Made by a program: the position numbers and the translations under genes. A DNA stretch of 64,000 nucleotides from Novipirellula galeiformis (lineage in GTDB: Bacteria; Planctomycetota; Planctomycetia; Pirellulales; Pirellulaceae), in NCBI RefSeq assembly GCF_007860095.1, contig NZ_SJPT01000002.1:1-64000 (forward strand), in the 5' to 3' direction. The notes below the pieces were generated by a model. It was not told where the DNA came from. It ran no database searches and worked only from the letters and a program-made list of their open reading frames with translations. This document shows, piece by piece, positions 1 to 64,000 of this stretch (position 1 is the stretch's first letter; each line of letters starts with the position of its first letter).

Positions 1-1392
1 AATCGTGTTGGCGTTACCGGCAATTCGGGCGGCGGCACCATGACGACTTGGCTGTGCGGTTTGGATCCGCGTTGGTCGATGGCGGCACCGAGTTGTTTCG
101 TCAGCACGATACGTCGCAACTTGGAAAACGAAGAACCTCAGGACACCGAACAATGTCCGCCTCAGGCATTGGCGCTCGATCTGGATCATGCTGACTTCCT
201 GGCCGCGATGGCTCCCAAGCCAGTTATCATTTTGGCCAAGGAACGTGACTTTTTCGATGTGCGTGGAGCGGAAGAAACCTACGCTCGGTTGCGGCGTCTG
301 TACCGCTTGCTGGGCGCCGAAGACAACGTTGCCCTGTTTGTTGGTCCCACCGGACACGGTTACTCAACCGAGAACCGCGAAGCCATGTACTCGTGGTTCA
401 ACCACGCCAGCGGGATGGCGGCCGGCGATACCGATCGCACGTTCGGTGGAGTGTTGAGTTCGACCGGTGAGGTTCCCTTCACGGCGGAGCCCGAGATCCG
501 AATCGAAAAGGACGAAACGTTGCAGTGCACCCCCAAGGGGCAAGTCGATGCAATGGAAAACACGCGAACGATATACGATTTCACCCGCGAAAAGTCACAA
601 CAGTTCGCTGCGGCGCGCAAACCCCTCAGCGGCGAAGGCCTGCAAAAGGCCGTGACCGATGTATTGAAATTGCCCGCCGAACGCGGCGAAGTACCGGATT
701 ATCGTATCTGGGCCGATCTGCGGGCACGTGATTATCCGACCAAGCACGCGGTCGTTTATTCGGTCGACACGGAGCCTGGGATTCAGGCCAGCGTGTATCG
801 CTTGACCAAGGGACGCTGGTATTCGCGTCCCGAGCGCACCGGCAAACGGGCGTTATTGTATGTTGCGCATCTGTCGAGCGACGACGAGCTACGCAACGAG
901 CCTTTGATCCGCGAACAGATGCAGGCCGAACCCGATTCGCCCCTATTCGCCTGTGACGTCCGCGGCATCGGCGAATCACGTCCCGATACCTGCACACCGG
1001 GATCGTTTCACAGTTCCTACGGCAGCGATTATATGTATGCGATCCACAGCCTGATGCTCGATCGTCCCTACGTCGGTCAAAAGACACTCGATGTGCTGCG
1101 AGTGCTCGATTGGTTAGCGTCGGTGGGGCATACCGAGATTCACATCGTGGGTCGAGGCTGGGGCGCGTTGCCCGCTACGTTCGCCGCCGTGATGTCGGAT
1201 CAAGTGAAGCAGGTGACGCTGAAAAACGCGTTGACCTCGTACAGCGAGATCGCCGAAAGCAAGCACTACGAATGGCCGCTTTCGACGCTGCTTCCCAACG
1301 TGTTAGCCCAATTCGATCTTCCCGATTGCTACGAAGCATTGCAAGCCAAGCAGTTGCGTCAGATCGAACCCTGGAACGCGCAGGCTAAATAA
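1..1392 (+). CDS. Acetyl-xylan-esterase-like double alpha/beta hydrolase (5' truncated by window edge)
   Basis: The frame is open from base 1, so the gene starts upstream of the window; the ATG at position 40 is internal. Bases 1-39 encode GNSGGG, a nucleophile elbow of the alpha/beta-hydrolase fold with the likely catalytic serine at bases 25-27. The acid and histidine of that domain are probably in the stretches KERDFFD and PTGHGYS. A second hydrolase-like domain fills the C-terminal half; its elbow reads GRGWG, so glycine stands where serine is expected and this half is probably not catalytic. The family (AXE1-type esterases, often secreted in planctomycetes) removes ester groups from polysaccharides; the substrate here cannot be read. 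A wrecked paralogue lies at 17.1 kb. No ribosome-binding site is visible because the start is missing. Confidence 0.8.
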   Translation, partial: NRVGVTGNSGGGTMTTWLCGLDPRWSMAAPSCFVSTIRRNLENEEPQDTEQCPPQALALDLDHADFLAAMAPKPVIILAKERDFFDVRGAEETYARLRRLYRLLGAEDNVALFVGPTGHGYSTENREAMYSWFNHASGMAAGDTDRTFGGVLSSTGEVPFTAEPEIRIEKDETLQCTPKGQVDAMENTRTIYDFTREKSQQFAAARKPLSGEGLQKAVTDVLKLPAERGEVPDYRIWADLRARDYPTKHAVVYSVDTEPGIQASVYRLTKGRWYSRPERTGKRALLYVAHLSSDDELRNEPLIREQMQAEPDSPLFACDVRGIGESRPDTCTPGSFHSSYGSDYMYAIHSLMLDRPYVGQKTLDVLRVLDWLASVGHTEIHIVGRGWGALPATFAAVMSDQVKQVTLKNALTSYSEIAESKHYEWPLSTLLPNVLAQFDLPDCYEALQAKQLRQIEPWNAQAK

Positions 1393-1911
1393 CGTCTGCG
1401 TCGCCTTAACGACCGCGTCCCCGTAGCGTTCGGTCGCCAGTCCAGTGGATGGGAGAATTGCCCCGTCCACGTTCGGGTGAGCGTCGCTACGACCGGTTGC
1501 GGGCAGCGGGCCATCAGCCCATTCCGCCATCGATTGCGCAACGCGATATGTTATCGCTTCGTTCCGCAAAGCGTTAGTCGTTGTTCGCTCCGCGAACACA
1601 ACGAATTGCGATCGATCCGTCCGTAAAGAAGCTGGATAGATCGCAATTCGATAGCGGTCACGACAATGGAGAAGGCAAAGCCATCCCCGACTACCGCCGC
1701 GGCTGTTCGATTTCCAGTCGCCTACCATGCCCTCAAAGCGTTTTCTTCACACAGGCTGCTGGATATCAAACTGGGCGTCGGTGCGTTTCGCGATAGTGCG
1801 GACATCGTGCTGGAAGTCGGAGGTGCCTTCGATCGCTCGTTAAAACTCCGCTCGCACCGCGGCGACCGGCCCCCTCGACGGTGCGTTTCTATTGCGCAGC
1901 ATCACGCATGA
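1393..1911. other. Intergenic stretch with inverted repeats
   Basis: I see no convincing gene here between the convergent esterase and PEP-CTERM genes. An 11-bp perfect inverted repeat (GAATTGCGATC at 1603-1613 and its complement at 1639-1649, 25-nt spacer) lies in the middle and could mark transcript ends, but there is no T-tract. A plus-strand open frame at 1666-1911 has no recognisable domain and no upstream Shine-Dalgarno sequence. Confidence 0.4.
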
Positions 1912-2613
1912 CTAAGACAAACGGCAAAGCGTCGTAGCATTGCCACGATCTTTACGGCGGCGGCAAAACACAAGGCAACCGCCAGCACATCCGAACACCA
2001 GCAAACTGGCAGGTTCGGGAACCGTGGCAGCGGACGTGACCGTAAACGATGCACCCTGCACGTCGGGTACAAGCGTCGTGAAATCGAAGTCGTCCAGGAG
2101 TAGGGTGGTACTATTTGCAAAGGGGGTGTTGTCGATCAAAAAGCCAATGGTGTAGTCACCTGGAGTGGGCGGAGCGACGGCTGACAAAGTCCCCAATCGA
2201 ATGTAGGCGGTAGCCTCCGGGATTCCTGTGTCAGAACCAAATGGTGGCGTATCGGCGTCCAGAGTGACGATTCCGTCGTCGGATACATCGGGATCAAACG
2301 AGAAACTCAGCGAACCGATCAAGCCGGCATCGGGAACAAATGAAAACCCAGAAAAGTCTGTACCGCCAACGGTTAACGCTGCGTCGCTAGCAGTGAAATC
2401 CAAAGTGATGGAAATGATGCTGTCCGTAGGGCTCGGCAACGCCACGTTCCTAAGTTCGATATCAAAATCGACGACATCTCCCGGTGCGATGGGATCAAGC
2501 GTTGTCGTTGTGGCCGTAATCAAACCAGCTTGAACCTGGGCAGTGCAACAGGCGATCGTCACCCACAGCGTGGCAGCAAGTGACAATCGACAACTTGTTT
2601 TAGTAAATAGCAT
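1912..2613 (-). CDS. Small PEP-CTERM exported protein
   Basis: A 233-residue protein. The start is set at 2613 because it gives a signal peptide (MLFTKTSCRLSLAATLWV, then a hydrophobic core ending AQVQAG); the longer open frame has no such beginning and overlaps the upstream giant gene. The body is a beta-rich, Asp/Thr-rich domain resembling cohesin-like folds (inference). The C-terminus is a textbook PEP-CTERM sorting signal: VPEPAS, a hydrophobic helix, then RRRKDR. Such proteins are processed by an exosortase/EPS system, which is not in this window. It lies 46 bp downstream of the giant dockerin-bearing protein on the same strand, so the two are likely co-transcribed and may work together at the cell surface or in the matrix. 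Confidence 0.8.
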   Translation of the reverse strand: MLFTKTSCRLSLAATLWVTIACCTAQVQAGLITATTTTLDPIAPGDVVDFDIELRNVALPSPTDSIISITLDFTASDAALTVGGTDFSGFSFVPDAGLIGSLSFSFDPDVSDDGIVTLDADTPPFGSDTGIPEATAYIRLGTLSAVAPPTPGDYTIGFLIDNTPFANSTTLLLDDFDFTTLVPDVQGASFTVTSAATVPEPASLLVFGCAGGCLVFCRRRKDRGNATTLCRLS

Positions 2614-2659
2614 GAGGTTTCTCTTGAGGTTCAATCGGAAGGTGTCGTTTCTTGAGGAA

Positions 2660-5600
2660 TCAATCCAGCTGCTTGCCCACACAGCTGCGAAGCCAGACGT
2701 AGTAGTCGCGGGTGGAGATAATGCCATCGCCGTCGAAGTCGAAGGCGGAGTCATAGCCGGCCATTCCGGCACGGGCTCCAAATTGGACTTTGGTGCGATC
2801 GAACCAGGTGGCTCGGTCGGAGATGCCGACAATCGCGTCGCCATCAAAGTCGCCGCTCAGTTGATGGAAATGGTAGCGGTAGACTCCGTCATCGGTTCCA
2901 TCGGAGTCCACAAAACTTGCATCGATCGTGTCGTGGATACGCAGTTCGTACCGACCATCGGCCAGGATCGATTGGGTGCCTCCCGCAGTCAAATCGATCA
3001 GCAATCGGCTCGTCGCCATATCCCAGCGGAACTGGTCAGCGGTCAACGCGACGTTGGTGCTAAATCCAGCTCCGGTATGGAGTGAGATCGCACTCAGGAT
3101 CTGACCGCTGTCGATCATGCTTTGCGCGTCGAAGTCGCGATCGAACTGAATGGCTAACTGAGTCGTGTTGCTGCGCTGCAGGGCTCCGTCATTAACCGTC
3201 ACACCGGACACCGACAGCGGGTCCGCTGCGAGGTTGACGTTTAGGCTGAATGTGGTGCGCGAAGTGATTCCGAAGCTATCGGTGGCCGTGATCGTGACCG
3301 TTTGACTCTCATCGGTCGTGTCGTTGGTATTGAAGGACCAAGACCAGGTTCCACTGCCATCGTCAGCTTGTGTGACGGTCCCGATCGAAGCCGACAGGCT
3401 CACGACATCGCCAACGGAATCCGAGAAGGTGATGGTATTGCTGGCGACGTCGCCTTGGTCGACCGTCAGCTCCGAGAGTTCGACGGCAACCACAGGCGGT
3501 AAGTTCGTGACATCAAAGTGGGCGATTCGCGTGGCGACTTCGACGTCATCGACTCGAACCGAATAACGGAAGCTGGCGGAACCGAGTTCAGCGGCAACGA
3601 AACGGACGGTATGGTCGTCACTTAGGATTTCGGCTTCGCCGTTGACCGCTTCCGTGATAACGAACGTCGGATCGGTCAGTTCTAGATCAGCAACCAGCGA
3701 CAGCAAGTCGAGGTCCCGCTCGCCAGCAACGAGGCTATCGAAAACATTGTCGGCGAGGTAGCTGACCAATCCCGCATCTTGCCGCTCCAAATGGTCAGTG
3801 ATCTCCGCTTCGATTTCAAATTCCGAAACGATCGGGACTTCATCGATCTGGAACGTGTTACCGATCGCCGACAACGAATGGGGACCAGCGTTGTCAATCA
3901 GATCGCCATCGCCATGAATGATGATCGTGTTTCCACCGGGATCATCGGCAGTCCCCAGATCAACCTTTCCGCCGGTGACCTGAATGGCTGGCCGATCAGC
4001 CGTCGTCGTTTCTTCGATCCTGCTGTTGCGTAGCGTCAAGCTTCCGCCCTGGACGAGGATGGTGGGAGCGTCGGTGGCATTGGTGAAGGTGAAACCCTCG
4101 ACGATCAGATTTCCGGATTCCAGCGTCAGTGCGGGCGAAGCACCCACCCAGGTTGGCCCGTTAGAACCGTTGATGCGAACGGTGATACCGGCTGGCAGTT
4201 TGATGGTTTCGCCGCTGTACACGCCTGCCGTCAGGTTGATGGATATTTCTAGCGTCTCTCCGACATTCAGGTTTTCGAGTTGGGTAATAGCCTGAAGCGT
4301 GGAGGTCAGTTTTTCCGGATCAGACGCGATGGTGAGGATCGGCTCCTTTTCATCTGTTGCTTCCTTGACCCAGTCCTTCAAGCCAGCGGAAAGGCTAGAC
4401 AGGTCAAGACTGGCACCAAACGGATTCACCCCATCCCGGCCAAAAACCACATAACTTTGACCAGCCTGACCATCGGCGTAGTATGCTCCGATGATCAGAT
4501 CGTCAATTCCGTCGTTGTTGACATCACCAGCACCGCTGACGGAATATCCTGAGAAGTCACCTGAATCAAAGCCGTAGATCACGAACCCATTGCTGCCGTC
4601 CAGAGAATTCAGTTCGACGCTGGCAGCAAACGGATGTTCCTCATCTCGACCAAAAATCACATAACTTTCACCAGCATCAGATTGACCATTGCCAGACCCA
4701 TTGGCGGAATATGCTCCGATGATTAGGTCGTCGATTCCGTCGTTGTTAATGTCACCAGCCCTGCTGACGGAAATGCCTGAATGGTCGCTTGAATCAATGC
4801 CGTGAATTGCGAAACCACTGCTACCGTTCAGGGAGCTCAGGCTGACGCTGGCGGCAAACGGGACCTCCGCGTTCCGGCCAAAAATCACGTAACTTTCACC
4901 AGCAGCAGACTGGCCATTCCCTGCCCCATCGGCGTAGTATGCTCCGATGATCAGGTCGTCGATTCCGTCGTTGTTAATGTCACCAGCGCCGCTGACAGAA
5001 ATGCCTGAAGAGTCGTCTGAATCAATGCCGTGGATTACGAAACCATTGCTGCCGTCCAGTAAACTCAGGTCGATGCTGGCGGCAAACGGATCCTCCGCGT
5101 CCCGGCCAAAAATTACGTAACTTTCACCAGCATTAGACTGGCCATTACCTGACCCATTGGCAAGGAATGCTCCGATGACGAGGTCGCTGATTCCGTCGCC
5201 GTTAACATCACCCGCACCGCTAACGGAGATGCCTGAACTGTCGCCTGAATCAACACCGTGGATCACGAAGCCATTGCTGCCGTCCAGAGAACTCAGGTCA
5301 ACGCTGGCACCAAACGGATCCTCCGCGTTCCGGCCAAAAATAACGTAACTTTCACCAGCACCAGACTGGCCATTGCCAGCGCTGCCGGCAATATATGCTC
5401 CGATGATCAAGTCGTCAGTTCCGTCGTTGTTGATGTCACCCGCACCGCTAACGGAGATGCCTGAACGGTCGTTTGAATCAATGCCGTGGATCACGAAGCC
5501 ATTGCTGCCGTCCAGAGAACTCAGGTCAACGCTGGCAGTAAACGGAGCCACCGCCTTTCGGCCAAAAATCACATAACTTTCACCTACCTGGCCATTGGCG

Positions 5601-8600
5601 TTGGGGGCTCCGATGACTAGGTCAACAATTCCGTCGTTGTTAACGTCACCAGCACCGCTGACGGAAAAACCAGAAGAGCCGCTCGAATCAATGCCGTGAA
5701 TCACGAAACCATTACTGCCGTCAAGGGAACTCAGGTCGACGCTGGTGGTAAACGGATCCTCCGCGTGCCTGCCAAAAACCACATAGCTTTCACCAACATT
5801 GGATCGGCTATTATCAATCCCATCGGCGTAGGGGGCTCCGATGACCAAGTCATCAATTCCGTCGCTGTTCACGTCGCCAGCGCTGCTGACGGAATAACCT
5901 GAACTGTCAACTGAATCAACACCGTGGATCACAAAGCCACCGGTGTCGAGAATCGTCCCGATTCCCTCACTGCGGGTGATCGCGGCATTTCCAGTGACTC
6001 CACTCAGTCTCACCACAAACGTCTCGTTCGTTTCAGCATAGGTGTCTCCTTGAGCGATTACAGTAATTGTCTTGGTGGATTCACCGTCCAAAAATGTGAG
6101 TGTGTCCGCGACTGGCAGATAGTCGGAGTTATCCACAGTGGCCGTTCCGTCTACCGTCTGATAGTCAACACTGACCTCTCCCACCAGCGAGCCACTACGT
6201 GTCACGGTGAATACAAATGGAGTTGGTCCCACCGCACCTTCGACTTTGCTAACGTTGCCAATCGTCAAAAGACTGGAACGAATCGAGACGATATGGTCTT
6301 CGACTTCGCCATCACTGGCAAACCCGGTCGGTACGGAGGCGGCTTGTATGTCAGTGCTCAGACGGAATCGGGCGTACGTCGTGCCATTGAAACCGACGGG
6401 TACCATCGGGAAGTCCAATTCGACCGTCGTCGATTCGGGATCCGGGTTAACCGAATGCTGGGCGGAAAGATCGAACGTCCCGTCGCCGTTGGAGTCGATC
6501 CAGCCGTACAGCATTGCCGGTTTCGCGGTTCGATTGGTTACCACCACCGTTACGGTGGGGCTCGTACCTCCAATAAACGTCAACGAGCCAAACGCATCCT
6601 CGTCATCCGCCAATTCTCCGTGAAAGAGGTCACCAGTAACATCATCTGAGTTGGCTTGGCTGCCGGGATTCGCGGTGAACTCGCCGTCAACGAATTTACC
6701 GATGAAGATATCTTGGTCGATTTGGTGTGATGGCCCGCTGTCACTTATGGACGTGTTGTAGTTGCCAGGTCCCGTGCCGGGGCCGGTATCTGGGGCATCA
6801 CCGTAGTCCCTGCTGAGCAAACTCGCGAGGTATTCTCCGCCCGCACCGTCATTGGACAGCAATCGGAGGATGGTCATCGTCGAGTCCGAACTGCCCGCCA
6901 ATAGAATGCGATCGAATTCATCCACGAACACACCACCGATCGATTCCGAAGTGCTGCCGAGGTCGATGATTTTTTTGCCGCCGTCGCCGAACGCTTCGTC
7001 GAGGGTGCCGTCAGAGTTGATGCGGGCAACCGCGAAGTCCGAAACACCATCCGACGGTGAAAAGGTGTAGCCGCCGACGATCACGCGATTGGAACTGTCG
7101 ACCGCGATACTCTGTGCGCTATCAGCATCGCCACCGAAGTCAATGGATAGCTTGCCGTCGTCGTCAAAGCTGACATCAAGCGAGCCGTCGGGGTTAAGCC
7201 ACGCGATAGCAACGTCGGTTTGAGCAGCCGAATAGTCGTAGTAATAGCCACTGATGACGATTCGTCCAAATCGATCGATCGTGACTGCCGATGGCACATC
7301 CGAGCTGTTTCGATTGGCGTCCACGATATTGATGGTTTGAATCCCATCGCCGCCAAATCCAGTGTCGAGTTGGCCGGTGTTGAGATATCGAGCTGCCGCA
7401 AAATCGCTGTTAACTGTGCCCACGATCACAATGTTATCGTTCTGATCGACCGCTAAATCCGTGGGGTGGAACGCAAGCTCGACGTATTGACCGGAACCGA
7501 ATGTCGAATCAAGAGTTCCTGAGGCTGTCAACCGTGTCAGGATTTTAGCATTTCCGGAAGTGCCGGAAATCAGGATACGCCCCTGACTATCGACCGCCAT
7601 CGCGGTCGGTCTGTCACTTTGGCTGTTGAAGTCGTGGATGGACAGGCCGTTGGTGCCAAAGCTTGCATCGAGTTCACCATCAGCCGTCAGGCGATAGATG
7701 TTGAGGTTCTCTTTCGTGCCCGAGTTTAAGTTGCTCTGTCGACCATTCGTTAATAGGATGATTCGCCCTTGGTCATCAATATGGACCCCGATGGCGCGGT
7801 CTGAATTGTTGAAAGGATTCGTATCCAGTCGCACAAGACCTCGATCACCAAATCCAAGATCAAGCTGCCCGTCATCGAGATATCGAATGACCAGGACGTC
7901 ACTCGATCCTGAAGAGTGCCCGATGGCAACGATTTTTCCGTCGGGCTGATGCGAGACAATTTCTGAAGCGAATCCGTTCGAATACGGACTTCCAATGTCG
8001 GTGGTGAGCTTGCCATCACGACTGAAAGTGCTGTCAAAGTCTCCATTGTTGGTCAGCCGCGCAACGGCAAAGTCAGAAGTCCCCGTTCCTGCAACCAGGA
8101 TATTGCCGACCGGATCGATCGCCAAAAAGCCTCCAAAGTCGCGTTCGTTACCAAAGTCAACAATCTGGACCCCGTCGTCGTCAAAGGTATCGTCAAGTTC
8201 TCCCGAAACGGCAAGTCGGATCACCGCAATGTCCTCGCGCTGTCCGGACTCTTGAGTTTGGGCTGCAATCAGGATGCGGTCGCTGCCATCGATCGCCAGG
8301 CCATAGGTAAATTCCTGCTGTGAAAAGATGTCGACGATATGTTTTCCATCGTCTGAGAAATTCGTGTCGAGTACTCCGCCATTCGTCAATCGGGCGACGG
8401 CAATGTCTGTCCCGGATTCGCCACCTTGAAAGGATCGTCCAGTGACGACAATTCGCCCCAAACTGTCGATGGCGACAGAGCCTGGATAATCGCCCTTGTT
8501 ATCGAAGTCGATTGTCTGGATACCGTCGCTGTCGAAAGTATCGTCGAGTACTCCGTCCTTTGTCAGACGAATCACCGCCAGATCACGTTGGCTACTCGAT

Positions 8601-11600
8601 CGGAGGTTCGTATAGCCGCCCATCACGATTCGATCCAGAACATCGATGGTAAGGGATGTCGAGATATCCGTCGTTCCGCCAAGATCGAAGTGATTCTTTC
8701 CATCTTCCGAAAACGTCGAATCAAGCACTCCATCTGCGGTTAGTCGCGCAACGGCGAAGTCGTAATCACGGTCGACGATGTGCTGAGCACTTCCACCAAC
8801 AACAATTCTTCCCGTACTGTCGATGGCGACATCTGGGGTTCCTGTTTTGCGTCCATCGAAGTCGATGAACTGAAAGCCATCGCTTCCGAAGCTGGTGTCG
8901 ATATCCCCGTTGGGCATCAAACGAGTGATCGCGAAGTCTGATCTTCCTGATCCATCGGTGTACGACAATGCCCCCGCAATGATGATTCGATTCTGGTCAT
9001 CCAGGACCATACTGCTCGCCGACATGCGGGCGCCATCGAACCACATCCGGTGCTGAGCGACTCCCAGGTTGCCAAACGTCCCGTCGGCTACACCATCCAT
9101 GTTCAATCGGAGGACGGTGACGTCAGATCCATTACTCCCCAGAATCAATGATTGTCCGTTGGATGGATACGCAACGACGTCCACGACGCTATCGGTATTT
9201 GGCTTTCGAGAGTCCGTACGGACAACTCCGTTATTACCAAAACCGGGATCAAGCGAACCGGAGGGGATCAGGTTCTGGTAGCCGTTGCCGATCCCCGTTA
9301 CGACGTAATCTTCGACTTCGCCATCGAGTGCACGACCGGTGGGAACCGCCGCACTTGCGTCGGTACTGAAGCGGAACCGCGCGTAGGTCGTTCCCGAAAA
9401 TCCTTCTGGAACCTTGGGGAACGTCAGCGTGACTATCTCACCAAGGCTGCCTTTACCGACGGCTGCAGAAGGTACAGAGAGGGATACTTGTTCGCCCCCA
9501 TCAAATTCGCCATTCATGTCGTAGTCGATCCAGCCGTAGAGCGCTGCATCACTACCAGTCAGGTTCGTGACGTACAGATCGACGGACGGATTTTGACCGA
9601 CGGCCAGATTTCGTAGTTGTGATGGATCAACCAAGCCATCTTCGTCGTTACCAAAACCGGTGACGTCATCGCCTGTCGCCGCATCGTTCGGATTCGGTGC
9701 CTTTTCGACATCGACGAACGAACCCAGAAAGATGTTCGAATCAAGTTCGTGCGATGGCGACCGCATTGCGGTGGAAGCATCCGCTAGCTGCACTAGATAG
9801 TCACTGGATCCTGCTCGAACCATCAATTCCGGCAGGTCATTGCTGTTGCTGTCGTCCATCACAGCGATGGACCGTCCGAAGGATCCGTGGTTGTCCGCAG
9901 AGTCTTCTGGACCGCCTCCCATCCCGGTGGCAATTTTTGAGACGTCGGTTACGGAGCCATCCCTTGCCAACTGCAAGACGTAGACGGCACCTCGATTCAT
10001 ACCGCCGGTGTTGTCGTACGGAGCGCCGACAGCGATGTCAAGGATCCCATCCCCGTTGGCATCGCTAATCGATGCCACGGATGTTCCGAACCGGTCGTCT
10101 GCAGAAATCGGCATCCCAGTGCTTTGTGAGATGATATTTCGGCCTTGCTCCGTGCCATTGTTGTTCAAGTATACGACGAAAGCTGCACCGCTGCGGCGAT
10201 TGGCAAGCGTGTCGGAATAAGTAGGGGCACCGATCAGCAAGTCGGTCACATGATCGTCATTGAGGTACCCAAGATTGACGACCGAGCTGCCGAAGTCTCC
10301 CGGTCCGCTGATCACTTGGTAGTCGTCAACGACTCCATTCGCCCCCATCAGGAGGATGAAGACCCTTCCATCGCCTTCAAATCCTGCAGCCCCCACGGCC
10401 AGATCATCGTATCCGTCCGCATCAATGTCTCCAATCGAAGCGATCGAGATGCCAAAACCCGCTGGTTCAGACAGCGATGGTCCATTGCCGCTGTCGCCGC
10501 CGATGATTGTGGAACCGATCGACTTCCCATCGCGGTCCAGAAAGACGACATCCAGTCGGCCCGCGGCTTCGCTACCGATCCCAGGTGAGCCGATGACGAC
10601 GTCGGGAATGCCGTCGCCGTTCAGGTCACCCAATCCCGTGAACGATTCGCCCAAACGGTGCGTCTGAAGATCGACGGGAATCGCGGTTGACTCCACTCGT
10701 TTCACGGTGCCATCCGGGTTCAGCAAATGGATCTCTACGCCGGGAGAGTTTCCGCCGATCAACACCGATGCGGCCAGGTCATTCGTCCCATTGCCGTCAA
10801 CGTCACCGATGTTGTGAAACGCCCCGTCGACAAGTTGAGACTGCGGCGTGGTCGCTGTGGAAACAATGCTTCCGGAGTTTCCGATCGCTGCATCGCCATG
10901 GTCGAAGTACGTTTGCCCCGAGCCTATTGGGGGTATGATCGTGACGAGATAGTCTTCGACTTCGCCATCGAAGGCGGCCCCGGTCGGTGCTGCGGCTGCA
11001 CCATCGGTACTCAATCGGAACCGCGCGTATGTCATACCCGCCACCCCGGCTGGAATGAATGGGAATGATAATGGGACAGTCGGCTCGGTTGTTTTGTCCG
11101 GTACGGGAAACTCGCTCCGCTCACTGAGATCGAAAACGCCGTCGAAGTTGAGATCGATCCAGCCGTAGAGCATGCCATCGCTGCCGGTGTCATTGGTCAC
11201 AATGACGTCTACCTGCGACGTTTGTCCCGCCGTCAGTGTCAAGACACCGCCGGGAAGAATCAGACCATCATCGTCATCACCGTCTGCCAAATTCGATGGA
11301 TTGGCAAAGACATCCGCAGTAATGGAAGTGCCAAGATAGATCGCATCATTGACGATGTGTACTGGACCATCATCATGGGCGTGGGTGTTGTAGTTCCATG
11401 GTCCCGTGCCATCGCCGCTATCCGGAGCATCACCGAAATCACCGCGACGAAGTACGCCGATACTCATTTCAATTAGTCCGCCCTGGCTGTCACATCGCGG
11501 CGGAGCGGCTGTCACAAAGTCAACTCCACCTTCGCCATCGACGTCTCCTAGTACAGCCAAGTCGACACCTACGTCCGAGTAACTCCAGCCCTCGGGGGTT

Positions 11601-14455
11601 TTTAATTCAAGTTGTTCTTTGACCGTTCCATCGGCATTCAGCAAGAGCCGATGAATGCTTCCAAATCGTACGTCGCAAAACCCTTGCGTTGTATCGGTCG
11701 AAGTCCTACCGGGCGCTCCGACCAGTACGTCCGCGACCCCATCACCATCCAAGTCTCCTGGTGCGGCAACGGCTAATCCGAAGAGTTCTGCTGAGGTATC
11801 TGTGCCAAGCTTTGATAAGTCGTAATCGAATGTTTTACGATCACGAAGTTCTCCTTCTGACGATAAGAACACCACATCCAAGAATCCATTTCTGCCAACG
11901 GCGATCTCCAGCAATCCGTCGCCGTCGAGGTCGCCAATCGCGGCGAGGTCTTGAGCGTCAATCCCCGAGAGGCTTGTGCGGTCAATCACGCTACCCTCGC
12001 TCGACATGAAAAGGATATCGATTGCCGCATCGTAGGTATCGGTCACCAGGGCACCGGGTCCGGTGTACCGTTTTCGCTCGTATTCCTGTTGAGATACCGC
12101 GAGGTCGGGCACCCCATTGCCGTCCAAATCACCGACAGTAGTAATCGCTCGACCAAAGTTCAGATTAGCGGGATCAAAGTTGGCGTCGTCAGGGCCGAGG
12201 TTGGGGGTGGGGCCAATCTCCGCGAAATCGCGCAGCGAGCCATCCGTTTTTAAATACAGTATCTGAACTTTGCCATTTGCGTCTGGTGAAAAACGTGACA
12301 CATCAGGGAATGTACTCCCCACCGCTAGTTCGTCGATTCCGTCACCGTCCAGGTCACCGGCAGACGCGAGCGACCCGATCGTTCCAAAACCGTTTCCGCC
12401 CACCCGGTCTCCACGAATCTCCGTGGTTGTGATGATTCGCCCTTCTGGACCGACAAACAGTACCTGGACCGCGTTACCAGCCGCGACGGCCATATCGCGA
12501 TAACCATTGCCATCAACATCGCCGAGGGAAGTGACATGGCGAGTGTTTTGTCCGTGGACGCCAAACGGACCGATCTCACTACGAGCGACCGGCGATCCAT
12601 CCGCATTCAACGAAACGATTTCGACCGAACCGCTCCACGCATCGTTGGATGCACTAATCGCAATCTCAATCGATCCGTCACCCGAAGGATCAACCGACAG
12701 GTCACCGAGAAACGCCATCGCACTAGCATACTTGGCGTCCGCATGCTGCGAATTCGATTTCAGTGCATACCGCTGTGCCGCCTCCAGAGTGCCGTTGGCA
12801 TTCAGGAACAGCACGTAGGCTGCTCCCTGGACATCATTGGTTGGTTCACTATCCGCAAGCGAGCGTCCGCGGAGCGTCGGATCTCCGACGATCAGTTCGA
12901 ACCTACCGTCGCCATCGAGATCTCCTGCGACCAGTGAATTTCCGAAGCCATAGTCATGCCGAGCACTGTAGTCAATGAAGTTGCTGGTCAAGTGTGTACG
13001 ATGCAGTACCTCAAAGTCCGCATTGAGTGACAGGATTTGAACGATTCCCTCGTCATCGTTCCCACCACGCTGAATTCCCACAGCGATTTCGATATTGCCG
13101 TCGTCGTCCAGGTCTCCCAGCAGCGTGATGGCTTTACCAAATATATCGTTCGAATCAGGAGCCAAAGGCGCGGACGCGATGTGTGAAATCGTGGCAGTTT
13201 TCTGAACGGCACCACTTGAATCGACGGAGAGAATCTGGAAATAGTCGGTGTGTCCTACTTTGGGATTCCTGACGACCAGCTCCTGCGTCCCATTGTTTCC
13301 GAGATCGCCGAGGTGCGCGATCGGCTCGCCAACTCCTGTAGCAATCGACTGTACGCTTTTGGCGGTTCCCACACTGTTTAAGTAAATGACATGCAACGAC
13401 GTAGCGTCCGACAAGGCTTCGCCGGATGAAACAGCGAGATCGACGAACCCATCCCCGTTGAGATCCCCGATCGGTGCAATTTTTAGGAGGTTGCCACTGT
13501 ACGGCGCAGACTCCCCAATGCCTGCTGCTCCGAGCGGGATGATGGTTCGTTTTGAATAAGAACCATCCGATTCGAGAAAGAAGATGTGGACAGCTCCTGT
13601 GCCTTCCCCTTCGGAATTGTCCCCTGGAACGGCGACCGCGAGATCGGTGACGCCGTTTCTATCCAAGTCGCCCACTTTCGCGATCGAATCACCGAATTTG
13701 AAGTTGTAGCCCACAAAGGGAGCGTTGGGATAGTTGGTATGGTCATCTGCCGCCACACGATAATACTGCAGCATTTCCGCTTCGTCGGTGTGCGGTAAGA
13801 AGATGTTGGCCACGTAGTCTTCGACCTCTCCGTCGCTCGCCAGGCCGGTCGGGCTGGCTGCTGCACCATCGGTGCTGAAACGGAACCGGGCTTGCGTCTG
13901 GCCGTGGAAACTCGAACCAATCTCAGGGAAAACCAACTGGACGGTTTTGGATTCGGCAAAGCCGACGATTGTCTCGGGGGTCGCCAGAGCGCGTTCGGTT
14001 TGGTTATCAAACACGCCGTCGCCATTGAAATCGATCCATCCGTGCAGTGTGGCCGGGGCGTCTGTCCGATTCGTTACAACGACGCTCACCTCCGGCTGAC
14101 TGCCATGAGTCACGTTCAGATCGAAGTGGGGGTTGCGCAAACCATCGTCTTTCAGCCGATCCGGTGTGCCCTCGCTCGGACGCCCCATGAAGATTCTCGC
14201 ATCGATCGTGTGCCGAGGTCCGTTATCCACCAGCGACGTCTGGTAATCCCCAGGGCCCGTGCCGACGCCGAAATCCGGCGCATCACCGAAATCCATGGCC
14301 AACAGGTGACGGTCCTCCAGACGTTCAATGCCGACGCGGCGGTGCGTCGATCGCAACGCTGCGGATAGCTGACGGCGAGACGTTTTGCGGTGCTGGGTAC
14401 GGCGACGCGAGATGGAGACGCGTTGGGTAGATCGCTTCGAAAACATGCGGGCCAT
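2660..14455 (-). CDS. Giant modular GEVED/FG-GAP/dockerin surface protein
   Basis: About 3,930 residues. I chose the ATG at 14455 (14446 is possible; the frame itself runs up to 14611) because a basic leader follows and then the LEDRHLLA motif, the N-terminal signature of large planctomycete exported proteins. Domains, numbered on the longest frame: GEVED 106-272; FG-GAP/VCBS beta-propeller repeats 290-1055; GEVED 1056-1225; FG-GAP 1235-1610; GEVED 1612-1770; delta-60 type beta-propeller repeats 1775-2590; GEVED 2600-2770; Calx-beta 2775-2890; seven near-identical FG-GAP repeats 2890-3400; a beta-helix-like stretch 3400-3590; Ig/PKD-like domains; and a C-terminal type I dockerin (two DFDGD-type calcium loops, about 3905-3983). 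It should be a secreted calcium-binding adhesion or scaffold protein. The partner cohesin is not identified, although the PEP-CTERM neighbour is a candidate. Confidence 0.9.
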   Translation of the reverse strand: MARMFSKRSTQRVSISRRRTQHRKTSRRQLSAALRSTHRRVGIERLEDRHLLAMDFGDAPDFGVGTGPGDYQTSLVDNGPRHTIDARIFMGRPSEGTPDRLKDDGLRNPHFDLNVTHGSQPEVSVVVTNRTDAPATLHGWIDFNGDGVFDNQTERALATPETIVGFAESKTVQLVFPEIGSSFHGQTQARFRFSTDGAAASPTGLASDGEVEDYVANIFLPHTDEAEMLQYYRVAADDHTNYPNAPFVGYNFKFGDSIAKVGDLDRNGVTDLAVAVPGDNSEGEGTGAVHIFFLESDGSYSKRTIIPLGAAGIGESAPYSGNLLKIAPIGDLNGDGFVDLAVSSGEALSDATSLHVIYLNSVGTAKSVQSIATGVGEPIAHLGDLGNNGTQELVVRNPKVGHTDYFQILSVDSSGAVQKTATISHIASAPLAPDSNDIFGKAITLLGDLDDDGNIEIAVGIQRGGNDDEGIVQILSLNADFEVLHRTHLTSNFIDYSARHDYGFGNSLVAGDLDGDGRFELIVGDPTLRGRSLADSEPTNDVQGAAYVLFLNANGTLEAAQRYALKSNSQHADAKYASAMAFLGDLSVDPSGDGSIEIAISASNDAWSGSVEIVSLNADGSPVARSEIGPFGVHGQNTRHVTSLGDVDGNGYRDMAVAAGNAVQVLFVGPEGRIITTTEIRGDRVGGNGFGTIGSLASAGDLDGDGIDELAVGSTFPDVSRFSPDANGKVQILYLKTDGSLRDFAEIGPTPNLGPDDANFDPANLNFGRAITTVGDLDGNGVPDLAVSQQEYERKRYTGPGALVTDTYDAAIDILFMSSEGSVIDRTSLSGIDAQDLAAIGDLDGDGLLEIAVGRNGFLDVVFLSSEGELRDRKTFDYDLSKLGTDTSAELFGLAVAAPGDLDGDGVADVLVGAPGRTSTDTTQGFCDVRFGSIHRLLLNADGTVKEQLELKTPEGWSYSDVGVDLAVLGDVDGEGGVDFVTAAPPRCDSQGGLIEMSIGVLRRGDFGDAPDSGDGTGPWNYNTHAHDDGPVHIVNDAIYLGTSITADVFANPSNLADGDDDDGLILPGGVLTLTAGQTSQVDVIVTNDTGSDGMLYGWIDLNFDGVFDLSERSEFPVPDKTTEPTVPLSFPFIPAGVAGMTYARFRLSTDGAAAAPTGAAFDGEVEDYLVTIIPPIGSGQTYFDHGDAAIGNSGSIVSTATTPQSQLVDGAFHNIGDVDGNGTNDLAASVLIGGNSPGVEIHLLNPDGTVKRVESTAIPVDLQTHRLGESFTGLGDLNGDGIPDVVIGSPGIGSEAAGRLDVVFLDRDGKSIGSTIIGGDSGNGPSLSEPAGFGISIASIGDIDADGYDDLAVGAAGFEGDGRVFILLMGANGVVDDYQVISGPGDFGSSVVNLGYLNDDHVTDLLIGAPTYSDTLANRRSGAAFVVYLNNNGTEQGRNIISQSTGMPISADDRFGTSVASISDANGDGILDIAVGAPYDNTGGMNRGAVYVLQLARDGSVTDVSKIATGMGGGPEDSADNHGSFGRSIAVMDDSNSNDLPELMVRAGSSDYLVQLADASTAMRSPSHELDSNIFLGSFVDVEKAPNPNDAATGDDVTGFGNDEDGLVDPSQLRNLAVGQNPSVDLYVTNLTGSDAALYGWIDYDMNGEFDGGEQVSLSVPSAAVGKGSLGEIVTLTFPKVPEGFSGTTYARFRFSTDASAAVPTGRALDGEVEDYVVTGIGNGYQNLIPSGSLDPGFGNNGVVRTDSRKPNTDSVVDVVAYPSNGQSLILGSNGSDVTVLRLNMDGVADGTFGNLGVAQHRMWFDGARMSASSMVLDDQNRIIIAGALSYTDGSGRSDFAITRLMPNGDIDTSFGSDGFQFIDFDGRKTGTPDVAIDSTGRIVVGGSAQHIVDRDYDFAVARLTADGVLDSTFSEDGKNHFDLGGTTDISTSLTIDVLDRIVMGGYTNLRSSSQRDLAVIRLTKDGVLDDTFDSDGIQTIDFDNKGDYPGSVAIDSLGRIVVTGRSFQGGESGTDIAVARLTNGGVLDTNFSDDGKHIVDIFSQQEFTYGLAIDGSDRILIAAQTQESGQREDIAVIRLAVSGELDDTFDDDGVQIVDFGNERDFGGFLAIDPVGNILVAGTGTSDFAVARLTNNGDFDSTFSRDGKLTTDIGSPYSNGFASEIVSHQPDGKIVAIGHSSGSSDVLVIRYLDDGQLDLGFGDRGLVRLDTNPFNNSDRAIGVHIDDQGRIILLTNGRQSNLNSGTKENLNIYRLTADGELDASFGTNGLSIHDFNSQSDRPTAMAVDSQGRILISGTSGNAKILTRLTASGTLDSTFGSGQYVELAFHPTDLAVDQNDNIVIVGTVNSDFAAARYLNTGQLDTGFGGDGIQTINIVDANRNSSDVPSAVTIDRFGRIVISGYYYDYSAAQTDVAIAWLNPDGSLDVSFDDDGKLSIDFGGDADSAQSIAVDSSNRVIVGGYTFSPSDGVSDFAVARINSDGTLDEAFGDGGKKIIDLGSTSESIGGVFVDEFDRILLAGSSDSTMTILRLLSNDGAGGEYLASLLSRDYGDAPDTGPGTGPGNYNTSISDSGPSHQIDQDIFIGKFVDGEFTANPGSQANSDDVTGDLFHGELADDEDAFGSLTFIGGTSPTVTVVVTNRTAKPAMLYGWIDSNGDGTFDLSAQHSVNPDPESTTVELDFPMVPVGFNGTTYARFRLSTDIQAASVPTGFASDGEVEDHIVSIRSSLLTIGNVSKVEGAVGPTPFVFTVTRSGSLVGEVSVDYQTVDGTATVDNSDYLPVADTLTFLDGESTKTITVIAQGDTYAETNETFVVRLSGVTGNAAITRSEGIGTILDTGGFVIHGVDSVDSSGYSVSSAGDVNSDGIDDLVIGAPYADGIDNSRSNVGESYVVFGRHAEDPFTTSVDLSSLDGSNGFVIHGIDSSGSSGFSVSGAGDVNNDGIVDLVIGAPNANGQVGESYVIFGRKAVAPFTASVDLSSLDGSNGFVIHGIDSNDRSGISVSGAGDINNDGTDDLIIGAYIAGSAGNGQSGAGESYVIFGRNAEDPFGASVDLSSLDGSNGFVIHGVDSGDSSGISVSGAGDVNGDGISDLVIGAFLANGSGNGQSNAGESYVIFGRDAEDPFAASIDLSLLDGSNGFVIHGIDSDDSSGISVSGAGDINNDGIDDLIIGAYYADGAGNGQSAAGESYVIFGRNAEVPFAASVSLSSLNGSSGFAIHGIDSSDHSGISVSRAGDINNDGIDDLIIGAYSANGSGNGQSDAGESYVIFGRDEEHPFAASVELNSLDGSNGFVIYGFDSGDFSGYSVSGAGDVNNDGIDDLIIGAYYADGQAGQSYVVFGRDGVNPFGASLDLSSLSAGLKDWVKEATDEKEPILTIASDPEKLTSTLQAITQLENLNVGETLEISINLTAGVYSGETIKLPAGITVRINGSNGPTWVGASPALTLESGNLIVEGFTFTNATDAPTILVQGGSLTLRNSRIEETTTADRPAIQVTGGKVDLGTADDPGGNTIIIHGDGDLIDNAGPHSLSAIGNTFQIDEVPIVSEFEIEAEITDHLERQDAGLVSYLADNVFDSLVAGERDLDLLSLVADLELTDPTFVITEAVNGEAEILSDDHTVRFVAAELGSASFRYSVRVDDVEVATRIAHFDVTNLPPVVAVELSELTVDQGDVASNTITFSDSVGDVVSLSASIGTVTQADDGSGTWSWSFNTNDTTDESQTVTITATDSFGITSRTTFSLNVNLAADPLSVSGVTVNDGALQRSNTTQLAIQFDRDFDAQSMIDSGQILSAISLHTGAGFSTNVALTADQFRWDMATSRLLIDLTAGGTQSILADGRYELRIHDTIDASFVDSDGTDDGVYRYHFHQLSGDFDGDAIVGISDRATWFDRTKVQFGARAGMAGYDSAFDFDGDGIISTRDYYVWLRSCVGKQLD
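4430..5935 (-). repeat. Seven tandem ~225-bp repeats inside the giant gene
   Basis: Seven copies of a 212-228 bp unit encode ~75-residue FG-GAP (integrin alpha-type) repeats. Each carries a GxGDxNxDGxxDLxIGA calcium-binding blade and a SLDGSNGFVIHG linker. Equivalent bases recur near 4490, 4718, 4943, 5171, 5399, 5611 and 5836. The DNA is far more alike between copies than elsewhere in the gene, which suggests recent duplication or gene conversion and a capacity for repeat-number change. Confidence 0.85.
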
Positions 14456-14587
14456 CGTCGTATATAGGGTGAGGCGTTTTGTTCGGTGGGTTGCTTCGGG
14501 GCCTGCGTCAGGCCACAGCACGACGACACATCCCGCTACTACATTGGGCGTAGAGATCAGCGGAAACCGGAAAATTAAATCCGTAAA

Positions 14588-14723
14588 CTTGAAAGCTGAC
14601 TGTCTCACCACTAGGATGTCTGCATCTCGCCGAGATGCGATGGGGGTGCGGTGGACACCCGGCTAGGCGGCTAGGATCTCGCGGCCGAGCCGTTGCCGCG
14701 TTACCCAACGCTTGAAAGTTGAC
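14588..14723 (+). promoter_or_regulatory. Direct repeat CTTGAAAG-Y-TGAC between divergent genes
   Basis: The 13-mer CTTGAAAGCTGAC (14588-14600) recurs as CTTGAAAGTTGAC (14711-14723) in the intergenic region shared by the giant gene and the ECF sigma/kinase pair. Both copies are followed by GT/GACAGAC-like bases. They could be binding sites for the ECF factor or another regulator. This is inference from repetition alone. Confidence 0.3.
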
Positions 14724-14751
14724 AGACACAGACCTGCGGGAGCCCCATCCG

Positions 14752-15366
14752 ATGCCCTCTACGATTCGCGATCCCCATAGGAGCATTCCCACCGACGGCG
14801 GTGGCGAGTGTTTTGACGTGGAATTAATTGAGCGATTGCTGCCGCAATTGTCCCGGATCGCTAAGCGCTCCATTGCTCGCCAGTGGCAGGCGAAAGTCGC
14901 TGTGTCCGACATTGTCCAGGACACGTTCATGGAAGCGACACAAACCCTGCCCGACTTTTCAGGGTCCACCATCGGTGAATTTAATGAATGGCTGCGGGCG
15001 ATTCTGACCAACAACCTGCGAGATGCGCGTCGCAAGTATGTCGATACTCAGAAACGATCGATCGACCGTGAGCAACCACTGAATCGACTTTCTGCACCAA
15101 CGCTTTCCGCCACTGATCCGTCTCCCAGTCGAGTTGCCGAGTCGAATGAGTTCGATCGCGAATTGCACTGTGCCATCCAAGGACTGGCTCCCACGGACCG
15201 CCAGATTTTAGCGTTACGCTGCCAGCAAAAACGGACGTTCGCGAAAATTGGAGATCAATTGAAGATGAAAGAAGACACGGTACGAAAACGGTGGGGTCGA
15301 ATTTTAAGCGCGCTGCATCGACGCCTGCAAAGCTTCGATTCGCGAGCTTTCTCAAGACATCCATGA
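14752..15366 (+). CDS. ECF-type RNA polymerase sigma factor (planctomycete STK-linked type)
   Basis: A 204-residue sigma factor. The ATG at 14752 is preferred over an upstream TTG because GGGAG sits about 10 nt before it. Region 2 is in the first half (AVSDIVQDTFMEA, the region-2.2-like core-binding helix, then EFNEWLRAILTNNLRD). Region 4 is near the C-terminus (LAPTDRQILALR, then FAKIGDQLKMKEDTVRKRW, a helix-turn-helix). The two are joined by a linker rich in Ser and Pro, with no sigma-3 domain. It is followed after 21 bp by a membrane Ser/Thr kinase, an arrangement typical of the planctomycete ECF groups thought to be controlled by the neighbouring kinase instead of a classical anti-sigma factor. 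Its target promoters are unknown. Confidence 0.88.
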   Translation: MPSTIRDPHRSIPTDGGGECFDVELIERLLPQLSRIAKRSIARQWQAKVAVSDIVQDTFMEATQTLPDFSGSTIGEFNEWLRAILTNNLRDARRKYVDTQKRSIDREQPLNRLSAPTLSATDPSPSRVAESNEFDRELHCAIQGLAPTDRQILALRCQQKRTFAKIGDQLKMKEDTVRKRWGRILSALHRRLQSFDSRAFSRHP

Positions 15367-15387
15367 TCTGCCTGCGGCAGGAAGCCC

Positions 15388-16995
15388 ATGAATAAATTTC
15401 GCGATCCTGATCCGGGAAGGCCACACGATGGCGTGGACCTTCCGGAGTTAGACGAATCCTTTCAGCTACTCGCCGCCGCGGCGACTGCCGAAGAACTGGA
15501 AATGGTCGCCGAGCAACTCGGCGGTGACCAGGCGGCGTTACTAAAACGGCTCGCCAAACACTTCTCCAAATCCCCTGCTGATCCCGCGGTTGCCGCGGAT
15601 GGACATGCCATTCCCGATCGTGTGGGCCGCTTTACCATCCTTCGCGAAATCGGCAGCGGTGGTTTCGGTGTCGTCTATCTTGCTCGTGACGAAACGATCG
15701 GGCGCGAGGTGGCGGTTAAACTTCCGCGACGCGATCTAATACGGGATACGCTGCGACGGCAACAGTTGGTTCACGAAGCTCGCACGGCGGGGGCATTGGA
15801 ACACCCGAATATTATCCCCGTCTATGAAAGCGGAACCGACGGCGAAATGGTCTACATCGTTTCGGCGTACTGCGATGGTCCCGACTTAGCCAGCTGGCAA
15901 TCCTTGCAACGCCAACAATCAACGTCGATCGAAGCGGCTGTGTTTGTCAGCAAGCTGGCCAACGCCGTAGCCTACGCCCATGCGCAAGGAGTCGTACACC
16001 GCGATATCAAGCCGAGCAATGTATTACTTGCACGTGAACCGAGCCTGACGGACTCCAACGAAGTCCATGACCCCAAGGCGTCAAATTCATCGTTGCCGTT
16101 GTCGAGGTATCAACCGCGATTGACCGATTTCGGACTGGCCCAACGGTCCGATGAGCCGATCACCGATACTCGCAGCAGCTTGATTGTTGGCACGCCCCTG
16201 TACATGGCGCCCGAACAATTGTTGCCCGACCTGGGGCCTGTCACCGCACAGACCGACATCTATTCGCTGGGTGTATTACTGGTCGAATTACTGATCGGCC
16301 AACCGATGTTGAGCGGCAAAACCTACATCGAAATTCTTTCCATTTTCCAAAACGAATCGCCTGCCTACAAGCAACTGGTGCCGATTCATATTCCGTCGGA
16401 CCTGCGGACGATCATCATCAAGTGCCTGTCGAGAACGCCGGAGAACCGGTTTGTCTCCGCCGACGCGTTGGCGCAGGATCTGGACGCTTTCGTGGGCGGC
16501 CGCCCCGTATCGGCTCGCAATGCGACGTGGCTGAACCGAACCATCACATGGTGCCGCGACGCTAAACGGACGCGAGAAGCATGCCTGTTTACGCTCGCCG
16601 CAATCGCTTGCATGACCACATGGGTTTTGTATTCGCTCACGTTGGTATGGGGGCCGACATTTCCAGGGCAAGACGCCTGGGGCCCGACCGTCCAAGCGAT
16701 GGCGATCGTCGGCATTATCAACGTTCCTATCGTGATATTCGCGTATTTAGGTCTCGGCCAACGTCTTTGGGCAATGAAAGTTGCGTTGGCTTGGTTGCTC
16801 GTTGGCAGCGTGATTGTGCCAGGGCTGGTGGTTGTCGGCGCTATAGGGCTTCTGGACCCGATCTATGGTCCCTATCCCTACTTCAGGAAAAGTTTTCACT
16901 CACTGATAATGCTGGTCGGATTCGCGCAAGTAATCTACCTAGCTGTAGGCCTCTACGCCCATCACTGGAATACCAAGCGACACGTCAGTTGGTAG
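15388..16995 (+). CDS. Membrane-anchored Hanks-type Ser/Thr protein kinase
   Basis: 535 residues. The kinase domain spans about 82-375: glycine loop GSGGFGVVYLAR (89-100), ATP lysine K111, helix-C E130, catalytic loop HRDIKPSN (204-211), DFGL magnesium loop (247-250) and APEQ of the activation segment (274-277). All key residues are present, so it should be active. An acidic N-terminal helical region precedes the kinase. The C-terminal ~140 residues hold four predicted membrane helices, starting near FTLAAIACMTTWVLYSL, with no recognisable extracellular sensor. It directly follows the ECF sigma gene and is probably co-transcribed; phosphorylation of that sigma factor or of a shared regulator is the likely role. 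A strong hairpin follows the stop codon. Confidence 0.9.
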   Translation: MNKFRDPDPGRPHDGVDLPELDESFQLLAAAATAEELEMVAEQLGGDQAALLKRLAKHFSKSPADPAVAADGHAIPDRVGRFTILREIGSGGFGVVYLARDETIGREVAVKLPRRDLIRDTLRRQQLVHEARTAGALEHPNIIPVYESGTDGEMVYIVSAYCDGPDLASWQSLQRQQSTSIEAAVFVSKLANAVAYAHAQGVVHRDIKPSNVLLAREPSLTDSNEVHDPKASNSSLPLSRYQPRLTDFGLAQRSDEPITDTRSSLIVGTPLYMAPEQLLPDLGPVTAQTDIYSLGVLLVELLIGQPMLSGKTYIEILSIFQNESPAYKQLVPIHIPSDLRTIIIKCLSRTPENRFVSADALAQDLDAFVGGRPVSARNATWLNRTITWCRDAKRTREACLFTLAAIACMTTWVLYSLTLVWGPTFPGQDAWGPTVQAMAIVGIINVPIVIFAYLGLGQRLWAMKVALAWLLVGSVIVPGLVVVGAIGLLDPIYGPYPYFRKSFHSLIMLVGFAQVIYLAVGLYAHHWNTKRHVSW

Positions 16996-17058
16996 CTCGC
17001 AAGCCTGAGCAATTCAACAGCAGATTTAGCCAGGAGCATCCGAAGCCGGAAAATTACC

Positions 17059-17094
17059 GACCGTAGCAAGTCGGCTACGGTCGTTGTTCATCTT
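17059..17094 (+). terminator. Hairpin terminator after the sigma/kinase operon
   Basis: A perfect 9-bp stem (GACCGTAGC / GCTACGGTC) with a 6-nt loop (AAGTCG) is followed by the T-rich GTTGTTCATCTT. It lies 64 bp after the kinase stop codon and fits an intrinsic terminator with a modest T-tract. Confidence 0.6.
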
Positions 17095-17631
17095 GAGGAT
17101 TCTCACTATGCGGTTTTGTGTTGCTCTGACGACTCTGCTGCTCTGCCTAGCTTGCCATTCGCTTCAGGCGGATGAAAAAGCTGCCATCGATGCTCTATTG
17201 ACGTTCCCGCTGACCGATGCGGCTGTACCGCAAGAAGAGGTCGAACGATTTTGCGAACCGAAGGTCGCTCGTATCCTTGAGACGTGTTGGTTGAACAGTA
17301 GGAGTCGGCCGTTGGATAGTGGCAAGAAACCATGTTCGAGCATGTGATCTTTCGCGGCCAAACGCGACAGGTGCGGGACCAACCGACCGACATCGTCTGA
17401 CAGGATGAAATCCAGGGCGGTCTGGGCTGTCGCATCCGGAAACTACGCTACCAAATCTTGCCGGGCCTATGGATTCCCGCACTGTTATACGAGCCGACCG
17501 AGATATCCGGCAAAGTCCCGGTGATCATGAACGTCAACCTTCACGACGATGAAGATGTCAAAGCCGCCCCGTCCAACCCGATGCGGTGCATTACCTAAGC
17601 CAAACGTGGGATGATGGTGCTGAGTGGCTGA
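17084..17631 (+). pseudogene. Decayed acetyl-xylan-esterase-like gene
   Basis: A signal-peptide start (MRFCVALTTLLLCL, ATG at 17108) leads into an esterase-like N-terminus, then the frame breaks near 17290-17320. From 17324 the continuation is readable in one frame: FEHVIFRGQTRQVRD, an in-frame TGA at 17390-17392, RIRKLRYQILPGLWIPALLY, EPTEISGKVPVIMNVNLHD, then CIT, a TAA stop and AKRGMMVLS before another stop at 17629-17631. The PGLWIPALLYEP and GKVPV..NVN..D blocks and the AKRGM block belong to the same esterase family as the gene at the left edge of the window. Two stops and at least one frameshift, with the whole catalytic C-terminal part missing, make this a pseudogene. A (TGAGTGGC) microrepeat (17621-17645) sits at the break. 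Confidence 0.75.
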
Positions 17632-18298
17632 GTGGCTGAGTGGCTGGGGGAGGGGGGAGGGGCCAGCTGCGTAGCGCTGGATTCGCACTCTACCGCATGA
17701 ACCAATCGGATCTCTGCGGCACCAGCGGTACGCACCGAGCTAGTGCGCACCGAGCTTGCGCCGGTTCGTCAAAAACAACCTTGCCGAGGTGGACTTCCAT
17801 ACTCCAGTAAAGTGCGGTGTCCCCTTGCGTTTCTATCGGCCAATTAGCCAATTACCTGCGAATGAGTTTTTCTACACCAAGTCACAAACGCGAATGGTGT
17901 CGCGACAACCAACGGTTTGTGGGAAGCGGCACGTTGTTTGCATAAATGAGTTGTTTCATAAATCACGTGGGGCTCGCCCAAAAGTGCAGTGCTGCGTGAC
18001 GGTCCCTCCTGACGCTCTTCCAGCCAGCGAGTTGGCCTGACTTCCTTATCTCCATGCGAAACACAAACGCAACAAAATCCCGGATGGTAAACGGCGTTCT
18101 AGCTCGTACGGATCTCCTCATCGACCCCGGTGACGATGAACCCGGCGAGCGAAGCAAAGGCTAGTCGTACGATAAATCGAACACGGTTTCAGAATGAAGA
18201 TAGATCGCTGGATCACTGTCGCATGACCGCTCCGCCGGTCGGCCTGTTTACAACGAATCGGCGGAGCGATTCGGCGACAATCCAACCGGAGAGATCCA
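17632..18298. other. Intergenic DNA with MITE-like fragment and a hairpin
   Basis: No supported gene. It holds a 3' fragment of the MITE-like repeat (about 17735-17824, ending AAAGTGCGGTGTCCCC). Just before the DUF1206 gene, an 8-bp stem GCTCCGCC / GGCGGAGC (about 18229-18266) could affect that transcript's leader. Confidence 0.45.
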
Positions 18299-19162
18299 AT
18301 GTCTTCAACTACCACCAGCTCCAACTCCTGGCACGGTTTTAAATCCGCGACACTTCCTGATGTTCCCAAATGGGTTGTTGTCATGGGGCGATTTGGGCAT
18401 ATCGCTAAGGGGGTCGTGTATGCGATCATGGGCTTTCTCGCTTTCAAGGTCGCGATCGGCTCTGGAAGCGACATCGAAGGGTCACGTGGCGTGATTCGTG
18501 AGATCGGGCAACAACCCTACGGGAAAGTTTTGCTCGGGGTGGTTGCCATCGGTTTGCTAAGTTACACCGCGTGGCGATGGGTCCAATCGGGATACGACAC
18601 CGACGGTGCGGGATCGGATTCCAAGGGCATCGTCAAACGCATCGGTTATGCTCTGAGCGGACTTAGTTATCTGATGCTGGGAATCTTCGCCGGCACGTTA
18701 GCGTTGGGAACTTCATCCGGATCAGGCGAATCGAGCGACTCGCAAAGCGTAAGCCCGCTGCTCGCGACGACATGGGGACAAGTGCTGCTTGGAATCGCCG
18801 GAACGATCGTAGTCGCCGTTGGGTTCTACTTCATCTACAAGGGATACCAAGCAAAATTCATGGAGAAGTACGACCTGGCAAGCATGAGTGAGACGTTACG
18901 TGAAGCGGCTTTGCACGCAGGTCGATTGGGACTGATCACCAGAGGCATCGCCGTCATTATCATTGGCGGTTTTCTGTTCAGTTCCGCCGTTTCCGGTACA
19001 GGTGATGGAGAGATCAGTGGGATGAGTGATGCTCTTGCTGCAATCGCTGCCCAATCGTTCGGGAAAGTTCTGCTGGGAATCACAGGCTGTGGGCTGATGT
19101 GTTACGCGGCCCACATGATGATGTTGGGTTGGTTTCGGCAATTCAATGTGGCAAGCGAATAG
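18299..19162 (+). CDS. DUF1206 family membrane protein
   Basis: 287 residues, preceded by GGAGAG at a good distance. The sequence shows three successive repeats of about 85 residues, each with a pair of hydrophobic helices and a recurring pattern (GRFGHIAKGVVYAIMGFLA; KRIGYALSGLSYLMLGIFA; GRLGLITRGIAVIIIGGFLF, each followed by a G.VLLGI.G helix). This six-helix, three-repeat layout is that of the DUF1206 family, whose biochemical role is unknown. The protein should be in the inner membrane. A very short Pmp3-like membrane gene follows 96 bp downstream, which suggests a common link to membrane stress, but that is inference. Confidence 0.85.
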   Translation: MSSTTTSSNSWHGFKSATLPDVPKWVVVMGRFGHIAKGVVYAIMGFLAFKVAIGSGSDIEGSRGVIREIGQQPYGKVLLGVVAIGLLSYTAWRWVQSGYDTDGAGSDSKGIVKRIGYALSGLSYLMLGIFAGTLALGTSSGSGESSDSQSVSPLLATTWGQVLLGIAGTIVVAVGFYFIYKGYQAKFMEKYDLASMSETLREAALHAGRLGLITRGIAVIIIGGFLFSSAVSGTGDGEISGMSDALAAIAAQSFGKVLLGITGCGLMCYAAHMMMLGWFRQFNVASE

Positions 19163-19258
19163 TCAATGATGGCACGCCGATTGCTACCGATTGTTTTCGT
19201 TACATACCGATTGCTTTAGCGATCGGGTGCGAATCAACCTACGTACGAAGGAAGACCA

Positions 19259-19438
19259 ATGTCCACTCAAGTCGCCACCCAAAATACCCTTGTTAAAGTC
19301 ATCTTGGCCATCCTGCTACCACCACTCGCCGTCTTCATGAACTCGGGTCTAGGGACTCAGTTCTGGTTGAATCTGGTCCTGACGATCGTCGGTTTCTGGA
19401 TTGTCGGAGTGATCCACGCACTGATCGTGGTTCTGTAA
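19259..19438 (+). CDS. Pmp3/YqaE-like (UPF0057) small membrane protein
   Basis: A 59-residue protein with two hydrophobic helices. ATG at 19259 follows GAAGGA. The pattern VKVILAILLPPLAVF, then a short loop and FWLNLVLTIVGFWIVGVIHAL, matches the UPF0057/Pmp3 family, whose hallmark is an A.LLPPL.VF first helix and a W..N..LT..G..PG..HA second helix. Family members in plants, yeast and bacteria are induced by salt, cold or membrane potential stress. It lies just after the DUF1206 gene in the same direction. Confidence 0.8.
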   Translation: MSTQVATQNTLVKVILAILLPPLAVFMNSGLGTQFWLNLVLTIVGFWIVGVIHALIVVL

Positions 19439-20060
19439 AACTGGTTCAATTCAGCATGTGGACGTTAGACGATCCGAATCTTAGCGACGAGGTGGCGACG
19501 ATCCGCACCATCGATAAAGCGGATGGTCCTTGAAGCGGGTGGCATTGAGTTTCCAATGAATCGCATTTCAACCACCGTTGAAGGTGATTGAAATGAGATG
19601 GCGAATGTCATTTGCGAGTGCGATGCCAACCTGCGTGAACATCAGGTTCGCGGCCTGACGAACATTTCGATCGACGACGATCCATGACGACGAGCCATAG
19701 CGGAGACCTATCCCGCAGTTTACAGCGACGGCACGACCCGCTGAGTCCAATTCGCCAGCTCGGAACCAGTGATGCAATCAGCGAGTGTAGAATCCATTTA
19801 TGGCGGTATCGGATCCCACGCTAGCACAATAAAAAAATGGACGTGGGATTCCAGGCGTCGCTGCGTTCGCCAGTTGTAAGGCCCGTGCCCATTGGCCAGC
19901 TTTCGCTGGCCGGCGTGTGATTGGCCGGTAGGAGCCGGTCCTACATCTCACCTCATTTTTGAATAGGCTCTAGCGGTGCCACGACTTGATCGGATTGGGG
20001 GCTGGGGGGCCGAATCCTGTTTTATCGATCCCAGCTTGTCGAAGTATTTCGATTGGGGCG
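19439..20060. other. Intergenic DNA with two REP-like hairpins
   Basis: No supported gene. The hairpins GGCCAGC-TTTC-GCTGGCC (about 19893-19911) and GTAGGA-GCCGG-TCCTAC (about 19928-19944) stand next to each other and look like REP-type extragenic palindromes. Another such sequence (CCGGTT-GA-AACCGG) occurs near 58190. Confidence 0.45.
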
Positions 20061-21515
20061 TCAATCGATCAGGTTTTCTTCGCCGTCATCCTCTGCTTCA
20101 TCGGAGTGCCGCTGGATTTCGTCCGACATGCTGCGCAGGTTGCCTTCCCCCTTGCTCGCATGGACTGTGTCGGCGAATCGTTTTTGTGAATTCGGCTTCC
20201 GGTTGTCGGCAACGGCACCGCGCTGTGTTTGCACCCTGTCCGGTTGTTCTCCTGACAACATTGCCACGGGCACTCCGTTGGGGAACACGACTTCACGTGC
20301 TTCATCGGGCATGCTGATATTGGCTTGAGTCAATGCCGCTTTGGCAAGACGCATCAAGGCGCTGCTTACTGAGGCTGCGTCGAAACGTTCGCCGTCGAGC
20401 CAAAACAAAACTTGCAAATTTACGGTTGATGCACCTAGCGACTCAACCAACACGAGCGGTGCCGGATCGTCTAAAACGGATTCGTGCTTTATCAACTGTT
20501 GAAGAACGATCTCTTGCGCTTCGGTTACCGAGTCGTCGTAGCCGATCCCGATGGTGAAACGCTGTCGCAAGCGTGGCGAAGAAGAGTAGTTGATGATGAC
20601 CGATTTGTAGATCGTGCTGTTGGGAATTTGAATGTGATTACCGTCAAGCGTCAGCAACAGAGTTCCGCGAGTCGTCACCTTACGGACGAAGCCTTTGTAG
20701 CGGTCCAATTCGATCAAATCGCCGACGTTGAAGGGGCGATTCAAACTAATCAACACGCTGGAAAGGTAGTTCTCTGCAATATCACGAAACGCGAAACCGA
20801 GTGCGATGCCGACCAATCCCGTACCACCGAGTACCGTGACCGCCAACCGGCTCAGACCTGACACCTTCAATGCGATGTAGAGTCCGATCAGCATCACCAA
20901 CACGGCAACAACGCTGGCAATGACTTGCTGCAACAGTTGGCTGTCGATTCGCCGCGCCGTCATGCGACGCGCGAGTGATGCTAACAGTTTAGCGACCCCG
21001 TACGACAAGAGCATGACCAGCGTTCCCACCACCAGCAGCGGGATCAATTGAACTAAATCACGTGCAAGCTGTTTTAATTGAACGACAGCCGGTGAGACAT
21101 CCCAGACCGGTCTTGCTTCCACCGAAACATTATTCACGACGGCAACCACATCGGTCGTGCGCTGCGCGACTCGTTCCGCCCAATCGCGATGTTGCTGAGT
21201 ATCGGCAACTCCATTCAGAAAGACGACGCCTTCGTCGGTGGAAATTTCCACCGAATCAAACCAGCCCGTCGCATTGAGTATGCGCTCCAAACGCCCCGAA
21301 ATGTCCACGTCTTCGGTGACCGGTTGGACCTCAATCTTATCGGGGGCTTCGATCACCTTCTCCTCGTCCTGCGGTGGCTCGATAGCCGCTTTTGGATCTG
21401 CGTCGCGTGGAATCACGTCCTGCGGATTCGCAGTCGCGATACCAAGTGCATTGCCGACGAACACGAAGACCACCGATAACATGATTCGGCGTGATGCGAG
21501 GTGCAAATGTTTCAT
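20061..21515 (-). CDS. BON-domain mechanosensitive channel (MscS family)
   Basis: 484 residues from the ATG at 21515, chosen because it yields a signal peptide (MKHLHLASRR then a hydrophobic core to IATA); the frame extends to 21560. A BON domain (about 69-134, with GRLERILNATGWFDSVEIS and VFLNGVADTQQHRDWAE) precedes three membrane helices (about 157-175, 196-216 and 222-245). The last is the Gly/Ala-rich pore helix (LGGTGLVGIALGFAFRD). The MscS beta domain follows (NRPFNVGDLIELDRYKGFV; IQIPNSTIYKSVIINYS). The C-terminal ~80 residues are hydrophilic. The channel should open under membrane tension to release osmolytes; the periplasmic BON domain may touch the outer membrane or peptidoglycan. 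The zinc-ribbon/bPH2 gene lies upstream on the same strand. Confidence 0.9.
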   Translation of the reverse strand: MKHLHLASRRIMLSVVFVFVGNALGIATANPQDVIPRDADPKAAIEPPQDEEKVIEAPDKIEVQPVTEDVDISGRLERILNATGWFDSVEISTDEGVVFLNGVADTQQHRDWAERVAQRTTDVVAVVNNVSVEARPVWDVSPAVVQLKQLARDLVQLIPLLVVGTLVMLLSYGVAKLLASLARRMTARRIDSQLLQQVIASVVAVLVMLIGLYIALKVSGLSRLAVTVLGGTGLVGIALGFAFRDIAENYLSSVLISLNRPFNVGDLIELDRYKGFVRKVTTRGTLLLTLDGNHIQIPNSTIYKSVIINYSSSPRLRQRFTIGIGYDDSVTEAQEIVLQQLIKHESVLDDPAPLVLVESLGASTVNLQVLFWLDGERFDAASVSSALMRLAKAALTQANISMPDEAREVVFPNGVPVAMLSGEQPDRVQTQRGAVADNRKPNSQKRFADTVHASKGEGNLRSMSDEIQRHSDEAEDDGEENLID

Positions 21516-21630
21516 GTTGACCGCGATTCGGTTCGTTGGAACTGCTGATTCAAAATTCATTCACGAACTCATGCCGGCGATACGCGGTGCGGTGGGCATC
21601 GCGTGCTGCGTGGCACTGCAACAATAGTTT

Positions 21631-22314
21631 TCATGCTTGGTTTTCACGAATGTGTTCGATGATTCGTTCGGGTTGCGGCAGGCGGCGAGCCACCACTTCC
21701 AAATCATCTTGGCCGGAGCTAGAAATGCCGACGTCGCCAACATTTAGCAATCGTTGAATGAACGTTTGGTTGAGCTGAATGTTTCGCACGTCGTCGTGTT
21801 GAACCTCCGATGTCTGGCGAGACACGATGCCTTCGCAATAAATCGTTCGATCATTCGTTACTGTCAACGTCGTGAACTGGCTTAATAACATCCAGCGACC
21901 GATGACGGCGGCCACGGTTAGCAGCGTGATCAGACAAAACCACGTCAACAGCGACACGGGCCCAAGGGCCATTGTTTCGTTCAAAGAGTAACCCGCCAAC
22001 GACATCCCCGTCACCGACATTAGCATGAGCACGACGGCGGCGAGAGCGACAATGGACAGAACGAGTGTCGCTATGGGGCGGGCACGAAACACAACCGGGT
22101 GGACTTTGACAAGGGTTCGTTCGCCAAGTTCGGATGTGCTGCGAGTTTCGCGAGGTTTACTTTCGACTTCGCGAACCGACGACACCACGGCGGTCGGCAT
22201 TTCCACCTCGAATGGCTTCTCGCAACTCGGACAAACCAGCGGACCGTCAAGATGCTCGATCGTGGTATCGACTTCGTGTTTACAATTGGGACACTTAAGG
22301 GTGAGGACTTGCAT
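21631..22314 (-). CDS. Zinc-ribbon and bPH2 (DUF304-like) membrane protein
   Basis: 227 residues. The N-terminus is a zinc ribbon (CPNCKHEV, then CPSCEKPF), followed by a polar linker, two membrane helices (about 83-105 and 125-148) and a bacterial PH-like domain (TTLTVTNDRTIYCEGIVSRQTSEVQHDDVRNI in parts, RLLNVGDVGISSSGQ). The motif order IVSR...E..H.DVRNI is characteristic of bPH2/YdbS-YdbT proteins, which sit in the membrane and have no settled molecular function. It lies 70 bp or more upstream of the BON-MscS gene in the same direction, so the two may form an envelope operon. Confidence 0.8.
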   Translation of the reverse strand: MQVLTLKCPNCKHEVDTTIEHLDGPLVCPSCEKPFEVEMPTAVVSSVREVESKPRETRSTSELGERTLVKVHPVVFRARPIATLVLSIVALAAVVLMLMSVTGMSLAGYSLNETMALGPVSLLTWFCLITLLTVAAVIGRWMLLSQFTTLTVTNDRTIYCEGIVSRQTSEVQHDDVRNIQLNQTFIQRLLNVGDVGISSSGQDDLEVVARRLPQPERIIEHIRENQA

Positions 22315-23089
22315 GGTGAGTCGTATCGGCGTTGGAGGAGAAGGGGGAATGCAATCCCTTTATCGGAGATGCACTTGATGTGCCGATCGGGAGCCGAGCT
22401 TTTGCCAAGCTCGGACATCTAAGAGCTCGGCGTCGAACAAGCTCGGCGTCGAACGATTCAGCCAAGCGGTTTCGCTTGTCGACCTCGTGAACACGTTAGC
22501 GAGCTCATCCAAACCGATGCCTGATGCGTGCATAGCATCGAGCAATCGCGTTTCAGCCGACGTAGCCGCGTCGATGGTTCGCGTTACGCGAACGCAGGCG
22601 CCGTTCTTGTCCGCGCACTTGTGCGTCGCCCCTCATCGTGGAGATCGCCTCAACGATCGTTCGCTGACGCAGGCACCTCGGTTGCTTATCCACCAAGTTG
22701 GTCGCACGGGGACCAGAGAGCCGGAGACCAGAGCAGCGGGAGGGACAGAGAGCCGGGGACAGAGCAGCGGGAGTGCCGGGGACAGTGATCGCACGGAAAT
22801 CCGCTGAGCGTTGAGATCTCAATTGGGCTGGCGGACATCAGGTTTTGATATTTTTTAACCTCCCATTTTCTAACCGTCTCATCCGGTGCCCCGCATCGGT
22901 GGCACGCCCGCAGCAAAATGCTCTGTCCCCAAGCACTCGCCGCAAAATGCTCTGTCCCCAAGCACTATATTCACTGTCCCCAAGCAATTCATCGGGGAAT
23001 GCGTCGGAAATGATTGCCCACGAATCACGCGAATCCGCGCGAATCGACTTTTGCTGGGTGACACCAATTAAATTCGTAATGAAACGATT
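22315..23089. repeat. Repeat-rich intergenic region: GGGGACAGAGCA family copy 1
   Basis: From 22778 (GGGGACAGTGATCGCACGG) to about 22990 lies a copy of a ~150-210 bp repeat. Its other copies are at 25845-26004 and 26301-26460, with a diverged one at 25123-25262. It contains the conserved stretch TAACCTCCCATTTTCTAACC and ends in repeated TGCTCTGTCCCCAAGCA words. Upstream, GGGACAGAG and GACCAGAGAGCCGG words form a degenerate run (about 22715-22780). No coding capacity is evident, apart from a minus-strand open frame (22360-22545) that I cannot assign. Confidence 0.65.
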
Positions 23090-23126
23090 GAAAAAAGGCT
23101 TGGTAGGATTTTCGCCTACCAAGCCT
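23090..23126 (-). terminator. Intrinsic terminator of the DUF11 gene
   Basis: Read on the minus strand: a perfect 12-bp stem (AGGCTTGGTAGG / CCTACCAAGCCT) with a 7-nt loop, followed by TTTTTT. It lies about 70 bp after the stop codon of the DUF11 protein and is a canonical Rho-independent terminator. Confidence 0.9.
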
Positions 23127-23195
23127 CCATAATCGTGGCCAAGATTCACTCAAGCTCGCTAACTTAGAGTGGTTGCAGTGAACCGTTGCTACACA

Positions 23196-24884
23196 TTATT
23201 TGGCCGCTTGATCGAACAGGCGAGTCGATTCTTCGACGGTCACTTCTTTATTGAGCGACTGACTATTGAGCATCGCGGCGAAGCGAACGTCGCCATTACC
23301 GGTGCACTTGACCGTGACCTTGTAGTCGGCACGGTCCCCTGCTCGCATAGTCTTGATCGGCTTAAAGGTGATCGTCGATCCATCGACACTATGCTCGGTT
23401 GGTCCCTTGGCACTCACAAACTCAAGGCCTTTGGGTACTTCAGCCTTTAGCGTCACGCTGCTGTCGTCGGCATCGCCTTCGTTCCAAACTCGGATCGAAT
23501 AAACAACGTTCGACTTTTTGGCAACAGGATCTTCGTCGTCAAGAACGACCATTTGCATGGCAGCCAGACGCACGACCTCGGCGCGTGCCATGGCCATTGA
23601 CTCCGTTTCGCTCTTAGCATCGGCTTGGTCGTCAGCGGCGTCGACACTACAGAGGTAGCGAGCTACGACCTTGGTGGGTAGTGTATCCACGTCGCCGGTT
23701 CGCACGGCATACTCGAAAACGGCGGTTTGGCCAGCTTCCAAGCGTTCGATCGTGAACGATTTGTCGCTCATTGCAAGCTCGACGTCGTCGCCGTTTTTGC
23801 CCTCGTTTTTGTCAGCCGAACCTTGCTTGGCTTTTTTTGCATTTTTCGCCATCGTTGGCACGTCTTGCGATTGATCGCTTGACTTACCGGACGATTGATT
23901 CGAAGACTGCATTGTTGGTTCGCTGAAATCGACTAGGTTGCAGGCCTCGGGCCAGAACACATTGACACGAACGTCATCGGCCGCTGCATTGCCGGTGTTG
24001 GTCACGTGCGCGGTGAAAGTAGCGAGTTGTTCACCGTACAAACGATTCGGTCCATCGACCTGAACCGCCAAGTCGGCAGCAATCACCTCGGTCGTGGTCT
24101 CTTTGCTACGTGACTTTAGGTCACTGTTTTCAGCTTTAGCAATCGCGCGACTGCGGAACGAACCTGGCTTGCTAGCATAAACGCGAGCGAGGAAGTTGCG
24201 AGTGTCACCAGCCTTGAGACCGTCAACTTCAAACTTCAGTGTTTCGTCGCCATCGATGGTCGCCAGTCCATCCCCTAAAGTGTCGGTCACTATGAACGGC
24301 CCGACATCACCGCTACCTGCGTTCTTGACGGAGTATTCAAGCTCGATCACGTCACAGCGATCGGCTTGTTTGGGCGCCACCTTGGTTAGCTCGAGTTGTG
24401 GCTTGACGACTTGGCTGGTTAAACAGATCGCAGGCATGTAGTTGACGATGGCCAAGCAACTTCGCAGTTCGCCTACTTCATCAGCCGAAGCTGTCACGTT
24501 AACCGTTTTGCTTTCACCCGGTTTGAGCATCGCGATCTTCATCTCGCTATTACGCTTGCCCTTTTTGTCCTGCTTGGACTCAACGCTTTGCCTGGACTCA
24601 GCATCCTTAGATCCTGTCGACGTCGTTTCGACTGAAAAGCCTTTGGCCTTCAATTGCTTCAGTTCGATATCGTGAATCGTCACATTGTCTGAAGCGTTCG
24701 TAATTTTGACGGTGTAGGTGAACTCTTCACCGACGCGAACTTCTTCGGGCATGTTCGCGGTTAGTGTCAACAGACCATCTCCTGTGGAGAGGGTTTCCTC
24801 GGCTTGCGCGGTAATGGCGATGCAGGACGCTGCGGCAAGTGCGGCGGTCACTGATGCGAGCCGCCATGTGCTTCTCTTACTCAT
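23196..24884 (-). CDS. Exported DUF11-repeat surface protein
   Basis: 562 residues with a signal peptide (MSKRSTWRLASVTAALAAAS, cleavage likely after AQA). The mature part has four beta-sandwich repeats of the DUF11/conserved-repeat type, recognisable by patterns such as EFTYTVKITNASDN, VIELEYSVKNAGSGDVGPF, LATFTAHVTNTGNAAADDV and VVYSIRVWNEGDADDSSVTL. Lysine/serine-rich low-complexity inserts separate them (for example NAKKAKQGSADKNEGK). Such repeats form extended stalks at the bacterial surface. The paired cysteines (CLAIVNYMPAIC) may form a disulfide. A clear intrinsic terminator follows, and the gene stands alone between repeat-rich regions. No catalytic domain is visible. Confidence 0.82.
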   Translation of the reverse strand: MSKRSTWRLASVTAALAAASCIAITAQAEETLSTGDGLLTLTANMPEEVRVGEEFTYTVKITNASDNVTIHDIELKQLKAKGFSVETTSTGSKDAESRQSVESKQDKKGKRNSEMKIAMLKPGESKTVNVTASADEVGELRSCLAIVNYMPAICLTSQVVKPQLELTKVAPKQADRCDVIELEYSVKNAGSGDVGPFIVTDTLGDGLATIDGDETLKFEVDGLKAGDTRNFLARVYASKPGSFRSRAIAKAENSDLKSRSKETTTEVIAADLAVQVDGPNRLYGEQLATFTAHVTNTGNAAADDVRVNVFWPEACNLVDFSEPTMQSSNQSSGKSSDQSQDVPTMAKNAKKAKQGSADKNEGKNGDDVELAMSDKSFTIERLEAGQTAVFEYAVRTGDVDTLPTKVVARYLCSVDAADDQADAKSETESMAMARAEVVRLAAMQMVVLDDEDPVAKKSNVVYSIRVWNEGDADDSSVTLKAEVPKGLEFVSAKGPTEHSVDGSTITFKPIKTMRAGDRADYKVTVKCTGNGDVRFAAMLNSQSLNKEVTVEESTRLFDQAAK

Positions 24885-25481
24885 GATATGTCCCTTCGAT
24901 TGGAGTGAAGTGATCGGTTCGGCGACGAGTAAACAATCGAACCAAGAAGTGAGCGGGACTAACGCTCCCGTGCTGCAGACTCTCTCTCCACCCGCAGATG
25001 CCGTGCCGCTAGTCTACGATCGAACCTCGGCTACCTTGATCGATTCGTCTTTCTCGAGCCTCTCGTCAAAGCTCCTGGTCTCGCCTGTTCTTTATCGAGA
25101 ATGACAGCAAGCGAATAAGAGAGCCTGGGACATTGAGCCTGGGACAGTGAGCTCACAGAAATTCGTTGAGAACGCATAAGGCAAATCGGCTGGCCGGCAC
25201 CAAGCTTCGTCATTTTCTAACCTCTCCTTTTCTAACCCTCTCGTCCGGTACCCCGCCGTGATGCTACGCCAGTAACAGTACGCACTGTCTCGCCGAGAAT
25301 CCTGTCCCCAGGCATCCGAGCAGTAGCGTAGCCATGAGCAGCGGCGCCACAGTACCAGAGGGACACAGCATCTTTCCGGAGTGAGGTTCCAGAGTTGTTT
25401 GATTTTCTTTGTGAATTCTGTGTCTTTTTTTGGCTAGAAAAATAATCGACGATGCCACTCACCAATGCACCGCAAGCGTTT
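24885..25481. repeat. Intergenic DNA with diverged GGGGACAG repeat
   Basis: No gene supported. The portion 25123-25262 resembles the GGGGACAG family: GCCTGGGACAGTGAGCTCAC, then TTTTCTAACC and CTCGTCCGGTACCCC. CCTGTCCCCAGGCATCCGAG follows at about 25300. The copy is too diverged to align end to end by eye. Confidence 0.5.
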
Positions 25482-25759
25482 TATCGTCTGCGGAAAAAAT
25501 AAGTCAGTTCGGCCACATCTTCGGAGGACGTGATTCCATCGTCACAAAGGATGTGACAGATCGACCAGAGTTTGACGACGATATAGAAAGGTTGTGGCAG
25601 GGAGATGGGCTAGTCACGAAAGGGCACAAGGGACACAAACGAAGAAAAGAAAGAGCTTTGAGCGGACGTACTTCTATATGTAGAAGCTTGGTCCGCCAAA
25701 GTTGATTCGCAGGCCGGGGGCGAAGCGGGCGGCTTTGAGGTAACCGAGGATTTGTGGGA
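25482..25759 (-). pseudogene. Fossil defence fragment copy 1 (GxxExxY tail + HsdM head)
   Basis: A ~278-bp block duplicated at 26012-26290. On the minus strand, 25759-25674 encodes QILGYLKAARFAPGLRINFG and GPSFYI before a stop. This matches the C-terminus of GxxExxY-family proteins (..LL.YLK..GL..GLLINF..P). Further on, 25604-25481 encodes FYIVVKLWSICHILCDDGIT and ELTYFF before a stop, matching the N-terminus of type I restriction HsdM proteins (KLW..C..LRDDG.....Y...LTYLLFLK). Both pieces are far too short to function. Confidence 0.6.
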
Positions 25760-25770
25760 TGTCCGCATCA

Positions 25771-25859
25771 GAAAATCAAGGACAGGAAAATCAAGGACAG
25801 GAAAATCAAGGACAGGAAAATCAAGGACAGGAAAATCGGGGACGGAAAATCGGGGACAG
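25771..25859 (+). repeat. 15-bp tandem repeat GAAAATCAAGGACAG
   Basis: Four exact copies start at 25771, 25786, 25801 and 25816, followed by two variants with CGGGGAC (25831 and 25845). The last merges into GGGGACAGTGATTGCACGG, the 5' edge of a GGGGACAG-family copy. The array therefore seems to have grown from the edge of that repeat. Confidence 0.9.
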
Positions 25860-26004
25860 TGATTGCACGGAAATCCGCTGAGCGTTTGAGATATCAAATG
25901 GGCTGGCCGAAACCAAGTTTTGATATTTTTTAACCTCCCATTTTCTAACCGTCTCATCCGGTGCTCCGCATCGGTGCCGCGCCCGCAGCAAAATGCTCTG
26001 TCCC
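25845..26004 (+). repeat. GGGGACAGAGCA family copy 2
   Basis: Begins GGGGACAGTGATTGCACGG, shares AATCCGCTGAGCGTTTGAGA and TAACCTCCCATTTTCTAACC with copies at 22.8 and 26.3 kb, and ends CAGCAAAATGCTCTGTCCCC. The opening GGGGACAG and closing CTGTCCCC are inverted complements, so the element has short inverted ends. Confidence 0.8.
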
Positions 26005-26011
26005 CCAGCTC

Positions 26012-26290
26012 TATCGTCTGCGGAAAAAATAGGTCAGTTCGGCCACATCTTCGGGGGACGTGATTCCATCGTCACAAAGGATGTGACAGAGCGACCAGAG
26101 TTTGACGACGATATAGAAAGGTTGTGGCCATGGAGATGGGCTAGCCACGAAAGGGCACAAGGGACACAAAGGAAGAAAAGAAAGAGATGTGAGCGGACGT
26201 ACTTCTATATGTAGAAGCTTGGTCCGCCAAAGTTGATTCGCAGGCCGGGGGCGAAGCGGGCGGCTTTGAGGTAACCGAGGATTTGTGGGA
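26012..26290 (-). pseudogene. Fossil defence fragment copy 2 (GxxExxY tail + HsdM head)
   Basis: Second copy of the block at 25482-25759, nearly identical apart from a few substitutions and small indels. Minus-strand 26290-26205 encodes the GxxExxY-like end (PQILGYLKAARFAPGL, then RINFGGPSFYI and a stop). Minus-strand 26135-26011 encodes the HsdM-like start (FYIVVKLWSLCHILCDDGIT, then a stop after ELTYFFRRR). The two halves lie in the order expected if a GxxExxY gene preceded hsdM on the same strand. The duplication includes the adjoining GGGGACAG repeat, giving a ~530-bp tandem period. Confidence 0.6.
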
Positions 26291-26300
26291 CAGGAAAATC

Positions 26301-26512
26301 GGGGACAGTGATTGCACGGAAATCCGCTGAGCGTTTGAGATATCAAATGGGCTGGCGGACATCAGGTTTTGATATTTTTTAACCTCCCATTTTCTAACCG
26401 TCTCATCCGGTGCCCCGCATCGGTGCCGCGCCCGCAGCAAAATGCTCTGTCCCCCAGCTCTCGTCCCCCAGCTCTCACCAACCACTGTCCCCAAGCACGG
26501 TCCCCAAGCATG
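26301..26512 (+). repeat. GGGGACAGAGCA family copy 3
   Basis: GGGGACAGTGATTGCACGG to CAGCAAAATGCTCTGTCCCC, closely matching copies 1 and 2, followed by extra words CTCTCGTCCCCCAGCTC, CACTGTCCCCAAGCAC and GGTCCCCAAGCATG. It runs up to the stop codon of the sialidase-like gene. Confidence 0.8.
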
Positions 26513-26515
26513 ATG

Positions 26516-27679
26516 TCAGTGAAGGTTGAAACGAAAATAGAGGAGGTCCGCCTGCTCGTGGCCGTCGATCCGGGCCCGCTCGGTGAAGACGACAAGGTAT
26601 TCTCCATCGCCGATCTGCGCGATCGTTGGATATCCGTAGAAGTTCATGTTCAACCGCCGCTTCGGCTCGAATTCCTCGACTGCCCAAGGGCGTCGCAGAT
26701 CGTATCGCTGAGTCCAGTTCTGCGACTTTCCTACCACGTCATCAGGATCGGCCGTGTAAATCTGCAGCCCTTGTTGGTCGTTGGGCAGCGAGTAGCGAGT
26801 ACTGTTGAGCGCGATCAGCAGATCACGATCGTGATCGTAGATTAGTTGCGGAGCAGCGCCCCAGTGCTGGTCCGGCGGGATGTTGGTCGGCTCGGGCTCG
26901 GTCCATGTTTTCCCGTTATCGTGGCTTTCGATCTGGAGCAGCGGGTGCCCCTGCTCGCGTCGGTCGTCCCGGATCAGCGCAAGCATGCGGTCGTTACCGC
27001 ACCAAGCGCCGGCGATCTCGGTCAACGCATACTTCCGATTGTCCGTCACGAGCCGACGGTTGTCCCACGATACACCGTCGGGACTGGACGTGATGTACCG
27101 CCGACACCCCAACATCATGTATCGCTCGATATCGGGGTTGTAGAACATCTGCCCCGTGCTCCAGACACCGGGGATCCCGCTCTGCTGTGGGTCGGTCCAG
27201 GCCTCAGAGACTTGAGGCTCCGTCCACGTCTTTCCGCTATCATCGCTGTAGATAAAGTATCGCCCTTCTGTCTTCCCATCCTTGGCGAGGTGTCGGAAGA
27301 ACACGACGATCCTGCCATCCCTGGTGACGCCTCCATGGACGTTGCGGTCATCATATTGGTCGCTGTTGTAGACCGTTTCGACCTGCCCCCACCGGTCCGC
27401 CTCCGGATCGTAGGTCATTCGAACAATGTGTCCGTTGGTGCCCGTATGGTCTCCCTGGATGCCAGGATCGAGGCGAAAGATCAGCATGATGCGCCCATCG
27501 GCGAGCGGCGCGAGGAACCCCTCGGACGTGTGGTCATCGCTGAACAAGACTGGCTTGATCTCGGTGGTCCGCAGCGTCCCTTCCTCGTTGGCCGCGACAG
27601 CACTCTGGCTTAGAGCCAGCAGTAGAACTCCGGCCAAAACCCTAGGGGTGACAGTAATAAGCGGCGTCTGTTTGGTCAT
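26516..27679 (-). CDS. Exported sialidase-like BNR/Asp-box protein
   Basis: 387 residues from the ATG at 27679, which has GGAG about 9 nt upstream and begins a signal peptide (MTKQTPLITV, then VLAGVLLLALSQSAVA). The mature part is a six-bladed propeller-like fold with Asp-box motifs SDDSGKTW and SHDNGKTW, a repeated W-rich blade pattern (DPEADRWGQVETVY; SQNWTQRYDLRRPW) and charged Arg/Asp residues in the putative active site (GRIMLIFRLD, RDGRIVVFFR). It belongs to the exo-sialidase/BNR-repeat clan often used by planctomycetes on sulfated or sialylated glycans; the actual substrate cannot be told. Its 3' end abuts GGGGACAG repeats. Confidence 0.8.
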   Translation of the reverse strand: MTKQTPLITVTPRVLAGVLLLALSQSAVAANEEGTLRTTEIKPVLFSDDHTSEGFLAPLADGRIMLIFRLDPGIQGDHTGTNGHIVRMTYDPEADRWGQVETVYNSDQYDDRNVHGGVTRDGRIVVFFRHLAKDGKTEGRYFIYSDDSGKTWTEPQVSEAWTDPQQSGIPGVWSTGQMFYNPDIERYMMLGCRRYITSSPDGVSWDNRRLVTDNRKYALTEIAGAWCGNDRMLALIRDDRREQGHPLLQIESHDNGKTWTEPEPTNIPPDQHWGAAPQLIYDHDRDLLIALNSTRYSLPNDQQGLQIYTADPDDVVGKSQNWTQRYDLRRPWAVEEFEPKRRLNMNFYGYPTIAQIGDGEYLVVFTERARIDGHEQADLLYFRFNLH

Positions 27680-28452
27680 CGGGTAACTCCAGTTGGCTTG
27701 GGGGCGACCTACGCAACGCGTCTGAATCGAAGGCGATCCTTCCGCGATCGGTATGGGGCAAAACAAATGCCCTCCTCAAAAAGAGGCTGGATAACGAACA
27801 CCGCAAGAAACCGACGTTTCATGTTCGGCTAGCTTTCACTGACACGTCTCGCCATCAAGAATCGAATCGAGCAATGGACGCAAGATAGAGTACTCAAGAT
27901 CATACCGGGACCAAGGAAGGACCTACCAGAGGGACGTCGAATCTTTCCGCTGCCACGCATTCAGAAAATGGCAGGCAAAAAATTAGCTCGCAAAACCAGG
28001 CAAATCGACTTCGCAGGCGCGCCGCGAATTGAAGGAAACGCGGTTCGATTCAATTTCCACGAGGACGATCCCGTCTCAACGTGGACCCTCGACGTCCAAA
28101 CGTGCGATAGGCCATTTCTCAGCAGCCCAAGGCTAAAAAAATATCCAACTCCGCAGGATGAATCGCTGACCGGGTCCCACTTCGAAGTCGATCCCCTAGC
28201 AACATGCTCTGTCCCCAGGCAACTGTCGATCCCCGAGCAACATGCTCTGTCCCCAGGCAACTCGTCCCCAGGCAACTCGATCCCCGAGCAACATGCTCTG
28301 TCCCCAGGCAACTACAAACAGTTTCGAGAACGAAGTTTTGAGATGCCTGTGGCATCAACTTTGCATTGTCGATGTAGTCGCGATTGCCACAACCGCACGG
28401 TTAGAAAATCGCGGCTGAGACAACTCAAGTTACGCTTTCAAAGGAAATCCTC
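27680..28452. repeat. Intergenic DNA with TGCTCTGTCCCCAGGCAAC repeats
   Basis: Between 28196 and 28315 the words AACATGCTCTGTCCCCAGGC and CAACTCGATCCCCGAGCAAC recur three or four times in tandem, related to the GGGGACAGAGCA family. A plus-strand open frame (27968 onward, beginning MAGKKLARKTRQIDFAG) runs into this repeat; it has no upstream ribosome site or known domain and I do not call it a gene. Nothing else is seen. Confidence 0.6.
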
Positions 28453-29559
28453 ATGACCACCACGACTGACGCAACAACTCCACAGGCTCTCAATGCTGAC
28501 GATTTGAAGGAATTGGCATCATCGACCGGAAATCCTTGCGTATCTCTTTTGATGCGAACCCACCGCAGCGGTCGCGAAGTCCAGCAGGGACCGATTCGCC
28601 TTAAAAACCTGCTCAAAGAAGCGAGCCAGAAACTGAAAGCTGTGGGGCATGACGACGGCATTCTCGATCGCCTGAAAGCCCAATCCAGCGATAGCCAGTT
28701 CTGGCAACATCAAGGCGAAGGGCTGGCGATTTACTTAACACCCAACGATTGCCGCATGTTTCGCCTCAATCGCAGCGTCGACGAAAAGGTCTGTGTTGGC
28801 AACTCGTTCTTCATTCAACCGCTGATTCGTGAATCCAATTCCGGTGGCGAATATTTTGTGCTTTCGCTTTCCTGGGACGAAGCGAGCTTATTTCGTGTCG
28901 CGGGGAAATCCTTCACGATGGTCGAAACCCGCGCACTGCCTGCGAAATTCGATGATCTCGTTTTGCCGCGTGACCCCGAAGAAAGTTTGCAATATACGAG
29001 TCACCGCAGCGTCGGTAACACCGCCGGAACCTCCACCGCAATGTTCCATGGCCACGGTGAGGGCGAAGACAAAATCGAAGCCGACCGTGACCAGTACTTA
29101 TCGCTCATTGGCGATGAAGTGGCGGGGGCGATCTACAACACGGGGCTACCGCTATTGGTCGTAGCTACCAGTGAAGTGACAGGACATTTCGAGGCCACGA
29201 CGAAAGTCCAAGTCGACGCGAGAGTCGACGGCAGCCCGTCCGGGTGGACCGACGATGAGCTACGCGAGCGTGTTCACAAAGCGATCGCACCTCAATTGAA
29301 GCCCGACCACAGCGAGTTCGTGGAACGCTTCGGCACGGCGATGGCGAATTCCAAAGCGTCCGCAGACATGGATGAAGTCTTGAAAACGGCGAAAGCCGGA
29401 CGCGTCGATTCGTTGCTGGTGTGCAATCACGAAATTCATTGTGAGCAAACCAATCAAGTTGTCCTTGAAACACTGCGTCATGGCGGCGATGTCTTGCAAT
29501 GCAGCCCCGAATGCATGCCCAGCGATGACGCCGTCGTCGCCGCGATTTTCCGTTGCTAA
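28453..29559 (+). CDS. baeRF3-like protein (bacterial eRF1-family)
   Basis: 368 residues, ATG preceded by AAAGGAAA. The sequence has the layout of the baeRF family 3, bacterial relatives of the archaeo-eukaryotic release factor/pelota fold. An N-terminal domain reads PCVSLLMRTHRSGREVQQGP then IRLKNLLKEASQKL and SQFWQHQGEGLAIYL. The central domain reads FFIQPLI and YFVLSLSWDEASLFRV. A C-terminal Rossmann-like domain has RDQYLSLIGDEVAGAI and LLVVATSEVTGHF. The MFHGHGEGEDK linker is a usual family feature. The biochemical role is not established; links to ribosome rescue or stress are inferred from the fold. The secreted gene downstream begins 31 bp after the stop. Confidence 0.78.
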   Translation: MTTTTDATTPQALNADDLKELASSTGNPCVSLLMRTHRSGREVQQGPIRLKNLLKEASQKLKAVGHDDGILDRLKAQSSDSQFWQHQGEGLAIYLTPNDCRMFRLNRSVDEKVCVGNSFFIQPLIRESNSGGEYFVLSLSWDEASLFRVAGKSFTMVETRALPAKFDDLVLPRDPEESLQYTSHRSVGNTAGTSTAMFHGHGEGEDKIEADRDQYLSLIGDEVAGAIYNTGLPLLVVATSEVTGHFEATTKVQVDARVDGSPSGWTDDELRERVHKAIAPQLKPDHSEFVERFGTAMANSKASADMDEVLKTAKAGRVDSLLVCNHEIHCEQTNQVVLETLRHGGDVLQCSPECMPSDDAVVAAIFRC

Positions 29560-29590
29560 GCGTCAACATTCCCTTAATCAAGTCAATCCA

Positions 29591-30856
29591 ATGAAATCCA
29601 CACGACTGCTCGCCCTGCTCTCCATTGCGTTCGCCGCGATCGGGAGTGCGAATGCTCAAGATCAATCCGCCGTTCCCGACGGTTCCGCTTCCCAAATCAG
29701 CGACTGGGCGCTGGCAGGCGTGATCTGGAGCGACGCCAGTTTGACGAAGAAGCTCGCCAGACAAGCTGCGGAGGAAGCAGATTCACCGGAACAAGCTGAG
29801 CAGTTCAGGAAGCTGTTCCAGCAATCTTCTCGGATTGTGGAAGCGATGGAGACGTTTGGTTGGAAACAGGTCAAACAGACCGGCAATGTGAATGGCGATC
29901 GCTCGCTTGAGCCAACTGGCAGCAAGAGTTCGCTGCCAGAACTTCAAAGCACGCCAGCTCGCAACGACGTGTCAAGTGACGAAGCGGTTGGAGCCGCATT
30001 GGCGAGGCCGACGAATCTCTCAACCGCCGACGCTGACTCGTCCAAACGTCGCGAGCGACCGAAATCACAGACAGCACCAACGCCCACACTCGACTCTCGC
30101 ATCGAGCGATTCGACACTGAAACTCCTGCGGGTCAGGATGACCCGGGAATGGACGATGAACGCAGTGGTAGCGGCTTATCGCTCGACGTCGACAATTATC
30201 GTGTCGACGACTACATCGACGAAACGCCCGCTGAAGCTCGTAACCGAGCCGATGCAATCGAAGACGGAGTGGAAGGCGCGATCGCGGCAGCATCCGGTCG
30301 TCTCGGCATCGGAACCCGAGGCACGGACCATATCAGTTATCGCGAAACGCAAACACGTTCTGCCACGTTGCCCTACGCTGAAGATTCGATCTATGACTCC
30401 GATGACTACGACCCAGACGCGGACTACGATGTCAATAACCCCCTGGGCGCGAACTCCATTAATCCTGCAAGCGTTAATCGAGGCGACAATGACGACGACA
30501 TTGATCGTGGGGACCCCGCCCAGGTTATCGATGGCGAAGACGAGTTGCTGGCCGCGATGGCTCGTGAACAACAAGCGACACGAGAACCGACAACGTCGGC
30601 CGCAGCAACACCAAGGCGACCGACGCGGACTGACCTGAATCGCTACACCGCCGAACGTTCCAAATACATTCAAGACGCGAATTGGGTACAGTTCCACTTG
30701 GATGCGAATCAAGCGGTATGGACCAAGTTCACGACGCGAGAAAATCTAAATCGTCGACTCAGCGACTCGCTGGTAAAACTCAGAGCGGACGTCAGCGTCG
30801 CACTCGAAGCCACCGACAACGAATTGCTCAAGAGCATCCTCATTCAGGTGCAATAA
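29591..30856 (+). CDS. Exported acidic protein of unknown function
   Basis: 421 residues from the ATG at 29591, which starts a signal peptide (MKSTRLLALLSIAFAAIGSA, cleavage likely after NAQ). The frame is open 50 codons further upstream, but those overlap the baeRF gene and lack a leader. The N-terminal mature region is helical (DWALAGVIWSDASLTKKLAR; AEQFRKLFQQSSRIVEAME). A long low-complexity, Asp-rich middle (YDSDDYDPDADYDVN and similar) is followed by a helical C-terminus (RYTAERSKYIQDANWVQFHL). I do not recognise a family. It is close behind the baeRF gene and may share its transcript. Confidence 0.65.
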   Translation: MKSTRLLALLSIAFAAIGSANAQDQSAVPDGSASQISDWALAGVIWSDASLTKKLARQAAEEADSPEQAEQFRKLFQQSSRIVEAMETFGWKQVKQTGNVNGDRSLEPTGSKSSLPELQSTPARNDVSSDEAVGAALARPTNLSTADADSSKRRERPKSQTAPTPTLDSRIERFDTETPAGQDDPGMDDERSGSGLSLDVDNYRVDDYIDETPAEARNRADAIEDGVEGAIAAASGRLGIGTRGTDHISYRETQTRSATLPYAEDSIYDSDDYDPDADYDVNNPLGANSINPASVNRGDNDDDIDRGDPAQVIDGEDELLAAMAREQQATREPTTSAAATPRRPTRTDLNRYTAERSKYIQDANWVQFHLDANQAVWTKFTTRENLNRRLSDSLVKLRADVSVALEATDNELLKSILIQVQ

Positions 30857-31053
30857 CGTCGCCAAATCAGCCTGACCGATACAACACCCACGGTAAAGAG
30901 CACGAAGCCCTACTCGCGTTCGCTCTTTGCCGTCGGCAGGGGATGGTTACGAATGCGACTACGGCAAATCGCATCGAGCCCGCGATGGCATCATTGTTGC
31001 GTCAACGTTGATAAACCCGCAAACGTCCGATCCTTTAAAGGGTGAACCTAGCC

Positions 31054-31830
31054 ATGTATCACACCGCTTGCTCTATCTCGTTGAATCTATTCCTCGTCTT
31101 CACGACCATGACGGTCGTGAGTGGGCAAGAGGGACAATCGACCTCTTCAATTCCGGCGACGGGCAAAGCGACCGCTGGATCATCGAACATGATTGCTGAA
31201 GTCGAGCAGGCAATCGTCGATCAAACCAACGAGTTCCGCAAATCGAATCAGTTGGACGCCGTGCAGCGTGATGAACACTTGACGCAAGCCGCTAAGAAGT
31301 TTGCCGAGTTCATGGCCCGAACGAGCAAGTATGGTCACCGAGCCAACGACATGACACCTGCCGAGCGAGCGGAGGCGGCGGGCTACGACTATTGTATCGT
31401 TCGCGAGAACATCGCCTATCGAACCAACTCGGGGGACGTCTCTGCTGATAGTTTGATCGAAGTGTTTGTCCAAGGTTGGATCGAGTCGCCGCCGCATCGC
31501 GAGAACATGCTCGCCGACTATGTCACTCACACTGGGGTTGCGGTCGCAACAACGGATGATGTCACGTACTACGCAGTGCAGATGTTTGGGCGCCCGAAGT
31601 CAGCAGCATTCCGCTTAAAACTGACCAACGAGACCGAGGAAACGAAAACGATTGAATTTCGCGCCAACGATCGGCAAGACGAAGTGGAGTTGCAACCTGG
31701 GATGATCCTGACCATGACGCGATGCTTCCCGACGAAGGTCTCCGTTGCAGGAAGCGAGGCCACTACTAAAATCAAGTCCGACGCCAACTTAAAATTAACG
31801 CTCAAGGGACTGGTGAAATCGAGCGACTAA
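31054..31830 (+). CDS. Exported CAP/SCP-domain protein
   Basis: 258 residues from the ATG at 31054, with AAAGGG about 10 nt upstream (an in-frame GTG at 31042 is less likely). A signal peptide ends near VVSGQ. The CAP domain spans about residues 45-180 with the family's signature elements: VDQTNEFRKSNQ..L, HLTQAAKKFAEFMA, KYGHRA (first cavity His), RENIAYR (Glu) and GWIESPPHRENML (second His). A ~60-residue beta-rich tail follows. CAP proteins bind sterols, lipids or metal and some are proteolytic; the bacterial role is usually unknown. Confidence 0.85.
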   Translation: MYHTACSISLNLFLVFTTMTVVSGQEGQSTSSIPATGKATAGSSNMIAEVEQAIVDQTNEFRKSNQLDAVQRDEHLTQAAKKFAEFMARTSKYGHRANDMTPAERAEAAGYDYCIVRENIAYRTNSGDVSADSLIEVFVQGWIESPPHRENMLADYVTHTGVAVATTDDVTYYAVQMFGRPKSAAFRLKLTNETEETKTIEFRANDRQDEVELQPGMILTMTRCFPTKVSVAGSEATTKIKSDANLKLTLKGLVKSSD

Positions 31831-31920
31831 ATCGTGTCGCGGGAATCACCTGACTCCCCAGCGTCCCATCACGCCGACGAATGATGGCGAATGCCACTGC
31901 GTTTACGGAAACGCTGGCAG

Positions 31921-32188
31921 AAACAGCACATTCCGTGGAGGGCGACTTTAGGCTGGCCGAGGGGCAGCATTCATTTCGATGAGGGGTTCGTTTTTTTTTG
32001 CCCCCCGTTACGCCAACTCGGGGAAGGTGTGATCCGGCCTGCTTGGCACGCTAGCCTTGACCAATTCGAGTCGGCAACGACCAAGCGTGCGCCTCCCCCC
32101 TAGCCCGCGCCCCCCCCCAAGCTTGCGCCGGTTTGTTAAAGCAACGCTACCGGGATGGACTCTAATCATCCAGCAAAGTGCTCTGTCG
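31921..32188. repeat. MITE-like element copy (268 bp)
   Basis: Starts AACAGCACATTCCGTGGAGG and ends AGCAAAGTGCTCTGTCGC, so its ends are inverted complements (ACAGCAC.TT / AA.GTGCTGT). Internal blocks shared with copies at 51.8 and 54.7 kb are GACTTTAGGCTGGCC, CATTTCGATGAG, AAGCTTGCGCCGG and ACGCTACCGGGATGGAC. No coding capacity; it fills the gap between the CAP and metallophosphoesterase genes. Confidence 0.7.
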
Positions 32189-32244
32189 CGATGCCTTCTA
32201 CTCTGCCCATCCGCGATTTTCGTTCTTTGCAGCTCCGGCTACGC

Positions 32245-33150
32245 TTAACGCCATGTCAGCGTTTTCGTTTCGCCGTTCCAGCGATGCGCTTCATCGGTCG
32301 TATGCGTGGTGAGCGTGACGCCGGTGGCGGTAAGTTTTGCAGTGGTCCAACCCGTTGTCGATTTTTGGGGATCGGCAACGTACGACGTCGCTGGCATGTT
32401 CAGGATGTGGATACCTCGATGATTCGCGTAGCCGCGATCGTGGATGTGTCCGTGAATGTAGGCTTTAACCCACGGACGCGGTCCAATCACGTCCCACAAT
32501 GCCTCGGAGTCAATCAGACCGCCGGGGAAGTGCAAGGGATCTCCGCCCAGTCGCGGATTGTGGTGCGTCACAATGATTGCCGGCTTGCTCTGAAAACGAT
32601 CCAGGGCAGATGCAAGCCACTGGAGTTGCTGCGTGCCAACCGTTCCTTGGGTCACCATGGTCTTTTGCAATGAGTCGAGCAGAACGAAATTGGCGTGCTC
32701 GGTTTCGACGATGGCAACGTGTCGCGATTCGACGGGGCTATATTCCGCTCGCTGTTCCTTCATCACTCCGAAAAATGCTTCGCGGTTGTCGTGATTGCCC
32801 AACGTCAGATTCGTCTCGATACCAGCGTCTTGAAGGGGACGGATCAACTTTGCGAACAGCCGGTAGTCACCGGGTTGGCCGTCCTTCAACGCCAAATCAC
32901 CGTTGATGAGTACACACACCGGCTTCGTCGGCCGGTTGACCAATTCCGTGACCACCTTTCGCAGACGGCTGGGAACCGGGGATTCCTCCGGCTGTTGTTC
33001 GCCAATGTGCGTATCGTTCAGCAGATAAACCAGATCGGTTTCCACCTCCGCGGCTTCTGCTGCGGTGGAACTGCGTCCACACAATAGCATGCTCGCGCCA
33101 CTAACTTGTAGGAGTCGCCGACGATTCAAGGCGGGAAGGTGAACAGGCAT
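32245..33150 (-). CDS. Exported calcineurin-like metallophosphoesterase
   Basis: 301 residues. The N-terminus NRRRLLQVSGASMLLCG (9-25) is a probable Tat-type leader. The metallophosphoesterase motifs appear in order: D46-x-H48 (NDTHIG), NGD (83-85), GNHDN (118-122), THHN (195-198) and HGHIH (233-237), giving a full set of metal ligands. The protein should be a periplasmic two-metal phosphodiesterase or phosphatase. The distal part (GIHILNMPATSYV) is typical of the Icc/purple-phosphatase-like branch. It is convergent with the CAP gene across a MITE-like repeat. Confidence 0.85.
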   Translation of the reverse strand: MPVHLPALNRRRLLQVSGASMLLCGRSSTAAEAAEVETDLVYLLNDTHIGEQQPEESPVPSRLRKVVTELVNRPTKPVCVLINGDLALKDGQPGDYRLFAKLIRPLQDAGIETNLTLGNHDNREAFFGVMKEQRAEYSPVESRHVAIVETEHANFVLLDSLQKTMVTQGTVGTQQLQWLASALDRFQSKPAIIVTHHNPRLGGDPLHFPGGLIDSEALWDVIGPRPWVKAYIHGHIHDRGYANHRGIHILNMPATSYVADPQKSTTGWTTAKLTATGVTLTTHTTDEAHRWNGETKTLTWR

Positions 33151-33604
33151 AATGGGCTTCTAGATAGGTAAAGGTCACAGGTGATCTTGCAAAAATATCG
33201 TACCACATCGCGATCTGCTTCCTCACATGAGCAGGGCAATTCAGTGTTTGAATGGCGACACGCTCCCCTTCGTCGGCGATCAAGTTACAAGCATCGCCGA
33301 TGCGATCGTGAAACTTTTCCGCCTCGTTCATCGGTAAGAAACTTGGAAAAAGCGACAAGCCGTTGCGGTGAAACCTTCGTAAAATATAGCGGTTTTTAAA
33401 CGCTCGTGGTGCTAACCCCCATGACATCGTCTTGATCAACGACGCGGGACGATCTGTCCGACGCCCGCGGGTAACGTGTTCGAGTTGGACGGGGCGACGT
33501 CACGTTGCCCCGCATGCGACTCGGCACACGCAAATGCTTCTTAGATTCCCGTTAGCGTACCGGATGGTGTGAGCCATCATCCGTGAAACGAACCGTGTAC
33601 ACTA
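33151..33604. other. Divergent intergenic region
   Basis: Lies between the minus-strand metallophosphoesterase and the plus-strand DUF1553 gene, so it should hold promoters for both. I see no clear promoter consensus, operator or additional gene. Confidence 0.3.
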
Positions 33605-36600
33605 ATGACGGGTGAATCGGCAACGATGGGCAAAACGATCTCAAACATTGCCGAGTCTATCCCCTCCGCCTCGCTACACTGCTTTGCGTCCCTCTCACAA
33701 GCACCCTGCTGCACTATGGATTCATTTCTCAGTGTCGATGATCACTCTGCGAGCATGCAGCAGAAACGCGACGCGATCAACGATTGTCCTAGCGTGTTCG
33801 TTCGAGAGATTGCTAAACGGTTCGCACTCGCAATCCGTTGTCTTGGCGTCGCCGGTTTTGTTTGGTTCGTTCCAGCGATTGCTGCTGCGGGTGAACCGGT
33901 TGACTTCGTGACCCAGGTTTTGCCGATCGTTCAACAGCATTGTATTCGTTGTCATTCGCCCGGGATCGACAAAGGAAACGTGTCGCTGGCGACGGCAAGT
34001 GATTTGTTAGAAGATGATTACATCGTTCCAGGCGATTCGGACGCGAGTCCGCTGGTCGATTTGATCATAGCCGCCGATGGCGGCGTGCCAGAAATGCCCC
34101 AGCAGAGCGAACCGCTTTCCGAACGAGAAGTGCAAACGATTCGAGATTGGATTGATCAAGGCGCGAGTTGGCCCGACGACGTTGTGATCCATGAAAAATC
34201 CAAGGCGGACGAAACGTGGTGGTCACTGCAACCGATCCGCAAAGCGGACACCACAAAGACGAGCATCGACGACTTCGTTCGCGAAAAACTTGCGGAGCAC
34301 GATCTTAGCCTGAGTCCGATCGCGGATCGTCGTACTTTGATTCGTCGCCTCACTTTTGATCTGCATGGATTGCCGCCGTCACCCGAAGCGGTCGCAGCAT
34401 ATGTCAGCGATCCCGACCCTCAGGCGTATGAGAAACTCGTTGACCGTTTGCTCGATTCACCGCACTATGGCGAGCGATACGCACGTCATTGGCTCGACAT
34501 CGCTCATTACGCAGACACCCACGGATTCGAACGCGACATGCGACGCGACAACGCGTGGCGGTATCGTGATTACGTCATCGGGGCACTGAACGATGACAAA
34601 CCGTACGATCGTTTTTTGCAAGAACAAATCTGCGGCGATGTGTTGTGGCCCGAAGATCCGCAAGCGGTAATCGCGACTGGTTTCCTGGCGTCCGGTCCGT
34701 GGGATTTCGTGGGGCAAGTCGAAACGAAAAGCGATGAACTACGTCGCGCAGCACGCTCACTTGACCTCGACGATATGGCCACCCAGGTGCTGACCACGAC
34801 GATGGCGATGACCATCAACTGCGCTCGATGTCATGATCATAAACTCGATCCCATTTCACAGCGTGAGTATTACGAACTGCAAGCCGTCTTTGCCGGTGTC
34901 AAACGCGAGGATCGCCTCGTTGGTGGACTCACATTACAGAAGTACGAAAGCGACAAGACTCAGCTGACCCGCCGACTTGGCGAGATCGATTTTGAGATCG
35001 GGAAACTGGAAGGCACGGGAATCGACTTGGCGGATTTGGTGGGCGGTGGTAACGGGCATGGCACGGGAAAATATCGAGACGGCATCGACGTCCGATCCGG
35101 TGCGATCGATCGTCGCGATCTCGGTTCGCTCGGCACGGTTGTGACGAACAAGTTCACGCCGTCCGAGTTGCCGTATGTCGATGGTGTCTTCATTCCCAAT
35201 GGACACGAGGACAACGCCGGGATCGTGGTTAGTTCGACCGGGATCACCGTGTCGGGACTGCCTAGCACATCAGGTGCCGCTTGGGACTTGATTCGCAATG
35301 GTCCGGTGACCAGTCAGCATTCGACCGAACTTGGTGGCATCGATTTCACAAAACCGGGACATTCCGTCCTGGGAATGCACGCCAACGCAGGGATTACGTT
35401 TGATCTGGATGCGATTCGTCGTGTTAACGGTGTTCGTAATGCCAACGATGACGGCGCGTTTCGATTCACAGCCAAACTTGGCTATTTTGGCGCAGTCGGC
35501 AGCTTTCACGCTGACGCTTGGGTGTTCATCGATGGACGCCTAGCCGCCGAGTATCGCGGGATTCGGCGCGACGATGGCTTGCATCATGTTGACGTTCCTG
35601 TGACTCGGGAGGCACGATTCTTGACCTTGGTTTCCACGGATGGCGGTAACGGTTACGGGCATGATCAAATCGGTTTTGGTGATGCGAAATTCATCGCCAC
35701 GGAATCCATTTCGCTGACAACCCGCGAGCAAGAACGGCTCCAAAAACTGCGCAGCGAACGCGGTTCGGTATCTGATCGATTGGCAAACCTCGGTCCACCG
35801 CCGAGGTTCTACGGCGTTTCGTCATCCCTGGACGTTCCCCAAGTTCATGTTTTGATACGGGGCGACCCCGAGTCACCAAGCGGTGAGCCACTTGCTCCCG
35901 CCGCACTCGGTTGTCTAACGATGCTGCGGCCCGCCCTCGCAGTTCACCACTCGAATGCATCCCAACGGCGTGTCGCGCTGGCGAACTGGATCACTCACCC
36001 CGACAATCCATTGACGCCGCGTGTGATCGTCAATCGCCTGTGGCAATGGCACTTTGGTCAAGGCATTGTCAACACGGCGAGTGACTTTGGCTTTGGCGGC
36101 GGACGTCCTTCTCACCCCGAGTTGCTTGATTGGTTGGCGACCGAATTGTCCAGCAAGAGTGGATCCCTCAAGGCAATGCATCGCTTGATTCTGAATAGTC
36201 AGACGTACAAGCAGCAATCAAGTGATGCGAAGGAATTGGCGGGTGTGGAATTGGATGCTGGGAATCGACTGTTGTGGCGTCAGAATCCACGTCGCATCGA
36301 AGCGGAGGCGATTCGCGATGCGGTGTTATTCGTCAGTGGCAAGTTAAATCTCGAGCGTGGCGGTCCAGGGTTCGAAGATTTTGAGTATCAAGAAGCGTAC
36401 GCTCCGATCTACACCTACCGGACCGCCGATCAACCCGAACTTTGGCGGCGCAGTATTTATCGCTATATCGTTCGTACGACACCCGACGGGTTTTTGACCA
36501 CGTTGGATTGCCCCGATCCTGCGAATATGACGCCCAAACGGAATACGACAACCACCCCGCTGCAATCGCTCGCAATGCTGAACAATGATTTCATGCTCAG

Positions 36601-36805
36601 GCAAGCTCGCTATTTTGCCGAGCGAATTGAGCAGGAGGTCGGTGTCGCACCAGAACGCCAAGTGGAGCGGGCTTTCGAATTGGCGTTTGCAAGAAAACCG
36701 TCGGCACAGGAATCGCAATTGGCGGAGCCGTTTGTCAAAGCCCAAGGACTCTTCTCGCTATGTCGATCGTTGTTAAACGCCAATGAATTTGTTTACTTGG
36801 ATTAA
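33605..36805 (+). CDS. Planctomycete cytochrome-c / DUF1549 / DUF1553 protein
   Basis: 1,066 residues by the longest frame; starts at 33716 or 33755 are possible because a signal-like segment (FALAIRCLGVAGFVWFVPAI) lies near residue 72-91. Domains: a PSCyt1 c-type haem domain with CIRCH (about 117-121); DUF1549 (about 220-430, with LTFDLHGLPPSPEAV, YGERYARHWLDIAHYADTHG and INCARCHDHKLDPI, a second haem motif); a carbohydrate-binding/NPCBM-like insert (about 560-700); and DUF1553 (about 785-1050, with RRVALANWITHPDNPLTPRV and NRLWQWHFGQGIV). Such proteins are among the most abundant families in planctomycetes and are suspected to be periplasmic oxidoreductases. The DUF1501 gene follows in the same direction. 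Confidence 0.9.
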   Translation: MTGESATMGKTISNIAESIPSASLHCFASLSQAPCCTMDSFLSVDDHSASMQQKRDAINDCPSVFVREIAKRFALAIRCLGVAGFVWFVPAIAAAGEPVDFVTQVLPIVQQHCIRCHSPGIDKGNVSLATASDLLEDDYIVPGDSDASPLVDLIIAADGGVPEMPQQSEPLSEREVQTIRDWIDQGASWPDDVVIHEKSKADETWWSLQPIRKADTTKTSIDDFVREKLAEHDLSLSPIADRRTLIRRLTFDLHGLPPSPEAVAAYVSDPDPQAYEKLVDRLLDSPHYGERYARHWLDIAHYADTHGFERDMRRDNAWRYRDYVIGALNDDKPYDRFLQEQICGDVLWPEDPQAVIATGFLASGPWDFVGQVETKSDELRRAARSLDLDDMATQVLTTTMAMTINCARCHDHKLDPISQREYYELQAVFAGVKREDRLVGGLTLQKYESDKTQLTRRLGEIDFEIGKLEGTGIDLADLVGGGNGHGTGKYRDGIDVRSGAIDRRDLGSLGTVVTNKFTPSELPYVDGVFIPNGHEDNAGIVVSSTGITVSGLPSTSGAAWDLIRNGPVTSQHSTELGGIDFTKPGHSVLGMHANAGITFDLDAIRRVNGVRNANDDGAFRFTAKLGYFGAVGSFHADAWVFIDGRLAAEYRGIRRDDGLHHVDVPVTREARFLTLVSTDGGNGYGHDQIGFGDAKFIATESISLTTREQERLQKLRSERGSVSDRLANLGPPPRFYGVSSSLDVPQVHVLIRGDPESPSGEPLAPAALGCLTMLRPALAVHHSNASQRRVALANWITHPDNPLTPRVIVNRLWQWHFGQGIVNTASDFGFGGGRPSHPELLDWLATELSSKSGSLKAMHRLILNSQTYKQQSSDAKELAGVELDAGNRLLWRQNPRRIEAEAIRDAVLFVSGKLNLERGGPGFEDFEYQEAYAPIYTYRTADQPELWRRSIYRYIVRTTPDGFLTTLDCPDPANMTPKRNTTTTPLQSLAMLNNDFMLRQARYFAERIEQEVGVAPERQVERAFELAFARKPSAQESQLAEPFVKAQGLFSLCRSLLNANEFVYLD

Positions 36806-36883
36806 GGAGATCGGTCGAAACCAGGAGGCTAATTCCACGAAAGGGGTGATCGCCTCTGCAAACGCCTTCCATCGAACCTGCTC

Positions 36884-38344
36884 ATGAATCAAAATTCTCG
36901 CTCGCCTCAATCCTCATCCATCACTCCGTCGATGCCGCAATCGTCACGGCGAACGTTTCTGCAAAATGCAGGCGGAGGTCTTGGTGGGCTCGCGCTGACA
37001 GCGATGCTGGCGGGCGAAACCCAGGCGGCAATTCACCATGCCCCCAAGGCACGGCGAGTGATTCAGATCTTTTGCCCTGGTGGGATGAGTCACCTCGATA
37101 CGTTTGACCACAAGCCCGAACTGGTAAAGCGAGCCGGTCAGCCCTTTGACCCTGATGGCAAGTTACAGTTCTTTGCGTCCAAACCAGGCAATTGCCAGCC
37201 GAGTCATTGGGAATTTCGTCAACATGGCGAATCGGGGATGTGGGTCAGCGACTTGTTGCCCAAGTTGGCGACGTGTGTCGATGACATTGCCTTCATTCAC
37301 TCGATGCAGAGCAAAACGGCGTTGCATGGTCCGGCCTGCTTCATGATGAATACGGGATTCACGCTTCCCGGTTTTCCCAGCATGGGATCATGGGTGACGT
37401 ATGGACTTGGCAGCGAAGCCGACGATCTACCTGCCTTCGTCGTGTTGCCCGATCCAAGAGGCTTGCCACCGGGCGGCATCATCAATTGGGGAGCCGGTTT
37501 CTTGCCTGCCGTTCACCAAGCGACGATGCTGGACACATCGAATTCGAAACAACCGATTGCCGATTTGTTTCCGCCAGCGGAATTTGCGGAGCAGAGCCCG
37601 TCCTCGGAACACGCAGGATTGGACTTTCTGCAAAAATTGAATCAATTGCATCGCGAGACTCGCAGCGGTAACAGCGAGTTGGATGCGAGGATCAAGGCCT
37701 ACGAAATGGCGGCGCGATTACAGCTCAGTGCCCCCGAAGTCACCGATATTCAATCCGAGAGCGAGTCGACAAGGCGTCTGTATGAGGTCGATCATCCCGA
37801 GAACGGTCCGTTTGGTCGGCAGTGTTTACTGGCGCGTCGATTGACCCAGCGGGGTGTACGGTTTGTCCAGATCTATTGTGGAGCAGAGAACACGACGGCC
37901 AAGAAGATCCGGCCCAATTGGGACAGTCACGAAGACATCGTTCGCGACCATGGCTATTGGGGATCCGTGCTGGACTCCGGTGCCTCGGCGCTGCTGAAGG
38001 ATTTGAAGGCTCACGGGATGCTCGACGACACGTTGGTGATTTGCACCACCGAGTTTGGCCGCCAACCGGGGGCGCAAGGCAAGGAGGGGAAAGGCCGCGA
38101 CCATAACGCGGGTGCTTTTACGGCTTGGCTCGCAGGCGGCGGAATTCGCGGCGGCGTCCGTTATGGTGCGACCGATGAACTCGGATCCAAAGCGATCCAG
38201 TCGCCCACGTACTGTTACGATTTGCACGCCACGGCGTTACATCTACTTGGGATCGATCACCAGCGGTTGACCTACTATCAAAACGGCATCGATCGTCGGC
38301 TCACTGATGTGCACGGTCACGTCATCCAAGAAATTTTGGCATAG
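36884..38344 (+). CDS. DUF1501 Tat-exported protein
   Basis: 486 residues. SRRTFLQ (21-27) followed by GGGLGGLALTAML is a twin-arginine leader. The mature protein is a DUF1501 member, related to the sulfatase/alkaline-phosphatase fold, with conserved blocks IQIFCPGGMSHLDTFDHKPE, GFPSMGSWVTYGLG, VQIYCG, WDSHEDIVRDHGYW, TTEFGRQPG, RDHNAGAF and LHATALHLLGIDH. It directly follows the DUF1549/DUF1553 gene (78 bp), the near-universal planctomycete pairing; the two are thought to act together in the periplasm, but no reaction has been assigned. Confidence 0.9.
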   Translation: MNQNSRSPQSSSITPSMPQSSRRTFLQNAGGGLGGLALTAMLAGETQAAIHHAPKARRVIQIFCPGGMSHLDTFDHKPELVKRAGQPFDPDGKLQFFASKPGNCQPSHWEFRQHGESGMWVSDLLPKLATCVDDIAFIHSMQSKTALHGPACFMMNTGFTLPGFPSMGSWVTYGLGSEADDLPAFVVLPDPRGLPPGGIINWGAGFLPAVHQATMLDTSNSKQPIADLFPPAEFAEQSPSSEHAGLDFLQKLNQLHRETRSGNSELDARIKAYEMAARLQLSAPEVTDIQSESESTRRLYEVDHPENGPFGRQCLLARRLTQRGVRFVQIYCGAENTTAKKIRPNWDSHEDIVRDHGYWGSVLDSGASALLKDLKAHGMLDDTLVICTTEFGRQPGAQGKEGKGRDHNAGAFTAWLAGGGIRGGVRYGATDELGSKAIQSPTYCYDLHATALHLLGIDHQRLTYYQNGIDRRLTDVHGHVIQEILA

Positions 38345-38687
38345 CGTTCAACTGCACTTTAATGCTCAATGAAAGTGCTTTATCTCGTTGCCTTTTCCTT
38401 CGCCTTTTCCTTCGCCTTTTCGTTTGCCTTGCCTACGTAGGCCTGCATCCAAAGGTGCAGCGATGACAGAGGCCGAAATGGCGGCGCTGATGAGGGAATG
38501 TTTTACAGGGCGTTTCGCCGGACTGCGCGGTCAATGCATCTGCAGCAGTCAGATAGAACGACCCGTTTTCTGCATTCCTGGGAGTCAATATCAAGAGAAT
38601 TTCCAAGCGAAGCCCGCTGCCTCCCTATGATCCGGCTCAATAGTGTATCGTATCCGTCGACTGACAAATTCCATTGAAGGAGTGTTG
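38345..38687. other. Leader region of the malonate operon
   Basis: Begins with a short tail resembling the 3' end of the MITE-like repeat (GAAAGTGCTTTATCTCG near 38370). A pyrimidine run with CCTTTTCCTTCG repeats (38390-38425) follows; similar CCTTCGCCTTCC DNA trails the MITE copy at 54.9 kb. No regulator gene or clear operator is seen before madL. Confidence 0.4.
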
Positions 38688-39095
38688 ATGGCCATTTACG
38701 GAACCGCATTGTTATCGCTATGTCTGATCGCCGGTTTGATCGCTGGCAAGCTGATCGGGTTGGCCATTGGTATTGACGCCAATGTGGGCGGTGTCGGCAT
38801 CGCGATGTTGTTGCTGATCCTGATTTCGGGTCGCTTGCAAATCAGTGGATTCATGGCCAAGCCTACGCAGAATGGCGTGCTGTTCTGGAGTTCGATCTAC
38901 ATTCCCATCGTGGTGGCGATGGCGGCGAGCCAGAACGTACGCGCGGCGCTTAGTGGTGGGACAGCCGCGATCATCGCCGGCGTCGTGGTGGTGATTGCAA
39001 GTTTTGCAATGGTGCCGCTGATTAGTCGCATCGGACAATCGAATGACCATTTAAAATCAACGCTTGAATCCGCTTCGACAGGAGACGACGCGTGA
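38688..39095 (+). CDS. madL: Malonate transporter subunit MadL
   Basis: 135 residues from the ATG at 38688, which has GGAG 8 nt upstream; the open frame extends to 38643. Four hydrophobic segments: YGTALLSLCLIAGLIAGKLI, VGIAMLLLILISGRL, VLFWSSIYIPIVVAMAAS and GTAAIIAGVVVVIASFAMVP. The first block (MAIYGTALLSLCLIAGLIAG) and the NVGGVGIAM motif are typical of MadL, which with MadM forms a sodium-dependent malonate carrier of the inner membrane. Its stop codon overlaps the GTG start of madM by four bases, a sign of translational coupling. Confidence 0.9.
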   Translation: MAIYGTALLSLCLIAGLIAGKLIGLAIGIDANVGGVGIAMLLLILISGRLQISGFMAKPTQNGVLFWSSIYIPIVVAMAASQNVRAALSGGTAAIIAGVVVVIASFAMVPLISRIGQSNDHLKSTLESASTGDDA

Positions 39096-39868
39096 ATGAA
39101 CTATGGCAAGCTATCGAATCCGTACTGACGAAGTACTCGTTGGTGACGGCCTTTGCCGTGGTTGGCACCATCGTGTGGATATCCTACGGAATTTCGGCGA
39201 AAGTAACGCGCCATCGGATGCACGGTTCAGCGATTGCGATCTTGGTTGGTTTGCTGCTAGCCTGCATCGGTGGCGTAGTGACCGACGGAGAAAAGGGGAT
39301 TGCTGACATCGAATGCTTGGCAGGGATCGGTTTGATGGGCGGCGCGATGTTGCGTGACTTTGCCATCGTCGCGACGGCGTTCGGCGTGCGGTTAGATGAG
39401 TTTCTCAAGACCGGTCTCAGTGGGGTCGTTTCACTGCTTGCCGGAGTGCTGATGTCGTTTTTGATTGGTGCGATCATTGCCTATGGCTTCGGATATCGAG
39501 ACGCCGTCAGCATGACCACGATTGGCGGAGGAGCGGCGACTTACATCGTGGGGCCCGTCACCGGAACTGCACTAGGAGCGACGAGCGAAGTCATCGCGCT
39601 CAGCGTTGCTGCGGGATTAGTAAAGTCGATGCTGGTGATGACGTTGACACCCTTTGTGGCAAAGTGGATTGGACTCGATAATCCGCGTTCCGCACTCATT
39701 TTTGGTGGGCTGATGGGAACGACTAGCGGTGTTGCCGGTGGTCTTGCAGCCACCGATGAGCGACTCGTCCCCTACGGTGCGATGACGGCCACGTTCTACA
39801 CCGGGCTGGGATGTCTGCTAGGACCCTCGGTTATTTTTATCGTCATTCGAGCCATTGTTGGAACATGA
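39092..39868 (+). CDS. madM: Malonate transporter subunit MadM
   Basis: 258 residues, GTG start overlapping madL (GTGA), with GGAG upstream. About eight hydrophobic helices with MadM-typical blocks: ECLAGIGLMGGAMLRDFAIV, SMTTIGGGAATYIVGPVTGT and FGGLMGTTSGVAGGLAATDE, rich in Gly as in pore-lining helices. It forms the malonate/sodium carrier with MadL. The acyl-CoA ligase gene starts 22 bp after its stop, so uptake and activation of malonate are encoded together. Confidence 0.92.
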   Translation: MNELWQAIESVLTKYSLVTAFAVVGTIVWISYGISAKVTRHRMHGSAIAILVGLLLACIGGVVTDGEKGIADIECLAGIGLMGGAMLRDFAIVATAFGVRLDEFLKTGLSGVVSLLAGVLMSFLIGAIIAYGFGYRDAVSMTTIGGGAATYIVGPVTGTALGATSEVIALSVAAGLVKSMLVMTLTPFVAKWIGLDNPRSALIFGGLMGTTSGVAGGLAATDERLVPYGAMTATFYTGLGCLLGPSVIFIVIRAIVGT

Positions 39869-39890
39869 ATCTAAATTTAAGGGCCATGAA

Positions 39891-41390
39891 ATGAAACAAC
39901 TACCCATTATCGAACGTGCCATGGCACACGGTGAACGAATCGCAGTTTGCTCCGCCACGGGCACCACCACGTATGGTGATCTTGTCGCTGCTTCGGAATC
40001 GGCCGCCGCGACGCTGCTCGCGGGAGCCGACGACCTGAACGAAGCTCGGATCGCGTATCTCGTTCCTGCCGGAGAAGGATACATCCAGACGCAGTGGGGG
40101 ATTTGGCGCGCAGGCGGGATCGCCGTTCCGCTCAGCACGTCGGCAACCGAGAAAGAGCTTGAGTACACGCTCACCGACTCGCAGACAAGCACGGTGATTG
40201 CAACGAGTGAGCTTATTCCGCGGCTCACTTCGCTTTGCAAACAACTCGACATCCGATTGCTGTCGGTCGATGATGTGCCATCGACGCCCACCGCTCGACT
40301 ACCTGAAATTTCGACCGAGCGGCGTGCGATGATTCTCTATACCAGTGGAACGACCAGCAAACCCAAGGGCGTCGTCACGACTCACGCCTGCATTCAGGCT
40401 CAGATCGAATCGCTGGTCGACGCGTGGCGTTGGCAACAGGACGACCGCATTCCATTGTTCCTGCCGCTGCACCACATTCACGGCATCATCAACATCATGT
40501 CGTGCGCGCTATGGTCCGGAGCACAACTCGAAACCTTTCCGCGATTCGATCTTGATACCGTCCTGGGCCGAGTCGCCGATCATGCCTACACCGTGTTCAT
40601 GGCGGTGCCGACGATCTACGTCAAGGTGATCGAAGCGTTGGAGGCCATGCCGAGCTCCGAATGTGATCCGATCGTGCAAGGCTTTGCCGACATGCGATTG
40701 ATGATTTCCGGTTCAGCCGCCTTGCCCGCTAGCGTGCATGAAAAGTGGTCGGAACTGACGGGCCAGAAGTTGTTGGAACGTTACGGGATGACCGAAATAG
40801 GCATGGCGTTATCGAATCCCTATGACGGGGAACGCCGCCCCGGTGCAGTCGGTCAGCCACTGCCCGGTGTCGAGATACGGTTACAGGACGAATGTGGTGA
40901 ATCGATCACCAACGAAGGTGTTTCAGGGGAGATACAGGTTCGCGGCCCGAACGTCTTCCAGCAATATTGGAATCGACCCGATGCAACAAGCGAGTCCTTC
41001 GTCGACGGCTGGTTTCGTACTGGCGATATGGCCGTCATTGAAAACGACTACTTTCGTATCATGGGACGCAGCAGTGTCGATATCATCAAGAGCGGCGGTT
41101 ACAAGCTGTCTGCTCTCGAGATCGAAGCCTCTCTGTTGGACCACCCAGCGATCACTCAGTGTGCCATCGTCGGTTTACCAGACGATACGTGGGGTGAAGC
41201 CGTCGCGGCTGCCGTCGTGCTGAAGCACAGCCAGGCACTGGAACTTGAGTCGCTTCGAGGGTGGTGCAAGGATCGAATCTCGCCCTACAAGATCCCACGT
41301 AAGTTGCTCGTCGTGGAAGAACTCCCCAGAAACGCAATGGGCAAAGTGACCAAGCCGGCGGTATCGCAATTGTTCAATCAGATCGATTAG
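39891..41390 (+). CDS. matB: Malonyl-CoA synthetase-like acyl-CoA ligase
   Basis: 499 residues from the ATG at 39891 (the frame opens at 39855, inside madM). ANL-superfamily motifs: phosphate loop YTSGTTSKPKG (150-160), PLHHIHGIINIM, ERYGMTEIGMALSNPYDGE (adenine-binding region), WFRTGDMA, IMGRSSVDIIKSGGYKLSAL (hinge) and a C-terminal PRNAMGK with the catalytic lysine. The MALSNP.DGERRPG.VG.PLPGV block fits MatB-type malonate-CoA ligases, and its place right after madLM supports malonate as substrate. The product, malonyl-CoA, could feed fatty-acid or polyketide synthesis; no malonyl-CoA decarboxylase gene is present here. Confidence 0.85.
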   Translation: MKQLPIIERAMAHGERIAVCSATGTTTYGDLVAASESAAATLLAGADDLNEARIAYLVPAGEGYIQTQWGIWRAGGIAVPLSTSATEKELEYTLTDSQTSTVIATSELIPRLTSLCKQLDIRLLSVDDVPSTPTARLPEISTERRAMILYTSGTTSKPKGVVTTHACIQAQIESLVDAWRWQQDDRIPLFLPLHHIHGIINIMSCALWSGAQLETFPRFDLDTVLGRVADHAYTVFMAVPTIYVKVIEALEAMPSSECDPIVQGFADMRLMISGSAALPASVHEKWSELTGQKLLERYGMTEIGMALSNPYDGERRPGAVGQPLPGVEIRLQDECGESITNEGVSGEIQVRGPNVFQQYWNRPDATSESFVDGWFRTGDMAVIENDYFRIMGRSSVDIIKSGGYKLSALEIEASLLDHPAITQCAIVGLPDDTWGEAVAAAVVLKHSQALELESLRGWCKDRISPYKIPRKLLVVEELPRNAMGKVTKPAVSQLFNQID

Positions 41391-41861
41391 GGGCGTGGCT
41401 GGCCGGAACGGTTGCGAGGTGGGGATGGCATTAAAGTCTGTGGCCCTAAAGTATGCGGCCGAAGGTTGGCGTCCTCGTAGGGCGAGCGTGATTGTCGATT
41501 TTCGCGTCGGATTCGGTGTGACCGACGTCGATGCGAGTAAAGGGGCATGAGCAATGGTCATGGTTTGCCCAAGATGATTTGGTGTCAAGCTTCGTTCTAC
41601 GCTTGAACAACCACTCTGGCGTCAACATTGAGCACCTGCGTTCCGCATCAGAGTTTGGCGAGACGATCTGTCCCACATCACCACGAAAAACGTCTTACTA
41701 GTAGCATCGGCTTCTAACCTGTGTTCTTTGACAAGCAGGATGCTTATCCCACGATAGAGTTTGACGGATTCGACTGCGGTGAAGCTCCGGCGTGAGTACG
41801 CGCACCTTCACGCGTCTGCTTACCGTGAGTCGCCTTAGCATTGGGCCACACCGGAATAAAC

Positions 41862-41908
41862 TCAGTCTTCAGGTTTCAGACTTCAGGCATTAGGAAAGGA
41901 AAGCATGC
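41862..41908 (+). repeat. Heptamer DNA repeats 5' of a four-helix-bundle pseudogene
   Basis: CTTCAGG-TTTCAGA-CTTCAGG-CATTAGG is four 7-bp units in phase, directly before the ATG at 41909. Matching heptamers (CTGAAGT-CTGGCTC-CTGAAGC-CTGAGCA) overlap and follow the gene's 3' end (42256-42283). Confidence 0.65.
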
Positions 41909-42273
41909 ATGCGAGACTACAGGAAACTGCGAGCGTTTGAGTCGGCCGATCAACTGGCTATTGCTGTCTACAATTGCACATCAACGTTTCCCAAAGAGGA
42001 AATGTTTGGGCTAGGCTAAGCTCACAGCTTCGCCGCGCTGCCGTTTCCGGTCCATCAATCATCGTTGAAGGAAACGCTAAATGATCACAAGCCGACTATG
42101 TTCGCTTTCTCCAAATCGCTTACGGTTCGGTTTGCGACGTTGAGTACCAGCTTTCGCTAGCACAAGGACTCTCCTACCTCGAAGAAAAGGTCGCTGCCAA
42201 CGTGATTTCGGTCGCCAACGAAACTGGACGCGTCCTCAACCGTTTGCTGCGTTCCCTGAAGTCTGGCTCCTGA
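41909..42273 (+). pseudogene. Four-helix-bundle (IVP/S23-like) protein, frameshifted
   Basis: ATG at 41909 opens MRDYRKLRAFESADQLAIAV, then FPKEEMFGLG and a stop. A frame change near 42016 restores the family sequence: LSSQLRRAAVSGPSIIVEGN, a TGA near 42082, then SQADYVRFLQIAYGSVCDVE and LLRSLKSGS to the stop at 42271-42273. The same order of motifs (DHRKLRAFELAD; FPKDEMFGLTSQLRRASVSI; EPDFLRFLDMAFGSIREVEY; LAGLIRSLRSS) is seen in the copies at 60-62 kb, so this is an older, decayed member of the family. One frameshift and one nonsense codon make it inactive. Seven-bp repeats border both ends. Confidence 0.75.
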
Positions 42274-42284
42274 AGCCTGAGCAA

Positions 42285-42356
42285 GCGCCCCATGGGAGCC
42301 GAACCGACACTTCCGTCATGGCAAGGCGAGCACGCTACCCGCTACCTCAGGGGCGC
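42285..42356 (-). tRNA. tRNA-Gly(GCC)-like sequence, degenerate
   Basis: On the minus strand 72 nt can be folded with a perfect 7-bp acceptor stem (GCGCCCC / GGGGCGC). The anticodon-loop-like sequence TTGCCAT has GCC in the anticodon position, with one mismatch in its stem. The T-arm has four of five pairs and loop TTCGGCT. The D-arm is poor, A58 is missing and no CCA is encoded, so it is probably a tRNA pseudogene. Its 3' end lies about 10 bp from the 3' end of the four-helix-bundle pseudogene (tail-to-tail). Confidence 0.4.
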
Positions 42357-42634
42357 AAATGCATCGGCCTGCGTGACGTTATCGAGGCGGTTTCTCCGTG
42401 GTTTACAGAGTTCTCTGCTGCTGTGATTTTGCAAATCGCAGCGTTTCGTGCAGGGAAGGCTTCGCTGCCAAACAAAAAAACGAGAGAACTTTAATTGCAC
42501 CTCAGTATGGGGGGCGTTAGGATTGCCAGGGGGTGGGTTGACAAAGGCATGCGTGTTGATCCTTCACCAGGATGGGTATCACCGTCGATGGACGGTTCTC
42601 TTTCTTTCACGCCTTAGGGCACGAGGTACACAGA
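42357..42634. other. Leader of the caspase cluster
   Basis: No gene supported. It should contain the promoter for the cluster starting at 42635; I see no clear -35/-10 pair. A GGGGGCG / AGGGGGTGGG stretch near 42510-42540 is G-rich. Confidence 0.3.
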
Positions 42635-43360
42635 ATGCGTTTGAATCACATTGCAGTTGTAGCGGCGTTGATCGCGACGAGTACGTCGGTATGTTTCGCA
42701 CAAGACGCGAAGCAAGAAGCGAAGAAGGGGGAGACCAAAGAAATCCGGTCCAGCCTTTCAAAAGAGGGGAGTACCACGCCCTGTCTGGGTGCTTGCACGA
42801 TTAATTTTCAAAAGGAATTGGGGGCCGATTTTGCATACTTGATACCGTTGGGAAGCCAAATTCATCAAGCTCGAATCACTCCTGATCCCGTAACGATTGC
42901 GGTTGCGGCGCGCAGTCTCGCTGCTGCGGAAGCCGCCACAGGAAAGCAAGCGAAGGTGACTGCCTCACAGGTCATGGCGGAAGCCGTTGACTTGGCCAAA
43001 ATGCGTGGCGATGCGAAAGAACTCAAGGCAATTGCTCAACTGGTAACCGATGCGACGACGAAATCGGAACTCAATCAACTCGTGGAGCTTGCCGAAGATT
43101 CTGCGGCGGAACCCGGTGAAGCGTCAAAGTCACAATATGGAGACCTGACCGTCATTAATCACACTCCCCATGACCTGAAGATTATGGTCGACGGGCATGT
43201 TGTTGGTCGTGTTCGTTCAGGACGAACACGACGAATGCACGTCCACGCCCATGCTTATCATAATCACTATGACGCTTACTGCATGGCGGATGGTGACCTG
43301 ATCCGACACGCAAATGCGAGTGGGCACAATCACGATTTGACTTGGCACATCGACGAGTAG
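42635..43360 (+). CDS. Exported His-rich protein upstream of caspases
   Basis: 241 residues from the ATG at 42635, preceded by ACGAGG; signal peptide MRLNHIAVVAALIATSTSVC with cleavage likely after CFA. The mature protein starts with a Lys/Glu-rich segment and the cysteine pair PCLGAC. A helical middle follows (TIAVAARSLAAAEAATGKQA; ASQVMAEAVDLAKMRGDAKE). The C-terminal ~65 residues form a beta-like region (LTVINHTPHDLKIMVDGHVV) and end in a His cluster (RMHVHAHAYHNHYDAYC, HANASGHNHDLTWH) likely to bind metal. I recognise no family. It is the first gene of a same-strand group with two caspase-fold proteins; a hairpin separates it from the second gene. Confidence 0.75.
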   Translation: MRLNHIAVVAALIATSTSVCFAQDAKQEAKKGETKEIRSSLSKEGSTTPCLGACTINFQKELGADFAYLIPLGSQIHQARITPDPVTIAVAARSLAAAEAATGKQAKVTASQVMAEAVDLAKMRGDAKELKAIAQLVTDATTKSELNQLVELAEDSAAEPGEASKSQYGDLTVINHTPHDLKIMVDGHVVGRVRSGRTRRMHVHAHAYHNHYDAYCMADGDLIRHANASGHNHDLTWHIDE

Positions 43361-43384
43361 GCCAAATTTGAACTTCACTTCTCA

Positions 43385-43412
43385 AGCCCTCATGCGATTT
43401 TGCGTGGGGGCT
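43385..43412 (+). terminator. 11-bp hairpin between the His-rich and first caspase genes
   Basis: AGCCCTCATGC / GCGTGGGGGCT pair over 11 positions (two G-U) around a 6-nt loop GATTTT, followed by TCTCTATC. It could act as a weak terminator or attenuator between the two genes. A related G-rich stretch precedes the second caspase gene at 45571-45595. Confidence 0.5.
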
Positions 43413-43440
43413 TCTCTATCAGAGTTCAAAGCACGAGACC

Positions 43441-45558
43441 ATGATAGTGAATCGCTTAATTCTGTGGATGGCTCTGTACTTCACTGTTGTTTCATCAGGC
43501 GAAGTTGCTCATGCCGAACGCATCGCTCTTTTGATCGGGTGTTCCGACTATCAGTCTGAGAAAATAGACGACCTGCCGGGAGCTGCCAATGATGTTCTTG
43601 CGTTCAAGCAACTCCTCGAAAACGAACTCGACTTTGACCGAGTCACCACGCTTACTGGCTGGACCGACGACGTCGCAACGCGTCCTACTCACGATCGTAT
43701 CCACGATGCCTTCGAGCAATTAATTGAATCTGCATCGCTCGACTCTCAGGTCTTCATTTTACTGTCAGGTCACGGAACCAACGTTCCAGTTCCGGAGTCC
43801 CAGGCGAATCTTCTTGATGTGTCCAATCCCGAACCTGACGGGCTGAATGAGGCGTTCCTTCCTGCTGACGCACACGCGGATGAGAATCTGATCCTTGACG
43901 ACCAAATCGGTCAGTGGCTGGATCAACTCCAAGAGAAAGGCTCGCACGTTTGGATCGTCTTCGATTGTTGTCACTCAGGAACGATGACGCGGAGTGTTGG
44001 CGCTAGCGACGAGGTGCCTCGGTACGTTTCGCCGAGCGTAGTGGGGGTATCGGCGGAAGTTCTCGAAGCAGCCCGCCAACGTGTTGAAAAGGGGGCGAAC
44101 GTTTCGAGTGAAGACGAAGCGAAGGAGTTGGCCAAACCGAGGCAATCAAAGGGAAGTGTCGTGGCCTTTTTCGCAGCGAAAGCACACCAAACGGAAGCCG
44201 AGTTGATCCGCCCAAAGAACTCAGGAATCAAACGCGGGCTGCTTGCGTATCATCTTGAACAAGAGTTACGAGGACGCAAGTCCGGCATCACTTATGGAGA
44301 TTTGAGCCGTGCACTAATAAGCCGTTATCAGGCTGACGGTCGCCGACACCCATCGCCGTTCTGGGCGGGGGACCTTAATCGTGAAGTCTTCGGCTTGCGA
44401 TCTTGGCCTGAACAAAAGCCAATGTTCCTGAGCCGAGAGGGCGACGCGTTGGTCGTCTCGGGTGGCCGATTGGCTGGATTGAATCAGGGAACCGTCCTTG
44501 AAGTTTTTGCGCCCAGTGACAAGGCACACGAAACGCCGATTGGAACGGTTGAAGTTAAAACGGTAAACGCCACATCCGCAATCGTCGAGCCTACCGAATC
44601 GTCGGTTGCGGCTAATTGGCCCAACAATGGTTCTTGCCGAATTCTATACCACGAAAGTGATCGTACACCGCTGCGATTGTCGTTGTTGGCATTGTCTGGC
44701 TCCGCTTTGAAACCGTTGCCCCCCGAAGGGCTAGCCACAGCAATCCGCCAACAGTTCAAGGATTCGTCGATTCTTGTCAACGATGAATCCAATGATTGTG
44801 ACTGGGCGTTTGTCTTGCTTGAAGAAACCGGCGATGCCGTTCTGGTCCTCGGCGAAGAACTGCAGCGACTATTACAGAACGGCATGTCTTCGTTGGAAAA
44901 GATTCCTCAAGCTAGATTCAAAAAATCCGATCTTGGCGATGTCGCGAAAATCGCTGCGGAGATCGAAAGCAATCTTACAAAGGTCGAAAAGTGGAGCAAC
45001 CTGAACAAGTTGATGGTTGCGGCCGGAGCCGAACTGGATCCAAATCAAGATGTCCGTATTGAGGCGCGTGCGGCTGATGGATTGTTGATCGGCGATAGCC
45101 AATTGAAGCCAGGCGAGATCGTTGAACTTCGTGCGACAAACAAAAATTTGAGCCGAGACTATTGGTATGTCATTCTGCAACTCAACAGTCACTACGGAAT
45201 CGGGCTGGTTGGGGGCGAGAATGGATTGGGAGTGGGAACGTTACGTCATGCTCCTCGAACCGCGCCGCCACGACCACAACCAATCTATCGTTTCCGATGT
45301 AACGACGATGCATCAGGATCATTCGGGCTGATCGTCATCGCGATGAACACACGCGATCATCCTCACACGCCGAATTTTGGTTTTTTAAGACAGGAAAACT
45401 TTGGTGCGGTGGTGAATCGTCATACGACGGAGTCGCCTACGACTGAGTTCGAGCGACTGTTAAACGGTACACTCAAATCTCCAACCAAATTTCGTAATCA
45501 ACAAGGTTTGGACAGACCACAGATACTCACGTGGACATGGACGGTATCGCCGCCGTAG
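43441..45558 (+). CDS. Exported caspase-fold (metacaspase-like) protein 1
   Basis: 705 residues. The leader MIVNRLILWMALYFTVVSSG ends near AHA. The caspase p20-like domain (about 26-320) starts RIALLIGCSDY, has the catalytic His in LLSGHGTN (H111) and the catalytic Cys in VFDCCHSGTM (C177); the dyad is complete. A FFAAKAHQTEAELIRPKNSG and GLLAYHLEQELRGRKSGITY region fits the small-subunit half. The C-terminal half has beta-rich segments, one like DUF4384 (LLIGDSQLKPGEIVELRATN; YYVILQL-type strands; YGIGLVGG). Exported bacterial caspase-like peptidases cut after Arg or Lys and may act on envelope or foreign proteins; the target here is unknown. It is followed by a second caspase after 100 bp. 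Confidence 0.85.
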   Translation: MIVNRLILWMALYFTVVSSGEVAHAERIALLIGCSDYQSEKIDDLPGAANDVLAFKQLLENELDFDRVTTLTGWTDDVATRPTHDRIHDAFEQLIESASLDSQVFILLSGHGTNVPVPESQANLLDVSNPEPDGLNEAFLPADAHADENLILDDQIGQWLDQLQEKGSHVWIVFDCCHSGTMTRSVGASDEVPRYVSPSVVGVSAEVLEAARQRVEKGANVSSEDEAKELAKPRQSKGSVVAFFAAKAHQTEAELIRPKNSGIKRGLLAYHLEQELRGRKSGITYGDLSRALISRYQADGRRHPSPFWAGDLNREVFGLRSWPEQKPMFLSREGDALVVSGGRLAGLNQGTVLEVFAPSDKAHETPIGTVEVKTVNATSAIVEPTESSVAANWPNNGSCRILYHESDRTPLRLSLLALSGSALKPLPPEGLATAIRQQFKDSSILVNDESNDCDWAFVLLEETGDAVLVLGEELQRLLQNGMSSLEKIPQARFKKSDLGDVAKIAAEIESNLTKVEKWSNLNKLMVAAGAELDPNQDVRIEARAADGLLIGDSQLKPGEIVELRATNKNLSRDYWYVILQLNSHYGIGLVGGENGLGVGTLRHAPRTAPPRPQPIYRFRCNDDASGSFGLIVIAMNTRDHPHTPNFGFLRQENFGAVVNRHTTESPTTEFERLLNGTLKSPTKFRNQQGLDRPQILTWTWTVSPP

Positions 45559-45658
45559 CCAAACAAATCCGATCAATGCGGGGGCTTTCGTGCAATTTTG
45601 CGGCGGTGGAAATGAGGCCTCCTACAGTCGCTTGCACATGCAAGCCAAAGGGAAAGCG

Positions 45659-48600
45659 ATGAAGAATCTCATTCAGCTACCACTATTGCTCGCAGGCATG
45701 GTTTCGGTCTTTGCTGCGACGGCGGCGACGAGTCAAGACGCAGCAAATTCTGGCACCACAAGCCTTCCCCTGACCTCGTCGGAGAAGTACGCGCTGCTAA
45801 TTGGAGTCAACTATACCGAACGCGAAGCGGAACTTTCAAAATCTGGCTTGAAGCCACTGAGCAATGCGGCGAATGATGCGGTCGCGTTTTCAAAGGTGCT
45901 CATGGACTACTACGGCTACGAGAGAGCCAACACCATCGTGCTAACGGACGGGCCCGACGAAGACGACGGAGACCCAAATCTGCCCGAGATAAATGAGCAT
46001 ATCAAGAATCTGCGTCTTCGAGTCGATGACGATGACTCGATTCTGGTGTTCTTTGCCGGTCATGCGCAAAAGCTCAAGCGAGCGCCGGTGGGGGAACAGG
46101 TTGCGTTGCTACCGCTTGATGTCGAATTCAAAGACCGCGAGCCAGTGGTAAGTGTTGGGCTTCCAGATCAACTTTTTAAGCAGGTGGCTGACTTTCACTG
46201 TCAACACAATCTAATCGTGTTGGATTGTTGCTATTCAGGTGAGATCTTTAATTCACGCGGTCGGTTTACCTTTCAGCCGCAGACAAAAGGTGAGAGGTCA
46301 GATGCTTCGCTTCAGCTGGTGCAATCTTTCCAAGCGATCGCCTCTTGCAGAGATGATCAAGTTGCCGGAGATACGCCCCAGTACGGCGGCGCAAATTCTA
46401 AATTCATGACGGTCTTTCTTGACGGGCTCAAGTATCTACCCATTCGCAAAGGCAAATCACGCGACACGCGAGTATGGGCCAACCGATTACTGGAGTATGT
46501 CCAAGGTGGACTGCGGTCTGATGACTCACAACGACCCGATTGTCGTAGCCTCAGTAACGATAGCGGCGGAAATCATGGCGGTGAATTCTGTTTTACCCCG
46601 ACAACAGAAGGGCTTGCGAAGTTGACGGCCGCCGCAGAGGAGGAGCTCAGTGACGGTGGGCAACTCCAGCTGCAGGCAATGATTGCAAGTTGTCAGGGTG
46701 AATGGTGGTTTGATGAAATGCCATGGTTCATACCCAGTATTCGTGCACTTCTGATCAAGCAACATTCGACGAGAGTTCCTCAGAAGAGGTCATCTGCGGG
46801 TGTTGCCGCGTTCGTCGATATAGACGAACTTCGCAAAACGGCCAATGCCGTAATCAGGGACCGACGAATCGGCGACGACCTAACCTCGCTTCGATACAAG
46901 CACGCCGGATTGCTTTTTCAGGTCAAGAATTCGAAGCAACTCGAAAAGGCCCTGGAGACGATCGAGAAAGACCTGAGCGAACGGGTGACCGAATTGGTGG
47001 CCGAAGATAGTCACCTGCGGGCGGTCGTCCTTCACAAGCTGGGCAAGACGGAGGAAGCGAAAGTCGCCTACATCAGTGCGATTGAGAAGTATAAGGAAGA
47101 ACGTACGCGTTCCGAACAGGATGCGCTCACATTTACTGCAGCATTATGTTGCGCCGATTACGGGGAATTCCTGGTTTCCATCTCTGAGCAAGAGGAAGCC
47201 GTCGAGCAATTCGCCATTGCAATATCACTTGTTCAAGAGGTAAGCACGAACCGAGTTTACTCGGCATTCTTCCAGGTGTTTGCGACCGGTCGGCAAGCCG
47301 ATGCAAAAGCCGGGCTCCGCGAATGGAGAGCTTCCGGCGACCTCTTCGACAAGGCTGAAGAACTCGGAGCACGCGATCTTCCCGGACACCTCCTGCACGC
47401 TCATATTTTAAATCGCCGCGGTTGGCTGCGGATGAAACGATGGAGATTGACGGACGCACAGCGTGACTTTAATAGGTCGAGTGAAATACTCAAAAAGCAC
47501 TTTGTTAAGGAGAATGGGAAATTAAATCACAACGCACGAATCACGGATCTGCACAATCAACACGGGATTGCCATGCTCACCCGATTCAAGGGGGACACTT
47601 TGCTGGCGACCGAGGCCTATCTGAATCTCGATTCGACGGTGCAAGATAATTATCGTGAGTTCTTAGCGTCGGATGACCATGACCCCGCAATCCTGTTGAG
47701 TTTCATTGATCGTCTGATCAATACACGCGAGCGGCTAGGCGACTGCAATTTGTTTGGTGACCCCATCGAGATTGACCCGCGAGAGGCATTTGATGACTAT
47801 CGCCGCGCGTTGAGTCTGGTTCATTTGCTCTCTCGACGAACATCCGATGAAGAAGACACGTCAACGCAGCACGACGAAGCGAGAGACAAGCGTCGGAGCG
47901 CTTTGCTCTACAAGCAATCTCTCGCGCTGTGCATGGATTCGTCCATCAAAGATACTGAATTGGCCCTGAGAATGTGTCGTGATTCAGACCAAATCTATTT
48001 TGAACTGGGCGGTAAACGTTCAGCTTCTGGGACCTGGCAGGCGCTTGGGGAACTAACAACGTTGATCGTTGAAGCGAGAAGAGAAGCGACAAGGGGAAAT
48101 CAGTTCGTGACCGACTCACCCTCGCAATCGGAGAAGCTTCGAGAGGGGTTACTGCGGTATCGTGATGTCATTGGTACGGCACCACACCGCGATCAGCTAG
48201 AAGTTTGTCTATTTGCATCAAAGGTATTGCTAGACTGTACGATGTCAGATCGCTACCACGCTGAATTGAACGGCGAATTGCTACATAGTTTTTGTCGGGT
48301 TGCACTTTCCGATTCTTCGGCGTCGCGAAAACGGGGCCAGGCCGAAAGCCCGGCTGAAGCGACGTGCGAAGCCTGCTCGGAACTGCGTGAGTACTTGCGA
48401 CCCTATTATGATGCGATCGTTAGAGCGAGGCTGACCGCTGGATCAGCCATTCGCGTGAAGGATTTGATCGAACTTCAGGCCGAAGCAACCACAGGAAGGC
48501 CGTATGCGAAACCCATTTCCCCCGCTCCCGTGCTTGCCATCTACGAACTCGGTGAGGACTGTTATTTGTTTACAGACATCCCACACGGAATCAGTCGGTG

Positions 48601-48928
48601 CGACCCGATCACGGAGATGTACGATGTCAGTTCGATTCGCGACGCGATTGCAGGTCGCAAAGATCCGTTCCCTCTGCCACATCAAATTCGGGTCGCGATT
48701 CAAGACTGGCAGGATCGAACCAATTTGACAGTCGATCGCGTCATACTGCGTTCAGATCGATTTGCATCGACGGCCGCGATTGACCCGGATCTATACAGTG
48801 TTCTACGCCCGGTGCTGCCGTCCCCTGCTGGGGATGAGACTGACCCAAAAATGAAGCCAGCCAGCGAAGTCAGGCATGAAAACAAATTCCCACTTGCCAT
48901 CGACGGCGCAGCTTCGCAGTCCAAGTAG
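45659..48928 (+). CDS. Exported caspase-fold protein 2 with long helical-repeat region
   Basis: 1,089 residues from the ATG at 45659 (AAAGGGAAA upstream; frame open from 45590), with a signal peptide MKNLIQLPLLLAGMVSVFAA. The caspase domain (about 42-330) has YALLIGVNY, catalytic His in VFFAGHAQ (H135) and Cys in IVLDCCYSGE (C191), then FQAIASCRDDQVAGDTPQYG. From about 400 to 850 the sequence is helical with TPR-like pairs (LRAVVLHKLGKTEEAKVAYI; YGEFLVSISEQEEAVEQFAI; ILNRRGWLRMKRWRLTDAQR; SALLYKQSLALCMDSSIKD). The last 200 residues are unassigned. A TPR platform fused to a caspase suggests partner-controlled proteolysis. It differs from its neighbour beyond the peptidase domain, so the pair is not a simple duplication. 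Confidence 0.85.
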   Translation: MKNLIQLPLLLAGMVSVFAATAATSQDAANSGTTSLPLTSSEKYALLIGVNYTEREAELSKSGLKPLSNAANDAVAFSKVLMDYYGYERANTIVLTDGPDEDDGDPNLPEINEHIKNLRLRVDDDDSILVFFAGHAQKLKRAPVGEQVALLPLDVEFKDREPVVSVGLPDQLFKQVADFHCQHNLIVLDCCYSGEIFNSRGRFTFQPQTKGERSDASLQLVQSFQAIASCRDDQVAGDTPQYGGANSKFMTVFLDGLKYLPIRKGKSRDTRVWANRLLEYVQGGLRSDDSQRPDCRSLSNDSGGNHGGEFCFTPTTEGLAKLTAAAEEELSDGGQLQLQAMIASCQGEWWFDEMPWFIPSIRALLIKQHSTRVPQKRSSAGVAAFVDIDELRKTANAVIRDRRIGDDLTSLRYKHAGLLFQVKNSKQLEKALETIEKDLSERVTELVAEDSHLRAVVLHKLGKTEEAKVAYISAIEKYKEERTRSEQDALTFTAALCCADYGEFLVSISEQEEAVEQFAIAISLVQEVSTNRVYSAFFQVFATGRQADAKAGLREWRASGDLFDKAEELGARDLPGHLLHAHILNRRGWLRMKRWRLTDAQRDFNRSSEILKKHFVKENGKLNHNARITDLHNQHGIAMLTRFKGDTLLATEAYLNLDSTVQDNYREFLASDDHDPAILLSFIDRLINTRERLGDCNLFGDPIEIDPREAFDDYRRALSLVHLLSRRTSDEEDTSTQHDEARDKRRSALLYKQSLALCMDSSIKDTELALRMCRDSDQIYFELGGKRSASGTWQALGELTTLIVEARREATRGNQFVTDSPSQSEKLREGLLRYRDVIGTAPHRDQLEVCLFASKVLLDCTMSDRYHAELNGELLHSFCRVALSDSSASRKRGQAESPAEATCEACSELREYLRPYYDAIVRARLTAGSAIRVKDLIELQAEATTGRPYAKPISPAPVLAIYELGEDCYLFTDIPHGISRCDPITEMYDVSSIRDAIAGRKDPFPLPHQIRVAIQDWQDRTNLTVDRVILRSDRFASTAAIDPDLYSVLRPVLPSPAGDETDPKMKPASEVRHENKFPLAIDGAASQSK

Positions 48929-49307
48929 CAAACTCTTTAATCGCGCCATAAAGTCGAGCTGTTGAGAGGATGACTTTATCGTGCGCACCCAATGCTATTC
49001 GCTTACACCCCTGCTCCGCTCGACCAAGTTTCAGGGGGGCCAGTTTCAGGAGTGCCAATCGATGCGGGCGGCATGTTGACGGGCCACCCCAAACCGAGAC
49101 GCCCTAAGCCGGGCCACCCAAGCGGAGCCGCGGATGATACAGAAGAGCCGACTGGAGTCGCGCTCCGCTGCGGGGCGGGGGATGAATGAATGGCGCTCAA
49201 GGAGGCAAGGTGTCGCCGCTAGTGGAACCAGGCAGTTGCAATCTCATTTTGCTGGCAAGACTCGACTAGCCAGCGCGTCTGCGAATGAGAAATTTCATCC
49301 GCAAGTA
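48929..49307. other. GC-rich intergenic stretch
   Basis: No gene supported. The middle (49030-49180) is G/C-rich with repeated GGGCCACCC and CCGAGACGCCC-like words. A short open frame on the minus strand is low-complexity (Pro/Ser/Gly) and is rejected. Confidence 0.3.
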
Positions 49308-49343
49308 TTGACAGGTCGCTCGTTACCTGTACTGTACAGGTAA
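49308..49343 (+). promoter_or_regulatory. Promoter overlapped by a palindromic operator (likely MarR site)
   Basis: A -35 box TTGACA (49308-49313) is spaced 16 nt from a weak -10 TACTGT (49330-49335). The -10 lies inside a perfect inverted repeat, TTACCTGTA-CTG-TACAGGTAA (49323-49343). A regulator bound there would block RNA polymerase. The second gene downstream encodes a MarR-family protein, the obvious candidate. Confidence 0.7.
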
Positions 49344-49427
49344 TGGAAATGCTCTCGTGACTGCGTGTGCTTAACCCACGCGTCCGATGAGCCAATGTGC
49401 CGATTCAACTCGCATGAACCTAGTGAT

Positions 49428-49889
49428 ATGCCTCCATTGGAAAAACGCAGCGTTCGGCTTCCACGGCTCACCTTCGTGACGCGGATACTCTTTGCACTCT
49501 TCTTATTTGGCACGGGGATCATGACGATGGGCTTCGGCGTTAACGGGTATCCAGTTGGCGATCCGCCGACTGAACTCGATCAATTCATGCTCGCGCTTGA
49601 GAAGACAGGCTATCTCATCTTCTGGGTTGGCTTTCTTAAGACGGTCGCTGGCGGCTTGATGTTCTTCCCGAAGACTGCGCCACTCGCGATCCTGATGTCG
49701 CTGCCCTATGCGTTTAATATCTTGCTGTACGTGATCTTCTTTGCTCATCAATACCTCGTGATCGGTCTTTTGGATTTCGTGGCATGTGCTTTGCTGATCT
49801 ACTGCTACTTTGATTGGTATCGCCCGATTTTTGCTGGGCCTACGACGGCTTCGATTCAGGATTCTTCCGGAGGCGAACATGCACTTTGA
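49428..49889 (+). CDS. DoxX-like four-helix membrane protein
   Basis: 153 residues from the ATG at 49428; upstream starts at 49365 (GTG) or 49395 are possible and no strong ribosome site decides. Four hydrophobic helices are visible: LTFVTRILFALFLFGTGIMT, TGYLIFWVGFLKTVAGGLMF, APLAILMSLPYAFNILLYVI and LVIGLLDFVACALLIYCYF. The pattern, a small protein with a GTG first helix and G-F-LKTVAGG in the second, resembles DoxX-type membrane proteins. It heads an operon with a MarR regulator (its stop overlaps the MarR start by 11 bp) and an alkylsulfatase-like hydrolase, and may help the membrane cope with the same compound. Confidence 0.65.
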   Translation: MPPLEKRSVRLPRLTFVTRILFALFLFGTGIMTMGFGVNGYPVGDPPTELDQFMLALEKTGYLIFWVGFLKTVAGGLMFFPKTAPLAILMSLPYAFNILLYVIFFAHQYLVIGLLDFVACALLIYCYFDWYRPIFAGPTTASIQDSSGGEHAL

Positions 49890-50331
49890 CTCAGAGTCTT
49901 CGCCTGGATTCGCAATCGGGCGTGTTGCTTATCAAATTCGTTCTGCAATGGCCGCGGTGCTGAAGGGGGCTGGTTGGCCGTTTTCGCCGGAGGAAACTCA
50001 GACACTGATCACTTTGTTGGACGCCGGCAAACCGCTTAGCATGAACGAGTTGGCATCGCGGATGATTCGTGATCCAACGACGGTAAAACGCCAATTGGAT
50101 CGACTCGTTGAACATCGGTTTGTTGATCGGAACGTATCGAGTGAAGACGCTCGCATCGTGATCATTGCCCTGAATCGCCGTGGTGAACAGAAACTTACGA
50201 AGGTGCTCCCCTTACTGGACGACTTACGGAGAACTGCGCTCGAGGGCATTTCAAAGTCGGAGCTGGGCGCCACTCAAAACGTACTGCGAAAGATGCAAAC
50301 GAACTTAACGAAACACATTTCAGAGGGATAA
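49879..50331 (+). CDS. MarR-family transcriptional regulator
   Basis: 150 residues from the ATG at 49879, which has a near-perfect GGAGG 5 nt upstream and overlaps the preceding gene. The winged-helix domain is clear: ETQTLITLLDAGKPLSMNEL, ASRMIRDPTTVKRQLDRLVE (recognition helix) and HRFVDRNVSSEDARIVIIAL, the wing with the typical D-x-R motif. It is flanked by helices for dimerisation. MarR proteins are dimeric repressors released by small phenolic or lipophilic ligands. The perfect palindrome over the operon promoter is its likely binding site, so it should repress its own operon. The hydrolase gene starts only 5 bp after its stop. Confidence 0.9.
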   Translation: MHFDSESSPGFAIGRVAYQIRSAMAAVLKGAGWPFSPEETQTLITLLDAGKPLSMNELASRMIRDPTTVKRQLDRLVEHRFVDRNVSSEDARIVIIALNRRGEQKLTKVLPLLDDLRRTALEGISKSELGATQNVLRKMQTNLTKHISEG

Positions 50332-50335
50332 TCTC

Positions 50336-51688
50336 GTGAACAGAATCATCTTTGCTCTCAGCCTCATGTTGCTTGGTGCAAGTTCAAGCCTAGCTCAGGA
50401 TGTGACGAGCGCTACGGAGCGGCTGAGAAAACAAAACGCCCAATTCACTGAGCAGATCGTCAACGTTGCTGACAACGTTTATACGGCGGTCGGCTTCAGT
50501 GTCTCTAACGTCTCGATGATTGTTGGCGACGACGGGGTGGTCATTGTTGATACGGGAATGACGCGAGATGACGCTGAACGTATCGTGACCGAGTTTCGCA
50601 AGATCAGCGATAAGCCGGTGAAGGCGATCATCTTTACGCACTCCCATGGCGACCATACCGGCGGAGTGACTGCGTTTCTTGGAGCGGAGCGACCGCAAAT
50701 CTGGGCTCACAAAAACTTTGGCAGCGAATACCGTCCACTGACGGCTGCGGGTGTTACGTTTCAATCCGTGCGAGCAGCACGGCAAGCGGGCTTCAAGTTG
50801 CCACCGGAGCAACGGATCAACAACGGCGTCGCCCCGGTTCGATATCCCAAAAGCGGTGGCCATGCTTTCGCGTCAGCCACCGAGGCCACGCCGTCACATT
50901 TCCTCGAAGCTGAACGGCAAACGATCAACGTGGGTGGGGTTGAGCTTGAACTTGTGTCGTCACCCGGTGAGACGAACGACGAACTGTACGTCTGGTATCC
51001 AGCGGGGAAAGCCTTGTTCGCCGGCGATAATTTCTACCGATCGTTTCCAAATCTGTACGCAATTCGAGGTACTCCCAACCGCAGCGTTCGCCTATGGGCC
51101 GAAAGCCTTAGCAAGCTAGCCAACAACAACGCGGTCGCCTTAGTCGGTGGGCACACCCAACCGGTGCTCGGAGCAGACGAAGTGAAACAAGTCCTCGGCG
51201 ATTACCGCGATGCGGTGCAGTTCATTCACGACAAAACCGTTGAGGGAATGAACAAGGGAATGACGCCCGACGAACTGGTCGAGTACGTACAGCTTCCCGA
51301 AGAACTTGCCAGCAAAGAATACCTGCAACCGTTCTATGGACATCCCGAGTGGGGCGTGCGGACAATCTTCAGTCAATATTTTGGCTGGTTCGACGGCAAC
51401 CCGTCCAATCTGTTCCGATTGTCGTTGAAGTCCGAAGCGGAGCATGTCGCAAAGTTGGCCGGAGGAACGGACAAGCTTTTGGCAGCAGCCAAAGAAGCAC
51501 TTGCCGCAGATGACAACCAATGGGCCGCACAGCTCGCCGACCATTTGTTGGCAATTGACCAGGACAACGTTGCGGCGAAGGAAATCAAAGCAGACGCGCT
51601 GACCAAGCTCGCCAGTAACATGGTCAACGCAACGGCGCGAAACTACTACCTCACCGTCGCCCGCGAGTTAAGAGAGTCCATTCGGTAG
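50336..51688 (+). CDS. Exported alkylsulfatase-like metallo-beta-lactamase hydrolase
   Basis: 450 residues, GTG start with GAGGGA upstream; signal peptide to SSSLAQ (1-21). The metallo-beta-lactamase domain has HSHGDH (102-107), the two-zinc motif, then GHAF...THFLEAE-type and SSPGETNDELYVWYP (third ligand region) and LFAGDNFYRSFPN (Asp ligand). The C-terminal part has the dimerisation and SCP2-like features of SdsA1/BDS1 alkylsulfatases: VRTIFSQYFGWFDGNPSNLF and AAKEALAADDNQWAAQLADH. It likely cleaves sulfate from alkyl sulfates or related esters in the periplasm. Its operon with a MarR repressor fits induction by a lipophilic substrate. Confidence 0.87.
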   Translation: MNRIIFALSLMLLGASSSLAQDVTSATERLRKQNAQFTEQIVNVADNVYTAVGFSVSNVSMIVGDDGVVIVDTGMTRDDAERIVTEFRKISDKPVKAIIFTHSHGDHTGGVTAFLGAERPQIWAHKNFGSEYRPLTAAGVTFQSVRAARQAGFKLPPEQRINNGVAPVRYPKSGGHAFASATEATPSHFLEAERQTINVGGVELELVSSPGETNDELYVWYPAGKALFAGDNFYRSFPNLYAIRGTPNRSVRLWAESLSKLANNNAVALVGGHTQPVLGADEVKQVLGDYRDAVQFIHDKTVEGMNKGMTPDELVEYVQLPEELASKEYLQPFYGHPEWGVRTIFSQYFGWFDGNPSNLFRLSLKSEAEHVAKLAGGTDKLLAAAKEALAADDNQWAAQLADHLLAIDQDNVAAKEIKADALTKLASNMVNATARNYYLTVARELRESIR

Positions 51689-51752
51689 GATTGCCCAAAC
51701 CTAGCTAACAAAAACGCTTGGGGACATTGTGCTTGGAGACATTGCGTTTGGA

Positions 51753-51982
51753 GACACAGCACATTCCTAACACATGAGCATAGGCTGGCGGAGCGGCACT
51801 ACGCATCTCGATGGAGTGCACGGTTTCTTTACTCTGTATCTTCAACTCTAGGCAGGCGTTAGATGACCTGCCTGGCACGCGGCCCGGCCGCATTCAAGAC
51901 GTCGCCAACCAAGCATGTGTCGGTTGATCAAAAACGGCGCTACCGAAGTGGAATTCAGTGCTCCTAGAAAGTGCTATGTCTC
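51753..51982. repeat. MITE-like element copy (230 bp)
   Basis: Ends GACACAGCACATTCC and GAAAGTGCTATGTCTC are inverted complements. Internal blocks shared with other copies are GCTGGCGGA, CATCTCGATGGAGTGCACGG, CTGCCTGGCACGCGGCC, AGCATGTGTCGGTTGATCAA and ACGGCGCTACCGAAGTGGA. It is preceded by CTTGGGGACATTGTGCTTGG (51717 on), related to the GGGGACAG words. Confidence 0.75.
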
Positions 51983-52009
51983 ATTCCTTTTTCCTGTTCT
52001 TGATTTGAC

Positions 52010-52951
52010 TCACGCGTTAACCTCGGATCCGCGTGGTGATGGAATCGTGGGCACCCAAAGCCGCACGTCGAGCTTGTATTGTCCATAGTTATCGCCAAAA
52101 CGTGCTCGTAAATCGCTTTCTTCAACGGGACGCACGAACCAGTGCCAGACGCATGCCCCGGCGAGGGCATAACCGATCACCGTGTAGCTTCCAAAATACC
52201 AACCCGCCGCGACGCCTTGCATGATGCCAGCCAGTGCCATGGGATTTCGAACGAACCGGTACGGGCCGACGACCACAAGTTTAGAAGCGGTTGCGGTCGG
52301 CAACGGTGTCCCGTCGCCATGAATCGCCATCGCAATGCCGCTCCAGGCTCCGATTGCAGACGCGAATGCAAACAACACAAGCGAAAATGCCGATTGCCCG
52401 GAGTGGGTGAACGCCGGCAATCCCATGCGATCCTCCAACTCGACGATGCCCTTTGGCAGTATCCACAAAAACAGACTCCAAAAAAGTAACGTTTGAGCGA
52501 ACGTCCAGCACAACGCCGTTGTCTTGCTCATCGTCGTGACGCGAATGGTCGCCGGCGACTGGGCTGCGTTACCGTGGATCGTCGCCATGGCCAACGTCAG
52601 TCCCGCCATGCTGACCATCATCGCAGCAGCAATCCAAGCTTCGTCGGTGAGCAAACTGACCCCGATGCAATACAACGCCGGATACCAAACCGCCGCGGCA
52701 AGGGACCAGACCGCGACCGCAGCCCAAGACGTTCGTTTGACGACAACGATCGCGGTCGCTATTGAACCGCCCACTAACAACAACGAGTCGCCTAACCAAA
52801 ACCCTAGCAATGCATTGTTGGGCCATGCTTCCGGCTGGAACCATTTCACGCTTGCCGGCATCGACAACAGCAGGCCCCACCACGCAGCCGTGCCGACCGC
52901 TTGGACCACCAAATAGACCGCTATAATGTGTCTTGCATTCATGCCGTCCAT
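52010..52951 (-). CDS. Isoprenylcysteine methyltransferase-like membrane protein
   Basis: 313 residues from the ATG at 52951 (the frame is open up to 53245 but would overlap the divergent gene). About eight hydrophobic helices. The C-terminal third is the conserved part: LVVVGPYRFVRNPMALAGIM, then PVEESDLRARFGDNYGQYKL, the SAM-binding signature of ICMT/phospholipid N-methyltransferase-like integral membrane enzymes. It should methylate a lipid or a small lipophilic acceptor. The N-terminal ~180 residues are an extra hydrophobic region not needed by minimal family members. Starts only 45 bp from the divergent nucleotidyltransferase gene. Confidence 0.75.
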   Translation of the reverse strand: MDGMNARHIIAVYLVVQAVGTAAWWGLLLSMPASVKWFQPEAWPNNALLGFWLGDSLLLVGGSIATAIVVVKRTSWAAVAVWSLAAAVWYPALYCIGVSLLTDEAWIAAAMMVSMAGLTLAMATIHGNAAQSPATIRVTTMSKTTALCWTFAQTLLFWSLFLWILPKGIVELEDRMGLPAFTHSGQSAFSLVLFAFASAIGAWSGIAMAIHGDGTPLPTATASKLVVVGPYRFVRNPMALAGIMQGVAAGWYFGSYTVIGYALAGACVWHWFVRPVEESDLRARFGDNYGQYKLDVRLWVPTIPSPRGSEVNA

Positions 52952-52996
52952 CTTAACCGCAAGCTTGTTTTCCAACGCACTGAAAAAATCGAAACT

Positions 52997-53941
52997 GTGT
53001 CCACTGACCAATCTCAACCGTTGATCTACTCCGTCGGAACTCAGGTCGTGGCGCAGAAAGAGGTGATGACTTCGAACGATCGTATCGCTCATCCGGCCGG
53101 AGCCGTTGGAGTGATTGTGCGTGCGCCGAAAGATCGGACTCATGCTTACCGCGTCAAATTTAGCGACGGATTCGAGGCGGCAATTCATCACAATCAAATG
53201 GTGCGACTTGCGGAGTTCAAGAGCCAGCGGATTCGCAATGAGCACTCGCCGTTGATGAGCGCGGGGCTATTCGATCGGGTGATCTATCGGTGCGTGATCG
53301 GCTCGCGTGCTTATGGGCTGGATGACGATAGTTCGGACACCGATCGTCGAGGAATCTATTTGCCGCCCGCGGAACTGCACTGGTCGCTATACGGAGTTCC
53401 AGAGCAACTGGAGAACGACGTGACCCAGGAGGTCTATTGGGAGCTGCAGAAGTTCATTGTGCTGGCACTCAAGGCGAACCCAAACGTTTTGGAGTGCCTC
53501 TATTCGCCTATCGTTGAATCGGTGACACCGCTAGGCGAAGAATTGTTGGCGATGAAGGACGCGTTTCTATCCAAACTCGTCTTTCAAACCTATTCCGGAT
53601 ACGTCGCGTCGCAGTTCAAGAAGATGCAGACTGACTTCCGCAATCAAGGACGCGTCAAATGGAAGCACGTGATGCATCTGATTCGCTTGCTGCTATCGGG
53701 AACGCACGTCTTGTCTCATGGCCGCGTCAATGTTGACGTCGGCGAGCACCGGGATCAGTTGCTGGCGATCAAGCGTGGCGAGATGCCCTTCAACGAAGCA
53801 GACCAATGGCGAAACGAACTGCAGCGTCAATTCGAATCCGCATTTAAAATGACGAAGCTTCCTGATCGCCCCGACTACGAACGCGTGAACGCGTTCCTCG
53901 TGGACGCTCGGGGCCGCGCGATGGAGAAAGATTTACCGTGA
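52997..53941 (+). CDS. RlaP-type nucleotidyltransferase 1
   Basis: 314 residues from a GTG at 52997, chosen because the conserved beginning IYSVGTQVVAQKEV follows. The N-terminal ~75 residues form a small beta domain (HPAGAVGVIVRAPKDRTHAY; VKFSDGFEAAIHHNQMVRL). Then comes the polymerase-beta-like nucleotidyltransferase core with CVIGSRAYG (100-107) and SDTDRRG (113-119), where D114 and D116 are the metal-binding pair, followed by a helical domain (NPNVLECLYSP; FQTYSGYVASQFKKMQTDF). The family (RlaP, RNA-repair-linked polymerase beta) is found near RNA ligases; none is nearby here. It overlaps the next, related gene by four bases. Confidence 0.82.
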   Translation: MSTDQSQPLIYSVGTQVVAQKEVMTSNDRIAHPAGAVGVIVRAPKDRTHAYRVKFSDGFEAAIHHNQMVRLAEFKSQRIRNEHSPLMSAGLFDRVIYRCVIGSRAYGLDDDSSDTDRRGIYLPPAELHWSLYGVPEQLENDVTQEVYWELQKFIVLALKANPNVLECLYSPIVESVTPLGEELLAMKDAFLSKLVFQTYSGYVASQFKKMQTDFRNQGRVKWKHVMHLIRLLLSGTHVLSHGRVNVDVGEHRDQLLAIKRGEMPFNEADQWRNELQRQFESAFKMTKLPDRPDYERVNAFLVDARGRAMEKDLP

Positions 53942-54690
53942 TCGACAACGACAAAATGATGCAGCATGTGCGAACGCATCCGTTTCCACTGGTGTTCGCC
54001 ACGATTAGCGGCGCCCACCTTTACGGTTTCCCCTCGCCCGACTCCGACTTCGATCTTCGCGGTGTGCATCGGTTGCCGCTGCAGACGGTTGTTGGGTTGG
54101 ACGATGGCGAGCAAACCATCGAGAAGGAAGGCATCTACGACGGACTTGAAATTGACCTCGTCACTCACGATGCGAAAAAATTCTTCAAGTTGATGCTGCG
54201 ACGCAATGGTTACGTGCTCGAACAAATATTCTCGCCGCTAGTGGTGTTCACCACGCCTGAACATGCGGAACTCAAGTCGATCGCCGCGAATTGTATCACC
54301 CGGCATCACGCACATCACTACCTGGGGTTCGCAGCGACGCAGTGGAAGCTATTTGGCAAGGAATCATCGCCACGTGTCAAACCGCTGCTGTACGTCTATC
54401 GCGTGCTGTTGACCGGCATCCATCTGATGCGGACGGGTGTTGTCGAAGCCAATTTGGTGACGCTCAACGCAGAAGCGAAATTGCCGTACATCGACGATCT
54501 AATTTCGCAAAAGCGCGAAGGCCCGGAGCAGGGAACGCTCGACGCTGCCGATTTGAGATTTCACCAAAGCGAATATGAACGGCTGACGCGAGAACTCGAA
54601 GCGGCCTATGACGCTTCCGCTCTGCCTGAAATGCCGTCGGCACGCGATCGGCTCAACGACCTCCTGGTGCGATTGAGGCTTCAGCGGTGA
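53938..54690 (+). CDS. RlaP-type nucleotidyltransferase 2
   Basis: 250 residues, GTG start overlapping the previous stop (GTGA). Same family as its neighbour but without the N-terminal beta domain: ISGAHLYG (23-30) and SDFDLRG (36-42) carry the metal ligands D37 and D39, followed by LEIDLVTHDAKKFFKLMLRR, VLEQIFSPLVVF, HHYLGFAATQWKLF and LLYVYRVLLTGIHLM. Both active sites look intact, so the pair probably forms a functional two-subunit or sequential enzyme rather than an active/dead pair. The acceptor (RNA, protein or small molecule) cannot be read. Confidence 0.82.
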   Translation: MIDNDKMMQHVRTHPFPLVFATISGAHLYGFPSPDSDFDLRGVHRLPLQTVVGLDDGEQTIEKEGIYDGLEIDLVTHDAKKFFKLMLRRNGYVLEQIFSPLVVFTTPEHAELKSIAANCITRHHAHHYLGFAATQWKLFGKESSPRVKPLLYVYRVLLTGIHLMRTGVVEANLVTLNAEAKLPYIDDLISQKREGPEQGTLDAADLRFHQSEYERLTRELEAAYDASALPEMPSARDRLNDLLVRLRLQR

Positions 54691-54720
54691 AAGGCTTCAG
54701 AACACGTGAAAGGTTCGGGA

Positions 54721-54929
54721 ATACAGCACATTCCTTAGAGGGTGACTTTAGAGTGGCCAAGGGGAACTACTCATTTCGATGAGTGGCTCGGTTTCGTTCG
54801 CCCTGGGGGTGATGCTGCCTGGCACGCGGCCTGGGCGTATTCAAGGCGACATCCATCAAGCATGCGTCGGTTGATCCAAAACGGCGTTTCTGAGATGGAC
54901 CTCGGTACTCCTAAAAAGTGCTGTGTCCC
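54721..54929. repeat. MITE-like element copy (209 bp)
   Basis: Begins ATACAGCACATTCCTTAGAG and ends AAAAAGTGCTGTGTCCC, inverted complements of each other. Shares GACTTTAGAGTGGCCAAGGG, CATTTCGATGAGTGGC, CTGCCTGGCACGCGGCC, AGCATGCGTCGGTTGATCCA and AACGGCGTTTCTGAGATGGA with other copies. The DNA after it is a CCTTCGCC-type pyrimidine run, as at 38.4 kb. Confidence 0.8.
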
Positions 54930-55126
54930 TTTGCCTTCCCCTTCGCCTTCCCTGCCCCTTTGCCTCCCCCCCAAGTGCCATGCTCGGCCGCCATACTCAG
55001 CTGACAGAATTCCCAAAGCGATATCCAGAGACGAAACGGACTAGGACTCCATCGTCGCTCTAGCGGTTCGTTGGGCACGAACGCCCGTTGTCCGAATCCG
55101 CCGAGCGAGCGAAACGTACGCGGTGC

Positions 55127-55555
55127 TTACTTGCCTTGATCTAACACGCCTTTGAGCATTGGGAATCGTGCAAGCACTTGATCTAATACTTGCTCGCCTG
55201 CGTGCTCTTTGATGAATTGGACGAGCATCGTTACAAATTCGCCAAGCTTTTCGAGAGGCAGCCCTTTCGCCGCCAGCGCCGTTCCCAATTCCAGGGAATT
55301 GCCAGTCGATCCGCCAAGCATTTTGCTCGCCATGCCCGCAAGACTACCCAGCATCCCACCTCCCGCGTCCGCCGATTCACCATCGTTCTCGGATTGGATC
55401 AATGATTCGAGACCGGGTAATGAAGAGGCAAGTTTCGAGAAGGTCGAATCATCAATATTCTCTTTGATCATCCCCATCGCTTTTCCAGTGACCCCTTTCG
55501 CGGTTGCACTATCAATGCCGAGGCGGTCCGTCAGTTGCTTGATCAGTTCATCCAT
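55127..55555 (-). CDS. DUF2780 family protein
   Basis: 142 residues. The sequence MDELIKQLTDRLGIDSATAK, MIKENIDDSTFSKLASSLPG, a Gly-rich middle (ADAGGGMLGSLAGMASKMLG) and VTMLVQFIKEHAGEQVLDQV match DUF2780 (VcgC/VcgE-like) proteins, small mostly helical proteins of unknown role. There is no signal peptide in this start; the protein should be cytoplasmic or loosely membrane associated. It stands alone between two MITE-like repeats. Confidence 0.75.
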   Translation of the reverse strand: MDELIKQLTDRLGIDSATAKGVTGKAMGMIKENIDDSTFSKLASSLPGLESLIQSENDGESADAGGGMLGSLAGMASKMLGGSTGNSLELGTALAAKGLPLEKLGEFVTMLVQFIKEHAGEQVLDQVLARFPMLKGVLDQGK

Positions 55556-55706
55556 CGTTCACAAATTCCTATGTAGAGCTTGCGGGAATTAAAATGCACG
55601 ATGTTGCTGAGGAAATCACCGCACACACATAGCGTCATTCTAGGGCGATGATTGGCAACACAATAGCCTGGAGATAACTTTCACGCAAAAAGCGAACCTC
55701 CCAACT

Positions 55707-55930
55707 GGGAACACTGCCCATTCCTGAGGAGGGACTCCAGGCTGGCGGAATGAAATCATTCATTTGGATGAATTGCACGGTTTCTGCAACCCGTCCCTTT
55801 ATGCCTGGTGAGGCGTTAGCTGGGGTGCACTGGCCCATTCGCTTCGGCCCGTTTTATGCGGCACCCACCAAGCTTGCGGCGGATTGTCCAAAACAACCCA
55901 ACCGAGATCGACTTCACGACTCGTTGTCGA
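55707..55930. repeat. MITE-like element copy, diverged
   Basis: Begins GGGAACACTGCCCATTCCTG and contains GGCTGGCGGAATG, CATTTGGATGAATTGCACGG, CAAGCTTGCGGCGGATTG and CAACCGAGATCGACTTCACG, matching the internal order of the other copies, but the right end with AAGTGCTGTGTCC is not recognisable. Confidence 0.6.
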
Positions 55931-56092
55931 GCATGCAACGTGGTTACGGGGCCGATCGGACTTCTCCGTGGTTCGAATCGACCGCTACACCGGATGCGTT
56001 TTTAGCAGACCGTTAGGCGATTGATGTTGTCACCAAATGCGGATTGTGCTCCGCTGCTCGCATGAAGGATGAACCCCAACACCTAGCGAGCA

Positions 56093-56479
56093 ATGAAGAT
56101 GATACGCGACATGGATTTGATTCGAGCCATTGTGCTTGCGATTCGCAATCACGAAGCGCGGCCATCGGCCGCTGAGGTACAACATCTAATTGGCAATGTC
56201 GACGATGGGGTATTCGGCTATCACATCGAGTTGTTGACCCAAGGTGCGATGGTGACCGGCATCGACACGGGCCCCCGGAAAGATCGCTACGGCAAGGCAA
56301 ACTTGGCGTTGACGTGGGCGGGACAGGAATTCGCCGACAACATTGTCAATGATGCAGTCTGGGCGAGTGCGAGAAAGACGCTGGACGACGCCGAACTGAA
56401 ATCAGCTTCATTCGAGGTTTGGTCGCAAATTGTGGTTGCAAAGATCACGAAGCTTTGCGCCGCTGTTTCCAGCCGATGA
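56093..56479 (+). CDS. DUF2513 family protein
   Basis: 128 residues. MIRDMDLIRAIVLAIRNHEA, a small beta/helix region with FGYHIELLTQGAMVTGIDTG, and LALTWAGQEFADNIVNDAVW match the DUF2513 family, whose members look like winged-helix proteins and are often carried by phages and genomic islands. The RDMDLIR start and LTWAGHEFLD-type block are its hallmarks. Function is unknown. Standing alone in repeat-rich DNA, it may be an island remnant. It starts at ATG 56093 with weak GAGCA upstream; 56099 is an alternative. Confidence 0.78.
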   Translation: MKMIRDMDLIRAIVLAIRNHEARPSAAEVQHLIGNVDDGVFGYHIELLTQGAMVTGIDTGPRKDRYGKANLALTWAGQEFADNIVNDAVWASARKTLDDAELKSASFEVWSQIVVAKITKLCAAVSSR

Positions 56480-57286
56480 CATGAAAGTTGGCTGGAGCGG
56501 ATCATTCGAATGGAGGTCGTATCCGGCGTCGACCTCAAACGGCAACGTACGAAACGCTGGCGGAATTCTACGCCAGTGAATGAGATCACCAGGCAACCGC
56601 GCCGTCCTAGGCTGGCCGGTAGGAATCGTGGGGTGAAATCGCATCAACCGCTCGGGCTGGGACTCGATCGGGTTGCAAATCGCTTCGGGGTGCGGATTTT
56701 TGAATGCGCAGGTTCTGGCGCGTGCGGCTGCGAGCCAAATTTCGGCGGCCGACGCAATGACGCGCCGGACCCCGATTGAGTCACCGTTCGGAGCGAAATG
56801 TCGAGACATCACCGCGGTTTGATTCTGGCGCTGGACGAGCGAGACGCTGGCGGATCTCGCCACTCGACTACGAATTGCACGCCCCGATAGCGTGTCGAAG
56901 CTAATACGTCGAGAAAGGTCTTGTCGCGAGAGATCAGAGCAATCTCGGCAAGCAATCCAGGACATCGAAGGCACACTCCATCTAAAAACGGAGCACCTAA
57001 GCACCTCGGCAGAAGGCGTTGGGCATAACTCCTCAAAGCGGCGAAGCTGCAAAACGTAGCCTAGGCTACGTTAAGCCCAATGAGTTGTGCAGAGGTGCTT
57101 AACCCGCCTCTGGGCGAAGGCATTTCCCGAGTCACCAGATCGTCAAGGACTGCTTCGGACGATAAACTATCTCTCATGTTGTGGGGGCGAGTCTGATACA
57201 GGCTCGGCTAGGGTAGGTCAGGCTGTCCCCGATTAAAAAACTCGGCCAACCACTTCGATCCAGCAACCGCGAAACACATTGAAGCC
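56480..57286. other. Gene-poor DNA with a large imperfect inverted repeat
   Basis: No supported gene. A minus-strand open frame (56408-57052) overlaps the DUF2513 gene antisense and has no known motif. The inverted repeat at 56998-57101, listed separately, is the only clear structure. Confidence 0.35.
56998..57101. repeat. Nested inverted repeat with a 20-bp perfect palindrome
   Basis: The centre is the perfect palindrome AACGTAGCCTAGGCTACGTT (57053-57072). Outside it, TTGGGC / GCCCAA, and at the edges TAAGCACCTC (56998-57007) / GAGGTGCTTA (57092-57101), are inverted complements. The whole can fold into a long cruciform with internal bulges. Confidence 0.8.
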
Positions 57287-58114
57287 ATGATTCAAATCGG
57301 CAGAACGTATGATTTACAAGTGGTCAAGGACACTGAATTCGGATTCTATTTGGATGCCGAAAATCTAGGCGAGATCTTGCTCCCCGCAAAGCATGCTCCA
57401 GACGGATTGAGTGTCGATGACACTGTCGAAGTCTTTCTTTACCTGGACTCGGAAGATCGCCCCATCGCGACCTTTCAGACTCCCAAAGCGGAGGTTGGCG
57501 AATTCGCGTATTTGGAAGTCAAAGACAACACTCATATCGGCGCGTTCTTAGATTGGGGATTGGACAAAGACGTCTTGGTTCCGTTCGCGGAACAGCATCG
57601 ACCGATGACCGTGGGGGATTCCTACATCGTCTATCTGTATCTCGATAACCAAGATCGGATCGCGGCGACATCAAAGATTGATAAAGTTGTGCTGGAAGAT
57701 GACGAACACGATTTTTATCCGCAGCAGAAGGTTGATTTGATTATCGCAAACAGTACAGAACTGGGGTTCAAAGCGATTGTGAATCACAGCCATTGGGGAT
57801 TGCTGTACAAAGCGGACGTTGATCAACGGCTCAGTTTTGGGCAGAGCATTCAAGGCTACATCAAACAGGTTCGCGAAGACGGCCGAATTGACTTGAGCCT
57901 GAAAAGCGGTCAGGAAATCCGTGACAACTATAGTCAAGTGATTCAGGATTACTTACGCGATCACAACGGGTTTGCGCCCGTTCATGACAAGTCTCCTCCT
58001 GCTCAAGTTTCCAATCTGTTGGGGATGAGCAAAGGACAGTTCAAAAAAGCGATCGGTGCCCTGTATAAACAGAGGATCATTACGATTGAAAAGGAGGGAA
58101 TACGATTGGTTTGA
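57287..58114 (+). CDS. cvfB: CvfB-like S1-domain RNA-binding protein
   Basis: 275 residues. Three S1-type OB folds in tandem: GRTYDLQVVKDTEFGFYLD with GEILLPAKHAPDGLSVDDTV; FAYLEVKDNTHIGAFLDWGL with KDVLVPFAEQHRPMTVGDSY; and VDLIIANSTELGFKAIVNHS with WGLLYKADVDQRLSFGQSIQ. A C-terminal winged-helix segment follows (LLGMSKGQFKKAIGALYKQR). The spacing and the DWGLDKDVLVP block are typical of CvfB/YitL, a regulator that affects virulence and stress genes in Gram-positive bacteria through RNA binding. It appears to be a single-gene unit. RBS is not obvious. Confidence 0.88.
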   Translation: MIQIGRTYDLQVVKDTEFGFYLDAENLGEILLPAKHAPDGLSVDDTVEVFLYLDSEDRPIATFQTPKAEVGEFAYLEVKDNTHIGAFLDWGLDKDVLVPFAEQHRPMTVGDSYIVYLYLDNQDRIAATSKIDKVVLEDDEHDFYPQQKVDLIIANSTELGFKAIVNHSHWGLLYKADVDQRLSFGQSIQGYIKQVREDGRIDLSLKSGQEIRDNYSQVIQDYLRDHNGFAPVHDKSPPAQVSNLLGMSKGQFKKAIGALYKQRIITIEKEGIRLV

Positions 58115-58412
58115 TCAGCTTCTCAAAGGGACGGTGTCGAGAGCATTTTGCAAATGGATGTGGGATGATTGGCCGGTTCCCACCGGGCCATCACAAACGA
58201 GCCGGTTGAAACCGGAGCTACGATCTATTGAAACATGTTCGAGAGGGATGATCGGTTTACGTGGATCGGTAGCGGTGCTTATCCATCACGATATTTTCGC
58301 TTTTCGACGCGATGCAGAAAAGGAACGCGGACCTAATTGTTAATTCGAGTCCTGGAATCACTTTCCCATCGGACGACCGCCCGCCTCAATCTTTCACACG
58401 GCAATTGTCATC
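58115..58412. other. Intergenic DNA with REP-like palindromes
   Basis: ATTGGCCGGTTCCCACCGGG and GAGCCGGTTGAAACCGGAGC (58165-58216) form two short hairpins resembling those at 19.9 kb. No gene is supported. Confidence 0.4.
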
Positions 58413-58907
58413 ATGAGTCATTTATACCTTTACGAAAAAAGGCAGCGGCGAACCGCCATGCTGCTACTGCTCAACATGGGCGTACTGTTGGCAATGTATT
58501 TGGCAGCCCGTAAGTTTATTGAGCCGACCGAGGCGGGCGAACAGTTGTTTTATTGGTTGAACATTGCCTTGCCGTTGGCTGAACTCTGTCTGTTCGTTGT
58601 GGCCGTTCTCTTCTGGGTTCAAAATGGAACTTTCAGGATAGCGGTGGACGGCGACCGCTTTGAAATTTCCGATCCCCTCTCAAAGGCGGCTTCGTTTTCT
58701 GTCCCGGTAAGTGACATTGTTGAGATCAGTCAAACTCACCAGACGCATACCGGGTTCAGCAAAATCACGATGCACATGAAGTCGGGCGAAAGGATTCAGA
58801 TCTTACAAAACTACAACTACAACCGAGGCAAGCTTTACGCAGCATTAGCGAAAGCAAATTCAACCATCCGTTTGCCGGAACATGCCCTTCGATTCAAGCA
58901 AGTGTGA
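58413..58907 (+). CDS. Membrane protein with PH-like cytoplasmic domain
   Basis: 164 residues. Two membrane helices (RTAMLLLLNMGVLLAMYLAA; FYWLNIALPLAELCLFVVAV) are followed by a ~90-residue beta-rich domain: GTFRIAVDGDRFEISDPLS, FSVPVSDIVEISQTHQTHTG, KITMHMKSGERIQILQNYN and a last helix (RGKLYAALAKANSTI). The order suggests a bacterial PH-like fold that closes with a helix, as in bPH proteins, but similarity is weak and the family is not certain. It stands alone with no clear operon partner. Confidence 0.7.
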   Translation: MSHLYLYEKRQRRTAMLLLLNMGVLLAMYLAARKFIEPTEAGEQLFYWLNIALPLAELCLFVVAVLFWVQNGTFRIAVDGDRFEISDPLSKAASFSVPVSDIVEISQTHQTHTGFSKITMHMKSGERIQILQNYNYNRGKLYAALAKANSTIRLPEHALRFKQV

Positions 58908-59674
58908 CGAAAAGAGTGTGTCCGGTATCGATCTGCGTTTAGCTGATACGAGAACACGAATTATAGAAAAACAGTTGCGAGGGGGCCCCAGCACAAAGAA
59001 ATCAAAGTGGAATATTGGTGCCACGTGGCGTGCATCCAGATGCGTTTCACACCTGCCGCGGTCGCAACGATGGCGAATCGGCGAGTAACCTTGTCCGGTG
59101 TAATTATCGACGAGGCTTCGGGGACCAGAGGCAAGTCAGAGATCGACGGGGACTCTCGATGGCCTTCGATTTCGTCGAGGGCTGGATTGACCGGGGTTGG
59201 CTTCGCGACCGGAGGCGAGCAGGGCTTTGAAGACCTTGTATCCGTATTTGGGCATGCCGATCCGTGTGCAAACGCATCGGTTTTTGCAGCGAGAAACTTT
59301 TCAGTTGAAGTTATTGTGGCGAGTATCTTTTGACTTGCTCGGCGTTTGTGAAATAGGAACACGATTCCGCGCATCTCTATTTTTATGAATGCGAGATTTG
59401 ACGCGAACCATTGCAACGCCAATGCGTCTATCTCTCCGAACACACAAGTCACATTCACGCCGCGAGCGAGTAACGAGCTTTCTGATGTTTTGCAAATGAA
59501 AATCCAATCCAGTCGACTCGCATAGATACACGAAGGCGATCCATTCGGCGTCCCTATCCATAGTGACAGCCCGTTGAATACAGATAATGCCCCGGCGTAT
59601 CCGCGTTTGATGTGACACTCGCTTTCATTAGCGAACGACTTCTTTATGAAGGCACTGTTCCAAAAGGCGCGGGG
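58908..59674. other. Gene-poor DNA before the accessory array
   Basis: Several open frames exist on both strands (for example 59007-59333 plus, 59301-59618 minus), but none shows a known domain, leader or ribosome site. I see nothing I can support as a gene. Confidence 0.3.
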
Positions 59675-59745
59675 GTCACGCCAGACACCTTAGCCTTTTT
59701 TCGTGTCTGCATCGAACGGCGGGCGACCCCACGACGAACCCAATT
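59675..59745. repeat. Long imperfect REP-type hairpin
   Basis: GGGGTC-A-CGCC-AGACAC pairs with GTGTCT...GGCG...GACCCC around a loop TTAGCCTTTTTT-like (59676-59742). Compound palindromes with the AGACAC/GTGTCT core resemble REP elements mobilised by RAYT transposases; no transposase gene is in the window. Confidence 0.5.
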
Positions 59746-59746
59746 T

Positions 59747-59818
59747 GGGCTGGTAGCTGAGACGGTCTAGCGGCGGTCTGAAGAACCGCAGACGAGGATT
59801 CACACTTCACCCATCTTA
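59747..59818 (+). tRNA. tRNA-Phe(GAA)-like fragment with degraded 3' half
   Basis: The 5' half is tRNA-like: GGGCTGG, T8-A9, D-arm GCTG..AGACGGTC..TAGC with G18-G19, anticodon stem GCGGT/ACCGC and loop CTGAAGA (anticodon GAA). The T-arm and 3' acceptor strand mispair and are made of TTCACAC-TTCACCC-ATCTTAC-TTCAAAC heptamers. It looks like a tRNA cut by heptamer DNA. Confidence 0.35.
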
Positions 59819-59836
59819 CTTCAAACTTCCTAAATT
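59797..59836 (+). repeat. Heptamer DNA repeats
   Basis: GATTCACACTTCACCCATCT then TACTTCAAACTTCCTAA reads as 7-bp units TTCACAC, TTCACCC, ATCTTAC, TTCAAAC, TTCCTAA. They lie between the two tRNA-like sequences. Confidence 0.55.
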
Positions 59837-59909
59837 GTTCTCGGAGTGTGCCGGATTCGCACGCGACTTTGCGAAGGTCGTAGACCAGGTTCGATTCCTG
59901 GCGAGAGCA
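59837..59909 (+). tRNA. tRNA-Arg(GCG)-like gene
   Basis: A full cloverleaf can be drawn. Acceptor GTTCTCG/CGAGAGC has one G-U. D-stem GTGT/GCAC has loop GCCGGATTC. Anticodon stem CGACT/GGTCG has loop TTGCGAA (anticodon GCG at 59871-59873). T-arm CCAGG-TTCGATT-CCTGG is perfect, with discriminator A and no encoded CCA. Conserved T8, A14 and A21 are absent, so it is either an unusual accessory tRNA or a recent pseudogene. A GCG anticodon is unusual because bacteria normally read CGC with ICG. Its 3' end faces the 3' end of the first four-helix-bundle gene across heptamer repeats. Confidence 0.5.
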
Positions 59910-59914
59910 CTTTG

Positions 59915-59963
59915 GAGTCGTGAGGGATGAGTCCTGAGGGATGAGTTCTGAGGGATGAGGGGA
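59915..59963 (+). repeat. Heptamer repeats at the 3' end of four-helix-bundle copy 1
   Basis: Seven units in phase: GAGTCGT, GAGGGAT, GAGTCCT, GAGGGAT, GAGTTCT, GAGGGAT, GAGGGGA, ending exactly at the gene's stop codon. Confidence 0.9.
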
Positions 59964-60323
59964 TCAGGACGACGAGCGAAGTGAGCGGATGAGCCCAGCG
60001 AGCACCCTTGCTGTTTCATCCGCTTGGCTTGCAAGTTGTTCGGCGGTCTCGCCGGTCGTGTATTCGAGCCGCCGTGCGATTGTCAGCTGATACTCGACCT
60101 CGCGAATGGATCCGAATGCCATGTCGAGGAAACGCAGGAAATCTGGTTCAGAGTTCCGAGCGCAACCTTCGACGATGTTGGAGGCGATTGATACGGATGC
60201 TCGGCGAAGTTGCGACGTCAGACCGAACATTTCATCCTTCGGGAATGTCCTTGTTGCTGAGTAAATCAACATGACAAGTTCATCTGCCAACTCGAACGCT
60301 CGTAGCTTTCGATGATCTCGCAT
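59964..60323 (-). CDS. Four-helix-bundle (IVP/S23-like) protein, copy 1
   Basis: 119 residues from the ATG at 60323, which has AGGGGGAAG just upstream. The sequence MRDHRKLRAFELADELVMLI, FPKDEMFGLTSQLRRASVSI, ASNIVEGCARNSEPDFLRFL, DMAFGSIREVEYQLTIARRL and ETARVLAGLIRSLRS forms four amphipathic helices. This is the 'four helix bundle protein' family (23S rRNA intervening-sequence protein, TIGR02436-like), structurally related to Avd of diversity-generating retroelements. Its function outside 23S rRNA is unknown. Heptamer DNA repeats border both ends (59915-59963 and 60340-60483). Confidence 0.85.
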   Translation of the reverse strand: MRDHRKLRAFELADELVMLIYSATRTFPKDEMFGLTSQLRRASVSIASNIVEGCARNSEPDFLRFLDMAFGSIREVEYQLTIARRLEYTTGETAEQLASQADETARVLAGLIRSLRSSS

Positions 60324-60339
60324 AACTTCCCCCTTCTTC

Positions 60340-60483
60340 CTCACACCTCACACCTCACACCTCACACCTCACACCTCACACCTCACAACTCACACCTCAC
60401 AACTCACAACTCACAACTCAAGACTCAAGACTCAAGACTCAAGACTCAAGACTCAAGACTCAATACTCAAGACTCAAGACTCA
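60340..60483. repeat. Long heptamer satellite
   Basis: About 20 head-to-tail 7-bp units changing gradually from CACACCT through ACTCACA to ACTCAAG. A similar run of 20 ACTCAAG-type units is at 62250-62386; the equivalent spot of copy 2 (61348-61383) has only about five. The number of units therefore differs between the three tandem copies. Confidence 0.95.
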
Positions 60484-60493
60484 CCCCTATCTT

Positions 60494-60564
60494 AACGCTG
60501 AAGCCAGATGGCCAAGCAACCGGCCCCAACTCGGTTGAAGTGGGGGCAAATCCTACCAGCGATT
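60494..60564 (+). tRNA. tRNA-Trp(CCA)-like sequence, degenerate, copy 1
   Basis: 71 nt with acceptor AACGCTG/CAGCGAT (one mismatch), anticodon stem ACCGG/TCGGT with loop CCCCAAC (CCA in place) and T-arm GTGGG/CCTAC with loop GGCAAAT. AGCAACCGG followed by a CCA loop is characteristic of tRNA-Trp. The D-arm is shortened, T33 is C and T54-T55 are lost, so it is probably not functional. Confidence 0.35.
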
Positions 60565-60702
60565 CTGACTGATCGACTGCAGGCTCGGGTTACATCTTGA
60601 AAAGGTGAACCATCTGAAGTGTCCCTTCGTTGGTCCGCTTTTGCACAACCTCAACACTTTCACACTCATACTGGAGCAGACCAATGCGACACGACAACCA
60701 AC

Positions 60703-60900
60703 ATGACTGCGACGAAGACCTTTGCTTTCGAGCCGATGAGCAAACGTCGTAAGGGCTACCCGTCGGAAACGAAAGTTAAACGCGGAGTCCGAATCATCCA
60801 AGGCAAACAACTCGAGGAAAAGCTCGGGCGCAACGACCTTTGCCCTTGTGGCAGCGGCCAGCGATTCAAGCGTTGCTGCCTACGATCGGGGCGTCTGTGA
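60703..60900 (+). CDS. SEC-C motif small protein, copy 1
   Basis: 65 residues from ATG 60703 ([20 protein letters not shown]); an earlier start at 60619 lacks support. A basic N-terminus is followed by the SEC-C zinc motif [18 protein letters not shown] (C-x-C...CC) at the C-terminus, the same metal-binding motif found at the end of SecA and in many small proteins that bind partner proteins. A near-identical copy lies at 61603-61800; both stand between a tRNA-Trp-like sequence and a four-helix-bundle gene, so the whole block was duplicated. Confidence 0.75.
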
Positions 60901-60931
60901 TGGCGTCAATCGCGATGACTACTTTTAGGGA

Positions 60932-60968
60932 ATGAGTCGTGAGGGATGAGTCGTGAGTCGTGAGGGGA
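60932..60968 (+). repeat. Heptamer repeats at the 3' end of copy 2
   Basis: GAGTCGT, GAGGGAT, GAGTCGT, GAGTCGT, GAGGGGA in phase, ending at the stop codon of the second four-helix-bundle gene. Confidence 0.9.
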
Positions 60969-61328
60969 TCAGGACGACGAGCGAAGTGAGCGGATGAGCC
61001 CAGCGAGCACCCTTGCAGTTTCATCCGCTTGGCTTGCCAGTTGTTCGGCGGTCCCGCCGGTCGTGTATTCGAGCCGTCGTGCGATTGTCAGCTGATACTC
61101 GACCTCGCGAATGGATCCGAATGCCATGTCGAGGAAACGTAGGAAATCTGGTTCAGAGTTCCGAACGCAACCTTCGACGATGTTGGAGGCGATTGATACG
61201 GATGCTCGGCGAAGTTGCGACGTCAGACCGAACATTTCATCCTTCGGGAATGTCCTTGTTGCTGAGTAAATCAACATGACAAGTTCATCCGCCAACTCGA
61301 ACGCTCGTAGCTTTCGATGATCTCGCAT
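60969..61328 (-). CDS. Four-helix-bundle (IVP/S23-like) protein, copy 2
   Basis: 119 residues from ATG 61328 with the same AGGGGGAAG site. It differs from copy 1 by only two visible residues (GCVRNSEP for GCARNSEP; TTGGTAEQL for TTGETAEQL), so the duplication is recent. All four helices are complete and it is probably expressed. The 5' side has a short heptamer run (61348-61383), then a second tRNA-Trp-like sequence and a second SEC-C gene, which makes a ~900-1,000 bp tandem unit with copy 1. Confidence 0.85.
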   Translation of the reverse strand: MRDHRKLRAFELADELVMLIYSATRTFPKDEMFGLTSQLRRASVSIASNIVEGCVRNSEPDFLRFLDMAFGSIREVEYQLTIARRLEYTTGGTAEQLASQADETARVLAGLIRSLRSSS

Positions 61329-61393
61329 AACTTCCCCCTTCTTCCTCACAACTCACAACTCAAGACTCGAGACTCGAGACTCACCCCTATCTT

Positions 61394-61464
61394 AACGCTG
61401 AAGCCAGATTGCCAAGCAACCGGCCCCAACTCGGTCGAAGTGGGGGCGAATCCTACCAGCGATT
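61394..61464 (+). tRNA. tRNA-Trp(CCA)-like sequence, degenerate, copy 2
   Basis: Same fold as the copy at 60494, with a few substitutions (T-loop GGCGAAT is closer to the normal TTCGAAT). Shares acceptor AACGCTG/CAGCGAT, anticodon loop CCCCAAC and shortened D-arm. Confidence 0.35.
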
Positions 61465-61602
61465 CTGACTGATCGACTGCAGGGTCGGGTTACATCTTGA
61501 AAAGGTGAACCATCTGAATTGTCCCTTCGTTGGTCCGCTTTTGCACAACCTCAACACTTTCACACTCATACTGGATCAGACCAATGCGATACGACAACCA
61601 AC

Positions 61603-61800
61603 ATGACTGCGACGAAGACCTTTGCTTTCGAGCCGATGAGCAAACGTCGTAAAGGCTACCCGTCGGAAACGAAAGTCAAACGCGGAGTCCGAATCATCCA
61701 AGGCAAACAACTCGAGGAAAAGCTCGGGCGCAACGACCTGTGCCCTTGTGGCAGCGGCCAGCGATTCAAGCGTTGCTGCCTACGATCGGGGCGTCTGTGA
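61603..61800 (+). CDS. SEC-C motif small protein, copy 2
   Basis: 65 residues, apparently identical in protein sequence to the copy at 60703-60900 ([20 protein letters not shown] ... [18 protein letters not shown] ... LRSGRL), while the DNA differs at several silent positions. Silent-only differences suggest the protein sequence is kept under selection after duplication. Zinc binding through the four cysteines is expected from the motif. There is no recognised RBS; the upstream ~80 bp are also conserved between copies. Confidence 0.75.
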
Positions 61801-61830
61801 TGGCGTCAATCGCGATGACTACTTTTAGGG

Positions 61831-61868
61831 AATGAGTCCTGAGGGATGAGTCGTGAGTCGTGAGGGGA
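61831..61868 (+). repeat. Heptamer repeats at the 3' end of copy 3
   Basis: GAGTCCT, GAGGGAT, GAGTCGT, GAGTCGT, GAGGGGA in phase up to the original stop position of copy 3. Confidence 0.9.
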
Positions 61869-62227
61869 TCAGGACGACGAGCGAAGTGAGCGGATGAGCC
61901 CAGCGAGCACCCTTGCTGTTTCATCCGCTTGGCTTGCAAGTTGTTTGGCGGTCTCGCCGGTTGTGTATTCAGCCGCCGTGCGATTGTCAGCTGATACTCG
62001 ACCTCGCGAATGGATCCGAATGCCATGTCGAGGAAACGCAGGAAATCTGGTTCAGAGTTCCTCGCACATCCTTCGACGATATGGGATGCGATTGATACGG
62101 ATGCTCGGCGAAGTTGCGACGTCAGACCGAACATTTCATCCTTCGGGAATGTCCTTGTTGCTGAGTAGACCGACATAACAAGTTCATCCGCCAACTCGAA
62201 CGCTCGTAGCTTTCGATGATCTCGCAT
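61869..62227 (-). pseudogene. Four-helix-bundle protein copy 3, frameshifted
   Basis: The ATG (62227) and the first ~85 codons match copies 1 and 2 (one S/N change gives ASHIVEGCARNSEP; VMSVYSATR for VMLIYSATR). A one-base deletion near 61967 (GTATTCAGCC where the others have GTATTCGAGCC) then shifts the frame, so the last helix is read as unrelated sequence running to 61766. The restored frame would end at 61869. The copy is probably inactive. A long ACTCAAG satellite sits 5' of it. Confidence 0.8.
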
Positions 62228-62249
62228 AACTTTCCCCTTTTTCCTCCGG

Positions 62250-62386
62250 ACTCACAACTCAAGACTCAAGACTCAAGACTCACAACTCAAGACTCAAGAC
62301 TCAAGACTCAAGACTCAAGACTCAAGACTCAAGACTCAAGACTCAAGACTCAAGACTCAAGACTCAAGACTCAAGACTCAAGACTC
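62250..62386. repeat. ACTCAAG heptamer satellite
   Basis: About 19 units of ACTCAAG (a few ACTCACA) in perfect 7-bp phase, 5' of four-helix-bundle copy 3. Confidence 0.95.
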
Positions 62387-62423
62387 CCCCATAACACGAA
62401 TGACTGCCTAATTGGATTACACG

Positions 62424-62500
62424 GATGAAGTTTGAAGGGTGAGGTGTGAAGGATTGCGATTCCCGGTTTCAGACTTCTAACTTCACTCTTCAAACTTCCG
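62424..62500. repeat. Degenerate heptamer repeats
   Basis: TGAAGTT-TGAAGGG-TGAGGTG-TGAAGGA, a short gap, then TTTCAGA-CTTCTAA-CTTCACT-CTTCAAA-CTTCCGA. The two runs are roughly inverted relative to each other, as if a gene between them had been lost. Confidence 0.7.
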
Positions 62501-62662
62501 ATCGCTTTGTCAGCCGCGTTTTCAACAATCGTCTCGAGAGACTGAACTATGCGTGTTTTACATTCCTGTTTCGCCATTACGACCGGCCGCGAGTAATCAA
62601 AAACTCGCTGCCCAACAGAGAACACACATGCACAATTCATTCTTTCAACGACCAGCGGAAAC

Positions 62663-63025
62663 ATGAAAACCACAACCGAAACAAGATCCAAATCCGTGAC
62701 CACCGTCGCGGCCCGGATCGCTGGCGAAGACATCGCCAAAGGTGACTACGTCACCATCCTCAGCGAGATCATTGAGCTTCCCTCCTACTTATGGAGCTGC
62801 TCGGGCATCTCACAACCCATCGACGAACCCGTACGGACTCGCTACCTGCCGCGTGCAGTTGGCGAACCGCACAAAGTCGTCGCGGTTTGCTTGCCATTCG
62901 TTTACGCAAAGCGACCCAAGGGCAACCTGGTCGCTTTCGACACACGACAGCAACAACTTGTCCGGCTTGACCGAGACAACGGTCGTTCGCTTTGGAAACA
63001 AATGCGAAAAGCAAAAAAGAAGTAA
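62663..63025 (+). CDS. Hypothetical small protein next to the array
   Basis: 120 residues, ATG 62663 with GCGGAAAC upstream. A short basic N-terminus is followed by GEDIAKGDYVTILSEIIELP, SYLWSCSGISQPIDEPVRTR and VAVCLPFVYAKRPKGNLVAF, ending QQLVRLDRDNGRSLWKQMRK with a Lys-rich tail. The GDYV start and VAVCLPFVYAK block look like a small beta-barrel, but I do not recognise a named family. Its stop is only 26 bp from the end of a four-helix-bundle pseudogene on the other strand, separated by GTGATGG-GTGAATG-GTAAAAG heptamers. Confidence 0.7.
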   Translation: MKTTTETRSKSVTTVAARIAGEDIAKGDYVTILSEIIELPSYLWSCSGISQPIDEPVRTRYLPRAVGEPHKVVAVCLPFVYAKRPKGNLVAFDTRQQQLVRLDRDNGRSLWKQMRKAKKK

Positions 63026-63051
63026 GAAGAGTGATGGGTGAATGGTAAAAG

Positions 63052-63297
63052 TTAGTCGCGAAGCTTTTTGACGATTGAAGTCAGAATCGCGACCAGTTCG
63101 TTGCATTCATCCATCATCGGTTGGAGTCGGTCAGCTGGAACCAAATCGGTTTCAGCGATAAGGCGGAGTCAATACAGCGTCTGGCGTGCTTCTTTGCACG
63201 CGATGTTGTATGTGAGCCGGAAATCTTTTCGGCTCTGGCACGCTTGACCCTCTTCAACATTCGCACCGACTGACGTGCCCGAACGGATCGATAGCAA
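63052..63297 (-). pseudogene. Divergent four-helix-bundle protein, truncated, with stop
   Basis: The minus strand reads LLSIRSGTSVGANVEEGQAC, QSRKDFRLTYNIACKEARQT, LY, an in-frame TGA (63169-63171, where family members have Trp), LRLIAETDLVPADRLQPMMD and ECNELVAILTSIVKKLRD to a stop at 63052. The motifs GANVEEGQA.QSR.DF and EA.ETLYWL.L...LVPADR belong to another branch of the four-helix-bundle family than copies 1-3. The N-terminal helix is missing; DNA beyond 63298 is GGGGACAGCAAGCC-type repeat, which probably cut the gene. Confidence 0.75.
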
Positions 63298-63480
63298 GCC
63301 TCGGGGACAGCAAGCCTTGGGGGCAGAGCACTTTGTTGGCTGGTTTGAGGTCCACTGTGAATTGGGTCCAAGTCACACCGATTGGCAATGCCCCAGCCGT
63401 GCAAACGCCATCGCTGTCCCCAACCGGGCGTCGCTGACTTCCAATCAAGGGCTCTGTCCCTGGGGCTCAGTCCAGTGTTT
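63298..63480. repeat. GGGGACAG-type words
   Basis: TCGGGGACAGCAAGCC, TTGGGGGCAGAGCACTTTG, CGCTGTCCCCAACC and GGGCTCTGTCCCTGGGGCTC are scattered through this stretch, related to the family at 22-28 kb and bordering the truncated four-helix-bundle gene. Confidence 0.6.
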
Positions 63481-63489
63481 TGCGAATGG

Positions 63490-63640
63490 TGAGTCACGAA
63501 GTGACGACATGCAAAAGCCACGGACGTGAGTCCGTGGTTTGGGAAAACCAAGCGAACCGGAGTCGCAACGCGACGACAGGAAACGCGGATGCCCGCGCAA
63601 ATGGACCACCGGGAATCAAAACCGGTCGCCGCTTCGCGAC
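63490..63640. repeat. Cluster of REP-like hairpins
   Basis: GTCAC-GAA-GTGAC, the perfect 8-bp CCACGGAC-GTGA-GTCCGTGG (63518-63537), GTCGC-AAC-GCGAC and GTCGC-CGCTT-CGCGAC follow each other within ~150 bp, a typical extragenic palindrome cluster. Confidence 0.6.
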
Positions 63641-63700
63641 TTGGATTGCGTCGGTGTCGCCAGTTACGCAGTGAGTTTCTTTTTCAGAGCAAGTCTATCC

Positions 63701-64000
63701 GTGACAACAACGACGGGGCGAAAAACACCGATCAAGAAGTTGGCAAAGCGCAAGTGGTTTCGCCGGTTCGTTCAAGCAAAAAAGGCGATTGCTGAACAGG
63801 AAACGAGTCCGCGTAACTTTTCTTTTCGTCGTGTTGATCACAGACGATGCGTGTCTGGAAAAGCGTCCCTTGCTTTTGTAGGTTCGCGTGTAACTCCAAC
63901 GAGAAAATGGTACCTGTGCCTCGCTCTCACAATATTCGCAAACTGTGTGGAAAGGCTTAACGACGCTTGGACTTCAACATGGAAGAAACGAAAAACAATT
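63701..64000 (+). CDS. Possible gene running off the right edge
   Basis: From a GTG at 63701 the frame is open for 100 codons to the window end (open back to 63530). The translation is basic (TGRKTPIKKLAKRKWFRRFV, QAKKAIAEQETSPRN) with a hydrophobic stretch later (WYLCLALTIFANC). No family is recognised and no good ribosome site is seen, so it may be chance. Confidence 0.25.
   Translation, partial: MTTTTGRKTPIKKLAKRKWFRRFVQAKKAIAEQETSPRNFSFRRVDHRRCVSGKASLAFVGSRVTPTRKWYLCLALTIFANCVERLNDAWTSTWKKRKTI

Follow-up and report, generated by a model that had tools for sequence, protein, structure and literature searches.

Genes of the S23/IVP four-helix-bundle family have, to our knowledge, been known for about 30 years as riders of rRNA without a function, and the locus described here raises the question of why such genes also stand free between other genes, with 7-bp repeats around them. 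The original prediction, made from the window (the whole 64,000-nucleotide stretch of Novipirellula galeiformis DNA analysed), proposed that five genes or pseudogenes and their heptamers could belong to a new mobile or satellite element. The features on which this question turns are listed below.

59837-59910, plus strand: tRNA-Arg(gcg), adjoining copy 1 (ARAGORN)
59911-59963, minus strand: copy 1 3′ arm, GAGTCNT/GAGGGAT heptamers, reading inward (TRF and sequence)
59964-60344, minus strand: copy 1 IVP/S23 gene, 126 aa (PF05635 E 5.4e-34; TIGR02436)
60339-60490, minus strand: copy 1 5′ arm, ~21 heptamers (TGAGTCT, GTGTGAG; TRF and sequence)
60619-60900, plus strand: SEC-C motif gene, a neighbour inside the duplicated unit (PF02810)
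60929-60968, minus strand: copy 2 3′ arm (TRF and sequence)
60969-61349, minus strand: copy 2 IVP/S23 gene, 126 aa (PF05635; unit 98% identical to copy 1)
61341-61390, minus strand: copy 2 5′ arm, only ~6 heptamers (TRF and sequence)
61519-61800, plus strand: second copy of the SEC-C motif gene, a duplicate of 60619-60900
61829-61868, minus strand: copy 3 3′ arm (TRF and sequence)
61869-62227, minus strand: copy 3 IVP/S23, frameshifted near its 3′ end (PF05635 match ends at model position 86)
62240-62392, minus strand: copy 3 5′ arm, ~20 heptamers (TRF and sequence)
62426-62500, no strand: inverted heptamer hairpin lacking the gene, GAAGTTTGAAGGGTGAGG ... CTTCACTCTTCAAACTTC (sequence; TRF 62468-62498)
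41862-41893, plus strand: 5′ arm of the 41.9-kb locus, CTTCAGG/TTTCAGA (TRF; lag-7 20/28)
41909-42271, plus strand: IVP/S23 pseudogene of the 41.9-kb locus (L007), one internal TGA (sequence)
42256-42283, plus strand: decayed 3′ arm of the 41.9-kb locus, CTGAAGT CTGGCTC CTGAAGC CTGAGCA, inverted relative to the 5′ arm (sequence)
42284-42356, minus strand: tRNA-Gly(gcc), adjoining the 41.9-kb locus (ARAGORN)
63052-63297, minus strand: IVP/S23 pseudogene fragment (L011), weak 3′ heptamers and none on the 5′ side (sequence, lag-7)

All five predicted genes or pseudogenes were recovered, those at 59964, 60969 and 61869 by PF05635 (E 5e-34 to 6e-28) and TIGR02436 and those at 41909 and 63052 as pseudogenes. 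They do not amount to five independent loci: tandem triplication of one 0.9-1.0 kb unit gave rise to 59964, 60969 and 61869 (identities of 98% and 94%), which leaves only three. Heptamers at the 3′ end, claimed for all five, are clear at the 60-62 kb copies (TRF period-7 arrays at 59915-59961, 60927-60964 and 61827-61864), but weak at 63052 (19/28) and poor at 41909 (12/28), whose 3′ side carries a conserved CTG/CTGA core instead of full heptamers; relatives at the same tRNA site (L015, L016 and L056) have clear, intact arms. The 5′ heptamers proposed for the 41.9 and 60-62 kb loci were borne out by TRF, the arrays of the three copies lying at 60339-60483, 61345-61384 and 62249-62386, and their number varied sharply among these near-identical copies (~21, ~6 and ~20). 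The tRNA-like neighbours proved to be genuine tRNA genes and the SEC-C neighbour a real gene, and the tail-to-tail arrangement holds for every copy in the window, but not as a rule, since just 43 of 149 loci have a convergent 3′ neighbour. With a triplication and the weak 63052 locus, the window alone is thus thinner evidence than first claimed.

Family membership of the encoded protein was well above curated cut-offs (PF05635, 117 and 112 bits against 33.8; TIGR02436, 120 against 24), and the sequence matched the solved pentameric four-helix bundle XCC0516 (PDB 2gsc, E 2.2e-37; 2rld, E 1.2e-10); the S23 protein is presumed to be a pentamer as well. A median dN/dS of 0.08 over 141 pairs showed that it is under purifying selection. 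A DNA- or RNA-binding role, in line with the nucleic-acid-linked role of the original prediction, may apply to the protein, although its median pI of 6.8 is not basic and therefore lends nucleic-acid binding no support. More distant homology linked it to bAvd (PF22296, E 1e-4) and Avd (NF033474), with scores below the curated cut-offs.

We then compared IVP flanks with control DNA at 88 non-redundant planctomycete loci and at 72 loci from many other phyla. Period-7 repeats marked 29/88 and 34/88 IVP flanks in Planctomycetota against 30/1996 controls, and 31/72 and 37/72 flanks against 36/1482 controls in the other phyla, which ruled out chance or a general heptamer background and upheld the predicted enrichment. 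Within the window, 11 of the 12 stretches with a lag-7 score of at least 17 lay at IVP loci, and the best self-match per flank of the three 60-62 kb copies was 18-28 of 28, compared with a window mean of 11.7. Repeat units of 6 and 8 bp were also found beside those of 7 bp.

Within a locus, the two arms were reverse complements built from the same unit, and the unit varied from locus to locus. Arms of the same planctomycete locus scored 21.2 and mispaired arms 10.2 (sd 3.0), with 67 of the 88 loci above the 95th percentile and none of 2000 permutations above 11.5; the corresponding scores in other phyla were 22.3 and 10.4, with 55 of 72 loci above the 95th percentile. The 7-letter units of the two arms at a locus differed at 1.15 positions, those of different loci at 3.27, and the distance had already reached 2.55 at 60-70% protein identity, indicating that the arms change in concert. 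The best-conserved part inside the arms was an AG core (0.93 vs 0.78). Units turn over fast, yet both arms stay matched, and the earlier suggestion of a process that makes or copies heptamers fits, because arms within a locus match despite this rapid change. The inverted relation of the two arrays had not been part of the original prediction.

Comparison of filled and empty sites showed what moves. Nearly identical Nostoc plasmids (87-99%) with and without the element differed by an insertion of ~0.4-0.5 kb comprising arrays and gene, placed at the few sites available exactly between co-transcribed genes, at stop/start junctions, with both neighbours intact. Filled, empty, gene-less and truncated states occurred at the same plasmid sites, and gene-less and truncated derivatives thus exist. 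Junction duplications of ~5 bp were seen at three sites only (GTAAT and ATTCT without a mismatch, TAATG/TTATG with one). Arm units differ between plasmid elements, being GGGAACA on pC052_D and AGTCAGA or AGTCAGG on pNsp_a. Comparisons of planctomycete gene pairs likewise gave empty sites and one case of opposite orientation. Because gene and arrays are gained or lost together, at exactly defined sites, the arrays belong to the element, and the proposed mobile or satellite element gained support from both the periodicity and the presence/absence comparisons.

The element encodes only the PF05635 protein, and no Y1 (HUH) transposase lies between the repeats; genes for a recombinase, nuclease or reverse transcriptase are likewise missing from it, and no such enzyme was identified in trans. 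IVP and Y1_Tnp tend to occur together (odds ratio 14.6), but the Y1/RAYT transposase was rejected as owner of the heptamers, Y1 genes carrying classical REP flanks lacking them. The elements sit in tRNA arrays, in efflux, CRISPR and conjugation operons (one copy lies between cas6 and cas4 in Anabaena) and in integron cassettes; no IVP was found in phage records. Insertion in 23S rRNA was not observed, the window loci abutting tRNA and protein genes and 20 loci from other phyla showing no rRNA. S23 genes between mirrored arrays are spread across Bacteria and Archaea as an apparently undescribed, tiny form of mobile DNA.

Considering that an S23 gene with inverted repeats is excised by RNase III from the 23S rRNA of Coxiella (PMC4990558), the free-standing elements might likewise work as RNA, their transcript forming a long stem for cleavage by RNase III, with complementarity selected so that insertion into rRNA, tRNA and mRNA operons does no harm and heptamers being merely the way the stem lengthens. 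The window element does fold better than its own shuffles (z -5.9), and tRNA arrays are crowded with elements. Mismatches between arms were nonetheless strand-symmetric, with 229 of wobble type against 220 and hence no G-U excess, whereas tRNA stems of the same genomes, used as a positive control, gave 64 against 0; arm matching accordingly appears to be kept at the DNA level, and an RNA stem is disfavoured as the force that keeps the arms complementary. In addition, the gene at several sites runs antisense to the operon in which it sits, and an RNA stem leaves the apparent ~5-bp target duplications unexplained. We regard an RNA-level element as unlikely; the arms would instead act at the DNA level as element ends. 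Still less probable is a retro-mobile cycle in which the Avd-like protein delivers the RNA of the element to a trans-acting reverse transcriptase, and renewed priming by the 3′ arm on the 5′ arm copies heptamers and keeps the arms alike. Matched arms with variable copy number and the homology to bAvd and Avd would suit it, but RVT_1 showed no association with IVP (odds ratio 0.8), which removed a reverse transcriptase as partner by co-occurrence, and none was seen close to the elements.

Heptamer microsatellites could also arise everywhere in these genomes independently, with S23 genes tending to enter them. Such satellites are widespread in Bacteria (PMC6749651), 29 of 56 period-7 arrays (462 kb) lay away from any IVP gene, and at least five GTGAGGA sites lacking IVP occur in the N. 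galeiformis genome itself, where a reversed-pattern control was uninformative since tandem arrays match the reversed pattern too. Entry into an existing array, however, would leave direct flanks, whereas those observed are inverted and matched; empty sites carry no array, and heptamers are absent beside the Y1 transposase genes of these genomes. Entry of the gene into an array already present is thereby rejected, and the satellite explanation, to which we give only a slim chance, is largely refuted. Least probable of all is that IVP is ordinary integron cassette cargo. In a hexamer subfamily, seven near-identical copies in G091, read by eye, do show ends as sharp as those of cassettes (GTTCTGGC ... 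CCGTTA) together with an imperfect hairpin that resembles attC, and one cassette of this subfamily (C12:183404) lies 1.6 kb from an integron integrase (TIGR02249, 413 bits; C12:180843). No more than that subfamily is concerned, for the heptamer loci, found in operons and tRNA arrays, lack attC-like ends, and judged by these different junctions the cassette explanation appears refuted for them.

Taken together, these are probably free-standing mobile elements of the S23/IVS type, an analogue of RAYT-REPIN, in which the heptamer arms change in concert. The unit would be a mobile insertion of ~0.4-0.7 kb with one S23/IVP four-helix-bundle gene between two mutually inverted arrays, whose short repeat is usually 7 bp long, sometimes 6 or 8, and has an AG core when read inward. 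As to what the protein does and how DNA is cut and pasted, we infer that the S23 pentamer most likely binds regularly spaced AG-core sites and unites both element ends, while a DNA-cutting enzyme supplied in trans would make a staggered cut. The arms could be kept alike by slippage inside the array and by inter-arm copying, through hairpin template switching or inversion. The free-standing element would be the counterpart of the 23S rRNA intervening sequence. More tentatively, S23/IVP elements may form a new transposable class across Bacteria and Archaea. Each locus would then rebuild both ends together out of a 7-bp unit, and the ring of four-helix bundles would recognise these ends as the core of a mobilisation machinery of a new kind; the rRNA IVS would be one specialised branch and gene-less heptamer hairpins non-autonomous derivatives.

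With its free-standing genes jumping together with matched inverted heptamer arrays, a large orphan family gains a setting and a testable role, and part of the bacterial heptamer satellites gains a cause. The reported association of S23/IVP with operons such as CRISPR-Cas (PMC10910872) may reflect insertion, not function. Concerted change of two inverted arrays at the DNA level is of interest in itself, and natural plasmid pairs make it accessible.

Several known systems resemble these elements in part. Diversity-generating retroelements share the distant relation to Avd, although here no reverse transcriptase, template or variable repeat is adjacent. The TAACTGA heptamers of Beggiatoaceae and Cyanobacteria are likewise intergenic and tandem, in overlapping host groups, but form single direct arrays with a proposed regulatory role, described with neither an S23 gene nor inverted pairing (PMC4679880). 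MITEs are also small, with inverted ends and gene-less copies, and their short target duplications may have a counterpart at the three plasmid sites; the S23 element differs in its conserved gene under purifying selection, in ends that are tandem arrays instead of a fixed terminal repeat, and in having no known parent transposase. RAYT (TnpA-REP)/REPIN systems (PMC3116915) similarly combine a short gene between inverted repeats with many gene-less paired repeats, but rely on an HUH nuclease with conserved REP palindromes, whereas S23 has no nuclease fold and its units are locus-variable 7-bp tandem arrays, which RAYT-type genes here lack. In open-access literature on S23/IVP with heptamers, mobility or tRNA, the sole precedent was the Coxiella burnetii 23S rRNA IVS, regarded as selfish, with an S23 gene, 28-bp terminal inverted repeats and three GACAGAT heptamers of strain-variable number (PMC4990558). 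Common to both are the protein family, the gene within terminal inverted repeats, which our tests confirmed here, and tandem heptamers of variable number in the 5′ arm. Unlike that IVS, the present elements show no sign of RNA-pairing constraint and stand free between genes, on plasmids, in integron cassettes and in operons for mRNA or tRNA, with apparent target duplications of ~5 bp; their long arrays change in concert and have a different unit from locus to locus.

The window holds five genes or pseudogenes for IVP, the small four-helix-bundle S23 family (PF05635/TIGR02436), which were first noted as five loci with heptamers (7-bp units) in arrays, here called arms. These loci and two further kinds of repeat are as follows.

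41909: IVP pseudogene, 5' array clear, 3' array decayed
59964: IVP gene, copy 1, about 21 heptamers in the 5' arm
60969: IVP gene, copy 2, about 6 heptamers in the 5' arm
61869: IVP gene, copy 3, about 20 heptamers in the 5' arm
63052: IVP locus, heptamer signal weak
4470-5939: 6.5 tandem copies of a 228-bp repeat, apparently coding
22707-22966, 26444-26510, 28187-28313, 63293-63326: recurring short repeats that carry GGGGACAGAGC/CTGTCCCC motifs and have no relation to the heptamers

Copies 1 to 3 are tandem repeats of one unit comprising the IVP gene, heptamers and the SEC-C gene (881/900 and 356/377 identities between copies) and were therefore counted as a single locus, so the five are not all independent. 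Each of these three copies has an array at both ends of the gene; at 41909 only the 5' array is clear. The tRNA-like neighbours of the window loci proved to be true tRNA genes. Since the tandem units are 94-98% identical yet differ as listed in their 5' arms, heptamer copy number changes fast.

The arms are inverted: on the gene strand of copy 1, TGAGTCT units upstream are answered downstream by the reverse complement, ACTCATC/CCTCAGG, and other loci of the genome show the same inversion with units of their own.

Arm units at other loci of the N. galeiformis genome
L003: GTGAGGA/TCCTCAC
L010: ATTGAAG/CTTCAAT
L007: CTTCAG/CTGAAG
L005, L006, L008, L009, L012: hexamer family GTACTC/GAGTAC

The units share an AG core when each arm is read inward (among 192 units, G in 93% and A in 84%), which is also the best-kept part within imperfect arrays (0.93 vs 0.78 in the middle, with phase taken from the first unit only). 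Units differed by 1.15 of 7 letters between the two arms of one locus and by 3.27 between different loci.

Loci from the genus, family and phylum were dereplicated at 80% DNA identity, giving 88. The best lag-7 self-match in their 190-bp flanks averaged 17.4 and 18.1 out of 28, compared with 11.7 for 1996 control windows taken from those loci, and a score of 20 was attained by 29/88 and 34/88 flanks vs 1.5% of controls, so that 7-bp periodicity is commoner beside planctomycete IVP genes than in control DNA. When each upstream flank was aligned locally to the reverse-complemented downstream flank, the arm score averaged 21.2, compared with 10.2 (sd 3.0) when loci were mispaired; 67/88 loci lay above the 95th percentile of mispaired arms, none of 2000 permutations exceeded 11.5, and the direct orientation scored only 12.8 vs 9.6. 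The result was repeated in 80 further loci, collected independently from Bacteroidota, Clostridia, Acidobacteriota, Proteobacteria, Cyanobacteria, Chloroflexota, candidate phyla and Methanophagales archaea, with lag 7 attained in 31/72 and 37/72 flanks vs 36/1482 controls and an arm score of 22.3 vs 10.4 (55/72 above the 95th percentile).

Gene and arms move as a unit with recognisable boundaries. Presence and absence of both at the same sites, anticipated for a mobile element, was seen at planctomycete gene pairs and more sharply in conjugative plasmids of Nostocales that are 87-99% identical. The planctomycete efflux genes B-A enclose the element at six loci, with opposite orientations in genomes G000 and G001, and are directly adjacent in others; because some of these operons are paralogues, the pair counts as supporting evidence. 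In a second pair the element is present in G001 and absent from G002, a member of the same genus, as well as from G056 and G029. Plasmids searched at the protein level gave 42 records. Among the compared plasmids, site C reads GTAATTAAC in four with an empty site and GTAAT[AAATCAG...TTCTTCTTT]GTAATTAAC in two with a filled one; ATTCT occurs once at the empty site B1 and twice where it is filled in N6; and site B2, two genes from B1 in a sister plasmid, shows TAATG...TTATG. Judged from these sequences, the repeated bases are probably target duplications of about 5 bp, at stop/start junctions. Site A occurs in three forms: without the element, with it, and with a remnant that lacks the gene but keeps related heptamers (GGGAACA/GGGAATA). 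In addition, site C of pC052_E holds a truncated copy. The stop codons of neighbouring genes often lie within the outer heptamers (45/91). Further copies lie between nrdB and nrdA and, in Anabaena sp. 90 plasmid pANA02 (L321, 1983-2351), inside a type I-D CRISPR operon, where cas6 and cas4 are its neighbours; this may account for the listed CRISPR-IVP association (PMC10910872).

Arrays of up to about 29 tRNA genes in four genomes (L074-L077; G087, G038, G086, G001) have gaps filled by IVP elements and by gene-less inverted heptamer hairpins. Heptamer arrays are not exclusive to IVP genes, since 29/56 in 462 kb occur without one, as do some in N. galeiformis. A gene-less inverted AATTCAA hairpin lies between the TraM gene and the next gene in Nostoc C057 plasmid p057_H (L338), the operon gap holding an IVP element in other plasmids. 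At C1:1306500-1312600 of N. galeiformis (L287), a pair of inverted GTGAGGA arrays encloses reading frames named by eye as DnaJ-like and RNase P protein-like. Next to each comes an array of 8-bp units, GGAGACAG/GGAGACAA; GTGAGGA is also the heptamer on either side of the L003 IVP. A hexamer-flanked subfamily (L060-L066 in G091; L005, L006 and L009 in N. galeiformis) has near-identical dispersed copies with sharp integron-cassette-like ends (GTTCTGGC ... CCGTTA) and an attC-like hairpin, one of them 1.6 kb from an integron integrase, and thus appears to behave as integron cassettes.

The two arms change in concert. Unit distance is about 1 of 7 letters at protein identity above 70%, 2.55 (nearly random) at 60-70% and random below, and the arms of each locus remain matched despite this divergence between loci. 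Beside the SEC-C gene, both arms carry TAGTCTN in G001 and TGAGTCN in G087 and G000; in G002 the 5' half of the gene goes with TGAGTCN and its 3' half with TAGTCTN (split read by eye), suggesting a recombinant. Were the arms held complementary by pairing within the sense RNA, G-U mismatches would be expected to outnumber A-C, but they were equal (229 vs 220, p 0.7), whereas the positive control, acceptor stems of tRNAs from these genomes, gave 64 vs 0. This speaks against RNA pairing and for a matching process that is strand-symmetric and acts at the DNA level. The predicted element RNA folds well (z -5.9 and -2.5), as expected of any inverted repeat.

In the mechanism proposed here, the two arms form the ends of a DNA element. 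An S23 ring would recognise their regularly spaced core, the staggered cutting would fall to an enzyme acting in trans, and slippage and copying between arms would keep them alike. Boundaries, inversion, concerted change, mobility and selection are what the data show; the enzyme and the role of the protein are inferred. IVP is under strong purifying selection (median dN/dS 0.08, 141 pairs); its closest solved structures are 2gsc and 2rld, and bAvd and Avd are distant relatives. With a median pI of 6.8 the domain is close to neutral, and we therefore offer nucleic-acid binding as a hypothesis. IVP and Y1 transposases tend to occur in the same genomes (odds ratio 14.6; 9.8 at one genome per genus), and copy numbers of IVP and Y1_Tnp (PF01797) correlate in 100 genomes of the family (rho 0.55; 0.53 partial on genome size); RVT_1 in these genomes showed no co-occurrence and hardly any copy-number correlation. 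Despite its co-occurrence we do not name Y1 as the cutting enzyme, because Y1 genes are flanked by repeats other than heptamers and target duplications are not known from Y1 elements.

The literature searched held no description of inverted heptamer arms, which is not proof of absence. In Coxiella, the 23S rRNA intervening sequence combines an S23 gene with inverted ends and a 5' arm that carries three heptamers (PMC4990558), and the present elements work like free-standing relatives of it. As they lack the insertion in 23S rRNA that defines that type, we file them as a new variant.
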